Part shown: piece after piece, positions 1-64,000 of the stretch
How the letters are laid out: every line of letters starts with the position of its first letter
Numbering within the stretch: position 1 is the first letter of the stretch
NCBI RefSeq assembly: GCF_900115755.1
Contig: NZ_FOXQ01000004.1
Span: 186,001 to 250,000 of the forward strand
Length of the DNA: 64,000 bases
Origin: Parafilimonas terrae
Lineage (GTDB): Bacteria > Bacteroidota > Bacteroidia > Chitinophagales > Chitinophagaceae
Direction of reading: 5' to 3'
Program-made: the position numbers and the translations under genes
Notes under the pieces: model-generated
Database searches by the model: none
What the model was told of the DNA's origin: nothing
What the model saw: only the letters and a program-made list of their open reading frames with translations

Positions 1-71
1 TGCTTAAAAATAATGAAGGCGGCCAAAGGTATATTTTATCAGCCCAAATAAATTGTAAAAATACAGGAAGC

Positions 72-176
72 TCAATGCTTTGGTAACTGGCTGAATGTTT
101 TCTCAACCTTAATATAATCTATAATTTCTTCTATTTCTTTATCACCGTTGCCAATATGTTTCAATTCGCTATTCAT
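72..176 (-). CDS. possible 34-aa small protein
   Basis: A 34-codon minus-strand frame begins at an ATG preceded closely by AAGGAGT and ends in TGA. The product is charged (about a third Glu, Lys and Asp), has no signal peptide or membrane segment, and matches no family I recognise. It could be the C-terminal remnant of a larger gene or chance. The Shine-Dalgarno-like stretch is only about 2 nt from the ATG, which is too close to be convincing, and such sites are uncommon in this phylum. Confidence 0.2.
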   Translation of the reverse strand: MNSELKHIGNGDKEIEEIIDYIKVEKTFSQLPKH

Positions 177-228
177 TACTCCTTCAAAATACGCAGATAT
201 TTTAAACGTTTATATTTGCCGCTTTATT

Positions 229-414
229 AAATTAATGTGAGCCCGGAATAACGTTTTTTTAATTAACCCAATGCTAAAGCATTGGGTTAAATGGTTGGGT
301 TTTAACTGGCTTAGCCAAAGTGATTCTGTGGATGCTTAGACTAAAGCCAGTTATAAAACGCTTCTTTTACCCCGAGGCCTGAAGGCTTGGGTTATTCCAG
401 GCTCACATTAAATT
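229..414. repeat. multi-hairpin element with 24-bp terminal inverted repeats
   Basis: The ends at 229-252 and 391-414 are inverted repeats matching at 22 of 24 positions (core ATGTGAGCC and GGAATAAC). Inside are three hairpins: a perfect 12-bp stem with 4-nt loop (263-274/279-290, ttaacccaatgc), an about 11-bp stem with one bulge (302-312 and around 341-352, taactggctta), and an imperfect GC-rich stem at about 370-391. No open frame fills it. The layout fits a non-autonomous MITE- or REP-cluster-type element, directly upstream of alaS. Confidence 0.6.
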
Positions 415-445
415 ATAAGCGAATTTCTCTTAATATTTACTATAT

Positions 446-3157
446 ATGACTTCTTCAGATATACGCCGGGCTTTTCTTGATTTTTTTAAAAATAAAGGGC
501 ACGAAATTGTTCCCTCTGCTCCCATCGTTATAAAAAACGACCCCACGCTCATGTTCACCAATGCGGGCATGAACCAGTTTAAAGATTATTTTCTCGGCAA
601 CAAACAGGCGCCTTATAAACGCGTTGCCGATACGCAAAAATGCCTTCGGGTAAGCGGTAAGCACAACGACCTGGAGGAAGTGGGCGTTGATACCTATCAC
701 CACACCATGTTTGAAATGCTGGGCAATTGGAGTTTTGGGGATTATTTTAAAGCCGAAGCCATTGCCTGGAGCTGGGAATTGCTGACGGAAGTGTATAAAA
801 TTGATAAAGACCGTTTATACGTTACCGTTTTTGAAGGCGATTCAGCAGAAGGACTGCCCAAAGACGATGAGGCTTTTAATGAATGGAAAAAACATATTGC
901 CGGAGAGCGCATTTTAATGGGCAATAAGAAAGATAATTTCTGGGAAATGGGCGATACCGGCCCCTGCGGCCCCTGCACCGAAATTCATTATGATGGCCGC
1001 AGCGATGAAGAAAGAAAAGCGGTTGACGGCAAAACTTTGGTGAATGCCGATAACCCGCAGGTTATTGAGATTTGGAATAATGTATTCATTCAATTCAACC
1101 GTTTAAAAGATGGCAGCCTTGAACCATTACCGCAGAAACATGTGGATACAGGAATGGGCTTTGAACGTTTGGTGCGTGTGCTGCAAGGCAAACAAAGTAA
1201 TTACGATACAGATGTTTTTACCGGTACAATCAATGCCATAGAAAACATTGTCAACAAAAAATATGATTACAGCGATAGTAAAGAAGCCGTTGCCTTTCGT
1301 GTGTTAAGTGACCATATTCGCGCTATCAGTTTTACAATTGCTGATGGGCAGTTGCCTTCCAATACCGGCGCCGGTTATGTTATAAGAAGAATTTTGCGCA
1401 GGGCTGTTCGTTATTATTATTCTTACCTGGATTATAAGCAGCCATTATTATTTCAATTGTTACCGGTAATTGCAAAACAGTTTGAACATGTTTTCCCTGA
1501 ATTGAAGAAGCAGGAAGATTTTGTAACAAAGGTCATAAAGGAAGAAGAAGATGCGTTCTTGAAAACATTAGAAAAAGGGATAAAAAAATTTGATGCTTAC
1601 ATTGAAGATTCTGAATATATACCCGACTACTTTTCAGAAGAAAATTCTACTAAAAAAGAAACCATTTTAAAAAACAACAAAATATTGGAAGGAGCCGATA
1701 AGAAAATTATTAATGGAGTATTTGCTTTTGAATTAAATGATACTTATGGTTTCCCAATCGATCTTACTGAATTAATGGCGAAAGAAAAAGGCTGGACTGT
1801 TGATATTGATGGTTTCAATCAGGCATTGCAGCAACAAAAGCACCGTTCCCGCGCAGCCACAGCAATTGATACGGAAGACTGGGTTATTGTGGGTGATGAA
1901 TTTTCACAAAACGAATTTGTTGGCTATGATTCACTTGAAGTAAAAACCAGAATTGTAAAGTACCGGAAAGTAAAGGCCAAAGGCAAAGAACAATACCAAA
2001 TTGTTTTGGAAGCCACACCTTTTTACGCCGAAAGCGGCGGACAGGTTGGAGATACAGGAGTTTTGGCTCCCCTCTCCACCTGTGGAGAGGGGCTGGGGGT
2101 GAGGGACACCAAAAAAGAAAACAACCTCATCATCCACTTTACGGATTCACTGCCAGAAAATATAAATGAAGAACTGATTGCCAAAGTTGATGTTACAAAA
2201 CGTAAACAAACCGCAGCCCATCACAGCGCCACGCATTTATTGCATGCGGCTTTGCGCCAGGTTTTAGGAACACATGTGCAGCAAAAAGGCAGTTTGGTAA
2301 ATGCAGAACACCTGCGTTTCGACTTTTCGCATTTCGCCAAAATGACTGATGAAGAAATTGCAAAAGCGGAAGCCATTGTGAATGAAAAAATTCGCGAAAA
2401 CATTCCGGTTATCATCAAAGAAATGCCAAAGGATGAAGCTTTGAAATTGGGCGCTATGGCGCTGTTTGGTGAGAAATATGGCGATATTGTTCGTGTTGTT
2501 ATTATCGACCCCAACTATTCTGTTGAGCTTTGCGGCGGCACGCATGTTGGCGCGACCGGTGAACTTGGTTTCTTTAAAATAAAACTGGAAACATCTGTTG
2601 CCGCAGGCGTTCGCCGCATTGAAGCGGTTGCTGGGAAACCGGCTGAAAACCTTATACAACAACAGTTTCAGCAACTGGCTTCTGTTCGCGAAGCCTTAAA
2701 AAATCCAAAAGATATTTTAAAAGCTATTGAAACTTTAAGCTCGGAAAATACAGAGCAGAAAAAACAAATAGAAAGTTTTGAAGCAAAACAATTGCAATCC
2801 ATCAAAAACGAATTGCTGCAAAAAGTGCAAACTATAAATGGCGTAAGCTTTATAGGCGAAAAGGTGGAAGTAAGCAATGCTGATGCGTTGAAGAAATTAT
2901 GTTTCGAACTTAAACTGCAGCTTGCTGATTATGTGGTTACACTTGTTTCCAACATCAGCGGTAAAGTATCCGTTGCCATCATCATAGATGATAAAATTGC
3001 TGCTGATAAAAATTTAGATGCCGGCAAAATCATCAAACAAAATATTGCTCCGTTAATTAAGGGCGGCGGCGGTGGCCAGAAAACATTAGCTACAGCCGGC
3101 GGGCAGGATGCAAGTAACCTGGATAAGGTAATTGAAGTAGTGAAGAATTTATTGTAA
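446..3157 (+). CDS. alaS: alanine--tRNA ligase
   Basis: Cytoplasmic class II aminoacyl-tRNA synthetase that charges tRNA-Ala and hydrolyses mischarged Ser/Gly. At 903 aa it is full length. The N-terminal catalytic core shows the TNAGMNQFKDYF and GNWSFGDYF stretches. The editing domain carries HSATH (residues 593-597) and CGGTH (696-700), the zinc/editing residues. The C-terminal C-Ala region has the GGGGGQ glycine run near the end. Oddity: about residues 540-555, just after ESGGQVGDTG, are encoded by a palindromic repeat element inserted in frame (see 2065-2106). A second lysine-rich insertion (about residues 385-420) precedes the segment DTYGFPIDLTELMA. The ATG at 446 gives the expected N-terminus. 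Confidence 0.98.
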   Translation: MTSSDIRRAFLDFFKNKGHEIVPSAPIVIKNDPTLMFTNAGMNQFKDYFLGNKQAPYKRVADTQKCLRVSGKHNDLEEVGVDTYHHTMFEMLGNWSFGDYFKAEAIAWSWELLTEVYKIDKDRLYVTVFEGDSAEGLPKDDEAFNEWKKHIAGERILMGNKKDNFWEMGDTGPCGPCTEIHYDGRSDEERKAVDGKTLVNADNPQVIEIWNNVFIQFNRLKDGSLEPLPQKHVDTGMGFERLVRVLQGKQSNYDTDVFTGTINAIENIVNKKYDYSDSKEAVAFRVLSDHIRAISFTIADGQLPSNTGAGYVIRRILRRAVRYYYSYLDYKQPLLFQLLPVIAKQFEHVFPELKKQEDFVTKVIKEEEDAFLKTLEKGIKKFDAYIEDSEYIPDYFSEENSTKKETILKNNKILEGADKKIINGVFAFELNDTYGFPIDLTELMAKEKGWTVDIDGFNQALQQQKHRSRAATAIDTEDWVIVGDEFSQNEFVGYDSLEVKTRIVKYRKVKAKGKEQYQIVLEATPFYAESGGQVGDTGVLAPLSTCGEGLGVRDTKKENNLIIHFTDSLPENINEELIAKVDVTKRKQTAAHHSATHLLHAALRQVLGTHVQQKGSLVNAEHLRFDFSHFAKMTDEEIAKAEAIVNEKIRENIPVIIKEMPKDEALKLGAMALFGEKYGDIVRVVIIDPNYSVELCGGTHVGATGELGFFKIKLETSVAAGVRRIEAVAGKPAENLIQQQFQQLASVREALKNPKDILKAIETLSSENTEQKKQIESFEAKQLQSIKNELLQKVQTINGVSFIGEKVEVSNADALKKLCFELKLQLADYVVTLVSNISGKVSVAIIIDDKIAADKNLDAGKIIKQNIAPLIKGGGGGQKTLATAGGQDASNLDKVIEVVKNLL
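2065..2106 (+). repeat. palindromic CCCTCTCC/GGAGAGGG element inside alaS
   Basis: A perfect 11-bp stem (2069-2079/2082-2092, CCCCTCTCCAC and its complement) is followed by GCTGGGGGTGAGG. This layout recurs in gaps at 44.18, 48.15, 50.70, 52.29 and 57.15 kb. Here it lies in frame in the alaS editing region and encodes residues resembling APLSTCGEGLGVRD. Confidence 0.8.
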
Positions 3158-3189
3158 AATATTAAAACATATTTAAAAAAAATTTTACC

Positions 3190-3449
3190 GTGAGTAAATT
3201 CAATAGACTCATATTAAAATTGCTTTCAGGAAATCTTGACAAAAATTTTGAGTTTGATGAATTGGTTAAAATACTCTCGCAGCTTGACTTTAGCTTAGAA
3301 TTAAAGGAAGTCATCATATCTTTACGAAACAAGGTGTTGATGAAATTATCAACCTCCAACCTTTGGGCAAGTATGCGAAACCTTACCAGGTAAAGCAGGT
3401 AAGGGCACTTTTAGTTAAATATAAACTGATTCCTGATGAACGACTTTAA
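3190..3449 (+). pseudogene. hicA: HicA-family toxin, frameshifted
   Basis: HicA toxins are small dsRBD-fold ribonucleases that cleave mRNA. The frame opening at GTG 3190 encodes a HicA-like N-terminus (LILKLLSGNLDKNFEFDELV), then loses similarity near 3303. In the -1 frame the sequence continues as IKGSHHIFTKQGVDEI...KPYQVKQVRALLVKYKL, ending at TAA 3447-3449. That part carries the SHHIF catalytic-histidine motif. The junction reads TTAGAATTAAAGG; one extra A (GAAATT) would restore a single frame. The unshifted product stops at 3393 without the histidine. A real mutation, a sequencing error or programmed slippage could explain it; no canonical slippery heptamer is visible. The restored frame overlaps hicB by 14 nt, as in intact hicAB operons. 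Confidence 0.8.
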
Positions 3450-3651
3450 ATATGAAATAATCATCTACTGGAGTAATGGAGATAGTTGCTATATCGCTGA
3501 GGTGCCTGAACTTCCAGGCTGCATGGCTGATGGAAAAACATATAGCGAAACGCTATCTAATATTGAGGTAATTATTGGAGAATGGATTGAAACCGCAAAA
3601 GAAATGGGAAGAGAAATTCCCCGGCCAAAAGGCAAATTGATGTACGCATAA
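3436..3651 (+). CDS. hicB: HicB-family antitoxin
   Basis: 71-aa antitoxin partner of HicA, with the single UPF0150/HicB fold: a partially degraded RNase H-like strand pattern and the hallmark YIAEVPELPGCMADGKTY stretch (residues 19-36). It has no C-terminal DNA-binding domain, so it belongs to the short HicB form. It overlaps the 3' end of the broken hicA, and its stop codon abuts the ATG of the downstream acetyltransferase (TAAATG), suggesting co-transcription. If hicA is truly dead, this antitoxin has no local toxin to neutralise. Confidence 0.88.
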   Translation: MNDFKYEIIIYWSNGDSCYIAEVPELPGCMADGKTYSETLSNIEVIIGEWIETAKEMGREIPRPKGKLMYA

Positions 3652-4161
3652 ATGAACATCATCTTTCAATCAGCGCGTTTATATTTCAGAAAATTAACTG
3701 AAGAAGATGTTGCATTATTGCTTGGCCTCGACAGCAATCCCAACGTTACAAAATACATGCACAGGCCGGCGCCAACAATTGAAAACATACTGCAGGAACT
3801 GCATAAAAGAATCCTTCCGCATTACAAAACTTATGGTTATGGCAGATGGGCCATTCATTTAAAACAGGATCATGAATTTATTGGCACAGGCGGTTTAAAA
3901 TATATGCCCGAATTAGATGAAACCGATATGGGCTACCAGTTAAAAGAAGCATATTGGGGCAAGGGTTATGGTTATGAGGCTGCGAAAGCTATGATTGATT
4001 ATGGCCGGGATATTTTAAAACTGCCCGCCATTTTTGCCAAGGCTTTGCCGGAAAATATTGCGTCGTGGAAGATCATGGAAAAATGCGGTATGCAATACCT
4101 CGAAAATGTAATGGACGCTGATGGGCTGATGGTAAAAAAATACCGGATAAATACTACATGA
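3652..4161 (+). CDS. GNAT-family N-acetyltransferase (RimJ/RimL-like)
   Basis: 169-aa cytoplasmic acetyl-CoA-dependent N-acetyltransferase. The N-terminal SARLYFRKLTEEDV and FIGTGGLKYM segments, then YQLKEAYWGKGYGYEAAKAM (acetyl-CoA pyrophosphate loop, about residues 96-115) and NIASWKIMEKCGM (about 136-148), are characteristic of the Acetyltransf_3/RimJ-RimL group that acetylates protein N-termini or small molecules. The substrate cannot be told. It begins directly after the hicB stop codon, so it may be transcribed with the toxin-antitoxin pair. Confidence 0.85.
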   Translation: MNIIFQSARLYFRKLTEEDVALLLGLDSNPNVTKYMHRPAPTIENILQELHKRILPHYKTYGYGRWAIHLKQDHEFIGTGGLKYMPELDETDMGYQLKEAYWGKGYGYEAAKAMIDYGRDILKLPAIFAKALPENIASWKIMEKCGMQYLENVMDADGLMVKKYRINTT

Positions 4162-4239
4162 GGAAGTTTTAAAGCAGTTTTTACACAACCCGCAATAATC
4201 AATCATCAATACATCCCCTGCCCATACAGCCGTAAAGAT

Positions 4240-4247
4240 TAAATTTG
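4240..4247 (+). promoter_or_regulatory. Bacteroidota -7 promoter element (TAAATTTG)
   Basis: TAAATTTG matches the TAnnTTTG -7 consensus exactly and lies 28 nt ahead of the glycosyltransferase ATG. No clear -33 TTG is seen at the usual spacing. The longest reading frame would start at a TTG inside this element, which argues for the downstream ATG. Confidence 0.45.
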
Positions 4248-4274
4248 TATCCTTGCAATTCTCAACACACAATT

Positions 4275-5474
4275 ATGAATGTGGAGCAGGCTTACAGTGA
4301 AAAAATTGACATGCATCGTGTTTGTGTAATCATTCCAACTTACAACAATGCAAAAACGCTGGGTAGCATTATTGCAGATGTTTCAGCGTTTACCAATAAT
4401 ATCATTGTTATAAACGACGGTTCAACTGACGAAACAGAAAATATCCTTGCCGTTTTTCCATCCATTCATATCATCAGCTATAAAAAAAATATTGGCAAAG
4501 GCTGGGCATTAAGAAAAGGTTTGAAACAGGCAGTTGCTCTCGGCTATCAACATGCCATCACCATAGATTCAGACGGGCAGCATTTTGCAAAAGATATTCC
4601 TGTTTTTATTGATAAGCTTGAAACGCTGAATGATGATACTATTATTATCGGCGCAAGAAACATGGACCAAAGTTCTGTGCCGGGCAAAAGCAGCTTCGGG
4701 CATAAATTTTCCAATTTCTGGTTTAAGGTTGAAACAGGTATAAATGCGCCCGACACACAATCCGGTTACAGGTTATATCCTTTATTACCATTGAACAAAA
4801 TGAAATTCATAACACGCAAATATGAATTTGAAATTGAAGTGCTGGTGCGCAGTGCATGGAAAGGAATAAAGATTGAACCGGTGCCGGTTTCTGTTTATTA
4901 TGCACCAAAGGAAACAAGGGTTTCACACTTCAGGCCGTTTAAAGATTTTACAAGAATAAGCATACTGAATACACTGCTTGTTTTTATTGCCTTTTTATAT
5001 ATAAAGCCGCGTGATTTTTTCAGGAACATATTTAAAAAAAAATTCTGGATTGATATTTACAATGATCACTTTTTAAACCCCGGCGAGCCCGACAGCGTTA
5101 AAGCGCTTTCTGTTGCATTTGGTGTATTTATGGGCATAGTGCCAATATGGGGGTTTCAACTGGTTTGTGCTATCTTTTTATCCATGTTATTCAGGCTGAA
5201 TAAAGTGATTGTAATAATGTCTGCACATATAAGTATCCCGCCGATGATACCGCTCGTTATTTTTTTAAGTTACAAAGCGGGCAATTTATGGATGAATGAA
5301 AATGCAGTACACATGGAACTTAGTAAAAACATTGGCCTTGCAACCATTTCGCAAAACCTGCAGCAATATATTTTTGGCAGTCTTACACTGGCAGTAATAG
5401 CTGCTTTAATTTTTGGCGCTTTCACTTTTATTGCGCTGAAAGTGTTTAAACGCAAACCCGAGACCGCCCTGTAA
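4275..5474 (+). CDS. family 2 glycosyltransferase fused to DUF2062
   Basis: About 399 aa from the ATG at 4275. The frame extends up to a TTG at 4245, but that lies in the promoter motif. Residues about 12-220 are a GT-A fold, dolichyl-phosphate-mannose-synthase-like domain: VCVIIPTYNNAKTLG, INDGSTDET, and DSDGQH as the metal-binding DxD region. Residues about 255-390 are a DUF2062 membrane domain with hydrophobic helices (ALSVAFGVFMGIVPIWGFQL and others). GT2-DUF2062 proteins are found in aryl-polyene and flexirubin clusters, fitting the next four genes. The sugar donor and acceptor cannot be read from sequence. The next gene starts 9 nt downstream, suggesting an operon. Confidence 0.85.
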   Translation: MNVEQAYSEKIDMHRVCVIIPTYNNAKTLGSIIADVSAFTNNIIVINDGSTDETENILAVFPSIHIISYKKNIGKGWALRKGLKQAVALGYQHAITIDSDGQHFAKDIPVFIDKLETLNDDTIIIGARNMDQSSVPGKSSFGHKFSNFWFKVETGINAPDTQSGYRLYPLLPLNKMKFITRKYEFEIEVLVRSAWKGIKIEPVPVSVYYAPKETRVSHFRPFKDFTRISILNTLLVFIAFLYIKPRDFFRNIFKKKFWIDIYNDHFLNPGEPDSVKALSVAFGVFMGIVPIWGFQLVCAIFLSMLFRLNKVIVIMSAHISIPPMIPLVIFLSYKAGNLWMNENAVHMELSKNIGLATISQNLQQYIFGSLTLAVIAALIFGAFTFIALKVFKRKPETAL

Positions 5475-5483
5475 GTTTAAGGA

Positions 5484-8400
5484 ATGGAAAAACTGTTTAC
5501 CAGGATATATTATTATTTGAAACAACACCGGCCGGTGTTGTTTATTTCATTCCTGGCAAGCTTGGCAATCATAGCATTCTTTGCAGCAAACATTCATTTT
5601 GAAGAAGACATTTCTAAAGTTTTACCGCATGATAAGAAGATAGAAAAACTGAACCAGGTTTTTCAAAATTCAAAATTTGCAGATAAACTTGTTATAACGG
5701 TTTCATTAAAAGATACAGCCGCTACACAGCCGGATAGTTTAATTGATTTTGCAGACACATTGGTTGCACATATTAATGAAACATTACAGCCTTATATAAG
5801 CAAAATAAATTATAAGGCAGATGATGATATTGCATTGTCGTTATTCAATACCATCAACAATAATTTGCCGGTTTATTTAGATGAAAAAGATTATGCAACT
5901 ATCGACAGCCTTATACAGCCAAAGGCCTTGCAGCAAACGCTTCAGCAGGATTTTAAAACCCTGGTTTCTCCGGCCGGGCTTGCGCTAAAGAATATGATTA
6001 GCAACGACCCGGTTGGTATTTCTTTTATCGGCTTAAAAAAAGTGCAGCATTTACAATACGATGAAAATTATCAGCTCTATAATAATTATATAATCACCAA
6101 AGATGAAAAGCATCTTTTAATTTTTATCACACCAGAATATCCCTCATCCAACACCGGTGAGAATGAAAAATTTTTAACCGGGTTAGACAACCTTATTCAA
6201 AACCTTAGGCTAAATAATCATATTAATGTATCTTATTTTGGAGCGGCGGCTGTTGCAGCCGGCAATGCACAGCAATTAAGAAAAGACACTTTATATACAC
6301 AGGGCATTACCGTGCTGTTTCTTATTTTTTTTATTGGTTTTTATTTCAGAAAAAAATCAGCGCCGCTGCTGGTTTTAATTCCTGTTGTTTATGGCGCCTT
6401 GTTTTCGCTGGCGGTCATCTATTTTTTAAAAGGTTCCATTTCTGTAATTGCGTTGGGCACAGGCTCCGTTATTCTTGGCATTGCAGTTAATTATTCTTTA
6501 CACGTATTCAATCATTACCGGCACGCACAAAATATTGAAGCTGTAATTAAAGATCTTGCTTTTCCTTTAACGCTCGGCAGTTTTACCACCATTGGCGGGT
6601 TCTTTTGTCTTCAGTTTGTACAATCAGCAATATTAAAAGACCTTGGTTTGTTTGCTGCATTCAGCTTAATTGGCGCAGCCTTATGTTCGCTTATTTTTTT
6701 GCCGCATTTTATTACATCAAAAAGAGAAAGGCATTCACAAAGCAACGGGCATTCATTTATAGATAAACTGGCCGCTTATCATCCTGAACGCAATAAAATA
6801 TTTTTAATTGTTATTGGCCTGCTCACCATTGTATTTGCCTTTAAAGCCGGCGATGTACAGTTTGAAGCCGATATGACGCAGGTGAATTATATGCCTGATA
6901 ATTTAAAGGAAGCGCAGGCAAAGCTCGATGCCATTAACCAGTTTTCTTTAACGTCTGTATATGTTGTGGCTGATGGAAAGAATTTGAATGAAGCCTTGCA
7001 GAACAATGAAAAGCTTGCTGCGGTTGTTGATTCGCTTCAGCAAAAAAATATCATTAAAAAGTCTTCGGGTGTTTCGTCCCTAATTATATCTGATTCATTG
7101 CAACAAAAAAGAATTACTTTATGGAATGCTTACTGGACACCGGAAAAGAAACAGCTTTTGTTTGAAACATTGGAAAAAGAAGGCAGCGCACTCGGGTTTT
7201 CCGCAACCGCATTTGAAAATTTCAAAACACTTCTAAATAAAAAATACACCCTGGTTCAGCCTGCTGAATTATCGGAAATAAGAAAAACATTTTTAGACGA
7301 TTACATTACTGAAAAACCAGGCGCAGCCAATGTGGTAACGCTTTTAAAAGTATCGCCGGAAAACAAACGGATTGTTTATCAAACATTCGAAAACAATAAC
7401 AACATAACCGTTCTTGACAAACAATATCTCGCCGATACAATGGCAACAATCATCAATGCTGATTTTAACCGCATTGCCCTTATGTCATCATTACTGGTAT
7501 TTGTTGTGTTGCTGGTAACGTATGGCCGCATTGAACTGGCGCTGATCTCCTTCATTCCTATGTTCGTGTCATGGATATGGATATTGGGCATTATGGCCAT
7601 TACCAAAACAGAATTCAATATCATCAATATCATTATATCTGCGCTCATCTTTGGCCTCGGCGATGATTACAGCATCTTCATCATGGATGGTTTATTGCAG
7701 CAATATAAAACAGGTAAGAAAAATTTATCCTCCTTTAAATCATCTATTTTTTTATCAGCCATTACAACAGTTGCAGGGCTTGGCATTTTAATTTTTGCAA
7801 AACATCCTGCATTAAAATCAATCGCTTTTATTTCCGTTACAGGCATTGTTTGCGTGGTTTTAATATCGCAGGTTTTAATACCTTTTCTGTTCAATATTCT
7901 CATCACTAACAGAACACAAAAAAAGTATTTACCATGGACCTTATGGAGCTTTTCATCATCCATATTTGCCTTCACTTATTTTGCATTAGGAAGTATTATT
8001 ATCATTCCGTTTGGCATTGTTTTAATTAAGCTTAACCCTTTCAACAAAGAGAAAGGAAAATATATCTATCACATCATTTTTTCAAAATTTGTGTGGAGTG
8101 TTGCGTATATAATGATGAACATAAAAAAGGTAATCGTTAATACGCAAAAAGAAGATTTTTCAAAACCCGCTGTCATCATCTGCAATCATCAATCGTTCCT
8201 CGATATTTTATGGACGGCAATGCTTAACCCAAAACTTATATTGCTCACCAATCAATGGGTTTGGCACTCGCCGGTATTTGGCATTGCCATAAGAATGGCA
8301 GATTATTATCCTGTTGCAAAAGGCATTGAAAACAGTATTGAATTATTAAGAGACAGGGTAAACAATGGTTATTCTATCGTTATATTTCCAGAGGGAACAA

Positions 8401-9377
8401 GATCAGTTGACTGGAAGATAGCGCGCTTTCATAAAGGCGCATTTTACCTGGCAGAACAATTGAACATTGATATTTTACCCATTGTTATTGATGGCACCGG
8501 TTATACGTTAACCAAGAATGATTTCTTTCTGAAAGATGGCCTTGTTACGCTCACCTTCCTGCCAAGAATAAAACCCAACGACGCTTCATTTGGCACAACG
8601 TACAATGAAAGAACAAAAAGCATCAGCCGCTATTTTAAAAACACATATAACGAACTGAAAATTCAAAATCATACACCGGCGCATTTTAAACAGCAGCTTA
8701 TCTATAATTATATTTACAAAGGCCCTGTGCTTGAATGGTACATGCGTATAAAATTCAGGCTTGAAAAATATTATGAACTGATAAATTCGCTTGTTCCAAA
8801 AAAAGGAAAGATATTGGATATTGGCTGCGGTTACGGTTTTATGGATTATGCTTTATACTTTGCTTCAGAACACCGGGTTATAACCGGCGTTGATTATGAT
8901 GATGAAAAAATAGCAGTAGCGAATAATTGTTTCAGTAAAGATGAAAATATCAATTTCATTGCTGCCGATGCATCAACATTTACGTTTGAAAAATATGACG
9001 CCATTATTATGAGCGATGTGTTGCATTATCTTGATGCGCCTGCTCAAAAAAAATTGATAAAAGATTGTTGTGACAGTTTAAATGATGATGGCATGTTGCT
9101 TATCCGCGATGCGAATACAGATATAAAAAGCCGTCATTTTTATACAAAGCTTTCAGAGTTCTTTTCAACAAAATTTATTGGCTTTAATAAAACGTCGGGC
9201 AACAGCCTTAGCTTTTTCTCTGAGCAACTGGTTAAGGAAACAGCCACATTGAACAACATGAGTTGCGTTACTGTTGAAAATTCTAAATACACTTCGAATG
9301 TTATGTATGTTTTAAAAAGAAATGAGCCTGCTTCAAAAAATATAAATACAGTTACTGTAAACAATAGTGATGAATGA
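5484..9377 (+). CDS. MMPL/RND-type exporter fused to acyltransferase and SAM methyltransferase
   Basis: 1297-aa multidomain inner-membrane protein. Residues 1-850 are an RND/MMPL-type exporter: one N-terminal helix (about 17-36), a periplasmic loop, a helix bundle (about 268-415), then a second loop and bundle (about 660-815). Residues about 870-1075 are a PlsC-like acyltransferase with NHQSFLD (HX4D motif, near 901) and FPEGTRS (near 969). Residues about 1090-1270 are a class I methyltransferase with DIGCGYG (near 1111) and GVDYD. In flexirubin/aryl-polyene clusters these activities export, acylate and methylate the polyene lipid; that role here is inference. The 3' end overlaps the next gene by 11 nt. 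The three-way fusion is unusually long. Confidence 0.85.
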   Translation: MEKLFTRIYYYLKQHRPVLFISFLASLAIIAFFAANIHFEEDISKVLPHDKKIEKLNQVFQNSKFADKLVITVSLKDTAATQPDSLIDFADTLVAHINETLQPYISKINYKADDDIALSLFNTINNNLPVYLDEKDYATIDSLIQPKALQQTLQQDFKTLVSPAGLALKNMISNDPVGISFIGLKKVQHLQYDENYQLYNNYIITKDEKHLLIFITPEYPSSNTGENEKFLTGLDNLIQNLRLNNHINVSYFGAAAVAAGNAQQLRKDTLYTQGITVLFLIFFIGFYFRKKSAPLLVLIPVVYGALFSLAVIYFLKGSISVIALGTGSVILGIAVNYSLHVFNHYRHAQNIEAVIKDLAFPLTLGSFTTIGGFFCLQFVQSAILKDLGLFAAFSLIGAALCSLIFLPHFITSKRERHSQSNGHSFIDKLAAYHPERNKIFLIVIGLLTIVFAFKAGDVQFEADMTQVNYMPDNLKEAQAKLDAINQFSLTSVYVVADGKNLNEALQNNEKLAAVVDSLQQKNIIKKSSGVSSLIISDSLQQKRITLWNAYWTPEKKQLLFETLEKEGSALGFSATAFENFKTLLNKKYTLVQPAELSEIRKTFLDDYITEKPGAANVVTLLKVSPENKRIVYQTFENNNNITVLDKQYLADTMATIINADFNRIALMSSLLVFVVLLVTYGRIELALISFIPMFVSWIWILGIMAITKTEFNIINIIISALIFGLGDDYSIFIMDGLLQQYKTGKKNLSSFKSSIFLSAITTVAGLGILIFAKHPALKSIAFISVTGIVCVVLISQVLIPFLFNILITNRTQKKYLPWTLWSFSSSIFAFTYFALGSIIIIPFGIVLIKLNPFNKEKGKYIYHIIFSKFVWSVAYIMMNIKKVIVNTQKEDFSKPAVIICNHQSFLDILWTAMLNPKLILLTNQWVWHSPVFGIAIRMADYYPVAKGIENSIELLRDRVNNGYSIVIFPEGTRSVDWKIARFHKGAFYLAEQLNIDILPIVIDGTGYTLTKNDFFLKDGLVTLTFLPRIKPNDASFGTTYNERTKSISRYFKNTYNELKIQNHTPAHFKQQLIYNYIYKGPVLEWYMRIKFRLEKYYELINSLVPKKGKILDIGCGYGFMDYALYFASEHRVITGVDYDDEKIAVANNCFSKDENINFIAADASTFTFEKYDAIIMSDVLHYLDAPAQKKLIKDCCDSLNDDGMLLIRDANTDIKSRHFYTKLSEFFSTKFIGFNKTSGNSLSFFSEQLVKETATLNNMSCVTVENSKYTSNVMYVLKRNEPASKNINTVTVNNSDE

Positions 9378-10881
9378 ATTTGATATCATAATAATCGGCA
9401 GCGGCATGGGTGGGCTTGTTTGCGGGGATCTGCTTTCCAGAGAAGGTTATAAAGTTTGCGTTCTTGAAAAGAACAGGCAAATAGGCGGCTGCCTTCAAAC
9501 GTATGCGAGGGATAAAGTAATATTTGACTCAGGTGTGCATTATATTGGCGGGCTTGAAAAGGGGCAAAACCTTTACCAGCTTTTTCAATACCTCGGCATA
9601 ATGGATAAGCTGAAACTGGAACGCATGGATGACGATGCATTTGACAAAATCATCATCAGCAACGATAATAATGAATATGCGCTGGCGCAGGGCTATGATA
9701 ATTTTACAGAAAAACTTTCAGCATATTTCCTCCGGGAAAAAGAAGCCATTAAAAAGTATTGCGATGCGATACAAGGCGTTTGCACAAAATTCCCTTTATA
9801 TAATCTTGATGAAAAAGGTGGGCTGGAAGAAAAGCAAAGCGTACTGGATATAGACACAGAAACTTTTATTGCATCGCTTACCAACAATAAAAAGCTGCAG
9901 GCTGTGCTCGCAGGCAATAATCTTTTATATGCGGGTGTTGGTAACAAAACGCCTTTTTATGTGCATGCATTAATATTGAACAGTTATATACAAAGCTCCT
10001 GGAAATGTATTGATGGCGGCTCTCAAATCGCAAAACTGATAGCAAAAAATATTCGTAATAATGGTGGGACCATCATGCGTAATGCAGATGTAGTAAGGCT
10101 TGCAGAAGAAGATGGCGAAATAAAGTATGCCCAATTAAGCGATGGCAAAAAGTTATTTGCAAAATATTTTGTTTCCAACCTGCACCCGGCAAAAACAATT
10201 GAGCTTACACACACAAACCTGTTTAAACAGGCTTATAAAAGCCGCATACAAAATTTAAAAGATACTATTTCCTGCTTCATTGTAAACATTGTGCTTAAGC
10301 CGGGAACATTCAAATATCATTCGCACAATTACTATTATCACAAAGAAGGATATTTATGGAACCAGGCAGGTTATACCGAAGATAACTGGCCGCTGGGTTA
10401 TGCTTTATTTATAACGCCGTCTTCAAAACATAAAGAATTTGCAAACGGCCTTACGCTTTTTACTTATATGCGTTACGAAGATGTGCTTGAATGGAAAGAT
10501 ACTTTTAACACAGATTCATGCGAACAAAGCCGCGGCGAATCTTACGAAACATTCAAACAACAAAAAGCAGAAAAATTAATTGATCTTGCCTGCGAAAAAT
10601 TTCCATCGCTCAGCAATTGCATTCAGTCTTATTATACTTCAACTCCGCTTTCTTTCAGGGATTATATCGGCACAGATAATGGTTCTTTATATGGCATTGC
10701 AAAAGATTATAAAGAACCATTAAAAACATTTATATCACCGCGAACTAAATTGCCCAACCTGTATCTTACAGGCCAGAACTTAAACCTGCATGGCATTTTA
10801 GGCGCAGGCATAAGCGGCATTGTTACGGCAACAGCATTAACGGGCAATAACGAAATAATTAAAAAGATAAAACATGCTTAA
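9367..10881 (+). CDS. FAD-dependent oxidoreductase, phytoene desaturase-like
   Basis: 504-aa flavoprotein. The N-terminal Rossmann dinucleotide motif IIIIGSGMGGLVCGDLLS (about residues 6-24) is followed by VCVLEKNRQIGG, the typical start of CrtI/carotene-isomerase-like oxidoreductases. The C-terminal YLTGQNLNLHGILGAGISG is the matching FAD-binding segment. It overlaps the upstream exporter fusion and the downstream C45-type gene (8 nt), so the three are translationally linked. Members in aryl-polyene/flexirubin clusters are presumed to act on the polyene chain or its precursor; the actual substrate is unknown. A carotenoid role is less likely because no phytoene synthase is nearby. Confidence 0.85.
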   Translation: MMNEFDIIIIGSGMGGLVCGDLLSREGYKVCVLEKNRQIGGCLQTYARDKVIFDSGVHYIGGLEKGQNLYQLFQYLGIMDKLKLERMDDDAFDKIIISNDNNEYALAQGYDNFTEKLSAYFLREKEAIKKYCDAIQGVCTKFPLYNLDEKGGLEEKQSVLDIDTETFIASLTNNKKLQAVLAGNNLLYAGVGNKTPFYVHALILNSYIQSSWKCIDGGSQIAKLIAKNIRNNGGTIMRNADVVRLAEEDGEIKYAQLSDGKKLFAKYFVSNLHPAKTIELTHTNLFKQAYKSRIQNLKDTISCFIVNIVLKPGTFKYHSHNYYYHKEGYLWNQAGYTEDNWPLGYALFITPSSKHKEFANGLTLFTYMRYEDVLEWKDTFNTDSCEQSRGESYETFKQQKAEKLIDLACEKFPSLSNCIQSYYTSTPLSFRDYIGTDNGSLYGIAKDYKEPLKTFISPRTKLPNLYLTGQNLNLHGILGAGISGIVTATALTGNNEIIKKIKHA

Positions 10882-12541
10882 AACAAACAGGTTTACACGA
10901 AGGCTTTTGCGTGTGTTTGGCGTTATTGTTTTGCTGTTTGTTTTACTCGCCATTTATCTCGTATGGGTATCGGATATAAAGCCGCCAAAAATTGCAAATA
11001 CAAACGCTTCTCAATTACAAAGAACACAACACGACAGCAGCTTTTACACTTTAAATAATAACTGGTTTCGTAAAAGCAATTCGGGCCTGTATGAAATGTA
11101 TGTTGAAGGCAAGCCTTTTGACCGTGGCGCTATTAATGGCAAACTCAGCAAAGAATTGATACAAAGCCAGGAAGATTATTTTGCAGAGCAGTTGGATAAG
11201 ATGATCCCTTCATCATTCTACCAGCATTTTCTCAAATATTTTATCGGTTGGTTTAACCGCAAGTTGCCCGACAACATTACGGAAGAATATAAAGAAGAGA
11301 TATACGGCGTATCATTATCCGCTTCTGATAAATATGATTATATCGGCAGCAATTACAGCCGTTTGTTGAATTATCACGCAGCGCATGATATTGGCCATGC
11401 CTTGCAAAACATGGCATTGGTTGGTTGCACTTCGTTTGGCACATGGGGCGCTATGAGCCAGGACAGCACCATGATCATTGGCCGAAATTTTGATTTTTAT
11501 GTGAATGATGATTTTGCAAAGAATAAGATTGTGCTGTTTTGCAATCCTGCGCAGGGGCATAAATTTATGTCGGTGACATGGGGCGGATTTATAGGCGTTG
11601 TTTCAGGCATGAACGATAAAGGGTTAACCGTTACCATTAATGCAGATAAATCAGAAATTCCAACTTCATCTGCAACGCCCGTTTCTTTGGTGGCAAGGGA
11701 AATTTTGCAGTACGCTGAAAATATTGACCAGGCAATTGCAATTGCAAAGAAGAGAAAGATGTTTGTGTCTGAATCTTTTTTAATTGGCTCAGCGGAAGAT
11801 AAAAAAGCGGTGATTATTGAGAAGACGCCCGACACGCTGGCTGTATATGATCCGCAACAGAATTATATAATGTGTGCCAATCATTTTCAAAGCGATGCTT
11901 TAAAAAATTCGGAAGCTAATAAAGTGCAGTTGAAAGAAAATGCTTCGCCATACCGTTATGAACGCTTAACCCAATTAATGCAGCAAAATGGCCAAAATAC
12001 GGTGGCAAAAACAATTGCCATTTTAAGAGACCATGAAGGTTTAAACAACACCAATATCGGGCTTGGAAATGAAAGGGCCATGAACCAGTTTATTGCGCAT
12101 CACAGCATTGTTTTTGAGCCGGAAAAATTAAAAGTTTGGGTCTCCACGTCACCGTGGATGCTGGGTGAATTTGTTTGTTACGACCTGAACAAAATATTCG
12201 CTTTAAACGGGTTGACAACAGATAAAGAAATTTACGACAGCGCTTCAACTATTCCTGCTGATAGTTTTATACAAACGCAACAGTTTAAAAACTTTGTGCA
12301 ATACAGGCATTATACGCAGCTTTTATCAGATGGAAAAAATATAAACGTTGACAGCATGATTGCAGACAACCCGGAATATTATCATGCCTATGTTTTAGCC
12401 GGTGATTATTATTATAAGAAGGAGCAATGGCAAAAAGCACTGGGTTATTATCAAGCTGCATTAACAAAAGTTGTAACTACAAAGCCGGAAGAAGAACATA
12501 TAAAAAAGCAAATAGAAGCTTGCAGGAAAAAATTGTTGTAA
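10874..12541 (+). CDS. C45-family autoproteolytic acyltransferase/hydrolase
   Basis: 555-aa protein anchored by an N-terminal helix (about residues 12-33, VFGVIVLLFVLLAIYLVWV). The body is an Ntn-hydrolase of the peptidase C45 / penicillin acyltransferase type. The conserved GCTSFGTWGAMSQDSTMIIGR segment places the likely nucleophile at Cys185, and NFDF and GVVSGMNDKGL follow. In this family the precursor cleaves itself to expose the cysteine. The last ~70 residues look like one TPR-type helical hairpin (YHAYVLAGDYYYKKEQWQKA). Related genes accompany flexirubin-type clusters, where an acyl transfer or amide cleavage is assumed. It overlaps the FAD oxidoreductase gene. Confidence 0.78.
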   Translation: MLKTNRFTRRLLRVFGVIVLLFVLLAIYLVWVSDIKPPKIANTNASQLQRTQHDSSFYTLNNNWFRKSNSGLYEMYVEGKPFDRGAINGKLSKELIQSQEDYFAEQLDKMIPSSFYQHFLKYFIGWFNRKLPDNITEEYKEEIYGVSLSASDKYDYIGSNYSRLLNYHAAHDIGHALQNMALVGCTSFGTWGAMSQDSTMIIGRNFDFYVNDDFAKNKIVLFCNPAQGHKFMSVTWGGFIGVVSGMNDKGLTVTINADKSEIPTSSATPVSLVAREILQYAENIDQAIAIAKKRKMFVSESFLIGSAEDKKAVIIEKTPDTLAVYDPQQNYIMCANHFQSDALKNSEANKVQLKENASPYRYERLTQLMQQNGQNTVAKTIAILRDHEGLNNTNIGLGNERAMNQFIAHHSIVFEPEKLKVWVSTSPWMLGEFVCYDLNKIFALNGLTTDKEIYDSASTIPADSFIQTQQFKNFVQYRHYTQLLSDGKNINVDSMIADNPEYYHAYVLAGDYYYKKEQWQKALGYYQAALTKVVTTKPEEEHIKKQIEACRKKLL

Positions 12542-12625
12542 ATGTGTTTATGAATAGTAAGCCTTCTTTAAATATAAATTAACTCATAGCTGGCTACTCA
12601 CAGCTCACCATCATAAATTATCATA

Positions 12626-13000
12626 ATGATATTTGGCATAGGCACCGATATTATAGAAGTTGAACGCATCGCTGCTTCCATAGAAAAACAAAGCAGTTTT
12701 AAAGAGTATGTTTTCTCAGCAAATGAAATTGCTTATTGTGAAAGCAAGGCGCATAAATATGAGCACTATGCTGCGAGGCTTGCAGCCAAAGAAGCTTTAT
12801 CAAAGGCATTGGGTACCGGCTGGCCCGAAGGCACACACATTAATGAAGCGGAAGTATTGAATGATGAAAAGGGCAAACCATTTTTCAATTTTACCGGTGC
12901 AACGGTAAATGTTATTGCTGCCATGAATATTGCGGCTATTCATGTTTCACTTTCACATACGAAAACAATGGCAACGGCTGTGGTGATGGTGGAGAAATAA
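12626..13000 (+). CDS. acpS: holo-[acyl-carrier-protein] synthase
   Basis: 124-aa phosphopantetheinyl transferase that moves 4'-phosphopantetheine from CoA onto acyl carrier proteins. The family signature GIGTDIIEVERI (residues 4-15, Mg-binding Asp) and the AARLAAKEALSKALGTG helix (about 50-66, Glu/Lys of the active site) are intact, as is the C-terminal HVSLSHTKTMATAVV. Length is typical for AcpS. It follows the polyene-lipid-type genes after 84 nt on the same strand and could serve both fatty-acid synthesis and that pathway. Confidence 0.93.
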   Translation: MIFGIGTDIIEVERIAASIEKQSSFKEYVFSANEIAYCESKAHKYEHYAARLAAKEALSKALGTGWPEGTHINEAEVLNDEKGKPFFNFTGATVNVIAAMNIAAIHVSLSHTKTMATAVVMVEK

Positions 13001-13163
13001 AGTTCTCCGGATAAAACTTTTCATAAGCGGGGCCATGCTATAGTTTATGGATCATGTACCTGCATTTAGGATCTGTTTGAGTTATTTTTTTATACCAGTA
13101 AAAGTTTTGTGGAAGTCCTGAAACTTTTTCAGGCTTAATAATTATAAAAAAGTAAGAGTATTG

Positions 13164-13200
13164 GCTACAGATGCACAAATAAAATTTGTGCATCTGTAGC
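13164..13200. repeat. perfect 17-bp inverted repeat (GCTACAGATGCACAAAT)
   Basis: Arms 13164-13180 and 13184-13200 are exact complements around AAA. A close relative lies at 20525-20566, so this is a dispersed palindrome. Lying between convergent acpS and smpB, it may also work as a two-way terminator, although no U-tract follows directly. Confidence 0.7.
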
Positions 13201-13232
13201 TAAAAACAAAAATCTGCCAAATTGGAAACCCT

Positions 13233-13673
13233 TTATTTAAGCGCCCTGCTTATTTCCCGTTTAATATCTTTTTCCCGTAACGAATCTCTTTTATCGTGTA
13301 CTTTTTTGCCTCTTGCCAAACCTATTTCCACTTTCACCAGGCTTTTCTCGTTGAAGAAAATGCGCAACGGAACGAGCGTAAAACCACGCTCCTTCATTTT
13401 TGCCTGTATGCGTTTTAGTTCGCGTTGGGTTAAAAGGAGCTTCCTGTCATGCACGGCAATATGATTGTTAGTGGTGCCTAATTTATACTCGGCAATATAT
13501 AAACCACGCAGCCATAATTCATTCTTATCAAACAGGCAATAAGCATCGTTAAAACTCACTTTTCCTTCACGTATGCTTTTCACTTCGGTGCCAAGCAGCA
13601 CTATGCCTGCCACATATTTATCTTCTATGTAGTAATTAAAATAAGCCTGCCTGTTATTCATTTCTTTCGACAT
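13233..13673 (-). CDS. smpB: SsrA-binding protein
   Basis: 146-aa partner of tmRNA in trans-translation, which frees stalled ribosomes. The OB-fold family landmarks are present: NRQAYFNYYIEDKYVAGIVLLGTEVKSIR, FNDAYC, HDRKLLLT, and the C-terminal basic tail ARGKKVHDKRDSLREKD that enters the ribosomal mRNA channel. (The first landmark spans residues about 7-35.) Length fits SmpB. The tmRNA gene itself is not in the window. It sits tail to tail with acpS. Confidence 0.97.
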   Translation of the reverse strand: MSKEMNNRQAYFNYYIEDKYVAGIVLLGTEVKSIREGKVSFNDAYCLFDKNELWLRGLYIAEYKLGTTNNHIAVHDRKLLLTQRELKRIQAKMKERGFTLVPLRIFFNEKSLVKVEIGLARGKKVHDKRDSLREKDIKREISRALK

Positions 13674-13785
13674 AAGTCTTTCGCTGTGCAGGTGATTAAA
13701 TGGTGTTTTTTATGATGCCATTGTAAGTGCAGCACAAGTGTTGCGACGCAAGGAAGATGCCATGCAATACAAAAGCCTGTATCAT

Positions 13786-13812
13786 AAAATAAAAAATGCG
13801 AAGCATTAAAAA
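13786..13812 (-). terminator. likely intrinsic terminator after accD
   Basis: Read on the minus strand, AATGC-TTC-GCATT is followed by a T-rich run (TTTTTATTTTATG), 19-30 nt beyond the accD stop codon. The stem is short (5 bp), so the call is moderate. Confidence 0.5.
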
Positions 13813-13825
13813 ACTTACACGATGG

Positions 13826-14755
13826 TTAATGCTCTATAAGATTTATAAGCGTGGTGAGCTTGCTTTTGAGTGCCTTACGGTCAACAATAAAATCAAGAAA
13901 GCCATGTTCCAGTAAAAACTCGCTGCGCTGGAAACCTTCGGGCAAATCTTTTTTAATGGTTTCTTTAATTACACGCGGGCCGGCAAAACCAATAAGGGCG
14001 CCGGGCTCGGCAATATTAAAGTCGCCAAGCATGCCAAAGCTGGCTGAAATGCCGCCGAATGTGGGATCGGTTAATAAAGAAATAAAAAGCAAACCCGCAT
14101 CGCTTAACTGCGATAATTTACCGCTCGTTTTTGCCAGTTGCATCAGGCTGAAAGCACTTTCCATCATGCGGGCGCCGCCACTTTTACTTATTACCAGGAA
14201 GGGCAACTTATTCTGTATGCAATAATCAACAGCGCGGCTGAATTTTTCACCCATTACGCTGCCAAGCGAGCCGCCGATAAATTCAAAATCCATACAGGCC
14301 ACCACTAATTCAATACTGTTTATGTCGCCTACGGCAACACGCATACTGTCCTTAAGATTTGTTTTGGAGTGAATTTCATCAAGCCTTTTCTGGTAGGGCT
14401 TTAAATCGGTAAAACCCAGGAAATCTATGCTTTGAATGTTATCAAAAAGCTCGGTATATTTTTTATTGTCGAATAATATCTCAAAATAATCTTCACTGCC
14501 TATGCGGTGATGGTAATTGCATTTTGGACAAACGTATAAGTTTTCTTTGAGTTCGCTGGTAGTACAGATGTAGTGGCATTCAGGGCATTTGCTCCATAAA
14601 CCTTCGGGCATTTCCCTTTTTTCGGAAGTGGACGTAGTTATGCCTTTGCGCAAACGCTTGTACCATTTCTCTTTTGTTTCGCTGCCGCCTGTTTCCTCTT
14701 TAGAACTTTCTTCACCGGAAAGCGATTCACTAAGTTCATCGTTAAGTTCTGCCAT
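13826..14755 (-). CDS. accD: acetyl-CoA carboxylase carboxyltransferase subunit beta
   Basis: 309-aa beta subunit of the carboxyltransferase half of acetyl-CoA carboxylase, the first committed step of fatty-acid synthesis (malonyl-CoA formation with AccA). A four-cysteine zinc ribbon is visible at C57, C60, C76 and C79. The carboxyltransferase core has [14 protein letters not shown] and SGGARMMES (oxyanion/biotin-side segments), FGGISASF and GFAGPRVI. The first ~40 residues are an acidic, Ser/Glu-rich extension not common to all AccD. It lies 78 nt after fbaB on the same strand, separated by a hairpin-forming sequence. Confidence 0.97.
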
Positions 14756-14774
14756 AAACTATAATAAGCGTAAA

Positions 14775-14811
14775 ATGGCGGGAAAACCTTTGTTAAGATT
14801 TCACCCGCCAT
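14775..14811. repeat. 8-bp GC-rich inverted repeat between fbaB and accD
   Basis: ATGGCGGG (14775-14782) and CCCGCCAT (14804-14811) are exact complements around 21 nt in the 78-nt gap between fbaB and accD. It could form a stem in the accD leader, but there is no adjacent U-tract to make it a terminator. Confidence 0.4.
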
Positions 14812-14833
14812 GCAAGTTATGTCTTTTAATCAA

Positions 14834-15907
14834 TTAAGCAATTGTAATGCCTTCATCTGTATAAACATCCATTATTTTTCCAAGCATTTCAACGCCTTCA
14901 TTCATTGGGCGCTGGAATGCTTTACGGCCAAGGATTAAGCCCATACCGCCGGCGCGTTTATTAATAACAGCCGTTGCCACTGCATCTGCCATATCTGATG
15001 CGCCCTTGCTTTCACCACCGGAGTTAATCAGTCCTACCCTACCGGCATAACAATTTAAAACCTGGTAGCGGCAAAGGTCAATCGGATGGTCTGTGGTTAA
15101 TTTTGAATAAACCAGCGGGCTTGTTTTACCATGTTTTGTTGCAAGATAACCGCCGTTATTGGTAGGTAATTTTTGCTTGATGATATCTGCCTGTATGGTT
15201 ACACCCAAATGGTTTGCCTGGCCGGTTAAATCGGCTGAAGTATGATAGTCAACACCATCAACTTTAAAACCATTATTTCTTGTGTAACACCAGAGAATAG
15301 TTAACATGCCCAGTTCGTGCGCATATTCAAATGCCTCAGAAATTTCTTTTAACTGTTTACGGCTTTCTGCGCTTCCCCAATAAATGGTAGCGCCAATGCC
15401 CACAGCGCCCATATTCCATGCATCTTTTACGGAACCAAATAAAGTCTGGTCGTAAGTATTAGGCAGGCTTAAAAATTCGTTGTGATTAATTTTTACAATG
15501 AAAGGAATTTTATGGGCATACTTGCGGCTCATAATTCCCAGTACGCCATACGTGGAAGCAACGGCATTACAGCCTGCCTCTATGGCCAGTTTAATGATAT
15601 TTTCAGGATCGAAATATATTGGATTGATAGCGAAAGATGCGCCGGCGCTGTGCTCAATGCCCTGGTCAACAGGAAATATATTGCAATAACCTGTATTGGC
15701 AAGGCGACCATGACCAAGTAATTGCTGCATGCTGCCTAAAACACGGTTGCTGCGGTTGCTTTCTTTCCATACTCTGTCTAAATGATCCGGGCCTGGTAAA
15801 TGCAGTGTGGATTTATCTATTGCCGGGCTCGAATAATCTAACAGGTATTCGGCTTTATCGCCAAGCAGTTCGCTAACTTTGGAATTTGCCATAACAATTT
15901 TTTGCAT
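14834..15907 (-). CDS. fbaB: class I fructose-bisphosphate aldolase (FbaB/DhnA type)
   Basis: 357-aa Schiff-base aldolase that interconverts fructose-1,6-bisphosphate with DHAP and glyceraldehyde-3-phosphate. It reads almost colinearly with the E. coli FbaB pattern: [17 protein letters not shown]-equivalent [59 protein letters not shown] and [16 protein letters not shown] near the C-terminus. The annotated MQKIVMANS start may be 5 residues long; a second ATG in frame follows. A TATATTTG promoter element is 34 nt upstream. It is the metal-independent enzyme and would work in glycolysis or gluconeogenesis. Confidence 0.95.
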
Positions 15908-15941
15908 TAATAATATATATAAACAATCGGTTTTCGGGGTG

Positions 15942-15949
15942 CAAATATA
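15942..15949 (-). promoter_or_regulatory. -7 promoter element TATATTTG for fbaB
   Basis: On the minus strand TATATTTG matches TAnnTTTG and lies about 34 nt ahead of the fbaB start. No -33 TTG is evident at the standard spacing. Confidence 0.45.
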
Positions 15950-16048
15950 GGCAGTAAATTTTTTAATGAATTTTATTTATGTATGCAATATTTTATTGAC
16001 GCATTGCCTATTGTGATATAATTCCTTAACAGTTAATTCTGTTACATC

Positions 16049-16182
16049 ATGAAAAAAATCCTAACACTTCTTTTAGTTGTTATTTTCTTTTTAGTTGCAA
16101 AAAAGAAAATGCCGTACAACAGTCATTAGATACAGATACAGTAACTTATCCTAAGTGCAGGCTACAGTACCTGCTATTATAA
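16049..16182 (+). pseudogene. remnant of a small lipoprotein gene
   Basis: An ATG at 16049 opens a signal-peptide-like frame (MKKILTLLLVVIFFLV) that ends after 26 codons. The frame shifted at the T-run near 16083-16091 continues as FLFSCKKENAVQQ..., i.e. a textbook lipobox (LFSC) plus charged linker, and stops at 16180-16182. One lost T explains the break. Beyond it, to 16400, I see only AT-rich sequence without a usable frame, so the rest of the gene appears to have decayed. The neighbours do not suggest its role. Confidence 0.5.
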
Positions 16183-16399
16183 AGGGTATAATTTTTTCTA
16201 AACAAAAGATGGCTTCAAAAAACAATATTTGAAAATTTCAGGGAAGGACAGGTTCATATGAATGCAGGCGGTTTTAATAAATACAGTTTTTAAATAGTTG
16301 CTTTCGCCGCAACATTTCCCGTTTTAATCGAATTTATTTTCAGGCTGTTAAACATTAGTGCAAAGTTTGTATCCTTAATTGAAGGAGTTAAACTTTAGC

Positions 16400-19324
16400 A
16401 TGAGGTATAAAATTCTATTCATAGTTATTTTCCTGTTTACTGCTGCTGCTTCATTCAGCCAGGGCATTCCCGGCTCAATAAAAGGTGTTTTAAGGGATAG
16501 CACTGAACACCAGGCGCTGAGAAATGCAACCGTAAGTATTTTACACAGCGACTCTTCTTCATTTAAAGAATCCCTGTCTAAAGAAGACGGGAGCTTTTTA
16601 ATAACCAATATTCCCACCGGTGATTATATATTAAAAGTTACGTTCAGCAGTTATGAACCGCGTTTAACCAATTTTACCATTGACAGTATAAATGCAACAC
16701 TTAATGCCGGCATCATTTATATGCAGCCACATGCACATGAACTGGCTGAAGTGGTGGTGGAAACGCCTCCTATCATCATAAAAAAAGACACGTTTGAATT
16801 CGCTGCCAATGCTTTTGCCACAAAGCCCAATGCAACTGCAGAAGACCTTTTGAAAAAATTGCCTGGTGTGGACGTGGACAAAGATGGTAATATAAAAGCG
16901 CAGGGCGAATCGGTGCAGCGCGTGCTGGTAAATGGCAAGCGTTTTTTTGGTGATGATCCGCGTACGGCAACGCAAAATTTACCCAGTGATGTAATTGATA
17001 AAATACAGGTGTTTGACGACCAGAACGATCAAAGCCAGTTTACCGGTTTTGATGATGGCAACCGTGTGAAAACGATTAATATCGTTACCAAAAAAAATTC
17101 CGGCAGCTTCGGAAAGTTTGTTGCTGGCGCCGGCGATAAAGGCTTGTATAATGTGGCAGCAAATTACAGCATGTTTAAAGGCGATCAGCAGATAAGTTTT
17201 ATTGGCCAGTTGAATAATACAAACAAACAAAACTTTACACCGCAGGATATTTTCGGGTCTTCCGGCAGAGGTGGCTCCAGGGGTGGCGGAGGAGGATTTC
17301 GTGGTGGCGGAGGTGGTTCCAGGAGAGGTGGCGGGCAAATGCAGCAACTGCAAAGCCTTAATGCCAACAGCAATAATAATGGCCTGATAACCACAAGCGC
17401 TGCAGGTTTAAATTACCGTGATGTTTGGGGAAAGAATACCGAAGTGTATGGCAGCTATTTTTACAATAACCTGCTTACTGAAAAAGAACAAAACAGCCAG
17501 ACAGAAAATTTTGTTACAAATGATTCTTCCTTGTTTAATAACCAGGCACAATCTTCATCCAGGAGAAACGTAAATCAACGCCTGAATTTTAATATTGAAA
17601 CACAGTTTGATTCGTTAAACTCAATGATTATACGGCCTAACATTTCTTACCAGGAAACAAACAATAACAGCATTACGAAAACAACTACCACGCAGGGAAA
17701 AGCGGGCTTATTAAATAATGCAGATGCAACTTCCCTTAGTAATAATAAAGGTTATAACGGCAGTATTGATGCATTGTTCAGGCACCGCTTTAAAACAAAA
17801 GGCAGAACTTTTTCGCTGGGTTTAACAGGCTCCGGAAATACAAACGATGCCAATGGTAATAATTATTCGCTTACAGATTACTATAACAGCGGCATTGATT
17901 CATCTTACACCATTAACCAGCATTATGTTTCATCAACAAAAGCGCAGGGAATAAGTGCAACGGCATCTTACACAGAACCTATCGGTAAAAAATCGCTCGT
18001 TGAATTAAATTATAATTACAGTTATAATAAAAACACTTCCGATAAGGTAACTTACGATTATGACAGCGCTACTGAAAAGTTTACCACTATCGATTCGCTG
18101 CTCACCAATAATTATGAAAACACGTATTCATCAAACAGGGTTACATTAAACTACCGTTTTCAAACAGAGAAAATAAATTTCAGTGTGGGCAATGGCATAC
18201 AGTTTGGCAATCTTACCAGCATTAATAACACAAAAGACATTAATCTTACACAGCATTATACTAACCTGTATCCTACAGCCAATCTTACTTACAGGTTTAG
18301 CAGGACATCCAACCTGCGGTTCAATTATTCCGGCAGAACAAGCCAACCAAATGCTATGCAACTGCAGCCTGTGATTGATAACAGTGATCCTTTAAATGTA
18401 GAAATTGGTAATCCAAACCTGAAACAATCATTCACACATTCATTCAGAGCCTTATATAATAACTTCAGCTTTAACCGCGGTAACAATTTCAGCAGCGATG
18501 AAAATAATTTTCATAACATTTTTGCAACTATAAATGCAAGTTTCACAACTAACGATATTGTGGAAGCAGTTAAAAGAAAGAATGGAATTGATACGGTTAC
18601 ATATACCAACCTTAGCGGCGCCTATAATATTTCAGCATTTTTCAATTATGGTTTTCAGTTAAAAAAACCAAAATCTAATTTGAACTTCACAACGAATTTT
18701 ACTAACTCAAAAGATGCCAGTATCATAAACAATACTATAAACTATACAAACAATTATACAATTGGCGAAACAGTAAAATTCACCACCAACCTGAAGAAAA
18801 ATTTCGATATGAATTTTTCTGCAACGCCAACATATAATATAGTGCGTTATTCATTTCAGTCAGATCAGAGCGATAATTATTTTTCACAGAATTTAAGTGT
18901 AGGTGCTACTTATTATACCACTTCGGGCTGGATATTGGAAAGTGATTTTAATTATACAGCTTACAGCGGCAGGTCTGATGGATATAATACCGCGGTGCCT
19001 TTATGGAACGCTTCGTTTGCAAAACAGTTTTTAAAAGGCAAAGCTGGTGAATTACGTTTCAGCGTATATGATTTATTAAATCAGAATCAAAGCATAACAA
19101 GAACAGTTGAGCCTACTTATATACGCGATGTGCAAACAAAAGTGCTTACCCGTTATTTCATGCTTACATTTACTTATAACCTTCGCAATTTTTCAAAGGG
19201 GCAACAGCAAGAACAAAGAAGGTTGCCTGATTTCAGGCGCGATGGCAATATGCCGCCGCCACCTCCTGATGGCGGCGGCCCTCCTCCGGGCGGCGGTGGG
19301 CCTCCTCCCGGCGAGCCTTCATAA
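16400..19324 (+). CDS. outer-membrane beta-barrel / TonB-dependent receptor-like protein
   Basis: About 974 aa from ATG 16400 (the frame extends to a TTG at 16379). An N-terminal signal peptide (YKILFIVIFLFTAAASFSQG) is followed by a carboxypeptidase-regulatory-like domain (GVLRDSTEHQALRNATVSI, about residues 20-105), a plug-like domain (LKKLPGVDVDKDGNI, VLVNGKRFFGDD), then an Asn/Thr-rich beta-barrel. This is the 'outer membrane beta-barrel family 3' layout, without a SusD partner. Oddities: a Gly/Arg-rich insert (about residues 285-315, GGSRGGGGGFRGGGGGSRR) inside the barrel region and a C-terminal Pro/Gly tail (PPPPPDGGGPPPGGGG). The ligand is unknown. Confidence 0.85.
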   Translation: MRYKILFIVIFLFTAAASFSQGIPGSIKGVLRDSTEHQALRNATVSILHSDSSSFKESLSKEDGSFLITNIPTGDYILKVTFSSYEPRLTNFTIDSINATLNAGIIYMQPHAHELAEVVVETPPIIIKKDTFEFAANAFATKPNATAEDLLKKLPGVDVDKDGNIKAQGESVQRVLVNGKRFFGDDPRTATQNLPSDVIDKIQVFDDQNDQSQFTGFDDGNRVKTINIVTKKNSGSFGKFVAGAGDKGLYNVAANYSMFKGDQQISFIGQLNNTNKQNFTPQDIFGSSGRGGSRGGGGGFRGGGGGSRRGGGQMQQLQSLNANSNNNGLITTSAAGLNYRDVWGKNTEVYGSYFYNNLLTEKEQNSQTENFVTNDSSLFNNQAQSSSRRNVNQRLNFNIETQFDSLNSMIIRPNISYQETNNNSITKTTTTQGKAGLLNNADATSLSNNKGYNGSIDALFRHRFKTKGRTFSLGLTGSGNTNDANGNNYSLTDYYNSGIDSSYTINQHYVSSTKAQGISATASYTEPIGKKSLVELNYNYSYNKNTSDKVTYDYDSATEKFTTIDSLLTNNYENTYSSNRVTLNYRFQTEKINFSVGNGIQFGNLTSINNTKDINLTQHYTNLYPTANLTYRFSRTSNLRFNYSGRTSQPNAMQLQPVIDNSDPLNVEIGNPNLKQSFTHSFRALYNNFSFNRGNNFSSDENNFHNIFATINASFTTNDIVEAVKRKNGIDTVTYTNLSGAYNISAFFNYGFQLKKPKSNLNFTTNFTNSKDASIINNTINYTNNYTIGETVKFTTNLKKNFDMNFSATPTYNIVRYSFQSDQSDNYFSQNLSVGATYYTTSGWILESDFNYTAYSGRSDGYNTAVPLWNASFAKQFLKGKAGELRFSVYDLLNQNQSITRTVEPTYIRDVQTKVLTRYFMLTFTYNLRNFSKGQQQEQRRLPDFRRDGNMPPPPPDGGGPPPGGGGPPPGEPS

Positions 19325-19345
19325 TAGCAGCAGCTTTATAAAATG

Positions 19346-20449
19346 CTATAATAATTTTTTAAAGAAAGGAAATAATTCATTCGCAAGCACGGCATGCTCT
19401 TCCACACTTGGATGGCCGGCACAGCCATGCGCCTGCATAGGCTGAAAGAAGAATAACTGCACGGCCTTATCTTTTGGATATAATGCATCCACGTTACTTT
19501 TTATAGCGGTTAAACAATTTTGCAATAGTGTTCTGTTATCACCATTTACCATCGGGCTGCTTAATAAAGCAATGATGGCTTTAGGATATTTCGATTTCAC
19601 CAATTGCACAAAAGCCGTATAATCTTTTACAAAAACAGCGCTGTCAAAAGGTTTTCGTTCATGCACGCCGTCACCTTTGCTAAGGTCGTTTGTGCCCAAT
19701 GCAATGCTTACAATTTTGGGTGAATATTTTGAAAAATCCCAATGCATCGTATCACCTGTTTGCAGGCTTTGCTTTTCATACACAAGCGGCATAGATGGCG
19801 CATCCATATTCCAGGTACGGTAAATGCCAATGCCGCTAACGCTGCTCAAAATATAATTTGCATGCAGGGCCCTGGCAACCCTTGGCCCGTAAGCATAATA
19901 AGCATTATGCTGATCATGGTAAACGCCTTGCCCGCATTTAACTTCAGCAGTATCGGCGGCGGCGCCACAGGTAATGCTGTTGCCAATAAATTCTATTAAA
20001 GGTTCATTGGATGACTTAATCGCTTTAATATTATCGGCTGTAATTTTTTGTATGATGATGGGGCCTGTTGCTGCTTCAGTAGCTTTATATACCCACACTG
20101 TATGCTTGCCATCATTACCCGCATTAATGGTTATAGGTTGAACTTTATTGCCTTCTACTTTTAGCCGCTTTTGATACACACCGTCTAATTCATATTGCAA
20201 ATAATTATGGCCATCTGCATTATTAATAAAAGCATCAATGGTGCAGGATTCTCCGGTAAAACTAAAACCAAAATGAACGGCTGAACTTATCAGTTCAAGG
20301 TTATTTTCTGCATTTAAGAATGACCGCCCGTAAGGCTTTAATTCACTTGCGGCTAATTCTTTTTTTACAGGAGTATTGTTTGAATGCGATGGAGAATGAA
20401 TAGTAAATAATATGATAATGAACAGCAGGTACAAAGTTTCTGGTTTCAT
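19346..20449 (-). CDS. SGNH/GDSL esterase, carbohydrate esterase 2-like
   Basis: 367-aa predicted secreted esterase with an N-terminal hydrophobic signal (YLLFIIILFTIHSPSHS). Residues about 30-145 form a beta-rich domain and the rest an SGNH hydrolase: Ser158 in FIGNSIT, Asn254 in LGTND, and the C-terminal GHPSVEEH with the catalytic Asp/His region near residue 346. The two-domain order is that of CE2 acetyl-xylan/mannan esterases, which remove acetyl groups from polysaccharides. It points away from the downstream GH2 gene, consistent with a divergent sugar-degradation pair. The acetylated substrate is not evident. Confidence 0.8.
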   Translation of the reverse strand: MKPETLYLLFIIILFTIHSPSHSNNTPVKKELAASELKPYGRSFLNAENNLELISSAVHFGFSFTGESCTIDAFINNADGHNYLQYELDGVYQKRLKVEGNKVQPITINAGNDGKHTVWVYKATEAATGPIIIQKITADNIKAIKSSNEPLIEFIGNSITCGAAADTAEVKCGQGVYHDQHNAYYAYGPRVARALHANYILSSVSGIGIYRTWNMDAPSMPLVYEKQSLQTGDTMHWDFSKYSPKIVSIALGTNDLSKGDGVHERKPFDSAVFVKDYTAFVQLVKSKYPKAIIALLSSPMVNGDNRTLLQNCLTAIKSNVDALYPKDKAVQLFFFQPMQAHGCAGHPSVEEHAVLANELFPFFKKLL

Positions 20450-20524
20450 GCGGTAAGAATTTGAATGGGTGAATATAAATATTAAACAGTCAGCAGGGAT
20501 CTCTTTTGTTTATATTAAACCAAA

Positions 20525-20566
20525 TTGCCGCAGATGTACAAATAAAAATCTGTACATCTGTGGCAA
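20525..20566. repeat. inverted repeat related to that at 13164-13200
   Basis: Arms 20525-20540 (TTGCCGCAGATGTACA) and 20551-20566 are complementary except one G-T pair. The CAGATGYACA core and A-rich loop match the copy at 13.16 kb. It lies in the divergent gap of the esterase and GH2 genes. Confidence 0.65.
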
Positions 20567-20709
20567 ATATTCCTTTCAAAACAGTTTCTAATGATGCCTG
20601 TAAACTTTAATGCTTAAAGATGAATTTGTAAAGTATATTGGCTCCGGGTACAGGTTGGCTATTTATTACTACAAAGCAATTTATTCTGCTTAAAATCTTT
20701 ATACTCATT

Positions 20710-23334
20710 ATGCGTAAAAAATTACTGTTTATCCTTCTGCTTGCTGCAGTACTATTTTTTGAACCGAAAGCGCAGTCCGTTTACGAATTGAATGATGGCT
20801 GGAAATGCATAAAAGCTTCATCCGTTAAAGAAAATGGCAGTATTATTTCTTCTTACGGTTATAACCTCAGCAAATGGAAAACCGCAACTGTTCCCGGAAC
20901 TGTATTAACTGCAATGTTGAATAATAAAGAAGTGCCCGATCCGTTCTATGGAATGAATAACGAAAAGATACCGGACATATACAATGTTGGCGCTGCTTAT
21001 TATACCTATTGGTTTGTAAAAGATTTTAATGAAACAGCTTCAGCAACGGAACAGGTGTATTTAAAATTACGCGGCATTAATTATAGTTGCAATGTTTTTC
21101 TGAATGGCCATCAATTAAACAAAACATTACATAAAGGCATGTTTTTAAGCCAGGAATACAATATCACATCTTACTTAAATAAAAATGGTAAAAACAGGCT
21201 GGCTGTAATTGTTTATCCGCCTGATGTTGTGGGCAATGCCAATGGCGGCCAGGGCGGCGATGGAACCATTGCAAAAAATGTAACGCATCAATATGTGGCG
21301 GGCTGGGACTGGATTCAACCCATTCGCGACCGCAATACCGGTATTTGGGATAAAGTATTAATAGAAAAAACGCAACAGGTAAAAATTCAAAATACACATA
21401 TTATTACAGAGGTGCCCGGCATAAGAAAAGTGGAAGGAGCGCAGCAACCGGCCATCATTCATGTTTCAACGGAGTTATACAATCCAACAGCAGCAACAGT
21501 TTCAGGCGTTTTAAGTTATGAGTTAGATGGTAATACTATTACTGAAAATATTACAGTGCCTGCACAATCAACTAAAGCCGTTCAGTTAAAAGATTTATCA
21601 TTACAAAACCCAAAATTATGGTGGCCGAATACGTACGGGCCGCAAAATTTATATCCGCTGAATTTAAAATTTACAATTGGTAATGTGTTAAGTGATGTTG
21701 ATTCATCCACCATCGGCATTCGCGAAATAACCACCTACTGGAATAATGTTACACGCAGTAAAGAGGTGGCCGTGAACGGGCAAAAGATATTTATAAAAGG
21801 TGGCAACTGGATTATCTCCGATGCCATGCTGCGCTTTTCTGATGAACGTTATGATGCAGAAGTCCGCTTTCATCGTGATATGAATTTAAACCTCATCAGA
21901 ATTTGGGGTGGCGCTATTACAGAGCGTCCTGAATTTTACACAGCCTGTGATAAATACGGCCTGCTGGTGATGCAGGGCTTCTGGGGCAGCGGCGATTGCA
22001 ATGGCCGCTGGGTTGACCCGAAGAAAAAAGACGATCAATGGACAAGAAGAAATTATCCCGACGATCATCATTTATTTATTGAATCTGCTGCTGACCAGGT
22101 CAAACTTATACGCAATCATCCTTCACTGGCTATATGGTGCGGCGGCAACGAGATAACATTACCTGAAGATATTTTTCATGCACTGAAAGATTCATTAATG
22201 CCGCTGCTTGATGGCACGCGCTGGTTTATTGATTACTCCAATTCAGACAGCATGAGTTATAATTTTCTTGGTGGCAACGGCGATGGCCCTTATGGCATTC
22301 AAAATATAAAAACATTCTGGGGCGAACGAACATATCCGTTTAATTCAGAAGTTGGTTCTGTTGGTTTAAGTGATTATACTTCGCTCAGGCGTTTTATTCC
22401 GCAGGAAAATTTAATTCCGCCTGTTTATGAAAACGGAAAATATAAAGTTGATTCTGTCTGGCAATACCATAAATACATTGGCTATAATAAAACACTGGAT
22501 GCTTATGGCGGCGCAAAAGATGCCGCGGATTTTGCAAACAAGGCACAGTTGATTAATTATGATCAATACCGCGGGTTGATTGAAGGTTTTTCTGCGCATG
22601 CCTGGGATTGGTACACCGGGGTTATTATATGGAAAACGCAAAATCCCTGGACGGCCATGCGCGGCCAGATGTATGATTATTATCTTGACCCCAATGCCTG
22701 TTTATATGGTTTGCATACAGCCGGCGAAGCTTTGCATATTATGTTTAACCCGGTTGACAGTTCTGTAATGGTTGTGAACAATACATTCGAGGCGCACCAC
22801 GACATGATGCTGCAGGTTTTATTGGTTGGTATGGATGGAAAACAAAGAAGAATAACACAAGTGTTTTCTGAAATAGGGCCAACTACTGTAAAAAAATATC
22901 TTTCAGTGGCGGGCGCTTTGAGAAGATCATCAGCAAAACAAGGCGTTTTTCTTGTGTTGCGTTTATTGAATTTACAGCAACAGCCCATCAGCGATAATTT
23001 ATACTGGCTGCCTGATTCAACAGGTAATTATTCAGGCCTGCAAAATATTGCTTCAACAGATTTGAATATAAAAGCAACAAAAGTCAGCAACAGTCAAATT
23101 CAACTTATCTTAAGTAATCCTGCCGATAAACCGGTTGCGTTTTTTAACCGTGTATCATTACTCAACAGCAAAACAAAAGAAAGGATATTGCCAACGTTTT
23201 ACAGCGATAATTATATTTCTGTTTTACCGGGTGAATCAAAAACAATTATTATTGATTGCAATAATATGCCATCAGAAGCTGCCATTGAAATAGAGGGCTG
23301 GAATACAGGAAACCATGAGTATAAAATAAATTAA
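20710..23334 (+). CDS. glycoside hydrolase family 2, beta-mannosidase/exo-glucosaminidase-like
   Basis: About 874 aa from ATG 20710, which starts a clear signal peptide (RKKLLFILLLAAVLFFEPKAQS); the frame extends to 20638. Sugar-binding jelly roll, immunoglobulin-like and TIM-barrel domains appear in the usual GH2 order. KGGNWIISDAMLRF and IRIWGGAITERPEFY mark the barrel. The probable acid/base is Glu481 (CGGNEI) and the nucleophile Glu547 (NSEVGS). GNWI/WGG patterns resemble beta-mannosidases and exo-beta-glucosaminidases more than beta-galactosidases; the exact sugar is uncertain. It would act in the periplasm, and the following gene is a sugar permease. Confidence 0.87.
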   Translation: MRKKLLFILLLAAVLFFEPKAQSVYELNDGWKCIKASSVKENGSIISSYGYNLSKWKTATVPGTVLTAMLNNKEVPDPFYGMNNEKIPDIYNVGAAYYTYWFVKDFNETASATEQVYLKLRGINYSCNVFLNGHQLNKTLHKGMFLSQEYNITSYLNKNGKNRLAVIVYPPDVVGNANGGQGGDGTIAKNVTHQYVAGWDWIQPIRDRNTGIWDKVLIEKTQQVKIQNTHIITEVPGIRKVEGAQQPAIIHVSTELYNPTAATVSGVLSYELDGNTITENITVPAQSTKAVQLKDLSLQNPKLWWPNTYGPQNLYPLNLKFTIGNVLSDVDSSTIGIREITTYWNNVTRSKEVAVNGQKIFIKGGNWIISDAMLRFSDERYDAEVRFHRDMNLNLIRIWGGAITERPEFYTACDKYGLLVMQGFWGSGDCNGRWVDPKKKDDQWTRRNYPDDHHLFIESAADQVKLIRNHPSLAIWCGGNEITLPEDIFHALKDSLMPLLDGTRWFIDYSNSDSMSYNFLGGNGDGPYGIQNIKTFWGERTYPFNSEVGSVGLSDYTSLRRFIPQENLIPPVYENGKYKVDSVWQYHKYIGYNKTLDAYGGAKDAADFANKAQLINYDQYRGLIEGFSAHAWDWYTGVIIWKTQNPWTAMRGQMYDYYLDPNACLYGLHTAGEALHIMFNPVDSSVMVVNNTFEAHHDMMLQVLLVGMDGKQRRITQVFSEIGPTTVKKYLSVAGALRRSSAKQGVFLVLRLLNLQQQPISDNLYWLPDSTGNYSGLQNIASTDLNIKATKVSNSQIQLILSNPADKPVAFFNRVSLLNSKTKERILPTFYSDNYISVLPGESKTIIIDCNNMPSEAAIEIEGWNTGNHEYKIN

Positions 23335-23399
23335 AGATTGTAACAGGGCCGGATGCATCAGGCGTGAGACCGTTAGGGTTTGTTTGCCGGCGCAATAAA

Positions 23400-23411
23400 C
23401 GCAAACGTTTG
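23400..23411. promoter_or_regulatory. possible LacI-type operator half (CAAACGTTTG core)
   Basis: A 10-bp palindrome CAAACGTTTG (23402-23411) sits 106 nt before the sugar transporter. The same core occurs in both arms of the perfect 28-bp operator at 30039-30066, so the transporter may share that regulator. Confidence 0.4.
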
Positions 23412-23516
23412 TTTACTTATCATTGCCGCTGGCAGGTTAAATTTGAAAAGGCATAAAATACATTTCATTTTCATAAAGTATTTCGACTATTTACATTACT
23501 AAAACCAATACACAAC

Positions 23517-24809
23517 ATGCAGCAGACAGAAGAATATGCACAGCCAATTGAAATAGCGGCAAAGCCGCAATCAGGCACATCAAAATCCATCTTTATTATT
23601 GGCATCCTGTTTTTCATTTTTGGTTTTGTAACATGGGTAAACAGTACCTTAATTCCTTACCTGCAAATTGCATGTGAGCTCAATACATCACAGGCTGTTT
23701 GGGTAACATTTGCGTTTTATATTTCTTATGCCGTAATGGCCTTTCCATCATCATGGGTAATCAATAAAGTAGGGTTTAAAAACGGCATGATGTATGGCCT
23801 TATCGTAATGGCAATCGGCGCATTAATATTTATTCCTGCAGCACAGCAACGTACGTTTGGGTTATTTCTTACAGGCTTGTTTGTAATTGGTATTGGATTA
23901 GCCTTATTGCAAACGGCATCTAATCCTTACATCACTATTCTTGGCCCGATAGAAAGCGCCGCCAAACGCATGAGTATAATGGGCATTTGTAATAAAGGCG
24001 CAGGCGCATTAGCCCCATTAATCATGGGGGCTATTTTATTAAAAGACATGAATGGTTTTGAAGCCAATCTTGCCACGCTTAACCCGGCAGATAAAGCAGC
24101 CAGGTTAGACCAGCTCGCATCACAGGTAATAATGCCGTATATAGTGCTGGCAATTGTTTTGGTGCTGCTTGCCATTATGGTACGGCTGTCTTCCTTGCCT
24201 AACATCCAGGCAGAAGAAGATGAAACAACAAATGCAAAAGGCACGCGTTCCATCTTTTCATACACTTATCTTTTCCTGGGTTTTATTGCGTTGTTTTTAT
24301 ATGTAGGCGTTGAAGTAATGGCCGGCGACATTATACAGGTTTATGGCAAAGAAATAAATATACCGCTTGACATTGCAAAGCATTTTACAACCTACACCAT
24401 GATTGCCATGCTTGTTTCTTATTTGCTGGGCATAGCATTAATTCCAAAATACATCAGCCAGGAAAAATCATTGCGCATTGCAGCCATATTAGGTATTATT
24501 TTTTCATTGGGCGCCATCTTTACTTCGGGCTATACATCCATCACATTTATTGTATTGCTTGGTTTTGCCAATGCACCTGTTTGGCCTGCATTGTGGCCGC
24601 TGGCAATTGATGGCCTGGGCAAGCATATTAAAACCGGTTCAGCATTATTAATTGTAGGTATTGCAGGCGGCGCCATTCTTCCAAAATTATGGGCTATCAT
24701 TGGCGAGCATGTTGGCCTGCAAAAAGCATTCTGGATAATGGTGCCTTGTTATCTTTTCATTTTATACTACGCTGTTGCAGGAAATAAAATTGGTAAAAGA
24801 GTGAAATAA
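23517..24809 (+). CDS. sugar MFS transporter (FucP/GluP-like)
   Basis: 430-aa inner-membrane sugar:H+ symporter with about 12 hydrophobic helices. The start FIIGILFFIFGFVTWVNSTLIPYL (residues about 26-49), YFISYA-like FYISYAVMAFPSSWVINKVG and LLQTASNPYITILGP are landmarks of the fucose/glucose/galactose FHS family. WPALWPLAIDGLGKH in the C-terminal half also fits. It follows the GH2 enzyme on the same strand, so it probably imports the released monosaccharide. Confidence 0.9.
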   Translation: MQQTEEYAQPIEIAAKPQSGTSKSIFIIGILFFIFGFVTWVNSTLIPYLQIACELNTSQAVWVTFAFYISYAVMAFPSSWVINKVGFKNGMMYGLIVMAIGALIFIPAAQQRTFGLFLTGLFVIGIGLALLQTASNPYITILGPIESAAKRMSIMGICNKGAGALAPLIMGAILLKDMNGFEANLATLNPADKAARLDQLASQVIMPYIVLAIVLVLLAIMVRLSSLPNIQAEEDETTNAKGTRSIFSYTYLFLGFIALFLYVGVEVMAGDIIQVYGKEINIPLDIAKHFTTYTMIAMLVSYLLGIALIPKYISQEKSLRIAAILGIIFSLGAIFTSGYTSITFIVLLGFANAPVWPALWPLAIDGLGKHIKTGSALLIVGIAGGAILPKLWAIIGEHVGLQKAFWIMVPCYLFILYYAVAGNKIGKRVK

Positions 24810-24977
24810 AATTTATATTATCGCAACAATAAAACCTTTGTGGTTTATATTTTGAACCGTGAAACCATTAAGCACTTACAACTGGTTCATTCTTATTTTA
24901 ACATGCCACGAAACAATAATTTTAAAACAGCTATTAAAACTTTAATTTGTCGCTCAATACAAAACTGATTAACACGC

Positions 24978-27137
24978 ATGTTTAAACGATTGCTCTCCTT
25001 TTTATTTTGTTTGTATTTCTTTTATGCCTGCACTTCTTCAACTGATAATTATAATGGATGGAAGATGTATGGCGGTAATAGCGACAATAATCATTACTCT
25101 TCTTTAACGCAGATTGATACAAACAATGTACAACAACTGCAACCTGTGTGGACGTACAATACCGGCGATGTGGATACAGCAAATCATTCGCAGATACAAT
25201 GCAACCCAATAATGGTTAATGGTGTTTTATACGGCACTTCGCCATTAATGAAATTATTTGCCCTTGATGCTGCAACCGGCAAACAGAAATGGGTATTCAA
25301 TCCTTTCGATTCATTTAGCGCCAATAAAAGATCATTCTTTATTTTAAATAATTGCCGCGGTGTTACGTATTGGAATGAAGGCGATGACAAACGCATTTTT
25401 TATACTGCAGGCACCGATCTGTATTGCATTAATGCAGCGGATGGAAAACCTGTTGCTTCATTTGGAAATAATGGAAAACTTGATCTGCACACCGGTCTTG
25501 ATCGTGATGTAAGCGATAAATTTATTACGGCTACTTCACCCGGCGTTGTTTATAAAGATGTAATTATAATGGGCAGCCGTGTGGATGAAGGCGCCAATGC
25601 AGCGCCCGGCCACATCCGCGCTTTTGATGTGAGAACAGGCAAATTACGCTGGGTATTTCATACCATACCGCAACCCGGCGAATTTGGTTATGATACCTGG
25701 GAAGACACTGCCGCCTACAAACATATTGGCGGCGCCAACGTATGGAGCGGTTTTACATTGGATGAAAAGCGGGGAATCGTTTTTGCACCAACAGGTTCTG
25801 CTTCCTTTGATTTTTATGGCGGTAAAAGGCGCGGTGATAATTTGTTTGCCAACAGCATGCTCGCATTGGATGCTTTAACAGGCAAACGCATCTGGCATTT
25901 TCAAACCATACATCACGATACATGGGATCATGATCTTTCTTCTCCACCCGCATTGGTAACCATCAATAAAGATGGAAAGAAAATTGATGCCATTGCCTTT
26001 ACTACCAAAACAGCTTTTGTGTTTGTGCTCGACCGTGAAACAGGCAAGCCCATTTATCCTGTGGAAGAAAGGCCTGTGCCGCAAAACACAGAACTAGAAG
26101 GCGAATATCTTTCACCAACACAACCTTATGTGGTTAAGCCTGCACCCTTTTCAAGGCAAAACATAACAGAGAATGATTTGAATACTTTATTGCCGGATAG
26201 TTCATATGCGGCAGTAAAGAAACAATTCGAAAGTTATGACAAAGGCAATATGTTTCAGCCACTTTCAAAACGCGGAACGATAGTAGCGCCCGGCCTCGAC
26301 GGTGGTGGAGAATGGGGCGGCCCTTCCTATGATCCTGAAACAGGCATTTTATACGTGAACGCCAATGAACAAATAAGCATATTAACGATTGTTGACCTGA
26401 AAGATGATGCATCAAAAAATGAAACAGTGCTTAATGCAGGTGAACGGTTGTATAAAACAAATTGCATGACCTGCCATGGCGCTGAAAGACAGGGCAGCGG
26501 CAACTATCCTTCGCTCATCAATATCAATAAAAAATATACGGCAGCACAACTGCATGATCTTGTGTCAGCCGGCAGAAGAATGATGCCTGCTTTTACGCAA
26601 TTATCAGAAGCGGAAAAACAAGCCATTGCTGCTTACATACTGGATATACATTCGATACAGCAAAAGAAATTTATTGATACAACAAAAAAAGAAGATCCTT
26701 ATTTAAAGATGCCTTATGCCATTACCGGTTACAACTGGTTTGTAACAAAAGAAGGCTTGCCTGCCATTGCGCCGCCGTTTGGCACTTTAAATGCAATTGA
26801 CCTTAATACCGGTGAATATGTTTGGCGCGATACACTGGGCGATCACCCGTATTACGCCGCAAAAGGCATTCACACAGGTTCTGAAAATTATGGCGGCTCT
26901 GTAATTACAAAAGGCGGTTTGCTATTTATTGCCGCAACACGGGATGGGCATTTACGTGCATTTAATAAACGCACCGGCAAATTATTATGGGAATATAAAT
27001 TGCCTGCGCCTGCATTCGCCACGCCTGCCACTTATGAAATTGACGGCGATCAATATATTGTAATTGCCTGCGGTGGCGGGAAGCTTAATACAATTTCCGG
27101 CGATGCATATATTGCTTTTAAACTGCCGGGCAGGTAG
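24978..27137 (+). CDS. PQQ-dependent dehydrogenase with internal cytochrome c domain
   Basis: 719-aa periplasmic lipoprotein: signal KRLLSFLFCLYFFYAC ends in a lipobox cysteine. The body is an eight-bladed quinoprotein propeller (repeated W-motifs such as ALDAATGKQKW, AFDVRTGKLRW, ALDALTGKRIW, AFNKRTGKLLWEYKL). A c-type cytochrome is inserted at about residues 480-570, with C496-M-T-C499-H500 and a probable Met ligand in RRMMPAF. This architecture is seen in membrane-anchored glucose/alcohol/quinate-type PQQ dehydrogenases that pass electrons to the respiratory chain. No PQQ synthesis genes are in view. The substrate is probably a sugar, given the neighbours. Confidence 0.87.
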   Translation: MFKRLLSFLFCLYFFYACTSSTDNYNGWKMYGGNSDNNHYSSLTQIDTNNVQQLQPVWTYNTGDVDTANHSQIQCNPIMVNGVLYGTSPLMKLFALDAATGKQKWVFNPFDSFSANKRSFFILNNCRGVTYWNEGDDKRIFYTAGTDLYCINAADGKPVASFGNNGKLDLHTGLDRDVSDKFITATSPGVVYKDVIIMGSRVDEGANAAPGHIRAFDVRTGKLRWVFHTIPQPGEFGYDTWEDTAAYKHIGGANVWSGFTLDEKRGIVFAPTGSASFDFYGGKRRGDNLFANSMLALDALTGKRIWHFQTIHHDTWDHDLSSPPALVTINKDGKKIDAIAFTTKTAFVFVLDRETGKPIYPVEERPVPQNTELEGEYLSPTQPYVVKPAPFSRQNITENDLNTLLPDSSYAAVKKQFESYDKGNMFQPLSKRGTIVAPGLDGGGEWGGPSYDPETGILYVNANEQISILTIVDLKDDASKNETVLNAGERLYKTNCMTCHGAERQGSGNYPSLININKKYTAAQLHDLVSAGRRMMPAFTQLSEAEKQAIAAYILDIHSIQQKKFIDTTKKEDPYLKMPYAITGYNWFVTKEGLPAIAPPFGTLNAIDLNTGEYVWRDTLGDHPYYAAKGIHTGSENYGGSVITKGGLLFIAATRDGHLRAFNKRTGKLLWEYKLPAPAFATPATYEIDGDQYIVIACGGGKLNTISGDAYIAFKLPGR

Positions 27138-27214
27138 TATTGTTAAAGGGTTACTGTAAACGTCATCAATCATTTTTTAGTGATTGAGGATAAAAGATAT
27201 AATCCCCCCGCTGA

Positions 27215-27581
27215 ATGAATTTGATTATTATTGATGCTAATGTATTGCACCAATAGCTTTATGCTTGTTCAAGCACAAATTTGTTCCGGTTGCTAACCAA
27301 TACTTATTCTCAGAAATCTTTAACGCCCTTATTATTAATAAATGGATGAAGGAAAAGCAAGCCCCGGGTTAATAAAACTATTGCAACAAATATACCATCA
27401 GGTTGCAGAAAATGCGGTTTACAGAATAAGTCCGGATCCAAAGGATAATTATCTTTTTGATCTCGCAATTCAGAATAACTGTGCTTTTATTATAAGTGAC
27501 GATAGAAAATTACTTTCATTCCGCATCCAACCCGTAAAAGTTAAAAGCACAAATTGGTTTCTTAAAAACTTCCCTTTATAG
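27215..27581 (+). pseudogene. PIN-domain toxin gene, multiply broken
   Basis: MNLIIIDANVLHQ (27215-27256) has the opening acidic residue of a PIN nuclease but ends in TAG. A second frame then reads KHKFVPVANQYLFSEIFNALI..KWMKEKQAPG and stops. A third (ATG 27342) continues as PGLIKLLQQIYHQVAENAVYRISPDPKDNYLFDLAIQ-type sequence through FIISDDRKLLSF to 27581. Joined, these give a normal PIN/VapC-like protein of about 120 aa with acidic residues in IDAN, SEI, DNYLFDLA and SDD. At least two frame changes and a stop make an active product unlikely. No antitoxin gene adjoins it. Confidence 0.75.
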
Positions 27582-27630
27582 TTCCGGTTTTTTAAAGCCT
27601 TCTGCAATCTGTAACCTATTTTTATGCAGC

Positions 27631-28725
27631 ATGAAGAAATTGCTCATCAAACTCTTTCGCAAACCTGTTTTACGCCTGGCGGAAAAATTTTCTTCACGGC
27701 CTGATAAAGAAAGAGTGTTTAATTCGCTTACGGAACTGCATTCAAAAATTCTGAGCGGCGATAAAAAGAAAGGGCTGATAATCCCTTTCAACACGGCTTC
27801 ACAAAAAATAATCATATTCTCCGATCAGCACAAAGGCGCCAAAAATAAAGCGGATGATTTTGCCGTTTGCGAGCCGGCCTATGTTGCTGCATTGGATTAT
27901 TATTTCAAAGAAGGTTTTACGTTCATTAATCTCGGAGATGGAGAGGAATTATGGGAGAATAATATTTTCCAGGTAAAGAAACACAACAAACTTTCATTTG
28001 AAAAAGAGAAACTATTTGTTCAGCAAAAAAGGTTGATAAAAATATTCGGCAATCATGATTTGTATTGGGCAAACGATCCGCTTGCATGGGTGCAACTGGA
28101 AAGTATTTATGGCAAAAAAATTCCTGTATATGAAGGATGTATTCTTACTACAACTTTAAACAACCGCCCTTTCCAAATTTATCTTACACACGGCCACCAG
28201 GGCGATTTACAAAGCGATGGCAATGCTTTCAGTAAATTTTTTGTAGCGAATGTTTGGGGGCCACTGCAGGGTTTGCTGGATATTAATCCTAATACACCGG
28301 CTTTTAATGATCAGTTGAAATCTCTGCACAATACCATCATGTATGAATGGAGCAGTGTTGAAAAAAATGTACTATTAATAACAGGCCATACGCATCAACC
28401 TGTATTCATGTCGCTCACACACCTGGAAAGATTGTATGTAAAACTTGCCGAAGCGCAGAAGAATGAAGATGCCGATACTGTAAAAGCTGTTGAAGATGAA
28501 ATAGCCAAAGCGAAACCTGTAAATCCAACAGCACCCGATCTTTCCAAAATCATCCCTTCTTATTTTAACACAGGTTGTTGTTGTTTTGATGACGGTGATA
28601 TAACGGGAATAGAAATTGCCGGTGGTTGTATCCGTTTAATAAAATGGCAATCGAAAACCAATCCTCCCAAAAGAGAAGTACTCGAAGACATTAACCTGGG
28701 TGAGCTGGAAGACCTGTTGCCTTAA
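27631..28725 (+). CDS. calcineurin-like metallophosphoesterase
   Basis: 364-aa cytoplasmic protein with the five metal-ligand motifs of the superfamily in order: FSDQHKGA (about residue 64), NLGDGEELW (about 105), GNHDLYW (about 137), LTHGHQGD (about 188) and TGHTHQPVF (about 251). The family hydrolyses phosphomono- or diesters with two metal ions; the substrate is not predictable. Two Cys-rich residues pairs (TGCCCFDDG) occur near the C-terminus. It is convergent with the LacI-type regulator, with only 10 nt between stops. Confidence 0.88.
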   Translation: MKKLLIKLFRKPVLRLAEKFSSRPDKERVFNSLTELHSKILSGDKKKGLIIPFNTASQKIIIFSDQHKGAKNKADDFAVCEPAYVAALDYYFKEGFTFINLGDGEELWENNIFQVKKHNKLSFEKEKLFVQQKRLIKIFGNHDLYWANDPLAWVQLESIYGKKIPVYEGCILTTTLNNRPFQIYLTHGHQGDLQSDGNAFSKFFVANVWGPLQGLLDINPNTPAFNDQLKSLHNTIMYEWSSVEKNVLLITGHTHQPVFMSLTHLERLYVKLAEAQKNEDADTVKAVEDEIAKAKPVNPTAPDLSKIIPSYFNTGCCCFDDGDITGIEIAGGCIRLIKWQSKTNPPKREVLEDINLGELEDLLP

Positions 28726-28735
28726 CACGTTGTTA

Positions 28736-29791
28736 TTATTCCTGCAAAGCATCAGCAGGCATTTGCTTTTTCGCCAGCGAAGATTCACGTATATCCAGCC
28801 TGGTTTTAAGTTGCACCGTTGTATATTCTTTTGGTTTTTCTTTTGTTTCAATCTGGCTGATTAGTAAAGCGGCAGCATGCTGCCCGATTTCAAAGGTGGG
28901 CTGTGCAACGGAAGTGAGCGCCGGGCTTAAGAAACCGCTGACGGGGTTATCTGAAAAACCGGCGATAGCGACATCGTCGGGGACTTTTAAATTTAATTGC
29001 TTCATCACTTTCAGGCATACCATCGATAAGCGCTCCACGGAACTGAAAATTGCATCTGGTTTGTACGGGCCCAATAATAAATTACGCACATCTTTTTCCA
29101 TGTGCCCGGGATCAAAATCGCAATGTATTATCCATTCTTTTTTTGTTTTGATGCCGTATGCTTTCAGCGCATCTTTATAACCTTTCAGGCGGCGCTGCGT
29201 TATAGCAAGGCTGGGTGAAATAGTAAGATGGGCAATGCGCTTGTAACCCTGCTGTATAAGATGTTCTGTGGCATTGTAAGAGCCTTCACAATCATCCACA
29301 ATTACTTTATGCGAAGGCAGGTATTCACAAACCCTGTCAAACATAACCACGGGTATGCCCTTATCAATCAGGTCCTGCAAATGCGCAGCATTTTTTGTTT
29401 CGTTGGATAAGGTGATGATTATGCCGTCCACTCTCCTCGATGCCAGCAGGTGAAGGTTGGTTACTTCCACATCATACTTTTCATGGCTTTGGGAAATGAG
29501 CACCTGGTAACCCATCTTATTGGCATAGTCTTCAATGCCCGCAATGGTAGCAGAGCAATAGTTATTAGCTATCTCCTGCACCATTACACCAATCACTTTT
29601 GTTTTTTTATCTTTTAATGATAATGCAATGGGGTTTGGCCTGTAATTCAGTTCGTCGGCCACCTGCAATATCAGCTCCCTTGTTTCCTTTTTAATATCAG
29701 TACTGCCCCTCAATGCCCGCGACACAGTTGACACCGACACATTTAAGCGCTGGGCAATATCTTTTATCGTTATATCATGAAGTGGATTCAT
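28736..29791 (-). CDS. LacI-family transcriptional regulator
   Basis: 351-aa repressor/activator. An N-terminal helix-turn-helix with hinge (TIKDIAQRLNVSVSTVSRAL, residues 8-27; then LNYRPNPIALSLK) binds operator DNA. The remainder is a periplasmic-binding-protein-like effector domain (VIGVMVQEIANNYC, RRVDGIIITLS, DDCEGSYNATEHLI, DAIFSSVERLSM, VAIAGFSDNP). It is divergent from the 30.2-49.6 kb sugar locus, and a perfect 28-bp palindrome typical of LacI-family operators lies in the gap. I infer that it controls that locus in response to a sugar or uronate derivative. Confidence 0.93.
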   Translation of the reverse strand: MNPLHDITIKDIAQRLNVSVSTVSRALRGSTDIKKETRELILQVADELNYRPNPIALSLKDKKTKVIGVMVQEIANNYCSATIAGIEDYANKMGYQVLISQSHEKYDVEVTNLHLLASRRVDGIIITLSNETKNAAHLQDLIDKGIPVVMFDRVCEYLPSHKVIVDDCEGSYNATEHLIQQGYKRIAHLTISPSLAITQRRLKGYKDALKAYGIKTKKEWIIHCDFDPGHMEKDVRNLLLGPYKPDAIFSSVERLSMVCLKVMKQLNLKVPDDVAIAGFSDNPVSGFLSPALTSVAQPTFEIGQHAAALLISQIETKEKPKEYTTVQLKTRLDIRESSLAKKQMPADALQE

Positions 29792-30038
29792 AACCGCTAC
29801 TGTAATTTAATTAAGGCACCTAAAATTGTTTGCTGAAAAAATATCAAGTCTACTTTGATTTTATAACGGGACATGCAGTAACTGATTTTCCCGTCTTACT
29901 TTGATTTCAATTTTCCCTGCAATCCGTTCAGGCAATTTGTTTACATGAAATACCTAAATCCATTAAACAATATACATCAAAAGATGTGTATTAATAATTG
30001 TTTTCAAAATTTTATAAAAGAATCTTAAACAAAATTTA

Positions 30039-30066
30039 TTGCAAACGTTTCCGGAAACGTTTGCAA
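30039..30066. promoter_or_regulatory. perfect 28-bp LacI-family operator
   Basis: TTGCAAACGTTTCC is followed directly by its exact reverse complement. The CpG-centred, AAACGTTT-rich form is typical for LacI-family operators. It lies 33 nt upstream of the -33 box of the divergent operon and 248 nt from the regulator gene start. Confidence 0.85.
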
Positions 30067-30098
30067 CATTAACAATAATTTTTCCAAAAATCATGCTA

Positions 30099-30129
30099 TT
30101 GTTTCCCCATCCTCAACGCCCTACTTTTG
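30099..30129 (+). promoter_or_regulatory. Bacteroidota promoter for the sugar operon
   Basis: TTG (30099-30101) is separated by 20 nt from TACTTTTG (30122-30129), an exact TAnnTTTG -7 box. It leaves a leader of about 30 nt before the DUF6807 ATG at 30167. Confidence 0.7.
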
Positions 30130-30166
30130 TTTCAACACATTCTGTCAAACGATTTGCTTTAAGTCA

Positions 30167-31420
30167 ATGAAAAAGGTTCCCACCTGTACTTTATTTCTTG
30201 TCATCATCACATTATTCAGCAGCTTTAATGTAAGCTGCCAGGTAGTTGCAACACTAACAGTGAATGCGCAGCCTGCAACGGTTGCCGTTCCTGTATATAT
30301 TGACCTTGACAATATAACACCGCAAAACGATTCGGTGCTTGTGTTAAAAGAAGTAAGTAAAAATGGTGCGGTTGAAGTTCCCTGCCAGGTAGAACAAAAT
30401 TATCACCGCTTTTTATGGTGGATGCTTACACCACAGCCGGTTGCTTCCAAAAGAACTTTCACCTTATCGATAGAAAAAAACAGGAAGCCACAGCAATATC
30501 CTTTGCAGCTGCAAGACGATTCTGCACTCATTATAAAAGCATATAACAAAAACGTTTTACAATATAATTACCGCACACATTATCCGCCCGCAGGTGTTGA
30601 TACAGCATTTAAACGCAGCGGCTTCATACATCCGTTATGGTCTCCCGCAGGCAATGTGCTTACGCAGGTCAATCCAAAAGATCATTATCATCATGTGGGC
30701 ATCTGGAACCCGTGGACGCATGTTTTATACAAAGGAAAAGAAGTTGACTTCTGGAACCTCGGCGATAAAAAAGGCACGGTGCGGTTTGCCGGTTTTATTA
30801 ATAAAGACGCAGGCGCTGTGTATGCAGGTTTCAAGGCTTTACAAAATCATGTGGCTTTTAATATTCCGCAACAGGGCGATGAATCTATTGCTATGAATGA
30901 AGTATGGGATGTGCGTGTATATAATACCGGCGGGCATGTTTGGCTGGTTGATTTTACTTCAACGCTGAATAATGCAGAAGAGGACACAATAACACTGGAA
31001 GAATATCGCTATGGAGGTTTTGGTTTCCGCGCTGCACCGGACTGGAACAATCAAAACAGCAAAGTGCTTACATCAGAAGGTAAAACAAGAAAAGATGCAG
31101 ATGCATCCACAGCACGCTGGTGCACCGTTGATGGCGATATGCAAAGCGGCCATTCAGGCATTGAGTTTATGAGCTATCCTTCCAATTATAATTTCCCGGA
31201 ACCAATGCGCGTATGGCCTGAAAATATGAATGGCAGAGGTGATGTGTTTTTCAGCTTTAGCCCCACGCGAAATAAAAGCTGGGTTTTAATGCCGGGAAAA
31301 AACAATGTTTTAAAATACAGGATGCTGGTTTATGATGGCACTATAACAGCTAAAGAAGCTGAAGCTATATGGAAGGCTTTTGCACAACCGCCGGTCATCA
31401 GCATACAAAAAAATAAATAA
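30167..31420 (+). CDS. DUF6807 (PmoA-family) secreted protein
   Basis: 417-aa exported protein (signal: TLFLVIITLFSSFNVSCQ, possible lipobox SC). The body matches the DUF6807/'PmoA' family often found in glycan loci: a galactose-mutarotase-like beta-rich fold with PLWSPAGNVLTQVNPKDHYHHVGIW (two or three conserved His, about residues 155-180) and EYRYGGFGFR. The name 'methane oxygenase' attached to such proteins is misleading; the biochemical role is unknown, perhaps a sugar-binding or sugar-modifying enzyme. It is the first gene after the operator and promoter. Confidence 0.8.
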   Translation: MKKVPTCTLFLVIITLFSSFNVSCQVVATLTVNAQPATVAVPVYIDLDNITPQNDSVLVLKEVSKNGAVEVPCQVEQNYHRFLWWMLTPQPVASKRTFTLSIEKNRKPQQYPLQLQDDSALIIKAYNKNVLQYNYRTHYPPAGVDTAFKRSGFIHPLWSPAGNVLTQVNPKDHYHHVGIWNPWTHVLYKGKEVDFWNLGDKKGTVRFAGFINKDAGAVYAGFKALQNHVAFNIPQQGDESIAMNEVWDVRVYNTGGHVWLVDFTSTLNNAEEDTITLEEYRYGGFGFRAAPDWNNQNSKVLTSEGKTRKDADASTARWCTVDGDMQSGHSGIEFMSYPSNYNFPEPMRVWPENMNGRGDVFFSFSPTRNKSWVLMPGKNNVLKYRMLVYDGTITAKEAEAIWKAFAQPPVISIQKNK

Positions 31421-31462
31421 GTGGGTTGCCGGTAGTCAGTTCACGTTTAACTTAACAATGGT

Positions 31463-32296
31463 TTGTACATGAGAAAATTTATTACGCTAAGCTTCCTGTT
31501 TATTATAACAACATTATGCGCCTGCAAGACACAGCAGCAAACAGCGGCAAATAATGTTAGCTGGAAGAAAGTAAAAGTTTTTGTTTACACAAAAAATGGT
31601 AAAGGTTATGTGCACGACAATATTGCTGCTGCCGCAAGATGCATACAGGAATTAGGCGCACAAAATGGTTTTGCCGTTGATGTATCAGACGACCCTGCAA
31701 AATTTAATGATGATAATTTAAAGCAATACAATGCGCTTGTTTTTACAAGCACTAATAATGATGTGTTTGATAATGATGCGCAGAAACTTGCACTGATGCA
31801 TTACATACAAGCAGGCGGTGGTTTTGTTGGTATTCATTCTGTAACGGGGACTGAAAGAAACTGGCCCTGGTTCAAAAGGCTTGTGGGCGGCACGTTTGAA
31901 CGCCATGCAAAACACCAGCCGTTTACAGAAATTGTTATCGATCATAACAATCCTTCCACTTCATTTCTTCCGGATACCTGGAAGCGCGATGACGAATGTT
32001 ATTATACAAAAGAAATAAATCCCGACATACATGTTTTAATGGTGCACGACCTTTCAACAGTTGATGATAAAGGCAAGCCTGTTATATATGGCAATACATT
32101 TCCTTCAGTATGGTGCCATGAATTTGATGGCGGAAGGGAATGGTACACTTCTTTAGGCCACGACAGTACAACATATAAAGAACCTGAATTCCGCAAACAT
32201 ATTATGGGTGGTTTGCAATGGGTTTTAAGCAAACAAAAACCATTGGATTATTCAAAAGCACATGCAAAAACACCAAACGATCCACTGCCATATTAA
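31463..32296 (+). CDS. ThuA-like domain lipoprotein
   Basis: 277-aa predicted lipoprotein (signal FITLSFLFIITTLCACK, lipobox LCAC). The ThuA-like fold resembles class I glutamine amidotransferases but acts on sugars: FVYTKNGKGYVHDNIAAA at the start, LVFTSTNNDVF, GGGFVGIHSV and the C-terminal GREWYTSLGHD. ThuA proteins work with Gfo/Idh dehydrogenases on 3-keto sugars such as 3-ketotrehalose. Here a Gfo/Idh gene follows 18 nt later, supporting that partnership. Confidence 0.85.
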   Translation: MYMRKFITLSFLFIITTLCACKTQQQTAANNVSWKKVKVFVYTKNGKGYVHDNIAAAARCIQELGAQNGFAVDVSDDPAKFNDDNLKQYNALVFTSTNNDVFDNDAQKLALMHYIQAGGGFVGIHSVTGTERNWPWFKRLVGGTFERHAKHQPFTEIVIDHNNPSTSFLPDTWKRDDECYYTKEINPDIHVLMVHDLSTVDDKGKPVIYGNTFPSVWCHEFDGGREWYTSLGHDSTTYKEPEFRKHIMGGLQWVLSKQKPLDYSKAHAKTPNDPLPY

Positions 32297-32314
32297 CTAA
32301 TAAATATCATTATC

Positions 32315-33760
32315 ATGCAAAAAGATCAATCATCTGCTTCCAGGAGAAATTTTATTAAAACCAGTTTAAAAGGGGCCGGTGGCGCAGCTTTGTTAAGCGG
32401 CTTTCCCACTATTGTTCCGGCAAGGGTTTTAGGTAAAAATGCGCCATCCAATCTTATCAATATTGGTGTAATAGGCACAGGCCGTATTGGAAGGGAATGG
32501 GATATGCCGGGCGTTATGAAGCATGACAACGCAAAGATGATTGCGGTGTGCGACCTTGACAGCAACCGCCTGAAAAAAGCGCAGCAGTTTGTGGACGATT
32601 TTTATACAAAAAAGAACGGCTCATCTTATACCGGCACAAAAGGCTATGAAAATTTTGAAGACCTTATTGCCAATAAAGATATTGATGCCGTACTTATCTG
32701 CACACCCGATCACTGGCATGTGATTCCTGCAATAACCGCCGTGCGCGCAGGCAAAGATGTGTATATGGAAAAACCGGCATCGCTTTCCATTGCCGAAGGA
32801 AGAATATTGAGTGATGCTGCTACAAAAGCAGGTGCTATATTTCAAATAGGCAGCCAGCAACGTTCCATGCCGCAGTTTAAAAAAGCATGCGAGCTGGTGC
32901 GCAATGGCCGCATTGGAAAAGTACATACGGTTTATGTGGGATTGCCGGTTGATGATCCTAAACAAAGCACAGTTGAGCATGAAATGCCCATACCGCCCAA
33001 TCTTAACTATGAAAAATGGCTGGGCTCCACGCCGTATGTTCCATACACTGAAAAGCTCGTGCATCCGCAGGATGGCACGTTTTCAAGGCCGGGCTGGCTG
33101 CGCTGCAGGCAGTTTGGCGCAGGCATGATAACCGGCTGGGGCGCCCATCATTTTGATATTGTGAACTGGGGACTGGGAACTGAACATACAGGCCCGGTTG
33201 AAATATCAGGTACGGCAGACTGGCCGCCTGCCGATGCTTTGTGGGATGTGCATGGCAACTTTAAAACAGAAACCATTTTTAATGTAAATGGCGATACGGT
33301 AAAAGTGCTGGCAAGTAATGAATATCCCAATGGTGTAAAATTCGTTGGCGATAAGGGATGGATATTTGTTACCCGCGGCAATTATTCCGTAACGGCAAGT
33401 GACCCTGCTTCCAACGCCAAAAACTCCAAAGCACTGGATGCAAGCGATCCAAAAATTCTTACGTCAGAAATAGGCCCCAATGAAATTCATTTAATTGACA
33501 GTACAGACCATCATGGCAACTGGCTGAACAGCATAAGGACAAGGGAAATAAATATAGCACCAATTGAAGTAGGCCATCGCGCATGCACCGTTTGCTTATT
33601 GAATGATATTGTTTTCCAGTTGAAGAGAAAATTGTATTGGGATGCCGAAAAAGAAATGTTTAAAAATGATGATGAAGCCAACTTCATGCTCATGCGCAGC
33701 CAGCGCTGGCCTTACCAGATCAATAAAGAATATGATGTAAGAACACTCGTTTCAAAATAA
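32315..33760 (+). CDS. Gfo/Idh/MocA-family oxidoreductase with Tat-like signal
   Basis: 481-aa NAD(P)-dependent sugar dehydrogenase. SRRNFIKTSLKGAGGAALLSG (residues 8-27 approximately) is a twin-arginine export signal, so it folds with its nucleotide before export. The Rossmann domain reads INIGVIGTGRIGREWD, VCDLD, and the family EKP motif is in DVYMEKPASLSI. The C-terminal domain holds WGAHHFDIVNWG (likely catalytic His region). Exported members can oxidise sugars to keto sugars. It is co-directional with ThuA and the second Gfo/Idh gene. Confidence 0.9.
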   Translation: MQKDQSSASRRNFIKTSLKGAGGAALLSGFPTIVPARVLGKNAPSNLINIGVIGTGRIGREWDMPGVMKHDNAKMIAVCDLDSNRLKKAQQFVDDFYTKKNGSSYTGTKGYENFEDLIANKDIDAVLICTPDHWHVIPAITAVRAGKDVYMEKPASLSIAEGRILSDAATKAGAIFQIGSQQRSMPQFKKACELVRNGRIGKVHTVYVGLPVDDPKQSTVEHEMPIPPNLNYEKWLGSTPYVPYTEKLVHPQDGTFSRPGWLRCRQFGAGMITGWGAHHFDIVNWGLGTEHTGPVEISGTADWPPADALWDVHGNFKTETIFNVNGDTVKVLASNEYPNGVKFVGDKGWIFVTRGNYSVTASDPASNAKNSKALDASDPKILTSEIGPNEIHLIDSTDHHGNWLNSIRTREINIAPIEVGHRACTVCLLNDIVFQLKRKLYWDAEKEMFKNDDEANFMLMRSQRWPYQINKEYDVRTLVSK

Positions 33761-33839
33761 AAAACTTATCAATATTCCTGTTGGTGAAATAACAAATAAT
33801 AAATAAACCTGAGATTTAAAATTTATTTATGGTGCCTGA

Positions 33840-34029
33840 ACTCAAATATCAAGGTTCATCTGCTGAAAAATCATTAGTACAAAAGTTTAATCAAGGCGTG
33901 TGCACGGATGTGTTTAAACCGACGAAGGAGGTTCGCGAAGGCCATAAAAAAATAAATATGATGCTGAGCAAATATCATCCGTGCTTGAATTTCTTTTGCT
34001 ACTTTCTTTTTTCAAGAAAAGAAAGTAAC
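33840..34029 (+). repeat. dispersed repeat copy B with terminal hairpin
   Basis: Similar to copies at 43892-44030 (minus) and 53129-53258 (minus): GCTGAAAAATCA, AATCAAGGCGTGTGCACGGATGTGTT, GTGCTTGAATTTCTTT, and a final hairpin (33998-34010/34017-34029, TACTTTCTTTT with loop TTCAAG). About 60 nt unique to this copy (33925-33975) interrupts the middle. Confidence 0.65.
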
Positions 34030-34053
34030 AAAAAACAAAAGCAGAGGTTTGAT

Positions 34054-35445
34054 TTGCTTAGCAACGGTGTAACTTATTTATCTATAATTTTTTTATTAAT
34101 GATGAATATTGGCTGCAATACTTCCACAACATCAAACACACCTGCTGAAGACAGCGGTAAAGTGCGTTTGATAACCTTAGCGCCCGGCCATTTTCATGCA
34201 GCATTGGTACAGAAAAATATGTACCCGGCAATTGATTCGGTCGTGCATGTGTATGCACCTGAAGGCAATGAACTGCAGGCGCATCTTAAACTTATCGATC
34301 AGTATAATCATCGCACAGATAACCCCACGCATTGGGTGGAAAAATTATATACCGGCAGCGATTATCTTGACAAAATGCTTGCTGATAAAGCAGGCAACGT
34401 GGTGGTGCTGGCAGGTAATAACGAACAAAAAACAGATTATATAAAACGCAGTGTGGAAGCGGGTTTGAACGTATTGGGCGATAAACCAATGGCGATAAAT
34501 TCAGGCGATTTTAATGTATTGCAGGAAGCCTTTAGTGCAGCCGCAAAAAACAATGTGTTGTTGTATGATATTATGACAGAGCGTTCTGAAATAACCAACA
34601 CATTGCAAAAAGAGTTTGCACATATACCATCTGTTTTTGGTGAATTGCAAAAAGGAACGGCCAACGATCCGGCAGTAAGAATGGAAAGCATTCATTACTT
34701 CTATAAATATGTTTCCGGAAATGTATTAACAAGGCCCGACTGGTTTTTCGATCCCAAACAACAGGGCGATGCCATTACCGACGTAGGCACACATTTGCTT
34801 GACCTCATTCAATGGGAATGTTTTCCGGATTCTATCATCGATTACACAAAAGATATTGATATAACCAATGCACGTATATGGCCAACAGCGCTTACATTAT
34901 CACAGTTCGCAGCTATTACAAAAGAAGATAAGTTTCCTGATTTTCTTAAGCCATATATAACCAATGACACAGTGTTACAATCACATGCCAACGGCGAAAT
35001 AAACTATACCATTAAAGGTATTCATGCAAGGGTAACGCCGCGCTGGGAATACAAGGCAGCAGCCGGTGGCGACTCGCACTATTCCTTATTAAAAGGCACG
35101 AAAGTTTCACTGGAAATAAAGCAGGGTGCAGCAGAAAATTATAAGCCGGTATTATATATCTGGCCAGGCAATAACGCGAAAAATTTTGCTGATACACTAA
35201 ACGCAGCCGTTCAGCAATTGAATGAAAAATATCCTGGTATTACGGTTCAGCCAATCAATAAAGGTTTCAAGGTTGTAATACCCGAAAAATACGATGTAGG
35301 CCATGAAGCACATTTTGCACAGGTAATGGAAAGATATCTTCAATATTTAAAAGATAAAAAACTCCCCGGCTGGGAAGTGCCCGGAATGTTAGCCAAATAT
35401 TATACGGCAACGAAAGCACTGGATATAGCAACAGGTAAAAAATAG
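34054..35445 (+). CDS. Gfo/Idh-type oxidoreductase with 'putative oxidoreductase C-terminal' domain
   Basis: The open frame runs 33829-35445 (538 aa), but the first ~70 codons are a dispersed repeat. Coding probably begins near a TTG at 34054 or at 33958/34099, giving a short lipoprotein signal (LSIIFLLMMNIGC). The N-terminal domain is a Rossmann-like unit (VRLITLAPGHFHAALVQ, VVVLAGNNE) with the EKP equivalent GDKPMAI; the C-terminal part (DWFFDPKQQGDAITDVGTHLLDLI) matches the putative-oxidoreductase C-terminal family. It probably acts on a periplasmic sugar. The true start is uncertain and may have been created by repeat insertion. Confidence 0.8.
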   Translation: MLSNGVTYLSIIFLLMMNIGCNTSTTSNTPAEDSGKVRLITLAPGHFHAALVQKNMYPAIDSVVHVYAPEGNELQAHLKLIDQYNHRTDNPTHWVEKLYTGSDYLDKMLADKAGNVVVLAGNNEQKTDYIKRSVEAGLNVLGDKPMAINSGDFNVLQEAFSAAAKNNVLLYDIMTERSEITNTLQKEFAHIPSVFGELQKGTANDPAVRMESIHYFYKYVSGNVLTRPDWFFDPKQQGDAITDVGTHLLDLIQWECFPDSIIDYTKDIDITNARIWPTALTLSQFAAITKEDKFPDFLKPYITNDTVLQSHANGEINYTIKGIHARVTPRWEYKAAAGGDSHYSLLKGTKVSLEIKQGAAENYKPVLYIWPGNNAKNFADTLNAAVQQLNEKYPGITVQPINKGFKVVIPEKYDVGHEAHFAQVMERYLQYLKDKKLPGWEVPGMLAKYYTATKALDIATGKK

Positions 35446-35633
35446 GATTTAAACAACAGGTTGTTTGAATTGATTTTTGATTGCGAGCTACAGAAACAGG
35501 TGATGGTCCGCTGCGGCGGGTCACTCCCTTGTACTGTATATCGTGAGCGGCTTTTTATTGCTGTGCATGCAGCCCTGTAAAAGCTAATTCAAACAATCAT
35601 TAAATAAATTTCTTATCAAACAAAATTAAAAAC

Positions 35634-36437
35634 ATGCACCTGCAGGAAAACATTCAACAACCATCATCCAAAAACACAGCACAAGCCATGTTTTCACTCA
35701 ATGGAAAAACCGCAGTGGTAACCGGCGGCGGCAGCGGGCTGGGATTAGCCATTGCAAAAGCATTGGCCGGCAATGGCGCTAAAGTTATTATTACAGGCCG
35801 CGATGAAAACAAGCTGCAAAAAGCCTGTGAAGAAATTGGCAATGCATGCTGCTATATTCCTGCCGACCTTTCTCAACTGCAGGCTATTCCCGCCTTTGTT
35901 GAACAACTGATACAACGGGCACAAACAATCGACATACTGGTAAACAATGCCGGTATCAATATGAAAAAAGATGCACTGGATGTTACGGATGAAGAATTTC
36001 AAAACATCATTTTAACCAATCAGCAGGCGGTGTTTGCGCTCACAAGGGAAATATCAAGACACATGGCCGCTGCACAGCAGGGCAACATTATTATGATCAG
36101 CTCTATGGCGGCACATTATGGTCTTCCAAAAGTGGTGGCTTACACCGCATCAAAAACAGCCGTAGAGGGCATGACAAGGGCATTGGCTGTGGAGCTGGCT
36201 GAAAAGGGTATTCGTGTAAACTGTATTGCGCCTGGTTTTATTGCAACAGATATGTCGGCAAAAGCATTGAACAGTGATAAAGACAGGATGCAGCGTGTAT
36301 TGGCCCGCACGCCTATGCGCAAGCTTGGCCATCCGGATGATGTGGGTTATGCAGCCGCATTCCTTGCTTCTGAAGGCGCAAGGTTTATAACAGGCACCGT
36401 ACTGGCTGTTGATGGCGGCAATTCTATTGGTTTTTAA
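35634..36437 (+). CDS. SDR-family oxidoreductase
   Basis: 267-aa short-chain dehydrogenase with the classical pattern: TGGGSGLGLAIAKAL (NAD(P) binding, about residues 31-45), LVNNAGINMKKD, ISSMAAHYG, and the catalytic YTASK. VNCIAPGFIATDMS follows. Closest in form to gluconate 5-dehydrogenase and KduD/FabG-type enzymes. Since uxaC lies 6 kb downstream, it could be the SDR-type reductase of fructuronate or tagaturonate; that is inference. Confidence 0.85.
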   Translation: MHLQENIQQPSSKNTAQAMFSLNGKTAVVTGGGSGLGLAIAKALAGNGAKVIITGRDENKLQKACEEIGNACCYIPADLSQLQAIPAFVEQLIQRAQTIDILVNNAGINMKKDALDVTDEEFQNIILTNQQAVFALTREISRHMAAAQQGNIIMISSMAAHYGLPKVVAYTASKTAVEGMTRALAVELAEKGIRVNCIAPGFIATDMSAKALNSDKDRMQRVLARTPMRKLGHPDDVGYAAAFLASEGARFITGTVLAVDGGNSIGF

Positions 36438-36510
36438 TTTCTAACTATAAAACTATACGTATGAATCGCACTGTAATTTTTCTTATCTCTTCACAACTAA
36501 ATACTGCATT

Positions 36511-39500
36511 ATGAAAAAAGTCCTTTACAAATGGATGCTGTTGAGCGCATGCCTGCTCTTTTATGCGGCGGACACTTTATTTGCGCAGTCGCCTATATCA
36601 GTTAAAGGCACAGTAACAGCAAAAGAAAATGCAAAGCCCCTGGAAGGTGTAACGGTAATGGTTGAAGGCAGCAAACATGGCATTACAACAAATGCTGACG
36701 GCAGTTTTGTGCTTTCGAATGTTCCGCCATCTGGTAAACTGATTTTTTCTTTTGTGGGCTATACATCGCAAACAATACCGGTTAACGGTCAAACAACTTT
36801 TAATGTAACGCTTGAACTTGAAAGCAGCACGCTCGACCAGGTAGTAGTTATTGGTTATGGCACACAGCAAAAGAAAGACTTGACCGGCGCAGTGGCCCAG
36901 TTAAAAGCATCGCAGCTTGAAAATGAGAACCCCACGCAGGTAACGGATATGCTGAGAGGCAATGTGGCAGGTTTAACCATCTCGCAAACAAACTCAGCCT
37001 CGGCAAAAGGCGGCGGCGATTTGCAGATACGCGGCCGTTCGTCAATCAATGCCGGCACTACGCCATTGATTGTGGTGGATGGGGTTATTTATCCCGGCGC
37101 ATTAAGTGATATCAATCCCAATGACATCAGCACGATTGATGTTTTAAAAGATGCAACATCCGCTGCTGTATTTGGCGCTAAATCTGCCAGCGGCGTGGTT
37201 ATTATCACTACTAAGAAAGGCTCCCGCAAAGGCGCACAGATAACATTAAACTCAAATTTTGGTTATGGCGAGCTGGCCATGAACCAGCCGATATATGACG
37301 GGCCTGGTTTTGTTGCCTGGAGAACAGACGTATTGAACAGCATTAACGTTAACCATAAACCCTACCAGTTTAATGATCCCAGCACCCTGCCGGATTCTAT
37401 TTCGGTAGATGAATGGATGGCGTATGATAACTCGCAGGGCGACCCCGTGGACGTGTGGCTGAACAGGTTAAAAATGTATCCCGTTGAAATAGCCAATTAC
37501 AAAGAAGGCAAAACAACCGACTGGTATAATATGATGTTTCATAAGGGTCTCAGGCAAGACCATACGGTAAGCGTAGCCGGAAGAAAAGATGAAATATCTT
37601 ATTATTTATCTGCCAACTATACCGACAATGACGGGGTAATTGTGGGCGATGATTACCAGGTATTCAGGGTGAGGACAAACCTTGAAGCAAAGATTGCTAA
37701 GTTTTTAACCGCCGGTATAAATTTTCAGTTTGCCGACAGGGATGAAAGCCAGGTACCTGTGAATTGGGGGCAAATGGTAAACGCATCGCCTTACGGTGAA
37801 AAATATAAAGATGGCACTACAGATTTAAGGGATAGCCCGAATGATGACGTGGGCAATAATATTAATCCTTTCCTGGATTATACTTATACCAACCGCCTTC
37901 AAAAAACGAATACTTTATTTGGAACAATGTTCGTAAAAGGCGAATTGCCTTATGGTTTTTCATACCAGGTAAACTTTACGCCCAACTATTCCTTTTATCG
38001 CTATTTCAATGGTATATCTGCTAAAGATTTTCAATACAAAGCAAGAGGCGGTGTAGCCACACGCACGGATCAAACCACTTTTAACTGGCAGGTAGATAAC
38101 CTCATTAAATGGAATAAAACCTATGGCGATCATTCCTTTGATTTTACTTTCTTATTGAATGCCGAAAAATTCCAGTCATGGAGAAGCCAAATGGATAACG
38201 AAGGTTTTTCACCCAATGATGTTTTAAGCTATCACAATATAGGCGCAGGTATTAAACCGGTTATCAGCAGTGATGACCAGGTAAGCACAGGCGATGCCAT
38301 GATGGGCCGTTTAAATTATTCCTATAAACAACGTTACCTGTTAACAGCTTCTTTCCGCCGGGATGGTTATTCAGCATTTGGCCAGAAAAATCCAAGGGCC
38401 GACTTTCCTGCCGTTGCATTGGGATGGGTTTTCTCCCAGGAAAAATTCATGCAGTCAAACTGGTTAAGTTATGGCAAACTGCGTGCCTCATGGGGAAAGA
38501 ATGGTAACCGGGATATTGGCCGCTATTACGCACTATCCAATCTTAATACAGGCAAATATCAATACATAAAAGCCGATGGAACTGTTGTATTGATTTCCCA
38601 GTTGTACGTTGACAGGCTGCAGAACCCCGACCTGAAATGGGAAAAAACGACTTCTTATAACCTGGGTCTTGATTTCGGCTTATTCAATAACAGGATAAAC
38701 GGTTCTTTTGATGTATATGAAAAGCAAACAAAAGACCTTTTGATACTACGTTCGTTACCGGATATCTCAGGCTTTTCCAATGTTTGGGACAACCTGGGCC
38801 AGGTAAACAACAAAGGCTTTGAAATAAGCATCACCAGCGCCAACATTGCCCATAAAAACTTTGCCTGGAATACAACGCTTAATTTTTCACTCAACCGGAA
38901 TGAAATAAAACATTTGTATGGCGCAGTAGATGTTACTGATTCTACCGGCAAGGTAATAGGCCGCGAAGAAAGAGATGATGTTGCCAACAGGTGGTTTATT
39001 GGTCATGCGCTGGATGCAATATGGGATTTAAAAGTGTTGGGCGTATGGCAGCAGAATGAAGCAGATGAGGCAGCTAAATATGGTGTGAAGCCGGGCGACT
39101 TTAAAGTACAGGATTTTAATGGCGATGGTAAATATTCTGATGAAGACAGGCAATTCCTGGGCTATAGCAATCCACGTTTTCAATGGACGTTAAGAAACCA
39201 GTTTACTTATAAAGGTTTTGATTTTTCTTTCATGATCTATTCAAGCTGGGGACAAAAATTATCGTACAACAATGCTAAAAATAACTCGGGTTTTATTGAC
39301 CGTCAGAATTCTTATATAGTTCCTTACTGGACTCCGGAACATCCAATTAATGATTACGCAAGATTGTATTCAAGCAATGGCAGCGCTGGCTTTAATGTGT
39401 ACAGGTCGGCTTCTTTCATTCGACTTAATAATATTGCCCTTGCTTATACTTTACCGCAATCCCTTGTAAACAAGGCCGGACTGGAAAGCATGAAATTGTA

Positions 39501-39642
39501 TGTGAATGCCAACAACGTGGCCGTGTTTGCGCCCGACTGGGATTTCTGGGACCCCGAATTCAGGAACAGGGATAGTAACGGCAATATATCCACGGCTATT
39601 CCGCCACGCATTTATTCGATAGGTATTAATGTTGTTTTTTAA
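36511..39642 (+). CDS. susC: SusC/RagA-type TonB-linked outer-membrane transporter
   Basis: 1043-aa outer-membrane barrel. A signal peptide (WMLLSACLLFYAADTLFAQ) is followed by a carboxypeptidase-regulatory-like domain (VKGTVTAKENAKPLEGVTVM, about residues 31-115), the TonB-box-like junction LDQVVVIGYGTQQKKDLTGAV (about 111-131), the plug domain (LRGNVAGLTISQ, IRGRSSINAGTTPLIVVDGV) and a 22-strand-type barrel. It ends with an aromatic terminal strand (IGINVVF). It pairs with SusD 15 nt downstream to import an oligosaccharide. Substrate is inferred to be uronate-containing. Confidence 0.96.
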   Translation: MKKVLYKWMLLSACLLFYAADTLFAQSPISVKGTVTAKENAKPLEGVTVMVEGSKHGITTNADGSFVLSNVPPSGKLIFSFVGYTSQTIPVNGQTTFNVTLELESSTLDQVVVIGYGTQQKKDLTGAVAQLKASQLENENPTQVTDMLRGNVAGLTISQTNSASAKGGGDLQIRGRSSINAGTTPLIVVDGVIYPGALSDINPNDISTIDVLKDATSAAVFGAKSASGVVIITTKKGSRKGAQITLNSNFGYGELAMNQPIYDGPGFVAWRTDVLNSINVNHKPYQFNDPSTLPDSISVDEWMAYDNSQGDPVDVWLNRLKMYPVEIANYKEGKTTDWYNMMFHKGLRQDHTVSVAGRKDEISYYLSANYTDNDGVIVGDDYQVFRVRTNLEAKIAKFLTAGINFQFADRDESQVPVNWGQMVNASPYGEKYKDGTTDLRDSPNDDVGNNINPFLDYTYTNRLQKTNTLFGTMFVKGELPYGFSYQVNFTPNYSFYRYFNGISAKDFQYKARGGVATRTDQTTFNWQVDNLIKWNKTYGDHSFDFTFLLNAEKFQSWRSQMDNEGFSPNDVLSYHNIGAGIKPVISSDDQVSTGDAMMGRLNYSYKQRYLLTASFRRDGYSAFGQKNPRADFPAVALGWVFSQEKFMQSNWLSYGKLRASWGKNGNRDIGRYYALSNLNTGKYQYIKADGTVVLISQLYVDRLQNPDLKWEKTTSYNLGLDFGLFNNRINGSFDVYEKQTKDLLILRSLPDISGFSNVWDNLGQVNNKGFEISITSANIAHKNFAWNTTLNFSLNRNEIKHLYGAVDVTDSTGKVIGREERDDVANRWFIGHALDAIWDLKVLGVWQQNEADEAAKYGVKPGDFKVQDFNGDGKYSDEDRQFLGYSNPRFQWTLRNQFTYKGFDFSFMIYSSWGQKLSYNNAKNNSGFIDRQNSYIVPYWTPEHPINDYARLYSSNGSAGFNVYRSASFIRLNNIALAYTLPQSLVNKAGLESMKLYVNANNVAVFAPDWDFWDPEFRNRDSNGNISTAIPPRIYSIGINVVF

Positions 39643-39657
39643 AAAAAAATAATTCAC

Positions 39658-41490
39658 ATGAAGCTAGATTCAAAATATATATGGCTGCTGCTGATAATCT
39701 TCACAGGTATTTCAGCAGGCACAGGCTGCAGCAAAGACCGCTTAACACCGGAACCTTTGTCTTTTTACGAGCCTGATCTTACTTATACAACGCCAAGCGC
39801 CATGCAGGCTGCCCTTACCTCCTGCAACAGGAATTTAAGAAACGAATATTACGGCGATAACCCGCCCATACTTACAGAGATGGTTTTTTCTGAAGTTACG
39901 GTAGAAGGCACAACTGATAAATCAGGTCCGGCACAGGATTTAAACCTTGTAATCACGCCTGACCTGGCAGGCTACAATGATGCCGACCATGCAAGGATTT
40001 ACTACTACTGGAGTGAAGGGTACAAAGGCATTAAATATGCCAATACGGTTATATCGAGAATAGATAATGTTACATGGGATTCACCGGAGCAGCGTAATTC
40101 GTTTTTAGGGCAAGCTTATTTTCACCGCGCCATGCGCTATTACAGGCTTACCAACCAGTTTGGTGATGTGCCGGCCATTATGCATGAAGTGAGCGAAAAA
40201 GATTCCGCTGTTAAACCTTTCTATTCAACCAAAAGAGATGTGATCCTGAGAAAGATGAAAACAGATCTTGATTCAGCTAAAGATTGGGTATCTGATGATG
40301 TGATGCGTGGCGAAGTAACCAAAGGCGCTGTATTGCAATTACTCACCAAAGTAAATCTTGCCCTGGGCGAATTTGATGATGCCATTGCCTCAGCCTCAGC
40401 CATCATCAATGGTGGTAAATATCATTTAATGACGCAGCCCTTCGGTGCCACTAAAAAGAATGTGATATGGGATTTGCATCGCCCTGAGAATAAATACACA
40501 GGCGAAAATACGGAAGGCATCTATCTCGTAACAGACCATTATGGCGACGGTGGTTACGACGGTGGTATGCGCATCATGCGGCAGGCGGTTCCTTACTGGG
40601 GCACTAATATTACTACACCAAGCGGTAAAAAAGGAACAAATGACGGTGTGGCGGTAAAGTTTGTTCAGTCATCTTTATATGGCAGGGGCATTGGCCGTTG
40701 CCGGCCTACCAACTACAGCCAGTATGATATATGGACTGACAGTAATGACCTGCGCCATTCTCATGATAACTGGATGAATATGGAAGACCTTGTATATAAC
40801 AATGATGGCGCATTGGTAGTAGATGGAGTTACTGATCCTTATTATTTAAAGCCTTTACAGAAATACAACTCATCCGGCGGCGTACTTTGCGTTGATACTA
40901 TCAGAAGCTGGTTTGGCTGGCCACAATACAAAGTATTTATTCCTGATAATGAAAATTCGCCAATGCAGGGCGGGCATTCTGACTGGTATGTTTACCGTCT
41001 TGCAGAAACCTATTTATTACGTGCAGAAGCTTATTTCTGGAAAGGCGACCTCGCCAGCGCCGCTGCCGACATTAATATGGTAAGAACACGCGCCCACTGT
41101 GCGCCAATAACGCCGGATCAGGTAAATATGGGCACTATATTAGATGAACGCGCCAGGGAATTATTTTATGAAGAGCCGCGTAAAACAGAGCTCACACGCA
41201 TAGCTTATATCTTCGCTTTAACGCATAAGGTTGCAGAAAACGGCAAATCATATTCACTGGATAATTTTTCTGATAACAATTATTTTTATGACAGGGTTAT
41301 AGCCAAAAATAATTTTTACCGTGAAGGCATTGTTACCATTCACGGTGATAAATACACCATGAGCCCTTACCATGTTTTATGGCCGGTACCCACCAAATCC
41401 ATACAGGCCAACACGTATGGCCGTATCAATCAGAATAAAGGTTACCAGGGTTATGAGTCAAATGTGCCGGCGTTGGATTATATACCGTAA
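39658..41490 (+). CDS. susD: SusD/RagB-type glycan-binding lipoprotein
   Basis: 610-aa surface lipoprotein (signal LLLIIFTGISAGTGCSK, lipobox GC). It has the SusD alpha-helical TPR-like fold: FLGQAYFHRAMRYYRLTNQFGDVP, LRKMKTDLDSAKDWV, and the C-terminal RLAETYLLRAEAYFWKGD and ILDERARELFYEE(PRK) segments, which are the RagB signature. It forms the lid of the SusC transporter. Longer than average (usual about 500-550 aa) because of extra loops at about residues 290-420. Confidence 0.95.
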   Translation: MKLDSKYIWLLLIIFTGISAGTGCSKDRLTPEPLSFYEPDLTYTTPSAMQAALTSCNRNLRNEYYGDNPPILTEMVFSEVTVEGTTDKSGPAQDLNLVITPDLAGYNDADHARIYYYWSEGYKGIKYANTVISRIDNVTWDSPEQRNSFLGQAYFHRAMRYYRLTNQFGDVPAIMHEVSEKDSAVKPFYSTKRDVILRKMKTDLDSAKDWVSDDVMRGEVTKGAVLQLLTKVNLALGEFDDAIASASAIINGGKYHLMTQPFGATKKNVIWDLHRPENKYTGENTEGIYLVTDHYGDGGYDGGMRIMRQAVPYWGTNITTPSGKKGTNDGVAVKFVQSSLYGRGIGRCRPTNYSQYDIWTDSNDLRHSHDNWMNMEDLVYNNDGALVVDGVTDPYYLKPLQKYNSSGGVLCVDTIRSWFGWPQYKVFIPDNENSPMQGGHSDWYVYRLAETYLLRAEAYFWKGDLASAAADINMVRTRAHCAPITPDQVNMGTILDERARELFYEEPRKTELTRIAYIFALTHKVAENGKSYSLDNFSDNNYFYDRVIAKNNFYREGIVTIHGDKYTMSPYHVLWPVPTKSIQANTYGRINQNKGYQGYESNVPALDYIP

Positions 41491-41521
41491 TAACATAAAT
41501 TGAAACGCTAAAAAAACAGAA

Positions 41522-42364
41522 ATGCAATCAAGAAGAAAATTCATACAGGCAGGAACATTAGGCATGGCGGCTTCGGCTGCCATGCCTTTTCTTGGAAAAG
41601 CTGCCGTAAATGCATCAGGGAAAACAGCTAAACATGAGCCATTAAAACTGGGCATGGCAGGCTATACATTTTTAAACTTCGACCTGGCAACATCCATAAA
41701 AATGATGCAGCGCGTAAATGTTACCAATCTTTCCATCAAAGATTTTCATTTGCCGTTAGATAGCTCGCCCGAAAAAATAAAAGAAGTGCTGCAACAGTTA
41801 AGCGATGCAGGCATAACGCCGTATGCAGTGGGTGTTATTTATATGAAGAGTAAAGAAGATGTTGACCGCACCTTTAATTATGCAAAAGCAGTTGGCGTAA
41901 ATATGATCGTTGGCGTTCCCAATTATGATCTGATAGATTATACCGAACAGAAAGTAAAAGAGCATAACATTAAAATAGCCATTCACAATCACGGCCCGAT
42001 GGATAAATTATATCCAAGCCCTAAAGATGTATATGAGCACATTAAAACAAAAGATAAGCGCATGGGTTTGTGTATAGATATAGGACATACACAACGCACC
42101 GGCCTTGCACCTGCTGATGCTGTATTGCAGTTTAAAGACCGGTTATTAGACCTGCATATTAAAGATGTTACGGCTGCCGCAAATGAAGGCAAGGCAATTG
42201 ATGTGGGCCGCGGCATAATTGATTTTCCTGCATTTGAAAGGGCGTTATATAAAATAAATTACCAGGGTATGTGCAGTTTTGAATACGAACTGAATATGAA
42301 AGACCCTTTGCCGGGCATTGCAGAATCAGTGGGCTATTTTAAAGGTGTGATGAATACGATTTAA
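41522..42364 (+). CDS. sugar phosphate isomerase/epimerase family protein
   Basis: 280-aa xylose-isomerase-like TIM barrel. The N-terminal QSRRKFIQAGTLGMAASAA is a twin-arginine signal, so the enzyme is exported. Metal-ligand segments are visible: HNHGPMDKLYPSP (about residue 158), CIDIGHTQRTG (about 185) and LLDLHIKDVT (about 210), with a late FEYELN. Exported members in sugar loci act with Gfo/Idh oxidoreductases on keto sugars. It follows susD by 31 nt. Confidence 0.87.
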   Translation: MQSRRKFIQAGTLGMAASAAMPFLGKAAVNASGKTAKHEPLKLGMAGYTFLNFDLATSIKMMQRVNVTNLSIKDFHLPLDSSPEKIKEVLQQLSDAGITPYAVGVIYMKSKEDVDRTFNYAKAVGVNMIVGVPNYDLIDYTEQKVKEHNIKIAIHNHGPMDKLYPSPKDVYEHIKTKDKRMGLCIDIGHTQRTGLAPADAVLQFKDRLLDLHIKDVTAAANEGKAIDVGRGIIDFPAFERALYKINYQGMCSFEYELNMKDPLPGIAESVGYFKGVMNTI

Positions 42365-42388
42365 TATCGTGTTATACTATAAATGTTC

Positions 42389-42479
42389 GTCATTTCGACG
42401 ATAGGAGAAATCTCTGCGGATATAGGATTGCATCAAATTCAGGAGATGTCTCGTACCTCTGCATGGCGACCGAAAAGTT
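42389..42479. repeat. GTCATTTCGACGA-type dispersed repeat, copy 1
   Basis: The first 26 nt (42389-42414) match 49662-49687 with one difference. The rest (GGAGATGTCTC, GGCGACCGAAA) is an imperfect inverted counterpart, so it can fold on itself. Located between the isomerase and uxaC genes. Confidence 0.6.
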
Positions 42480-42491
42480 GTTAGAAAAACA

Positions 42492-43886
42492 ATGAAACCA
42501 TTTTTATCAGAAGATTTTTTATTACAAACAGGCACAGCAAAACAGTTATATTTTGATCATGCGGCAAACATGCCCATTATAGATTATCATAATCATTTGC
42601 CGCCCGATGAAATTGCAAACAATAAACAATTTAAAAATATTACGGAACTGTGGCTTAAAGGCGACCATTATAAATGGCGGGCCATGCGCAGCAACGGTGT
42701 GAATGAGGAATTAATTACAGGCAATGCTGATGATTTTGAAAAGTTCAAAGCCTGGGCTGAGACAACGCCTTATACCATGCGCAACCCGCTGTACCATTGG
42801 TCGCACCTGGAATTGAAAAAGCCCTTCGGCATAACAGAATTGCTGAATGCAGGTAGCGCTGCATCTGTTTATGCGGCCTGCAATGAACAATTGCCGCAAT
42901 ACACCACACAGGCTTTACTAAAATATTTTAAAGTGGATGCACTCTGTACAACAGATGATCCTGCTGATGAGCTTGTTTATCATAAAAAAATAAGTGAACA
43001 GCCTTTCGGCATAAAAGTATTACCGGCCTTCAGGCCGGATAAGGCAATGGCAATTGATGATGCGGAAGCCTATAAAAATTACCTGCAAAAATTATCCGCC
43101 ATATCGGGCATTGAAATAAATTCTTACGATAGTTTACTGGAAGCATTGCATAAACGCCATGATGTTTTTCATGAAGCAGGCTGCCGCGTTTCAGATCATG
43201 GGCTGGATACCTTTCAAAAGATTGATGGCACCGCGCAACAGCTTGAAAACATATTTTCAAAAGCTGCTACAGGCAAGCCTGTATCAAAAGAAGAGTCCAT
43301 ATTGTTTAAAATGGCAACCCTGCATTTCATCTGCACCTGGAACCATGAGAAAGAATGGGTGCAGCAGTTTCATGTTGGCGCGCTGCGTAACAACAATACG
43401 CGTTTATTAAAGCGCATCGGCGCTGATGCCGGCGTGGATTCTATGGGCGACTGGCCGGTGGCAGAAGGCATGGCGGCATTTTTTGATAAGCTGGATAAAG
43501 ATGATAAGCTTGCAAAAACAATTATCTATAACAATAACCCGATGTATAATGAAGTATTTGCTACCATGACCGGCAATTTCCAGGATGGCAGCACACCGGG
43601 TAAAATACAATATGGCAGCGGCTGGTGGTTTTTAGACCAGAAAGATGGTATGGAAAAGCAAATGAACACATTAAGCAATATGGGTTTATTGAGCCGCTTT
43701 ATTGGTATGATAACAGATTCCCGCAGCTTCCTTTCTTTTTCAAGGCATGAATATTTTCGCAGGATTCTTTGCAATCTTATCGGTAACGATGTGGAGAATG
43801 GTGAACTGCCTGCCGATATAAAATGGCTGGGTAAAATGGTGGAAGATATTTGCTATAACAATGCGAGAGATTATTTTAAGTTGTAA
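42492..43886 (+). CDS. uxaC: glucuronate isomerase
   Basis: 464-aa cytoplasmic metal-dependent isomerase of D-glucuronate to D-fructuronate and D-galacturonate to D-tagaturonate. Family landmarks: PIIDYHNHLPPDEIA (metal ligands near residue 30), ELWLKGDHYKWRAMRSNG, YHWSHLELKKPFGI, LCTTDDPADEL, SDHGLD and NNNTRLLKRIGADAGVDSMGDWP-type active-site loops near 300. Length is standard. It supports a uronic-acid theme for the whole locus. No uxuA, uxuB or kdgK homologue is in the window. Confidence 0.96.
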   Translation: MKPFLSEDFLLQTGTAKQLYFDHAANMPIIDYHNHLPPDEIANNKQFKNITELWLKGDHYKWRAMRSNGVNEELITGNADDFEKFKAWAETTPYTMRNPLYHWSHLELKKPFGITELLNAGSAASVYAACNEQLPQYTTQALLKYFKVDALCTTDDPADELVYHKKISEQPFGIKVLPAFRPDKAMAIDDAEAYKNYLQKLSAISGIEINSYDSLLEALHKRHDVFHEAGCRVSDHGLDTFQKIDGTAQQLENIFSKAATGKPVSKEESILFKMATLHFICTWNHEKEWVQQFHVGALRNNNTRLLKRIGADAGVDSMGDWPVAEGMAAFFDKLDKDDKLAKTIIYNNNPMYNEVFATMTGNFQDGSTPGKIQYGSGWWFLDQKDGMEKQMNTLSNMGLLSRFIGMITDSRSFLSFSRHEYFRRILCNLIGNDVENGELPADIKWLGKMVEDICYNNARDYFKL

Positions 43887-43891
43887 GCTCT

Positions 43892-44030
43892 GTTCTTTTC
43901 TCTTGAAAGAAAAGAACCCCCGCCTGACCGGGGCCAGTCGGGCAGGAAAAGTTCAAGAAAAAATGATATTCAGCACATTTTTTCGTCCGCCTTGATTGGG
44001 CTTTGTGCTGCTGATTTTTCAGCTTTTGAT
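43892..44030 (-). repeat. dispersed repeat copy C
   Basis: On the minus strand: GCTGAAAAATCAGCAGCACA, CCCAATCAAGGCGGACG, TTCTTGAA, and a closing hairpin (43892-43901/43908-43917, GTTCTTTTCT). The stem bases differ from the other copies but stay paired. Copy C carries an extra CCCGCCTGAC-type palindrome of about 30 nt. Confidence 0.65.
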
Positions 44031-44179
44031 CCCTGATGCTTAGGTGTAATAATGTATGTTATTTTCCATCATTTAATCATTGAATATGGTAAAATTTTAA
44101 CGGCCTTTATTACAACAGAAGCATCATAAATATTCAGGTTGCTAAAGTATAAATTATTATAACGTTGTTTGAAAAGGGG

Positions 44180-44219
44180 CATCCCTCTCCACAAGTGGAG
44201 AGGGAACGAGGATGAGGTA
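44180..44219 (+). repeat. CCCTCTCC/GGAGAGGG palindromic element
   Basis: Perfect 11-bp stem (44182-44192/44195-44205) followed by ACGAGGATGAGGT. The rest of the 354-nt gap 43887-44240 holds repeat copy C and AT-rich sequence only. Confidence 0.7.
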
Positions 44220-44240
44220 AAATTCTATTAATAACCATTC

Positions 44241-46547
44241 ATGAGATCATTTGTGACCACTGTAAAAATCTTGATTATCTGCACTGCGTTTTTAAGTTTA
44301 TTAAGTTGTAACAGCAACAATGGAAATGGCGGCAAGCCCGATTCACTGGCCATACGCAAAAGCATAGAAGATGCGTCGGTGCTTAAGCCCGCTGAGGCCA
44401 TTAAAAAAATGCACATTGAAGATGGCTTCGAAGTAAAACTGGTGGCGGAAGAACCCTTGATTGCTGCACCGGTGGCCATGAATTTTGATAACAAAGGCCG
44501 CTTATGGGTTGTAACCATGATGGATTATATGCCGGATACATCGGGCACGGGTGAAGATATGCCAACAGGCAAGGTGATGATATTAAGTGATACTAACGGC
44601 GATGGTGTTATGGATAGCAGTAAAGTGTTTTTAGACTCGCTGGTATTGCCGCGTGCTTTGTGTTTAATCGACGGCGGCATTCTCGTTGCCGAACCGCCAA
44701 AGCTTTGGTATTATGATATTAAAGATGATAAGCCCGTAAACAAAACGTTGGTTGACAGCAGCTATGCAGATGGCGGCAACGTAGAGCACCAGCCCAATGG
44801 TTTGCTGCGTGCGATGGATAACTGGATATACAATGCCAAAAGCGATGTGCGTTACCGGAAACAGGGTAATAAATGGCTGAAAGAAAAAACACATTTCCGC
44901 GGGCAGTGGGGCATTGCGCAGGATGATGAAGGAAGGTTGTTTTATAACACCAACTCAGAAAATTTATTGGGCGATTATTTTATGCCCGGCCTTGGCTCCG
45001 GCAATACCAACCAAAGAAAGGTGGCGGGTTATGTTGAGTCGATTATTAAAGACAACAGGACGTATCCTGTGCGGCCAACACCTGGTGTAAACCGCGGCTA
45101 TATGGAAGGCGTGCTTGACGATAGTTTGCGCCTCACCAATTTTACGGCTGCCTGCGGCCCTGTAATTTATAACGGCGGTTTATTTGATGAGGCTTATCAC
45201 GGCAATGCCTTTGTAGCCGAGCCTTCTGCCAATCTTATCAAAAGAAATATCTTAACGGATAAAGGTTATATTGTTGATGGAAAACAGGCATATCAAAACA
45301 AGGAATTTTTAGCCAGTGAAGATGAGCGTTTCAGGCCGGTGAATTTATATGTTGGCCCCGATGGCGCCATGTATATTATAGATATGTATCGCGGCATCAT
45401 TCAGCATAAAACTTATCTCACGCCTTATCTTAAAAATGAAATAAAGGAGAGAAAGCTTACCAATCCTTTAAACTGCGGGCGTATTTATAAAATAATTCCA
45501 AAAGGAGGTGACGCAAAAAATATTGTGTTCAACAATGACCCGCAGCAACTTGTTGAATTACTGAAAAACAAAAACGGCTGGGTGCGTAATGAAGCGCAGC
45601 AAATGATCATTGACAGTAACTATACTGCTGCATCGCCTGCACTGCATGAAATGCTGAAGTCAACAGATAATTTTATTCCCGTTGCACATGCATTATGGAC
45701 ATTGGAAGGCTTGCATGCATTACAGCCTGCGGATGTATTGCCTTTGCTGCAAAACAATAACTGGCTCATAAGAATGCAGGCATTAAGTGTATTGCCTTCT
45801 GTTATGAATAAAAATAATTACAACCAGTTTTTACCGCTGCTGCAGCAACTGGTGAACGATACGCTGGCCGCGCCTTATATTGGTTATATCATGCATAATA
45901 TGCAGCAGTATAATGCAGCCGCTGCCAAACAAATACTGATGCAGTTGACATCAAAATACGCAGCCAATAAATATGTTGCCGATGCGGTGATCAGCAATCT
46001 TGAGAATAAAGAAGAAAGCTTTTTGAAAGAGGTGGTAAAAATAAATGCTGATACAACAACAGTGTTTGCAAGGAGATTAAGAAAAGTAATTGATGATATT
46101 GCAAAAGCCAGGAGCCAGAGCAACCAGAAAAAGCTTGCCGCTTTATATCCAAGAGGGGCGCATATATTTACAACACTTTGCCAAACCTGCCATGGCCTTG
46201 ATGGCAACGGCGTTACAGCATTGGCGCCGCCGCTGAATAAATCAAACTGGGTGCAGGGCAACAAAAACCAGTTGATACCAATTGTGCTGTACGGGTTAAC
46301 AGGCCCTGTAAAAGTGGCGGATCATTTATATAAATCGCCGGAAATAAATGGCGATATGCCGGGCATCGGGTCGAACGATGAATATAATGATGAAGATATT
46401 GCGCAGGTATTAAACTACATTCGTAACTCATGGAATAATAAAGTTTCCGGTTCTGCCATTACAGCAAAAGATATTTCTGATACAAGAAAGAAATATGAAG
46501 GCAGGCAGAAGACGTTTACAATGGAAGAACTGGAAGGGATTAAGTAG
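44241..46547 (+). CDS. PVC-type haem-binding CxxCH lipoprotein (membrane-bound dehydrogenase domain)
   Basis: 768-aa lipoprotein (signal VKILIICTAFLSLLSC). Residues about 45-430 form a beta-propeller of the 'membrane-bound dehydrogenase / DUF7133' type (FDNKGRLWVVTMMDYMPD, VGPDGAMYIIDMYRG). Residues about 440-620 are helical HEAT-like repeats. The C-terminus is a cytochrome c with C647-Q-T-C650-H651 and a Met ligand candidate near GDMPGIG. These proteins likely accept electrons from a periplasmic sugar oxidation. It is co-directional with the Gfo/Idh genes of the locus. Confidence 0.87.
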   Translation: MRSFVTTVKILIICTAFLSLLSCNSNNGNGGKPDSLAIRKSIEDASVLKPAEAIKKMHIEDGFEVKLVAEEPLIAAPVAMNFDNKGRLWVVTMMDYMPDTSGTGEDMPTGKVMILSDTNGDGVMDSSKVFLDSLVLPRALCLIDGGILVAEPPKLWYYDIKDDKPVNKTLVDSSYADGGNVEHQPNGLLRAMDNWIYNAKSDVRYRKQGNKWLKEKTHFRGQWGIAQDDEGRLFYNTNSENLLGDYFMPGLGSGNTNQRKVAGYVESIIKDNRTYPVRPTPGVNRGYMEGVLDDSLRLTNFTAACGPVIYNGGLFDEAYHGNAFVAEPSANLIKRNILTDKGYIVDGKQAYQNKEFLASEDERFRPVNLYVGPDGAMYIIDMYRGIIQHKTYLTPYLKNEIKERKLTNPLNCGRIYKIIPKGGDAKNIVFNNDPQQLVELLKNKNGWVRNEAQQMIIDSNYTAASPALHEMLKSTDNFIPVAHALWTLEGLHALQPADVLPLLQNNNWLIRMQALSVLPSVMNKNNYNQFLPLLQQLVNDTLAAPYIGYIMHNMQQYNAAAAKQILMQLTSKYAANKYVADAVISNLENKEESFLKEVVKINADTTTVFARRLRKVIDDIAKARSQSNQKKLAALYPRGAHIFTTLCQTCHGLDGNGVTALAPPLNKSNWVQGNKNQLIPIVLYGLTGPVKVADHLYKSPEINGDMPGIGSNDEYNDEDIAQVLNYIRNSWNNKVSGSAITAKDISDTRKKYEGRQKTFTMEELEGIK

Positions 46548-46549
46548 AA

Positions 46550-46800
46550 GTTGATTGGTTGAAGGGTGAGAAATGGGAATTTGGAATAAGGAATTGGTAA
46601 GCAGGAAAGTTGATTCGTTGAGAGGTTGATTGGTTGAAGGGTGAGAAACGGGAATTTGGAATAAGGAATTGGAAAGAAGGAAAGTTGATTGGTTGAGAGG
46701 TTGATTGGTTGAAGGGTGAGAAACGGGAATTTGGAATAAGGAATTGGAAAGAAGGAAAGTTGATTGGTTGAGAAGTTGATTAGTTGAATGGGAAGAAACT
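46550..46800 (+). repeat. 75-bp tandem repeat, 3 full copies plus part
   Basis: Copies begin at 46550, 46625 and 46700 with the same GTTGATTGGTTG start; a partial fourth begins at 46775. Copies 2 and 3 are nearly identical. After it come short heptamer-like strings (GTGAACAAGTGAACACGTG; AGCTGATAGCTGATAGCTC) up to 46890. The 345-nt gap has no credible gene. Confidence 0.9.
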
Positions 46801-46892
46801 TGTGAACAAGTGAACACGTGAACTTTTAAACGGATGGGAATTGCTATCAGCTTGTAGCTCAAAGCTGATAGCTGATAGCTCGTAGCTCAAAT

Positions 46893-48080
46893 ATGGATAA
46901 AACAACAATAAAAGCAGGTATTATTGGCTCCGGCTTTGCCGCCAGGTTTCATTACGATGCATTGCAAAGGGTGTTTAGCACCGGGGTTGAAATTGCGGGC
47001 GCTTATTCGCCCACGGAAGAACGGTTGAAAGCATTTACGGATGCAAGAAAAATAATGCCTTACAATGACCTTGAAAAATTAATTGCCGCCTCAGATGTGT
47101 TGCATGTTTGCACGCCGCCTGTAACGCATGAGCCCATTGTTATTGCTGCATTGCAGCAAAACAAACATGTAATTGTTGAAAAGCCGCTTACAGGATATTT
47201 TGGCGATGGCACAGATAACTTTAACGGCGATACATTTCCAAAACAGCAGGGCCTTGATCATGCATTGCAAAGCATACAAAACATGCTGGATGCAGAAAAG
47301 GAAAGCACGGGCAAAATAATGTATGCAGAGAACTGGGTGTATGCGCCTGCTGTTCAGAAAGAAAGGGAACTGATACAAAAAACCGGTGCGCAGATTTTAT
47401 ACATGCGCGGCGAACAATCGCACTCCGGCTCGCATTCATTAACGTATGGGATATGGAAGTTTTCAGGCGGCGGCTCCATGATGGGCAAAGGCTGCCATCC
47501 CCTAAGCGCAGCCATTTATTTTAAACATGTGGAAGGCAGGGCGCGCAATGGCAAACCCATTCATCCCAAAACAATCACGGCACGCACCCATGCGGTTACA
47601 CGTATGCCCGGTTTTAATAATGAAGGCTATTTAAGAGCGTCTTATACCGATGTGGAAGATTTCGCCATGCTGCATGTGGTGTTTGAAGATGGTACATTTG
47701 CTAACCTGGTTGCCAGTGAACTGGTGCTGGGCGGTGTGCATAATATAATTGAGGTAAATACTACCAATCACAGAACGGTATGTAATATTAATCCGAATGA
47801 TGCCATGCAATCATATACGCCCGATAAAAAATATTTTGAAGACATATATGTGCTGGAAAAGATAGAAACAAAACAGGGCTGGTCGTGCATTTCGCCGGAT
47901 GAAGGATGGTTTGCAGGCTATCAGCATGAAATGGATGCGTTTTATCGCTCGGCCGCTTATGGAGATGCTATTGAAAGTAATAGCAGCCTGGCCGCAGATG
48001 TTATCGCCACCATTTATGCGGGCTATGTATCTGCCGAGAACAAAGGCGCGGAAACGGCTGTTCCCCTGGTGTTATCATAA
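46893..48080 (+). CDS. Gfo/Idh/MocA-family oxidoreductase (cytoplasmic)
   Basis: 395-aa NAD(P)-dependent dehydrogenase without signal peptide. Rossmann start IKAGIIGSGFAARFHYDAL (residues 6-24), AGAYSPTEE, and the EKP motif in HVIVEKPLTG. The C-terminal domain has GGSMMGKGCHPLSAAIYF with the likely catalytic His. It is the third Gfo/Idh enzyme of the locus and the only cytosolic one, so it may reduce or oxidise the imported sugar acid. Reading on to the ExuT-like transporter suggests a shared unit. Confidence 0.9.
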   Translation: MDKTTIKAGIIGSGFAARFHYDALQRVFSTGVEIAGAYSPTEERLKAFTDARKIMPYNDLEKLIAASDVLHVCTPPVTHEPIVIAALQQNKHVIVEKPLTGYFGDGTDNFNGDTFPKQQGLDHALQSIQNMLDAEKESTGKIMYAENWVYAPAVQKERELIQKTGAQILYMRGEQSHSGSHSLTYGIWKFSGGGSMMGKGCHPLSAAIYFKHVEGRARNGKPIHPKTITARTHAVTRMPGFNNEGYLRASYTDVEDFAMLHVVFEDGTFANLVASELVLGGVHNIIEVNTTNHRTVCNINPNDAMQSYTPDKKYFEDIYVLEKIETKQGWSCISPDEGWFAGYQHEMDAFYRSAAYGDAIESNSSLAADVIATIYAGYVSAENKGAETAVPLVLS

Positions 48081-48146
48081 GTAAATGGATTGTTGTTGAT
48101 TTAAAAAATAATCAACAATCAATACGCAATGTTTATTTAATAGAAA

Positions 48147-48187
48147 AGTCCCTCTCCTTTGGAGAAGGATTTAGGGTGAGGTCAAAC
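48147..48187 (+). repeat. CCTCTCC/GGAGAAGG palindromic element
   Basis: CCTCTCC-TTT-GGAGAAGG followed by TTAGGGTGAGGTCAAAC, the same order as in the other family members. Lies between the third Gfo/Idh gene and the MFS gene. Confidence 0.7.
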
Positions 48188-48258
48188 AATTAAATTAAAC
48201 AATCTCACATAAATAATCAATACCTGCATTATATCATCATTAAAATAATCTAACAGGC

Positions 48259-49587
48259 ATGCCATTAAACCAGACAACTTCAGGCAACATTAATAACAAA
48301 ATTGGTAAATACCGCTGGACGATATGTTCGCTTATATTCTTTGCCACTACCATCAACTATCTTGACAGGCAGGTGATCAGCCTGTTAAAACCCACGCTGG
48401 AAAAAGAATTTAACTGGAGCGAATCGGATTATTCCAATATTGTTATAGCATTCCAGTTTGCCTATGCCCTGGGCATGATTGGCGCCGGAAGATTGATTGA
48501 TAAGATAGGCAGCAAACTGGGATATGCCCTTACACTTACGTTATGGAGCATTGCCTCTATCCTGCATGCATTTGCAAGGGGCGTATGGAGCTTCGCGGGC
48601 TACCGCGCATTTTTGGGGGTAACAGAAGCCGGTAACTTCCCCGCAGCATTCAAGGCTGTGGCAGAATGGTTTCCGCGCAGGGAGCGGGCTTATGCTGCCG
48701 GCATATTTAATTCGGGCACCAATGTTGGCGCTATACTGGCGCCGATTGTAGTGCCGTGGCTTGCCATCAATTACAGCTGGCGCATTGCATTTATTGCCAT
48801 TGGCGCCTTTGGTTTTTTATGGCTGATATTCTGGTTTATTTTTTATGAAGTGCCCGAAAAGCAAAAACGTTTATCAAAAGCGGAATTTGATTACATACAC
48901 AGTGATAAGGACGGGGACGATGCGGTGGAAGCACAACCTAAAATTTCCTGGGGAAGGTTATTGGCTTTCAGGCAAACCTGGGCTTTTATCGCAGGCAAGT
49001 TTTTAACCGACGGCATCTGGTGGTTTTTATTATTCTGGCTGCCTGCATTTTTAGATGCCCAATATCATCTCACCGGCATGCAGGTAAGTTTGCCCATTGC
49101 ATTTGTTTACACATTAGCGGGCGTTGCAAGTGTTATCGGCGGGTGGCTGCCCATGTATCTTGTTAAGAAAGGGTTCACGGTTGTAAAGGCCCGCAAAACG
49201 TCCATGCTCATTTACGCCTTTTGCCCTCTGCTGATAATAGCAGCGCAGTATGCAGGCGGTTATCACATGTGGTATGCCATTATTATTATTGGCATTGCTG
49301 CATCTGCCCACCAGGCATGGAGCGCCAACCTGTTTACAACCGTTAGCGATATGTTTCCCAAAAACTCCGTGGCTTCCGTAGTGGGCATCGGAGGCATGGC
49401 GGGTGGCATAGGCGGTATGCTGGTATCAAAATTTGCAGGCCTGTTATTCGATCATTACAAAAATCTCGGGCATATTGAAACCGGTTATTTTATTATGTTC
49501 CTGTTTTGCGGTTTTGGTTATTTAATTGCTTGGCTCATCATGTTCCTTGGCCTGGTGCCTAAAATGGAGAAGGTGAAGATTGTGTAA
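48259..49587 (+). CDS. MFS transporter, hexuronate (ExuT)-like
   Basis: 442-aa inner-membrane permease with about 12 helices. The opening YRWTICSLIFFATTINYLDRQVISLLKP (residues about 19-46), FQFAYALGMIGAGRLIDKIG and GVTEAGNFPAAFKAVAEWFP are typical of the anion:cation symporter group that includes ExuT/GarP. With uxaC in the locus, glucuronate or galacturonate is the best guess. It ends the sugar locus. Confidence 0.9.
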   Translation: MPLNQTTSGNINNKIGKYRWTICSLIFFATTINYLDRQVISLLKPTLEKEFNWSESDYSNIVIAFQFAYALGMIGAGRLIDKIGSKLGYALTLTLWSIASILHAFARGVWSFAGYRAFLGVTEAGNFPAAFKAVAEWFPRRERAYAAGIFNSGTNVGAILAPIVVPWLAINYSWRIAFIAIGAFGFLWLIFWFIFYEVPEKQKRLSKAEFDYIHSDKDGDDAVEAQPKISWGRLLAFRQTWAFIAGKFLTDGIWWFLLFWLPAFLDAQYHLTGMQVSLPIAFVYTLAGVASVIGGWLPMYLVKKGFTVVKARKTSMLIYAFCPLLIIAAQYAGGYHMWYAIIIIGIAASAHQAWSANLFTTVSDMFPKNSVASVVGIGGMAGGIGGMLVSKFAGLLFDHYKNLGHIETGYFIMFLFCGFGYLIAWLIMFLGLVPKMEKVKIV

Positions 49588-49661
49588 TGCGTGGCCTGGG
49601 ATGAGAAGTATTTATAGCTGGATTTAGGCAATTATAGATGACTGGGTAAAGCACTTTAAAT

Positions 49662-49687
49662 GTCATTTCGACGACAGGAGAAATCTC
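49662..49687. repeat. GTCATTTCGACGA repeat, copy 2
   Basis: 26 nt matching 42389-42414 with one difference. It sits in the 396-nt gap 49588-49983, which otherwise holds only unassigned sequence and the terminator at 49934. Confidence 0.6.
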
Positions 49688-49933
49688 CCAAAATACAATC
49701 CTCAAAGATTCCATAAAGTTCCTGCTATGGGCAAGCTGAAGGAAGAAATTGAGTGATTCGCAGCCTCATTAACGAAGTAAAGAAACCGGCCATTTTACCG
49801 TCATGCATGCACCAGCTCCCTGTCCCGGTTCTTTCAGGAGATTGGGCATCTCATCATTAGCCATTTACTTTTGATTGTTATGCAACCGAATGTTTTCCCA
49901 AAATCAGGTTGATTAACGTTAATATTCCACAAT

Positions 49934-49963
49934 AAAAAATCCCGCTTTGTGCGGGATTTTTTT
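49934..49963. terminator. bidirectional intrinsic terminator
   Basis: A-run, 6-bp GC-rich stem (TCCCGC/GCGGGA) extended by A-T pairs, loop TTTGT, then a T-run. The flanking A and T tracts let it end both the ExuT-like operon (plus) and the aldolase gene (minus). Confidence 0.88.
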
Positions 49964-49983
49964 ATTCATTTACCAGGATAAAC

Positions 49984-50637
49984 TTATTGAGATTTCTTTG
50001 CGTCTTCCAAAAATTTAGCCAGGCCAATATCGGTAAGCGGATGCTTTAATAAACCGAGAATGGAATCAAGCGGGGAAGTAATTACATGTGCGCCTAATTC
50101 TGCCGCCTGTATAATATGATTGGGGCTACGGATAGATGCCGCCAGCACCTGTGTTTCATAACCCTGTATATCGTAAATCTGGACAATCTGGGCAATCAGT
50201 TGCATGCCATCCCAGCCACTGTCGTCAATACGGCCGATGAAAGGAGAAATATACCTGGCCCCTGCTTTAGCTGCAAGAATAGCCTGGCCGGCAGAAAAAC
50301 ATAAAGTACAATTGGTGGCAATGCCGTTATCGGTAAACCATTTAATAGCTTTCACGCCATCCTTTATCATCGGCACCTTTACCACAATATTTTTGTGGAT
50401 AGCCGCCAGCTTTTTACCCTCTTCAATAATATCTTCGAATTTGGTGGAAATAACTTCAGCGCTTATATCGCCATCAACCATTTCACATATAGTTTTATAA
50501 TGGTTCATAACCGCTTCATTACCTTTAATACCCTCTTTTGCCATCAGGGAAGGATTGGTGGTTACACCATCTAAAATGCCGAGATCGTGAGCTTCTTTAA
50601 TTTGTGCGAGATTAGCTGTATCAATAAAAAATTTCAT
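49984..50637 (-). CDS. fructose-6-phosphate aldolase / transaldolase-like (TalC/FSA family)
   Basis: 217-aa class I aldolase of the small transaldolase group. MKFFIDTANLAQIKEAHDLGILDGVTTNPSLMAKEG is the family N-terminus (over residues 1-36). The Schiff-base lysine lies in VVKVPMIKDGVKAI (about residue 85), followed by NCTLCFSAGQAILAAKAGARYISPFIGR. Such short proteins are either transaldolase or F6P aldolase; a conserved Tyr/Phe distinguishes them, and I cannot decide. It converges on the sugar operon. Confidence 0.92.
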   Translation of the reverse strand: MKFFIDTANLAQIKEAHDLGILDGVTTNPSLMAKEGIKGNEAVMNHYKTICEMVDGDISAEVISTKFEDIIEEGKKLAAIHKNIVVKVPMIKDGVKAIKWFTDNGIATNCTLCFSAGQAILAAKAGARYISPFIGRIDDSGWDGMQLIAQIVQIYDIQGYETQVLAASIRSPNHIIQAAELGAHVITSPLDSILGLLKHPLTDIGLAKFLEDAKKSQ

Positions 50638-50692
50638 AGCGCAATGCCGTTTTCCGGTAGTATTTAATTTGAAGAAAAATCCTGATTATTTA

Positions 50693-50723
50693 TATCCCCC
50701 CTTCAGGGGGTTAGGGGGCAAAA
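50693..50723. repeat. short CCCCCTTCAGGGGG palindromic element
   Basis: CCCCCCTTCAGGGGGTTAGGGGG is a trimmed member of the stem plus G-rich-tail family. It lies just downstream of the SRP RNA (minus strand). Confidence 0.5.
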
Positions 50724-50728
50724 TAAAA

Positions 50729-50826
50729 AGGCAGGCTTATTACATCGCACCGCTACAACCGCCTACTCTTGCTGCATTCCTGCCCTGGGAGGGTTCAGCA
50801 GGAGCTGGTCGTGTAAGACCTGCCGG
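50729..50826 (-). ncRNA. ffs: signal recognition particle RNA (small bacterial type)
   Basis: On the minus strand the ~98-nt region pairs end to end (GGCCGGCAGGTCTTACA with TGTAATAAGCCTGCC). It contains the SRP RNA apical core CCCAGGGCAGGAATGCAGCA (tetraloop GGAA-type loop and the Ffh-binding asymmetric bulge AGCA). A T-rich run (TTTTTATTTT) follows the 3' end. An exact TACATTTG -7 element at 50830-50837 puts the transcription start near 50824. The RNA forms the particle with Ffh to target membrane proteins. Confidence 0.9.
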
Positions 50827-50829
50827 CCG

Positions 50830-50837
50830 CAAATGTA
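50830..50837 (-). promoter_or_regulatory. -7 element TACATTTG of the SRP RNA gene
   Basis: Matches TAnnTTTG on the minus strand and ends 6 nt before the predicted 5' end of the SRP RNA. No -33 box at the usual distance is clear. Confidence 0.65.
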
Positions 50838-50860
50838 AATGATAATCGTCAAAAAAATAT

Positions 50861-52144
50861 TTATTGTTGCGTTAAGTTACGGCTGTCCACTGTAACGGCG
50901 CTCACCAACTGGTCGGCACGGTCGCTGAGAGACCGGTAATACACAAGAATAGTGTACGTATTTTCCGTTTCGGAAAAATCACCTTCCGTATCTGCTGTTT
51001 CCGTGGCATTATTTTTACTGCCGGGTGCTTTTGTTACATAGGTATAATAATAATAACCATTCTTCAGCAACAGTGTTTTTTCAAATACACCTTTATCTGC
51101 ATTAAAATCCAGCTCGCAGATATTATCATCGCAAACACCGGTGGCCAGTTCCCCTGTCATATACACTTTCCTCCCGGCCAATGCATTAATATTTTTTGGC
51201 ACAAAAGTGAAATGCACATTCGCATAGTCGCCCTGCGTCCAGGGATTATTTACGTCGGTAGTGCTTACTTCAAAAAAACCATTCCTGTCAACATAACTTA
51301 CATACCTTATACCGGTGCGCTGCATATCAGGCCTCAGCCAAACATTAAAAGGCACGATGTTTTGATCAACACTGTCAACCCGTTCGCTCTGGAAACGAAA
51401 GCTCCTCAAATCAACCCAGCGATATGGCCTGCCGCCGGGGAAAACCAGTGAGGTTTCGTTATTGTACTCATAGGCATTACCGCGCATAAAGGTGGGCTGA
51501 ATGTTCATTACCGCATTATCCCACCTGAAATTTTGCAGCACCACCACTTTCAACTGCTGCTGCGGATTGTTGATATTCAGCTTGGTTTTATCAACTGTAA
51601 ACTGCAGCTTCTGGTGGGTGCGGAACAGTTGTGTATTGAAAGGCTGCGTGATCTTCACTCCTACTGCAACCATATCATTCAGCACCAAAACGCGTCTTGT
51701 AAATGCAAGTTTGGAAGTATCGCCATTCAGGTAAACTTTCAGCAAATAATTACCGCTTAATTTGGGCAAACAATTTTTTTCAGGCAATAAAGCCTGGTAA
51801 TGCACATATTTTGTTTTGGCAACAGATGAATTGCGGTATTGCATGAGCTTGCCCTGTGTAAAACCCTGCAGGTAATCAAACGGGCTGAGGTTGGCAGGCT
51901 GCCAGTTGGCATCGCATAAAACATAGGTATAATTATAGCTTTTAATACCGCCGCCCAGGTCATCAAAATGCAGTTCGAGGCTGCTGACTGCATTGAGTTT
52001 GATAACAGGATATGCATCCTGGTTGCCCGTAAGAAAGAGTTTTACGCCGTGTATATTCGGCATATAAATTTTATCTGGCTGCTGTGCGTGCAGGTTAAAA
52101 GTAAAAAGCAGGATAGCGATAAATGCAAAAGCGGTTTTCTTCAT
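50861..52144 (-). CDS. type IX secretion system plug protein (DUF5103)
   Basis: 427-aa exported protein (signal AFAFIAILLFTFNLHAQ). DUF5103 landmarks: FDDLGGGIKSYNYTYVLCDANWQP (about residues 56-79), QALLPEKNCLPKLSGNYLLKVY, FPGGRPYRWVDLRSFRF, and YMTGELATGV near the C-terminus. DUF5103 proteins were identified as the plug of the SprA translocon, closing its periplasmic opening in the type IX system. None of the other T9SS genes is adjacent. A TACATTTG promoter element lies 19 nt upstream. Confidence 0.9.
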   Translation of the reverse strand: MKKTAFAFIAILLFTFNLHAQQPDKIYMPNIHGVKLFLTGNQDAYPVIKLNAVSSLELHFDDLGGGIKSYNYTYVLCDANWQPANLSPFDYLQGFTQGKLMQYRNSSVAKTKYVHYQALLPEKNCLPKLSGNYLLKVYLNGDTSKLAFTRRVLVLNDMVAVGVKITQPFNTQLFRTHQKLQFTVDKTKLNINNPQQQLKVVVLQNFRWDNAVMNIQPTFMRGNAYEYNNETSLVFPGGRPYRWVDLRSFRFQSERVDSVDQNIVPFNVWLRPDMQRTGIRYVSYVDRNGFFEVSTTDVNNPWTQGDYANVHFTFVPKNINALAGRKVYMTGELATGVCDDNICELDFNADKGVFEKTLLLKNGYYYYTYVTKAPGSKNNATETADTEGDFSETENTYTILVYYRSLSDRADQLVSAVTVDSRNLTQQ

Positions 52145-52163
52145 GTATTTACTACTGAGAGTT

Positions 52164-52171
52164 CAAATGTA
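52164..52171 (-). promoter_or_regulatory. -7 element TACATTTG for the T9SS plug gene
   Basis: Exact TAnnTTTG on the minus strand, 20 nt ahead of the ATG. It implies a very short leader. Confidence 0.5.
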
Positions 52172-52283
52172 GGGCACTTCCTCCGTATCTCCTTGTACTC
52201 TCCTCCATACTTCCTCCATAGTTGGTGCATGAAAGTGCGTAGATTAGTGAATCTCTTTTAAACATTTACAAGGTATATAGCAG

Positions 52284-52326
52284 GTGACTCATCCCAACCC
52301 TTCTTCAAAGAAGAAGGGCAAGAAAT
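52284..52326 (-). repeat. CCCTTCTTC/GAAGAAGGG palindromic element
   Basis: Perfect 9-bp stem with AAA loop (52298-52306/52310-52318), oriented like the copy at 57.15 kb but reversed (CTTGCCCTTCTTC... GGGATGAGT on the minus strand). Confidence 0.7.
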
Positions 52327-52402
52327 AGCGTGATTTTCTAATGCAAAAGAGCAGGCTGGTACAGCGCAAAAGGGTTTAAGGCTCCGGTTAGGTGTAAGGC
52401 AC

Positions 52403-52999
52403 CTAAATTAATACCGGTTTCCAGCCGTCGGAAGGGTTTAACTGTAATGTTATCTGCACAGGTTGCTGCGTTGCAGCCGTTTGTTTCGCCGGTTCCCGTT
52501 TTATAACAGGTTGCCATTTTACATCGAGGTAATTATTCATGCCCGGATCGCTGTTGTAAAAAGCTTCTGCCTGCGGGCGGTATTCTCCGCCCACTGGTGG
52601 CGGCAACAGTTGCAAAGTATTATTGCGGTCAAACAATAGCATACCGTTTTTATGCACCCAGTTAAAAAACAGGTTGCCTTCATTCATGTGTTTCAATACA
52701 AAGTATAGCGGGTGCACCACCATATTCACGGTTCCAAAATGTGCTACCATTTCCTGTATTTCGGCCAGCTTTTCTTCGCCGGCCTGTATATGATCAGGTG
52801 TTATTACCAGCAGGTCGCAGGTAAAATGCCGGTCTTCCTTCAACTGTCTTTTTATAAAAGCTGTACGTGTGATAACACTACTGGTTCTGCACCCAAAACA
52901 GTAGATCATAAGGGCATTGAGCTGGGCCGCCACCAGCTTTTTAATGCAATGGATGGCGTTGCTTTCCATGCCATTGAGTTGGGAAATGTAATTTTTCAT
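52403..52999 (-). CDS. nucleotidyltransferase-like hypothetical protein
   Basis: 198 aa, no signal. The core LNALMIYCFGCRTSSVI...TCDLLVITP looks like the strand-turn-strand of minimal nucleotidyltransferases (the usual GSxxxG...D segment), but the GS and paired Asp residues are weak, so catalysis is doubtful. Similar proteins in the phylum are often found alone. A hydrophobic middle (NMVVHPLYFVLKHMNEGNLFF) and a Pro/Gln-rich tail complete it. The family call is low confidence; otherwise hypothetical. Confidence 0.6.
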   Translation of the reverse strand: MKNYISQLNGMESNAIHCIKKLVAAQLNALMIYCFGCRTSSVITRTAFIKRQLKEDRHFTCDLLVITPDHIQAGEEKLAEIQEMVAHFGTVNMVVHPLYFVLKHMNEGNLFFNWVHKNGMLLFDRNNTLQLLPPPVGGEYRPQAEAFYNSDPGMNNYLDVKWQPVIKREPAKQTAATQQPVQITLQLNPSDGWKPVLI

Positions 53000-53128
53000 G
53001 TGTATGTATTTTGATGTTAAAAATTATATGGGAAACAGTAGGGTTGCTGATTTATGTGCACCTTTATTTTTCCATCTTACTAAGATTTCTTTCTGTACCT
53101 TTTTCATTTGAATAACAATCAGCTTATT

Positions 53129-53258
53129 GTTACTTTCTTTTCTTGAAAAAAGAAAGTAACCAAAGAAATTCAAGCACAGATGATCTTTCAACACATCCGC
53201 GCACATGCCTTGATTTGGCTTTTGTGCTGCTGATTCTTCGGCTGTCATGCCTTGATAT
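53129..53258 (-). repeat. dispersed repeat copy A with 13-bp hairpin
   Basis: Minus-strand reading: ATCAAGGCATGACAGCCGAA, ATCAGCAGCACAAAAGCCAA, GATGTGTTGAAAGATCA, GTGCTTGAATTTCTTTG, then a perfect 13-bp hairpin (53129-53141/53148-53160, GTTACTTTCTTTT with loop CTTGAA). Related copies are at 33.84 and 43.89 kb. Confidence 0.7.
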
Positions 53259-53342
53259 TCGATGCCGGCTTCCTGACTATTAGTTATTTTTTAAAATGCA
53301 GGGAGACCACTATTGCATACAATGTAAAACAGGCACAACCAC

Positions 53343-53399
53343 TTGCCGTCATTCCCGGCTGCATTGTAAACCCTCGGGTTTACATCCGGACTACGGCAA
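53343..53399. repeat. 57-bp nested palindrome (TTGCCGT ... ACGGCAA)
   Basis: Outer arms TTGCCGT/ACGGCAA and inner perfect arms TGTAAACCC/GGGTTTACA (53365-53373/53376-53384), with CCGG between. The CCCTCGGGTTTAC core recalls the palindrome after cas9. No gene is seen in the gap 53000-53569 beyond this and repeat copy A. Confidence 0.6.
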
Positions 53400-53569
53400 T
53401 ACCTGAAAAAATTTTTATTCTGCCTGTGATCATGTCTAAGCATATTGCAAATTTCATTATGGCATGTGCCGTATCCCACAGTAAAGCCATGTTTAATACT
53501 TCAACCAGTTTGTATTTTACTTAGTTTTACAAGGCAATGATTGTTTGGGGATAACCGTTAAATTTGTTT

Positions 53570-53971
53570 ATGACAACTACTGCAAAAAAGGTACACGAAG
53601 GCCGTAACGTAAAACGTTTTCGCGAAATGCTGGGCATAAAACAGGATGCGCTGGCGGCTGAGCTGGGCGATGACTGGAACCAGCAAAAAATATCGTTACT
53701 GGAACAGAAAGAAACCCTTGACCCGGTTATATTAAAAGATGTGGCCGCTGCTTTAAAAATACCCGCCGAAGCGATACAGAATTTTGATGAGGAACAGGCG
53801 GTGAATGTGATTGCAAATACTTTTAATGAAAGGTCTTTTGAGAATGCCTTTGCTAACAATTGTACTTTCAATTTCAATCCCATAGATAAAATGATTGAGC
53901 TGTATGAACGGATGCTGCAACAGCAAAGGGAGATGATTGAGAAGCTGGAAAAGTTGATTGAAAAAAAGTAA
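53570..53971 (+). CDS. XRE-family helix-turn-helix regulator with coiled-coil tail
   Basis: 133 aa from the ATG at 53570 (the frame extends to a TTG at 53564). A Cro/C1-type HTH occupies about residues 10-65 (NVKRFREMLGIKQDALAAELG, QQKISLLEQ, VAAALKIPAEAI). An Asn/Phe linker follows (NCTFNFNPIDKMI), then a C-terminal coiled coil (MLQQQREMIEKLEKLIEKK). A TAAATTTG -7 box (53559-53566) ends 3 nt before the ATG. It heads an AT-rich four-gene block and may control it; the type is common in this phylum. Confidence 0.88.
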   Translation: MTTTAKKVHEGRNVKRFREMLGIKQDALAAELGDDWNQQKISLLEQKETLDPVILKDVAAALKIPAEAIQNFDEEQAVNVIANTFNERSFENAFANNCTFNFNPIDKMIELYERMLQQQREMIEKLEKLIEKK

Positions 53972-54018
53972 GTTGTTTTAGCATCATTATAATAGAAACC
54001 AAACCTAACACCTGAAAA

Positions 54019-55050
54019 ATGGATAATTCATTTTTTGTCTTCTCAGATGTTGTTACGAATAATCCGGTAGTGATTGAACGTTCACATATATGTTTATGGG
54101 AATTTAAGAACAACAGTGCTTTAGTTGAATTTGGCTTCGAAGTTTCTAAAAACTCTCTTCCTCAAAACCAGCTCAATATTAACGTATTTATCCCTTGGCT
54201 TTCTAAATCGGCAGGAGAAAAAGATTTATATGAGAAACTTAGCAATTCTGAAAATAGCAGATTTATTTTCAACGACTCCATAAAGCAGACTCAATCGTTG
54301 GACGATGGCAGAAATAAACTTGGTGTCATTCATGAGTTTGCCAATAGGGATTATCTATGCATTTTACCTATTTCAATTATAAGGAAAGGGAATAATATAC
54401 TTGAAGTAAAAATTGATCTTCAACATTACAGAGCAGCTCAAGCAGATGCGAATATTTATTTCAGATTTGCTATAACCCCGCAAATGCCTGCTATATCTAT
54501 GCATAAAAAAGGTATTAGCAAATCAACTATCGTTTACGATATAAAAGTGAATGAAAGAAGAAATATCCCAGATCAAATGCTTACCTTCTTTTCGCAAAGA
54601 AATTTTTGTGCCATCAAAGCCTGTTTCTGCTTCTTTATTATTCCCAACGATTACGATATTGTATTCTTTGAAAATGATTCGCTCAAAAGCGTACGAACTC
54701 TTGAGTATGACGCTTTTACTAAATATCTTGGCGATAAAAGAGTAAAGCAGGATGAATTGATAGTTGTATTCAACAAGAAAAAAAATTCTGAATCATTCTC
54801 TTTCTTTTCAATATTTACAAAAGAACGAATCGGCCCGGAACAATATATCTTAGCTATTTTAATAAATATGGTTTCCGGCATCCTACTGTTTTTACCGGGT
54901 TTCAGAACCGGCATTAATAAGGAAACATCAGTTTGGAAACAACTACCTGTTGAATTTATTATAGCGATATTAATCACTGTAGTAACGTTTTTATATTTCC
55001 TTTGGCCAAAATTTAAAGCATCAAAAAAGGAGCTAACTCTCAAAACCTAA
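54019..55050 (+). CDS. unknown protein with C-terminal membrane anchor
   Basis: 343 aa. Not recognised. The first ~260 residues are soluble and mixed alpha/beta (ICLWEFKNNSALVEFGFEV and similar), with no catalytic motif that I can name. Two helices close the chain: YILAILINMVSGILLFLPGF (about 280-299) and LPVEFIIAILITVVTFLYFLW (about 312-332), then a lysine-rich tail. It would sit in the inner membrane with its bulk in the cytosol. Composition is AT-rich. It lies 47 nt after the XRE gene and 20 nt before the PIN-GNAT gene. Confidence 0.75.
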   Translation: MDNSFFVFSDVVTNNPVVIERSHICLWEFKNNSALVEFGFEVSKNSLPQNQLNINVFIPWLSKSAGEKDLYEKLSNSENSRFIFNDSIKQTQSLDDGRNKLGVIHEFANRDYLCILPISIIRKGNNILEVKIDLQHYRAAQADANIYFRFAITPQMPAISMHKKGISKSTIVYDIKVNERRNIPDQMLTFFSQRNFCAIKACFCFFIIPNDYDIVFFENDSLKSVRTLEYDAFTKYLGDKRVKQDELIVVFNKKKNSESFSFFSIFTKERIGPEQYILAILINMVSGILLFLPGFRTGINKETSVWKQLPVEFIIAILITVVTFLYFLWPKFKASKKELTLKT

Positions 55051-55070
55051 AGTAAAAGAATGCAAAAAAT

Positions 55071-56576
55071 ATGAAAGCATTATTAGATACCAATATTATA
55101 ATACATAGAGAAGCTGGGCGTGTTGTGGAACAGGATATTGGTATTCTCTTTCGATGGTTAGACAGAGCTCAGTACACCAAATGTATACACCCTATAACCA
55201 TCCAAGAAATTCATAGAAATCCAAATAAAGAAACAGTACAAGCGTTCATGACTAAACTTGACAGTTATGAGCAAATCAAGTTTCCAACGCCGTTACAGCA
55301 AGATGTAAAAGCCGTATCTGATAAGTATGACATAAACCAAAATGATATTAATGATTCACTGCTACTAAATGAAGTTTTTGCAGATCGTGTTGATATCCTA
55401 ATTTCAGAAGACAAAAAGATTCATTTAAAAGCGAAAGAACTTAATATATCAGATCGAGTATTTAAAATTGACTCCTTTCTTGAGAAAATATTTTCAGAAC
55501 ACCCTGAACTTATTAATTATAAGGTTTTAAATGTACGTAAAGAATATTTTGGACAAATCAATCTTAATGATCATTTCTTTGATAGTTTAAAAGAAGACTA
55601 CCCTGGTTTTGAACACTGGTTTATAAAAAAATCTGACGAAATAGCTTATGTGACAATAAATAGGGATAATAACCTGATGTTGTCTTTTCTTTATTTAAAA
55701 ATTGAAACTGAAGGTGAAAACTATTCTGATATCATGCCCGTATTTGTGCCTAAAAAAAGATTAAAGGTTGGTACGTTCAAGGTTATCAATAATGGTTTTC
55801 GTTTGGGTGAGCGCTTTATGAAGATAATTTTTGACAATGCCTTAGCTAATGGAGTACAGGAAATTTATGTAACAATATTTGATCATAGAGAGGAACAAAG
55901 ACGGTTAATAGAATTGATGGAACAATGGGGGTTTTCCTATTGGGGATTGAAAAGAGGGGAACGTGTATATGTAAGAGATTTTACCCCGACATTCGACATC
56001 AGTTATTTAAAGGAAAACTATCCTTACATTTCCAGAAATAGAAACATCTATATCGTTCCTATTTACGAGCAGTACCACACAGAATTGCTTCCAGATTCCA
56101 TTCTTAATACAGAATCACCTTTAGAGTTTATTGAAGATTTTCCGCATCGTAACGGCATTAGTAAAGCATATATTTCAAGGGCAATGCTACCACATCCATC
56201 AACCGGTGATTTACTGGTTTTCTATAGAACTGGAGGCTATTACAAAAGTGTAGTTTCTACCATAGGTCTGGTACAGGAAGTAATTTATAATATTGAAACA
56301 GAAAGTGATTTTATTAAACAATGCAGAAAAGGCAGCGTGTTTCCAGAAACAGAATTAAAAGCAATGTGGAATTATAACAAAAATTCAAGGCCCTTTGTCA
56401 TTAGGTTTTTATATGTTTACTCATTCCCACATCGTATCAATATGCAGCGATTAATTGAATTAGGAGTATTGCAAGGCATTAATGATGCACCGAGAGGATT
56501 TAAGCCTATTACAAAGAATCAATTTGAATTAATATTAAAAGATACAAGGAGTAATGAAAGTTTTATTGTCGATTAA
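55071..56576 (+). CDS. PIN nuclease-GNAT acetyltransferase-PUA/EVE-like fusion
   Basis: 501 aa. Residues 1-140 are a PIN ribonuclease: LLDTNIII (Asp6), TIQEIHRN (Glu46), NDINDSLLL (Asp95) and ISEDKKI (Asp114) give a full acidic set. Residues about 150-300 resemble a GNAT fold (LKVGTFKVINNGFRLGERF as the acetyl-CoA loop, then EIYVTIF and LIELMEQWGFSYWG). Residues about 330-490 resemble an EVE/PUA-like domain (GDLLVFYRTGG, STIGLVQEV). The ASCH gene overlaps its 3' end by 23 nt. The combination suggests an RNA-targeting toxin or defence enzyme. Domain 2 and 3 calls are weaker than the PIN call. Confidence 0.75.
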   Translation: MKALLDTNIIIHREAGRVVEQDIGILFRWLDRAQYTKCIHPITIQEIHRNPNKETVQAFMTKLDSYEQIKFPTPLQQDVKAVSDKYDINQNDINDSLLLNEVFADRVDILISEDKKIHLKAKELNISDRVFKIDSFLEKIFSEHPELINYKVLNVRKEYFGQINLNDHFFDSLKEDYPGFEHWFIKKSDEIAYVTINRDNNLMLSFLYLKIETEGENYSDIMPVFVPKKRLKVGTFKVINNGFRLGERFMKIIFDNALANGVQEIYVTIFDHREEQRRLIELMEQWGFSYWGLKRGERVYVRDFTPTFDISYLKENYPYISRNRNIYIVPIYEQYHTELLPDSILNTESPLEFIEDFPHRNGISKAYISRAMLPHPSTGDLLVFYRTGGYYKSVVSTIGLVQEVIYNIETESDFIKQCRKGSVFPETELKAMWNYNKNSRPFVIRFLYVYSFPHRINMQRLIELGVLQGINDAPRGFKPITKNQFELILKDTRSNESFIVD

Positions 56577-56922
56577 GCCTGAGTTTGCTGATAAGATATT
56601 TGCAGGAACTAAACTTTTTGAATTCAGGCGAACCATTTTTAAAAACAAAGACGTTAAAAAAGTTGTGGTTTATGCTTCGTCCCCCATTCAAAAAGTTATT
56701 GGCGAATTTGAAATCGACTTTATTATTAAAAATAGTTTAAATGAACTTTGGCATCAAACACAAGAATTTTCGGGTATAACACAAGAGTACTTTTTTCAAT
56801 ATTTTTCCAACAAGGAAGAAGGATTTGCAATTAAAATAAAAAATCAAAAGAAGTATAAGCAACCCAAATCATTAAAAGAAGATTACAACCTGTTACCACC
56901 CCAGTCTTTTATATACCTATAG
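56554..56922 (+). CDS. ASCH-domain protein
   Basis: 122 aa. The opening KVLLSIKPEFADKIFAGTK-LFEFRR is the ASCH/PUA-like signature (about residues 2-27: beta strand, KPEFADKI helix, then the EFR motif), followed by VVVYASSPIQKVIGEF. ASCH domains bind RNA or modified nucleotides, and one family is an N4-acetylcytidine amidohydrolase. It overlaps the PIN-GNAT gene by 23 nt, implying translational coupling. It may be the antitoxin or a nucleic-acid sensor. Confidence 0.82.
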   Translation: MKVLLSIKPEFADKIFAGTKLFEFRRTIFKNKDVKKVVVYASSPIQKVIGEFEIDFIIKNSLNELWHQTQEFSGITQEYFFQYFSNKEEGFAIKIKNQKKYKQPKSLKEDYNLLPPQSFIYL

Positions 56923-57128
56923 CTATTAACTATTTTCTGTAATCTTCCTATAAAACACTTCTCCAACCTCGTAATTTACCTGCCCTACATGTAGGATACA
57001 TACTACATCTTTTATTGGTTTGCTATAAAAACAATTATGGCAAACAAAACTTCTCCAATTCTTTTCAGCAGGCTAATGTTTTTACTAAAGAGCGTGGGCT
57101 TGGGATAAGGAAGGGTTTAAATTTCTCA

Positions 57129-57208
57129 AGTTGACCTCGCCTAAACTTTACAGATTTCGGGACCTTCTTGCCCTTCTCCTTTGGAGAAGGGTTGGGATGA
57201 GGTCAACC
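57129..57208 (+). repeat. CCCTTCTCC/GGAGAAGGG element with GTTGACCTC ends
   Basis: GTTGACCTC (57130-57138) and GAGGTCAAC near 57200-57208 form the ends; the inner stem CCCTTCTCC-TTT-GGAGAAGGG is followed by TTGGGATGAGGTCAAC. This is the fullest copy. The gap 56923-57249 holds nothing else recognisable. Confidence 0.7.
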
Positions 57209-57249
57209 TGTTATTATTATCATCCCTTTATATCACCCAATTTTTGTTT

Positions 57250-58488
57250 ATGCAAAAGAAACCCTACACTACATTGTTTTTTGAGAGCATACTTCAAAAA
57301 GAACAATATCATGCTCTGCTGTCATGGCAGCAAAAAACAAAAGGCTGCCTGCTGCTGGCAAAGCTTACCGCACCTGCTGATGCAGTGCCCTATTGTATTT
57401 TTAAATACAGTGCTTCCGGCAACTTTTCCATACTGGCCAACAGCCTTGCAGTGCACACTTCGTACAACCATTGCTTTATATACCGCCGCAATATGGCCTG
57501 GTTGAGTTACCGGAAAACTGAAAACAAATTGTATTATAAAGGCAATGCCGAAGCCCGCAGCAACATGCTCCGGTTTTTAACAGCAGGAAAGCTCAGAGCA
57601 AAACTGGGGCTTGATTTTCTTACCGAAACAGATGTATCGTTTGCCGGGCAAAGCACTGCTTTGCTGCATAAACTTTTTGCTAAAGAAATAACGGCGCAAA
57701 GCACTGCCTGGAAATTCTACCTGCAGCACTGCTATCATGTTGAAGGTAATATTGACTACAAATCGGCGTACCGGCTGTATGGCATTGTAATGAAATTAAC
57801 AAGCCAGCAGGAGCGAAGAAATTACACCGAACTATTCTTTAAAATACTCTGTACTTCCAATAACCTGCAGCGGGACATAAGGCATTTTTGCAGCGATAAA
57901 AAACTGCGCCGCACATTAGTACAGATGGAGGAGTTTATCAACAATAGTTTTTTGATGCATCGAAAAGTAAACTATACCCTTTCCCAAAGCCGCCTGGAAG
58001 AAACCTATGCCCTGCAAATGCAAGACCTGCTGCATATAAAAATAAAGAACGGGCTGGAACAACCGGGACCGCTTATTCCATTTTTACCGGCCACTATGGA
58101 ATTCACTTTTGGCGGCCTGGCTTTTTACCTGCTGAATGATGCTGCAGTCTTTCATGAAGAAGGCCTGGCTATGCGGAATTGCATTTTTGAATGTTCCGCT
58201 TTCAGGAAGAATACAATGAAAGGGGAAGCACTGTACTTTTCCGTGCGCAGCACGCAGCACACGCATTTAAGAGGAACGCTGGAAATATACATCAATGAAC
58301 ATGCACCACTGCTGCACCAGTTTAAATCAAGGCTGAATGAATATGATTTTCTTCATCCCGGTAAAAAGAGTTTACCGTTTGGTGAAGCCTTCCTGCACAC
58401 CACCCGCAGCTTTATTGAAAGCAGCGAAATGCGCAGCTTCTTTTACAGCATATACAAACATTTTAAAAGTGAGGAAGAGCAGCTTTGA
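57250..58488 (+). CDS. PcfJ-like domain protein
   Basis: About 412 aa from ATG 57250; the frame extends to 57181, but that part overlaps the repeat element. The N-terminal 240 residues are helical and unassigned. The C-terminal part (FYLLNDAAVFHEEGLAMRNC, then EALYFSVRS and LRGTLEIYI, about residues 290-370) has the PcfJ pattern of a conserved Gly-x-x-Met-x-x-Cys region followed by two strands. PcfJ proteins were first noted in conjugative plasmids; their activity is unknown. It stands alone upstream of the CRISPR-Cas locus. Confidence 0.65.
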   Translation: MQKKPYTTLFFESILQKEQYHALLSWQQKTKGCLLLAKLTAPADAVPYCIFKYSASGNFSILANSLAVHTSYNHCFIYRRNMAWLSYRKTENKLYYKGNAEARSNMLRFLTAGKLRAKLGLDFLTETDVSFAGQSTALLHKLFAKEITAQSTAWKFYLQHCYHVEGNIDYKSAYRLYGIVMKLTSQQERRNYTELFFKILCTSNNLQRDIRHFCSDKKLRRTLVQMEEFINNSFLMHRKVNYTLSQSRLEETYALQMQDLLHIKIKNGLEQPGPLIPFLPATMEFTFGGLAFYLLNDAAVFHEEGLAMRNCIFECSAFRKNTMKGEALYFSVRSTQHTHLRGTLEIYINEHAPLLHQFKSRLNEYDFLHPGKKSLPFGEAFLHTTRSFIESSEMRSFFYSIYKHFKSEEEQL

Positions 58489-58619
58489 AATGAGGGCTTT
58501 TAATAACGGCATAATTTAAGTTGATAAACATCCTATTTACGGTTTCCCGTATTTTTTGCAGGCTGGATGGAAATAACTTAACACGGTTTATAACTGCATT
58601 GCTACAGCCAGTTTAAGCA

Positions 58620-58650
58620 TTGGTTTGTACTGGTAAAATAAATAACTTTG
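58620..58650 (+). promoter_or_regulatory. candidate cas9 promoter
   Basis: TTG (58620-58622) is separated by 20 nt from TAACTTTG (58643-58650), an exact TAnnTTTG. It would give a leader of about 190 nt that runs antisense through the tracrRNA gene before cas9. Confidence 0.5.
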
Positions 58651-58741
58651 GTTATCTAACGAAGCTTAATGTAAACCCGGACTTTAGATTGAATAACTGC
58701 TGAGCTTGAAATAGTCCAATGTAAATTACAAAGCGTAGAAA

Positions 58742-58817
58742 TAAAAAAGCCCCGTATTGTAAGACGAGGCGCTTAATGTTTTCACAACGGAATAATCCAT
58801 TATTGTGAATTGCTTTC
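58742..58817 (-). ncRNA. tracrRNA of the type II-C system
   Basis: Minus strand, divergent from cas9. The 5' part GAAAGCAATTCACAAT is the anti-repeat; it is followed by TGGATTATTCCGTTGTGAA, which folds back on the anti-repeat side (TTCACAA/TTGTGAA), then a linker AAACATTAAG and a terminator hairpin (58749-58755/58764-58770, GCCTCGT...ACGGGGC) with TTTTTTATTT. The order matches tracrRNAs of Bacteroidota type II-C systems. The predicted CRISPR repeat should start with (N)TTGTGAATTGCTTTC. Confidence 0.85.
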
Positions 58818-58822
58818 GACAA

Positions 58823-58853
58823 CAAACGTAAACCATTATATTAAATGAACAAA
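58823..58853 (-). promoter_or_regulatory. tracrRNA promoter overlapping the cas9 start
   Basis: Minus strand TTTG (58850-58853), 19 nt, then TACGTTTG (58823-58830), an ideal Bacteroidota promoter. The -33 box lies in codons 2-3 of cas9 and the start point is expected near 58816. Confidence 0.75.
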
Positions 58854-61800
58854 AAAATTTTAGGCCTTGATTTAGGCACGACCTCCATAGGTTTCGCCAA
58901 AGTTATTGAAGATGAAAACCACCAAAACTCTTCTGTTGAACTGATTGGCGCCAGGGTTAACCCGCTTACCACAGATGAACAAAATAATTTTGAAAAAGGC
59001 AAACCTGTTTCTGTCAATGCAGATAGGACCTTAAAACGTGGCATGCGACGCAGCCTTGACAGGTACCAGCTTCGACGCAATAATTTGATTGAGGTATTAA
59101 AAGTTAATAAAATCATCAATGATGATACAAAACTTGCGGAGGATGGCAAAGGCACAACGCATTCTACGTATGCCCTGCGTTCTTTGGCAGCAACAGATCA
59201 GATAGGATTAGAAGCGTTTGCAAGGGTATTGCTGGCCATTAATAAAAAACGTGGCTATAAAAGCAGCCGCAAGGCGAAAAATGATGATGAAGGCCAGGTT
59301 GTAGACAGCATGGGTGCGGCGAAAAGATTATATGAAGACAATCTTACACCTGGTCAACTGGCCTTTCAATTACTAAAAGATGGAAAGAAATACCTGCCGG
59401 ATTTTTATCGTTCTGACCTTACTGCAGAATTGGATAAGGTCTGGAATTTTCAGCAACAATTCTATCCTGAAATTCTTACAGAAGAATTTAAAAAACATTT
59501 AGAAGGTAAAGGCCAGCGCGCAACATCGGCTGCGTTTTGGGGGCAATACAAGTTTAATACAGCCGAAATAAAAGGAACACGCGAAGAAAAGAAGCTAAAG
59601 GTTTATGAATGGCGGAGCAAAGCGCCGAACATGCAACTTGCCAAAGAAGAAGTTGCCTACGTAATTACTGAAATCAATAACGATCTTAATAAATCCAGTG
59701 GCTATCTCGGGGCTATTAGTGACCGGAGCAAGGAATTATTTTTCAATAAACAAACCGTTGGACAATACTTGTTTGAACAACTGCAACAAAACCGGCATAC
59801 ACGTACAAAAGGACAGGTTTTTTATCGACAGGATTACTTAGATGAATTTGAGCAGATATGGGAAACACAGGCAAAATTTTATCCTCAGCTCACCGCTGCC
59901 CTAAAGGAAGAAATCCGCGATATTATAATTTTTTACCAACGAAAGCTTAAATCACAAAAAGGTTTAATCAGCTTTTGTGAATTTGAAAGCAAAGAGATTG
60001 AAACAGAAAATAACGGGCAGAAAATAAAGAAACGTATTGGCTTGCGTGTAGCGCCGAAATCTTCACCACTATTCCAGGAGTTTAAAATATGGCAGGTTTT
60101 GAACAATCTTCAATTCCGCAATAAAGAAACCAAAGAATTATTCTTCCCGGACTTAGATGCCAAACAACAATTATTCAATGAACTAAATATTAGGGGAAAT
60201 ATTTCCGTTTCAGATGCAATAAAAATATTAGGGTATAAATCAAAGGATTGGGAAGCCAATTACAACATACTTGAAGGCAATCGCACCAACAAATTTTTAT
60301 ACGATGCTTATTTTAAAATAGTAGAGCAGGAAGGTTATGATGAAGACTTGCTCAAGCTTACAGGAAGCGATGAAATAGATGTTTCCAAAATAGACAAACC
60401 TGCAGCCGAGATTCAAAAAATGGTTAAGGATATTTTTGAATTGTTAGGGATTGATACGAATATCCTGGACTTTGATGCAGAGTTAGATGGAAAAGAATTT
60501 GAGAAACAAGCTTCTTACCAGCTATGGCATTTATTATATTCAGCAGAAGATGATAACAAGAAATATAGCAGCGAAGATATTTTTACTTATGGCAATGATA
60601 ATATTAGTTTAAAGAAAAAGCTTTGTAGCAAATTTGGCTTTAAACCGGAGCATGCCAAAATATTAGTGAATATAACATTTAGTGATGATTACGGAAACCT
60701 AAGCAGTAAAGCCATGCGCAAAGTGTATCCGTTCATGAAAGAATTAACTTATGATAAGGCATGTTTTGAAGCCGGCTACAGGCATTCGGCATCATCCTTA
60801 ACAAAAGAAGAAATTGCAAGCCGACCTTTAAAACCACGATTAGATTTATTGAAGAAAAATGTACTGCGCAGTCCCGTGGTAGAAAAAATCCTCAATCAAA
60901 TGATAAACGTAGTAAATGCATTGATTGATGAAGAAAACAAAAAAAGAAAAGCAAATGGTTTACTGGAAGATTTCCATTTTGATGAAATACGCATAGAACT
61001 TGCCCGCGAGCTGAAAAAGAATGCAAAGGAGCGTGCAGAAATGACGAGCAATATAAATGCAGCCAAACTGCTTCATGAAAAAATCATTAAAATATTACAA
61101 GCTGAGTTTGGCGTTCCTAATCCAACAAGAAACGATATCATTCGGTATAAATTATACGAAGAATTAAAAAACAATGGCTACAAAGACTTATATACCAATA
61201 CTTATATACCGAGGGAAATTCTTTTTTCCAAACAAATAGATGTAGACCATATTATTCCGCAAATGACTTTGTTTGATGACAGCTTTTCAAACAAAACCGT
61301 GATATTCAGAAAAGACAACCAGGATAAGGGTAATAAAACAGCTTACGACTATATTCTTGAAAAATACGGCGATAAGGCTGTTGAGGATTATGTAAACCGC
61401 CTTACGAGTTTATTTGAATTAGGTAAGAAAAATAAGGAAGAAGGAATTAGTAAGGCTAAATTTCAAAAACTTCAAAAGAGGCAAACTGAAATCGGAGATG
61501 GTTTTATTGAAAGAGACTTGAGAGAAAGCCAGTACATAGCAAAAAAAGCGAAAAATATGCTTTTGGAAATTTGTCGCAGCGTAGTTTCTACAACCGGTGA
61601 AATCACTGCAAGGCTGCGTGAAGACTGGGGCTTGGTTAATGTGATGCAGGAAATCAATATGCCCAAATTTCGTGCTTTGGGTTTAACCGAAATGATTGAC
61701 AAAAAAGATGGCGGCCAGAAAGAACGCATTACAGACTGGAGCAAACGCAATGACCATCGTCATCATGCTATGGATGCGCTAACCATTGCTTTCACTAAAC

Positions 61801-63122
61801 ATAATCATATACAATATCTTAACCATCTTAATGCAAGAAAAGATGAAATAAGCAAGTGGCACCCTGTCGTCAACAGAATAGAAGAAAAAGAAACCGAATT
61901 GGTGTATGACGATTTAGGTAACCGAAAAAGAAAGTTTAAAGCGCCAATGCCCAACTTTCGTGAAGTGGTAAAGGAACATTTGGAAAATGTGCTTATATCA
62001 CATAAAGCCAAAAATAAAGTTGTTACTAAAAACAAGAATAAAACAAAATCAAAAACCGGCGAAAAAGTAAAAACAGAACTTACACCAAGAGGCCAGTTAC
62101 ACAAAGAAACCGTGTATGGAAAATATCATTATTATGAAAGTAAAGAAGTAAAAATAGGAACTGGTTTTGATCAGGCAACAACAGCAATGGTTGCCAATCC
62201 TATTTACAAAAAACTTTTACTTAAACGGCTTTCCGAAAATAATAATGACCCTAAAAAAGCATTTGGCGGCAAAAACGCCTTAAACAAAAACCCGATTTAT
62301 TTGGATGAGGCTAAAAAAGAAGTATTGCCCGAAAAGGTAAAACTGGTATGGCTTGAAAGCGATTATTCCATTCGTAAAGATGTAACGCCGGAAAACTTTA
62401 AGGATGCAAAAACAATCGAAAAAATATTAGATGCAGGAATAAAACGCATAATGCTGAAGAGGCTGGAAGATTATGGCAATGACCCTAAAAAAGCATTCAG
62501 CGATTTAGAAAAAATTCCTATATGGTTGAACGAAGCTAAAGGCATAGCAATAAAAAGAGTAACGATAAGTGGCGTAAAGAATGCAGAGCCGTTGCATTAT
62601 AAAAAAGATCATTTGGGTAATTTTATTTTGGATGAACAAGGTAAGCAAATGCCTGTAGATTTTGTAAGCACTGGAAACAATCATCATGTTGCTATTTATC
62701 ACGATGCTGAAGGGAATTTGCAGGAAAGGGTTGTATCCTTATTCGACGCAATAAGGCTGGTAAATGCCGGTGAACCAGTTATAGATAAAACCTATAATGA
62801 GGGAATCGGCTGGCAATTCTTATTTACCATGAAACAAAATGAAATGTTTGTCTTTCCAAATGAGAAAACAGGTTTTAATCCAAAAGAGATTAATTTGTTA
62901 GATCCAAAGAATAGAAAGGCAATAAGCCCGAATTTGTTTAGGGTGCAAAAATTAGCAACTAAAAATTATATGTTTCGTCATCATTTAGAAACAAATGTTG
63001 ATGAAAAAAAAGAGCTTGTAAATTCAGCTTATATCAATATTAGAAGCACTTCTCCTTTGAATAGAATTATAAAAGTTCGAATTAATCACATTGGGCAAAT
63101 AATTTCAATAGGAGAGTATTAA
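58845..63122 (+). CDS. cas9: type II-C CRISPR-associated endonuclease Cas9
   Basis: 1425-aa RNA-guided DNA nuclease. RuvC-I is LGLDLGTTSIG (Asp9), the arginine-rich bridge helix is RTLKRGMRRSLDRYQLRR (about residues 62-79), RuvC-II is IRIELAREL (Glu718), HNH is DVDHIIPQ (His802) with FSNKTVIFRKDN, and RuvC-III is HHAMDAL (His974, Asp977). All catalytic residues are intact. The C-terminal PAM-interacting part shows a twice-repeated NDPKKAF...NPIYLDEAK / NDPKKAF...IPIWLNEAK motif (about residues 1130-1230). Length fits Bacteroidota II-C proteins. tracrRNA is divergent and cas1 follows 78 nt later; no csn2 or cas4 is seen. Confidence 0.97.
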   Translation: MNKKILGLDLGTTSIGFAKVIEDENHQNSSVELIGARVNPLTTDEQNNFEKGKPVSVNADRTLKRGMRRSLDRYQLRRNNLIEVLKVNKIINDDTKLAEDGKGTTHSTYALRSLAATDQIGLEAFARVLLAINKKRGYKSSRKAKNDDEGQVVDSMGAAKRLYEDNLTPGQLAFQLLKDGKKYLPDFYRSDLTAELDKVWNFQQQFYPEILTEEFKKHLEGKGQRATSAAFWGQYKFNTAEIKGTREEKKLKVYEWRSKAPNMQLAKEEVAYVITEINNDLNKSSGYLGAISDRSKELFFNKQTVGQYLFEQLQQNRHTRTKGQVFYRQDYLDEFEQIWETQAKFYPQLTAALKEEIRDIIIFYQRKLKSQKGLISFCEFESKEIETENNGQKIKKRIGLRVAPKSSPLFQEFKIWQVLNNLQFRNKETKELFFPDLDAKQQLFNELNIRGNISVSDAIKILGYKSKDWEANYNILEGNRTNKFLYDAYFKIVEQEGYDEDLLKLTGSDEIDVSKIDKPAAEIQKMVKDIFELLGIDTNILDFDAELDGKEFEKQASYQLWHLLYSAEDDNKKYSSEDIFTYGNDNISLKKKLCSKFGFKPEHAKILVNITFSDDYGNLSSKAMRKVYPFMKELTYDKACFEAGYRHSASSLTKEEIASRPLKPRLDLLKKNVLRSPVVEKILNQMINVVNALIDEENKKRKANGLLEDFHFDEIRIELARELKKNAKERAEMTSNINAAKLLHEKIIKILQAEFGVPNPTRNDIIRYKLYEELKNNGYKDLYTNTYIPREILFSKQIDVDHIIPQMTLFDDSFSNKTVIFRKDNQDKGNKTAYDYILEKYGDKAVEDYVNRLTSLFELGKKNKEEGISKAKFQKLQKRQTEIGDGFIERDLRESQYIAKKAKNMLLEICRSVVSTTGEITARLREDWGLVNVMQEINMPKFRALGLTEMIDKKDGGQKERITDWSKRNDHRHHAMDALTIAFTKHNHIQYLNHLNARKDEISKWHPVVNRIEEKETELVYDDLGNRKRKFKAPMPNFREVVKEHLENVLISHKAKNKVVTKNKNKTKSKTGEKVKTELTPRGQLHKETVYGKYHYYESKEVKIGTGFDQATTAMVANPIYKKLLLKRLSENNNDPKKAFGGKNALNKNPIYLDEAKKEVLPEKVKLVWLESDYSIRKDVTPENFKDAKTIEKILDAGIKRIMLKRLEDYGNDPKKAFSDLEKIPIWLNEAKGIAIKRVTISGVKNAEPLHYKKDHLGNFILDEQGKQMPVDFVSTGNNHHVAIYHDAEGNLQERVVSLFDAIRLVNAGEPVIDKTYNEGIGWQFLFTMKQNEMFVFPNEKTGFNPKEINLLDPKNRKAISPNLFRVQKLATKNYMFRHHLETNVDEKKELVNSAYINIRSTSPLNRIIKVRINHIGQIISIGEY

Positions 63123-63146
63123 GCTAATTTAAAGATAAGCCGAAAC

Positions 63147-63179
63147 AAACCCCGAGGGTTTTAAAAACCCTCGGGGTTT
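63147..63179. repeat. perfect 16-bp palindrome between cas9 and cas1
   Basis: Arms 63147-63162 (AAACCCCGAGGGTTTT) and 63164-63179 are exact complements around one A. It begins 25 nt after the cas9 stop. It can act as a terminator-like or REP-like stem; its CCCTCGGGGTTTAC half recalls the element at 53.35 kb. Confidence 0.8.
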
Positions 63180-63200
63180 ACAACACCAAATAAAACGTTT

Positions 63201-64000
63201 ATGATTAAACGCACCATCTGCATAGAAAACCCTTGCCATCTTAAATGCCGCAATATGCAGATGGTGGTGAATTATGAACATATAAAAGGTTATGAAAACC
63301 TTTCCGAAAAAACAGTGCCGATTGAAGACATCGGCATACTGGTGCTGGAGCATCAGCAAATTACCATCAGCCATTATTTACTGGATAAACTGGTAGCTAA
63401 CAATGCCGCCGTTATTACCTGCAACGAAACGCATCATCCCAGCGGCATGATGCTGCCGCTGGAAAGCAACAGCATTCAAAGCGAAAGGTTCAGGGCACAG
63501 ATAGAAGCCACCGGGCCGCTGAAAAAACAACTCTGGCAGCAAACCATAAAAGCCAAGCTCAGCAACCAGGCCGCTGTTTTAAAAAAATGGGGCATCCGGC
63601 ATAATTATCTCACCAAACTGGCGCAGGATGTAAAAAGCGGCGATGCCGGCAACAACGAAGCCAAAGGTGCTGCGTATTACTGGAGTCATTTATTCCCGGA
63701 TGCCTGGCAGTTTTTCCGCAAACGCGAAGGCCCGCCGCCTAATAATTTATTAAACTATGGTTATGCTATTTTAAGGGCTACAATGGCAAGGGCGATAACA
63801 GGTGCCGGCTTGTTACCGGCGCTGGGCATATTTCACCGCAACCGTTATAACGCCTACTGCCTGGCAGATGATATGATGGAACCTTACCGCCCTTTTGTGG
63901 ATGTGATTGTAAGAAGCATTATAGATAAAACATCGTCGGTGGAAAACTTAACACAGGAGCTGAAAGTGCAGTTGCTGAAACTTCCAACCATAGATGTATT
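63201..64000 (+). CDS. cas1: CRISPR-associated endonuclease Cas1 (type II), 3' end outside the window
   Basis: Starts at ATG 63201 and stays open to the window edge (266 codons). Cas1 is the integrase that with Cas2 inserts new spacers. The beta-rich N-terminus (KRTICIENPCHLKCRNMQMVV; IEDIGILVLEHQQITIS) leads to the helical catalytic part: Glu153 (NEAKGAAYYW), His212 (GIFHRNRYNAYCLADD) and Glu227 (MMEPYRPFVD), the usual metal-binding triad. LPALGIFHRNRYN is typical for type II Cas1. cas2 and the array are expected to the right. Confidence 0.95.
   Translation, partial: MIKRTICIENPCHLKCRNMQMVVNYEHIKGYENLSEKTVPIEDIGILVLEHQQITISHYLLDKLVANNAAVITCNETHHPSGMMLPLESNSIQSERFRAQIEATGPLKKQLWQQTIKAKLSNQAAVLKKWGIRHNYLTKLAQDVKSGDAGNNEAKGAAYYWSHLFPDAWQFFRKREGPPPNNLLNYGYAILRATMARAITGAGLLPALGIFHRNRYNAYCLADDMMEPYRPFVDVIVRSIIDKTSSVENLTQELKVQLLKLPTIDV

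Follow-up and report, generated by a model that had tools for sequence, protein, structure and literature searches.

An in-frame REP-like palindrome in alaS of Parafilimonas terrae and the association of related palindromes with DUF559 nuclease domains

Short palindromes dispersed in bacterial genomes, some of which are read as protein, have been described in several forms. According to the sections of the published survey that concern them, REPs of the GTAG and CGTC classes are palindromes of 20-40 bp, present in many copies, mostly intergenic and in some cases in frame in genes. Intragenic REPs include copies in tRNA synthetases, and related genes can be hit at the same site, as for recB of Xanthomonas; for the CGTC class, neither a RAYT nor an enzyme that moves it is known (Di Nocera et al., 2013, PMC3733652). 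Excerpts of a second source describe the Rickettsia palindromic elements (RPEs), repeats of about 150 bp that lie in frame in unrelated coding genes and are translated (PMC10969869). As for the protein domain DUF559, the Caulobacter protein VsrA, a predicted mismatch-repair endonuclease, belongs to this domain family, and the main text describing it does not mention palindromes (PMC12907096). A DUF559-containing gene has also been listed among intein genes of Thermosynechococcus, as extracts of the corresponding article indicate (PMC9403480).

The window analysed here is a stretch of 64,000 nucleotides of Parafilimonas terrae. It contains alaS, the only alaS match of the source genome, within which the following features were found:

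446..3157, plus strand: alaS, alanine--tRNA ligase, the host gene, 903 aa (NCBIfam alaS, E=3.7e-270)
2065..2104, plus strand: REP-like palindromic element, in frame, sequence GGCTCCCCTCTCCACCTGTGGAGAGGGGCTGGGGGTGAGG, encoding APLSTCGEGLGVR
2069..2092, no strand assigned: perfect palindrome within the element, with 11-bp arms, a 2-nt centre and a core of the CTCCAC..GTGGAG type
2093..2104, plus strand: one-sided tail CTGGGGGTGAGG of the element, giving residues LGVR beside the conserved DTKKEN

The element is thus made of a perfect palindrome and a GGGGGTGAGG tail. Its translation APLSTCGEGLGVR follows ESGGQVGDTGVL immediately in the alaS frame and falls in a hairpin of the AlaRS editing domain, between GGQVGDTG and DTKKEN. 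We infer that this segment is a hairpin from its alternating strand pattern. The sequence-only reading had proposed a palindromic element in frame inside alaS, and this was borne out: positions 2065-2104 are read through in frame 446-3157. That a dispersed palindromic element has inserted in frame in alaS is well supported.

A unit of the family measures about 40 bp and carries the tail GGGGTGAGG on one side. The window has 4 occurrences of the pattern TCTCC N0-12 GGAGA, where 0.05 would be expected. At least five other copies had been announced for the window, a count that proved too high, since three were found:

44178..44217, plus strand: copy with a core of the CTCCAC..GTGGAG type, outside any open frame of at least 100 aa
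48149..48181, plus strand: copy with a core of the TTT type, outside any open frame of at least 100 aa
57171..57202, plus strand: copy of the TTT core type, at the very start of two stop-to-stop frames and probably ahead of the true gene start

The weaker window matches at 17322, 29428 and 40388, read individually, have no second arm. The tail that the copies were said to share is present as variants in the others, and the exact 13-mer GCTGGGGGTGAGG occurs only once in the window. Genome-wide, 17 copies were counted, against 0 with a reversed-pattern control. These copies were found by pattern, since an alignment of the family misplaces the left arms of long-loop copies. One palindrome among the first 13 (L018) resembles a tRNA-side terminator and is not counted as a family member. 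A search of the genome for the element in other genes, as the sequence-only reading had suggested, did reveal in-frame copies in leuS (three), rtcB and pyrC; with alaS, 6 of the 17 copies are in frame in coding genes.

An alaS match was obtained in 55 of 59 genomes, the source genome included, and the AlaRS hairpin could be parsed in 28 relatives (L057 being left out of 29). Its sequence is variable among them, and its length is 12 residues in 24 of the 28 and 13 in one. It reaches 15 residues in the source genome, 18 and 17 in two relatives with palindrome-family copies, and 15 in a relative that may carry a decayed copy. Two genomes, G003 and G019, have a family copy at the same alaS spot as the source genome. 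The archaeal AlaRS 2ZZE and 2ZTG align with three residues fewer than the hairpin of the source enzyme. That most relatives lack the segment supports the insertion: 25 of the 28 have 12-13 unrelated residues there, and the outcome that would have spoken against it, the same residues in all relatives without the palindrome, was not observed. On the other hand, the addition of about 14 residues is to be corrected to a net gain of three (15 against 12 in 24 of the 28), so that the element replaced about ten ancestral residues, most of the hairpin. Comparison shows that, in the predicted protein, the element now encodes most of this hairpin. The G005 hairpin matches the element at 15 of 42 bases, where 8.2 are expected and 63 of 10,000 shuffles score as high; that it would be a decayed copy is suggestive only. 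A second repeat family (AATTGACAATTG...) considered for the alaS hairpin of relatives found no support: in six genomes, with up to 3 mismatches allowed, the G002 sequence has no further copy.

In leuS of the source genome, two elements enclose a DUF559 domain, and the whole is read as one in-frame frame of 1165 aa. The tails point outward and are inverted (CCTCACC ... GGTGAGG), and the residues left beside DUF559 number about 31 on one side and 27 on the other. Similar units, 72-76% identical, occupy this leuS site (site B) in the source genome, G003 and G005. The unit of the congener G007 is 48-53% identical to these and 71% identical to that of G093, whereas the site is empty in the congener G004; the closest empty alleles are too diverged from the filled ones for a target-site duplication or the exact target to be read. 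The nested DUF559 is under constraint, with a dN/dS of 0.084 against 0.094 for its host between the source genome and G003 (the comparison with G005 is saturated). Two lineages can be told apart, the leuS unit of the source genome having TTT-core palindromes and that of G007 CTCCACnnGTGGAG-core palindromes. By its core type (CTCCACnnGTGGAG), the alaS copy agrees with the G007 lineage; the source genome itself has one strong DUF559 match and one Vsr-like gene, and the flanks of its DUF559 are not of the alaS core type.

DUF559 matches occur in 75 of 147 genomes of the host's family, weak Vsr-like matches included, and open frames of at least 250 aa hold 61 of the 123 strongest matches listed. 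By profile, the host proteins are LeuRS (at two hairpins), AroC, MetH, CinA, adenine deaminase, IspG and IcmF. The 69 loci studied comprise the 29 best matches and 40 chosen stretches, 37 of the latter chosen for a long open frame, so that the division into 60 nested and 12 free-standing domains is not a census. In the inserts of seven host proteins, Pfam at E<=1e-5 gives only DUF559 (together with MTES_1575, overlapping and below cut-off) and no Hint splicing domain. In L025, L130 and L131 no Rfam match reaches the gathering score, and the insert is an open frame throughout. The insert is apparently retained in the host protein. Compared with PDB, the DUF559 profile matches 3HRL (E=1.2e-34) and 3R3P, a 'mobile intron protein' (E=2e-5) that we take to be I-Bth0305I. 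Among 22 sequences, the invariant columns are E, W, Q, DF, C, E, DG, H, D, R and N. On the DUF559 tree, host site changes 25 times, against 50.9 when shuffled; for AroC this clustering is weak, and for adenine deaminase there is none.

Palindromes are associated with DUF559 and nest with it in host genes. Within 200 bp of the domain, a palindrome lies on the left in 50 of 72 cases, on the right in 43, on either side in 56 and on both in 37, whereas far windows at 900-1100 bp contain one in 2/68 (left) and 7/66 (right) cases. For nested domains only, the left and right counts are 42/60 and 33/60, against 0/57 and 6/55 far away. The left and right palindromes of one locus are alike (37 pairs; 0 of 5000 permutations as high). 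Over 56 domains, palindrome similarity correlates with DUF559 identity (r=0.374, 0/2000 permutations), also between different host sites, among which free-standing genes are counted (r=0.279, 0/2000 permutations). At named plasmid loci from other phyla, a palindrome stands beside DUF559 in 18 of 19 cases, against 3 of 19 far windows. Several observations count against mobilisation by the nuclease. A perfect-arm palindrome is found on neither side of 16 of the 72 domains, 14 of these 16 being in frames of at least 250 aa, including all four ArgB-type fusions. Free-standing DUF559 genes lie in intergenic DNA, where hairpins are commoner, and a lone element has one tail where the composite unit has two. 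The architecture is not uniform either, since the tails of the Mesorhizobium locus L132 seem to point inward. Among open-licence PMC papers, no link of DUF559 with palindromic repeats or REPs was found.

With respect to the known systems, the family shares the behaviour of the GTAG and CGTC REPs but has a tail GGGGTGAGG of its own, is tied to DUF559 rather than to a RAYT, and contains neither tag nor its complement in any of 14 aligned copies. The likeness to the Rickettsia elements put forward by the sequence-only reading holds for behaviour, as 6 of 17 copies are in frame, and fails for size (about 40 against about 150 bp), for the CGTC tag, which R. conorii elements are reported to have and this element lacks, and for the tie to DUF559; the family is found in Bacteroidota and has a nuclease-associated form, and RPEs are set apart here by their published description (PMC10969869). 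As in REPtrons, which the relevant part of the REP survey describes as a small mobility-type enzyme flanked by palindromes also found alone (PMC3733652), enzyme and palindromes go together; here, however, the palindromes accompany an endonuclease of the PD-(D/E)XK/Vsr-like kind, and many of the units are open in frame within the genes of host enzymes. By profile matches, DUF559 is a nuclease domain related to that of the EDxHD homing endonucleases, of which I-Bth0305I is an example (PMC3943268), and it shares with them insertion in conserved genes, patchy distribution and site-clustered lineages. Unlike inteins and introns, the inserts show no Hint or intron match and have palindromic ends.

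Several origins may be envisaged for these palindromes. They could be ordinary coding or regulatory hairpins, terminators or accidents of codon usage, that arose in place within a fast-evolving loop, as the variability of the AlaRS hairpin and the capture of an unrelated terminator-like palindrome by the first pattern would allow. However, 17 copies have a core and tail in common while the reversed-pattern control has 0, near-identical copies lie in unrelated genes, and the hairpin departs from its usual 12 residues (24 of 28 relatives) in the carriers; copy number and shared tail have already largely refuted such an origin, which is highly improbable. The alaS palindrome could also be the scar of a complete palindrome-DUF559-palindrome unit that lost its nuclease, considering that units with the same palindromes occupy comparable leuS hairpins and that its core type is that of the G007 DUF559 lineage. 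But recombination between cores should leave tails on both sides, and lone copies have one: when 120 bases around each genomic copy were scanned for CCTCA[CT]C, none of the 17 showed a second tail. Moreover, an AlaRS motif appears in none of the 74 DUF559-bearing frames of the 69 loci, so that a scar is quite unlikely. An extra CCTCA[CT]C match in L172 is host alaS sequence.

Another scenario would have the palindromes moved by a RAYT, a tyrosine transposase of the IS200/IS605 type, with DUF559 as a passenger. GTAG REPs have such a link in the part of the survey devoted to them (PMC3733652), and the source genome has four Y1_Tnp matches, three of them above cut-off. Yet none of the four has an element within 1.3-1.9 kb on either side, the GTAG tag is missing, and the palindrome type follows the DUF559 sequence, which leaves this scenario little probability. 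Finally, palindromes and DUF559 might travel together in larger, unrelated mobile elements or through recombination between shared repeats, the nuclease having a Vsr-like repair role. VsrA is described as a partner of a cytosine methylase, in the absence of which it is linked to a DNA damage response (PMC12907096). Against this, Pfam gives DUF559 as the sole domain in the inserts of seven host proteins, and the units are found again in different genes, at distinct sites, and co-vary with their own palindromes; this last possibility is unlikely.

The reading that we prefer, with a probability of about 0.68, regards the alaS segment as a REP-like, non-autonomous unit that a DUF559 nuclease moves and a permissive hairpin tolerates. 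A mobile palindrome would have inserted at the tip of a beta-hairpin, variable among relatives, in the editing domain of AlaRS and kept the reading frame open; the ancestral turn would have been lost, most of the hairpin being now element-encoded. This palindrome would be the non-autonomous partner of palindrome-DUF559-palindrome units, which lie nested, in frame and without a splicing domain, in loops and hairpins of housekeeping genes. Mobilisation by DUF559 is suggested by the co-variation of domain and palindromes: the nuclease may recognise its own palindrome type and cut at or near palindromes or their targets, and repair would then copy the palindrome, or the whole palindrome-nuclease-palindrome unit, into new or homologous sites. 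In essential genes, only in-frame landings in permissive loops would survive, and such elements would be hard to lose because deletions must also keep the frame. In its widest form, as even a bet as can be, the proposal is that DUF559 proteins would be the mobility enzymes of a large, phylum-spanning REP-like class devoid of RAYTs, whose units would home, unspliced and translated, in hairpins of essential enzymes, lone palindromes such as that of alaS being their non-autonomous offspring.

If this is true, essential enzymes consist in part of mobile DNA. The link with DUF559 provides REPs that have no RAYT with a named candidate enzyme, for which corresponding palindromes and host genes with and without the unit exist in nature. 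It also points to how a selfish element could persist inside an essential gene although it is not spliced out, by entering a tolerant hairpin, in frame, where its loss is constrained. DUF559, a domain of unknown function in Pfam, would thereby gain a proposed function in at least four phyla, namely Bacteroidota, Pseudomonadota, Deinococcota and Cyanobacteriota.

The gene for alanine--tRNA ligase of P. terrae carries a REP-like palindrome within its reading frame:

446-3157, alaS, alanine--tRNA ligase, the sole AlaRS match in the P. terrae genome
2065-2104, palindromic element in alaS, 11-bp arms and a one-sided tail GGGGGTGAGG

The element is translated as APLSTCGEGLGVR in the editing domain, with the GGQVGDTG and DTKKEN motifs on either side. 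AlaRS was searched in P. terrae and 58 relatives (match in 55/59); 30 loci were fetched and 29 parsed, P. terrae and 28 relatives. The segment between the two motifs counts 12 residues in 24 of these relatives and 13 in one, versus 15 in P. terrae. In-frame insertion, as proposed by the sequence-only reading, is thus borne out by 25 of the 28 relatives. The segment has 18 residues in G003, of the same genus, and 17 in G019, of another genus; their alaS genes hold copies of the family with an identical starting codon position, the G019 copy being decayed. In G005, again of the same genus, the 15-residue segment may hold a decayed copy, the signal being weak. An archaeal AlaRS of solved structure has 3 residues fewer in the alignment. 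From its sequence pattern, the segment would form a β-hairpin. In G003 the residues following the element, SLVV, are still similar to the ancestral second strand, whereas in P. terrae these residues are lost and LGVR, from the element, adjoins DTKKEN directly. The element has therefore replaced most of the segment, with a net gain of 3 residues. Because the core types differ (CCAC..GTGG in P. terrae, TTT in G003), the two genomes may share an ancestral insertion followed by exchange, or each may have been hit independently. Variable hairpins made of short tandem-like units (AATTGACAATTGACAATGG; TTCAAAATTCAAAATTCAAA) were also seen in alaS of the relative G002 (L034) and at site A, one of two insertion hairpins of leuS (L138, L140); dispersed copies of the first unit, that of G002 alaS, were looked for in six genomes at up to 3 mismatches and none was found.

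In view of the in-frame intragenic REPs described by Di Nocera et al. (PMC3733652), the alaS copy by itself is a further example of an already known kind. The element core occurs 4 times in the window versus 0.05 expected, so that only three copies accompany that in alaS, and not at least five as had been claimed. For two of the three, no open frame of at least 100 aa covers the copy; the third is at the extreme start of two frames. Across the genome, the core and tail pattern gives 17 copies, versus 0 with a reversed-pattern control. Six are in frame within coding genes: three in leuS and one each in alaS, rtcB and pyrC, where the frame exceeds the closest model by 22 residues in aligned length. 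A stop codon interrupts one of the element's six reading frames, so that the element is readily tolerated as coding DNA. Other repeats of the window are a palindrome CAGATGnACAAAT..ATnTGTnCATCTG at 13161-13203 and 20525-20566, which may represent another family of REP-like elements, a palindromic repeat TACTTTCTTTT..GAAAAGAAAGTA at 33994-34033 and 53127-53164, and direct repeats with 75-nt spacing at 46546-46799 (three overlapping 104-nt copies, 90-95% identical). One RNA gene was also matched:

50725-50832, minus strand, Bacteroidales small SRP RNA (94.7 bits)

The lead that explains the alaS finding is a leuS locus:

C21:134272-137766 (L025/L133), some 50 kb upstream of the window, LeuRS gene into which three palindromes and a DUF559 endonuclease are nested in frame

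Two of the three copies, with outward tails, stand on either side of DUF559 (Pfam PF04480), a Vsr-like domain, and all are read through in a single 1165-aa LeuRS frame. DUF559 is matched in 75 of 147 genomes of the family, weak Vsr-like matches included, and open frames of at least 250 aa hold 61 of the 123 strongest matches listed. Among 69 loci examined (29 new ones from the family search and 40 chosen stretches, 37 of these chosen for long frames), the domain is nested in LeuRS at two positions, one preceding VYTTRPDT and one preceding TMPGYAGS, and in AroC, MetH (two sites), MetRS, CinA, adenine deaminase, IspG and IcmF. It also occurs upstream of ArgB, ThrB and HisA, sharing one open frame with each. 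LeuRS, AroC, MetH, CinA, adenine deaminase, IspG and IcmF were checked by profile; the remaining hosts are named from a reading of the sequence. No Hint domain was found in the inserts of the seven profiled hosts, and no intron RNA in L025, L130 and L131. Between P. terrae and G003, dN/dS is 0.084 for the nested domain versus 0.094 for the host (Nei-Gojobori, synonymous sites near-saturated); between P. terrae and G005, the comparison is saturated. By profile, DUF559 is related to the solved structures 3HRL (endonuclease-like protein) and 3R3P (mobile intron protein); toxin-subunit matches of the same list were taken as chance (E >= 0.17). IspG of P. terrae (L026, C32:420500-424500) contains a stretch, NSLSSGEGREEAAFPLFEG, that looks like a decayed element copy, and is followed by a Vsr-like gene and one for a cytosine methylase; in a relative (L113), DUF559 is nested in IspG.

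Palindromes with perfect arms were counted within 200 bp of the 72 distinct DUF559 domains of the 69 loci. They are found on the left of 50 and on the right of 43 (either side 56, both 37, neither 16), versus 2/68 and 7/66 in windows at 900-1100 bp. Domains in frames of at least 250 aa retain the excess (42/60 and 33/60 versus 0/57 and 6/55), which largely removes the bias due to hairpin-rich intergenic DNA. Such frames also hold 14 of the 16 palindrome-less domains, all four ArgB fusions among them. The left arm is pyrimidine-rich in 92/98 palindromes near DUF559 versus 5/31 hairpins of the AlaRS loci; in the latter, a hairpin is present in 25 of 526 windows of 200 bases. Left and right palindromes of one locus are alike (37 pairs; 0/5000 permutations as high), and palindrome similarity follows DUF559 identity (r=0.374, 56 domains), also when only pairs from different host sites are kept, free-standing genes being counted as different (r=0.279; 0/2000 permutations as high in each case).

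On a DUF559 tree built from 72 rows and 124 columns, the domains cluster by host site overall, with 25 changes versus a shuffled mean of 50.9. Clustering is clear for LeuRS site A, MetH, IcmF, CinA and ArgB, weak for AroC and absent for adenine deaminase. Six changes are required for LeuRS site A, each of which may be a gain or a loss; well-supported branches force at least three of them. Within the genus, the units at leuS site B of P. terrae, G003 and G005 are 72-76% identical; G007 has a different unit, 48-53% identical to these and 71% to that of G093, and the site is empty in G004. At its end the G007 unit has a palindrome of the CCAC..GTGG type, as in the alaS element, and the present P. 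terrae unit is of the TTT/AAA type. No copy of the element was found within 1.3-1.9 kb of the four matches in P. terrae to Y1 transposases, an enzyme type to which GTAG REPs have been linked.

Outside the phylum, a rhizobial DUF559 (L132) queried against a plasmid collection gave 45 records, from which 19 loci were fetched, leaving out pathogen records and near-duplicates. A palindrome lies within 200 bp of DUF559 in 18/19 loci (Pseudomonadota, Deinococcota and Cyanobacteriota) versus 3/19 far windows, the single exception being Thermoactinomyces. Tails apparently face inward in L132, unlike those of the leuS unit. In Pseudanabaena galeata, DUF559 has palindromes on either side and is nested in a protein of 1621 aa that also has a methylase domain of the Eco57I type. 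In a Sphingomonas plasmid (L187), a DUF559 gene flanked by matching palindromes sits between sufB and sufC, and in four Deinococcus plasmids (L182, L185, L191, L198) the gene is near hpaB with differing neighbours, a pattern suggestive of local movement.

Literature searches, within the text available to them, found no published link between DUF559 and REPs and no unspliced in-frame DUF559 units within essential genes; a gene with DUF559 is noted in a set of intein genes (PMC9403480), and a Vsr-like DUF559 protein in another paper (PMC12907096). We take the association and the co-variation to mean that nuclease and palindrome move between sites as a pair. In such a mechanism, DUF559 would cut at its own palindromes or targets, and repair would then copy the element.
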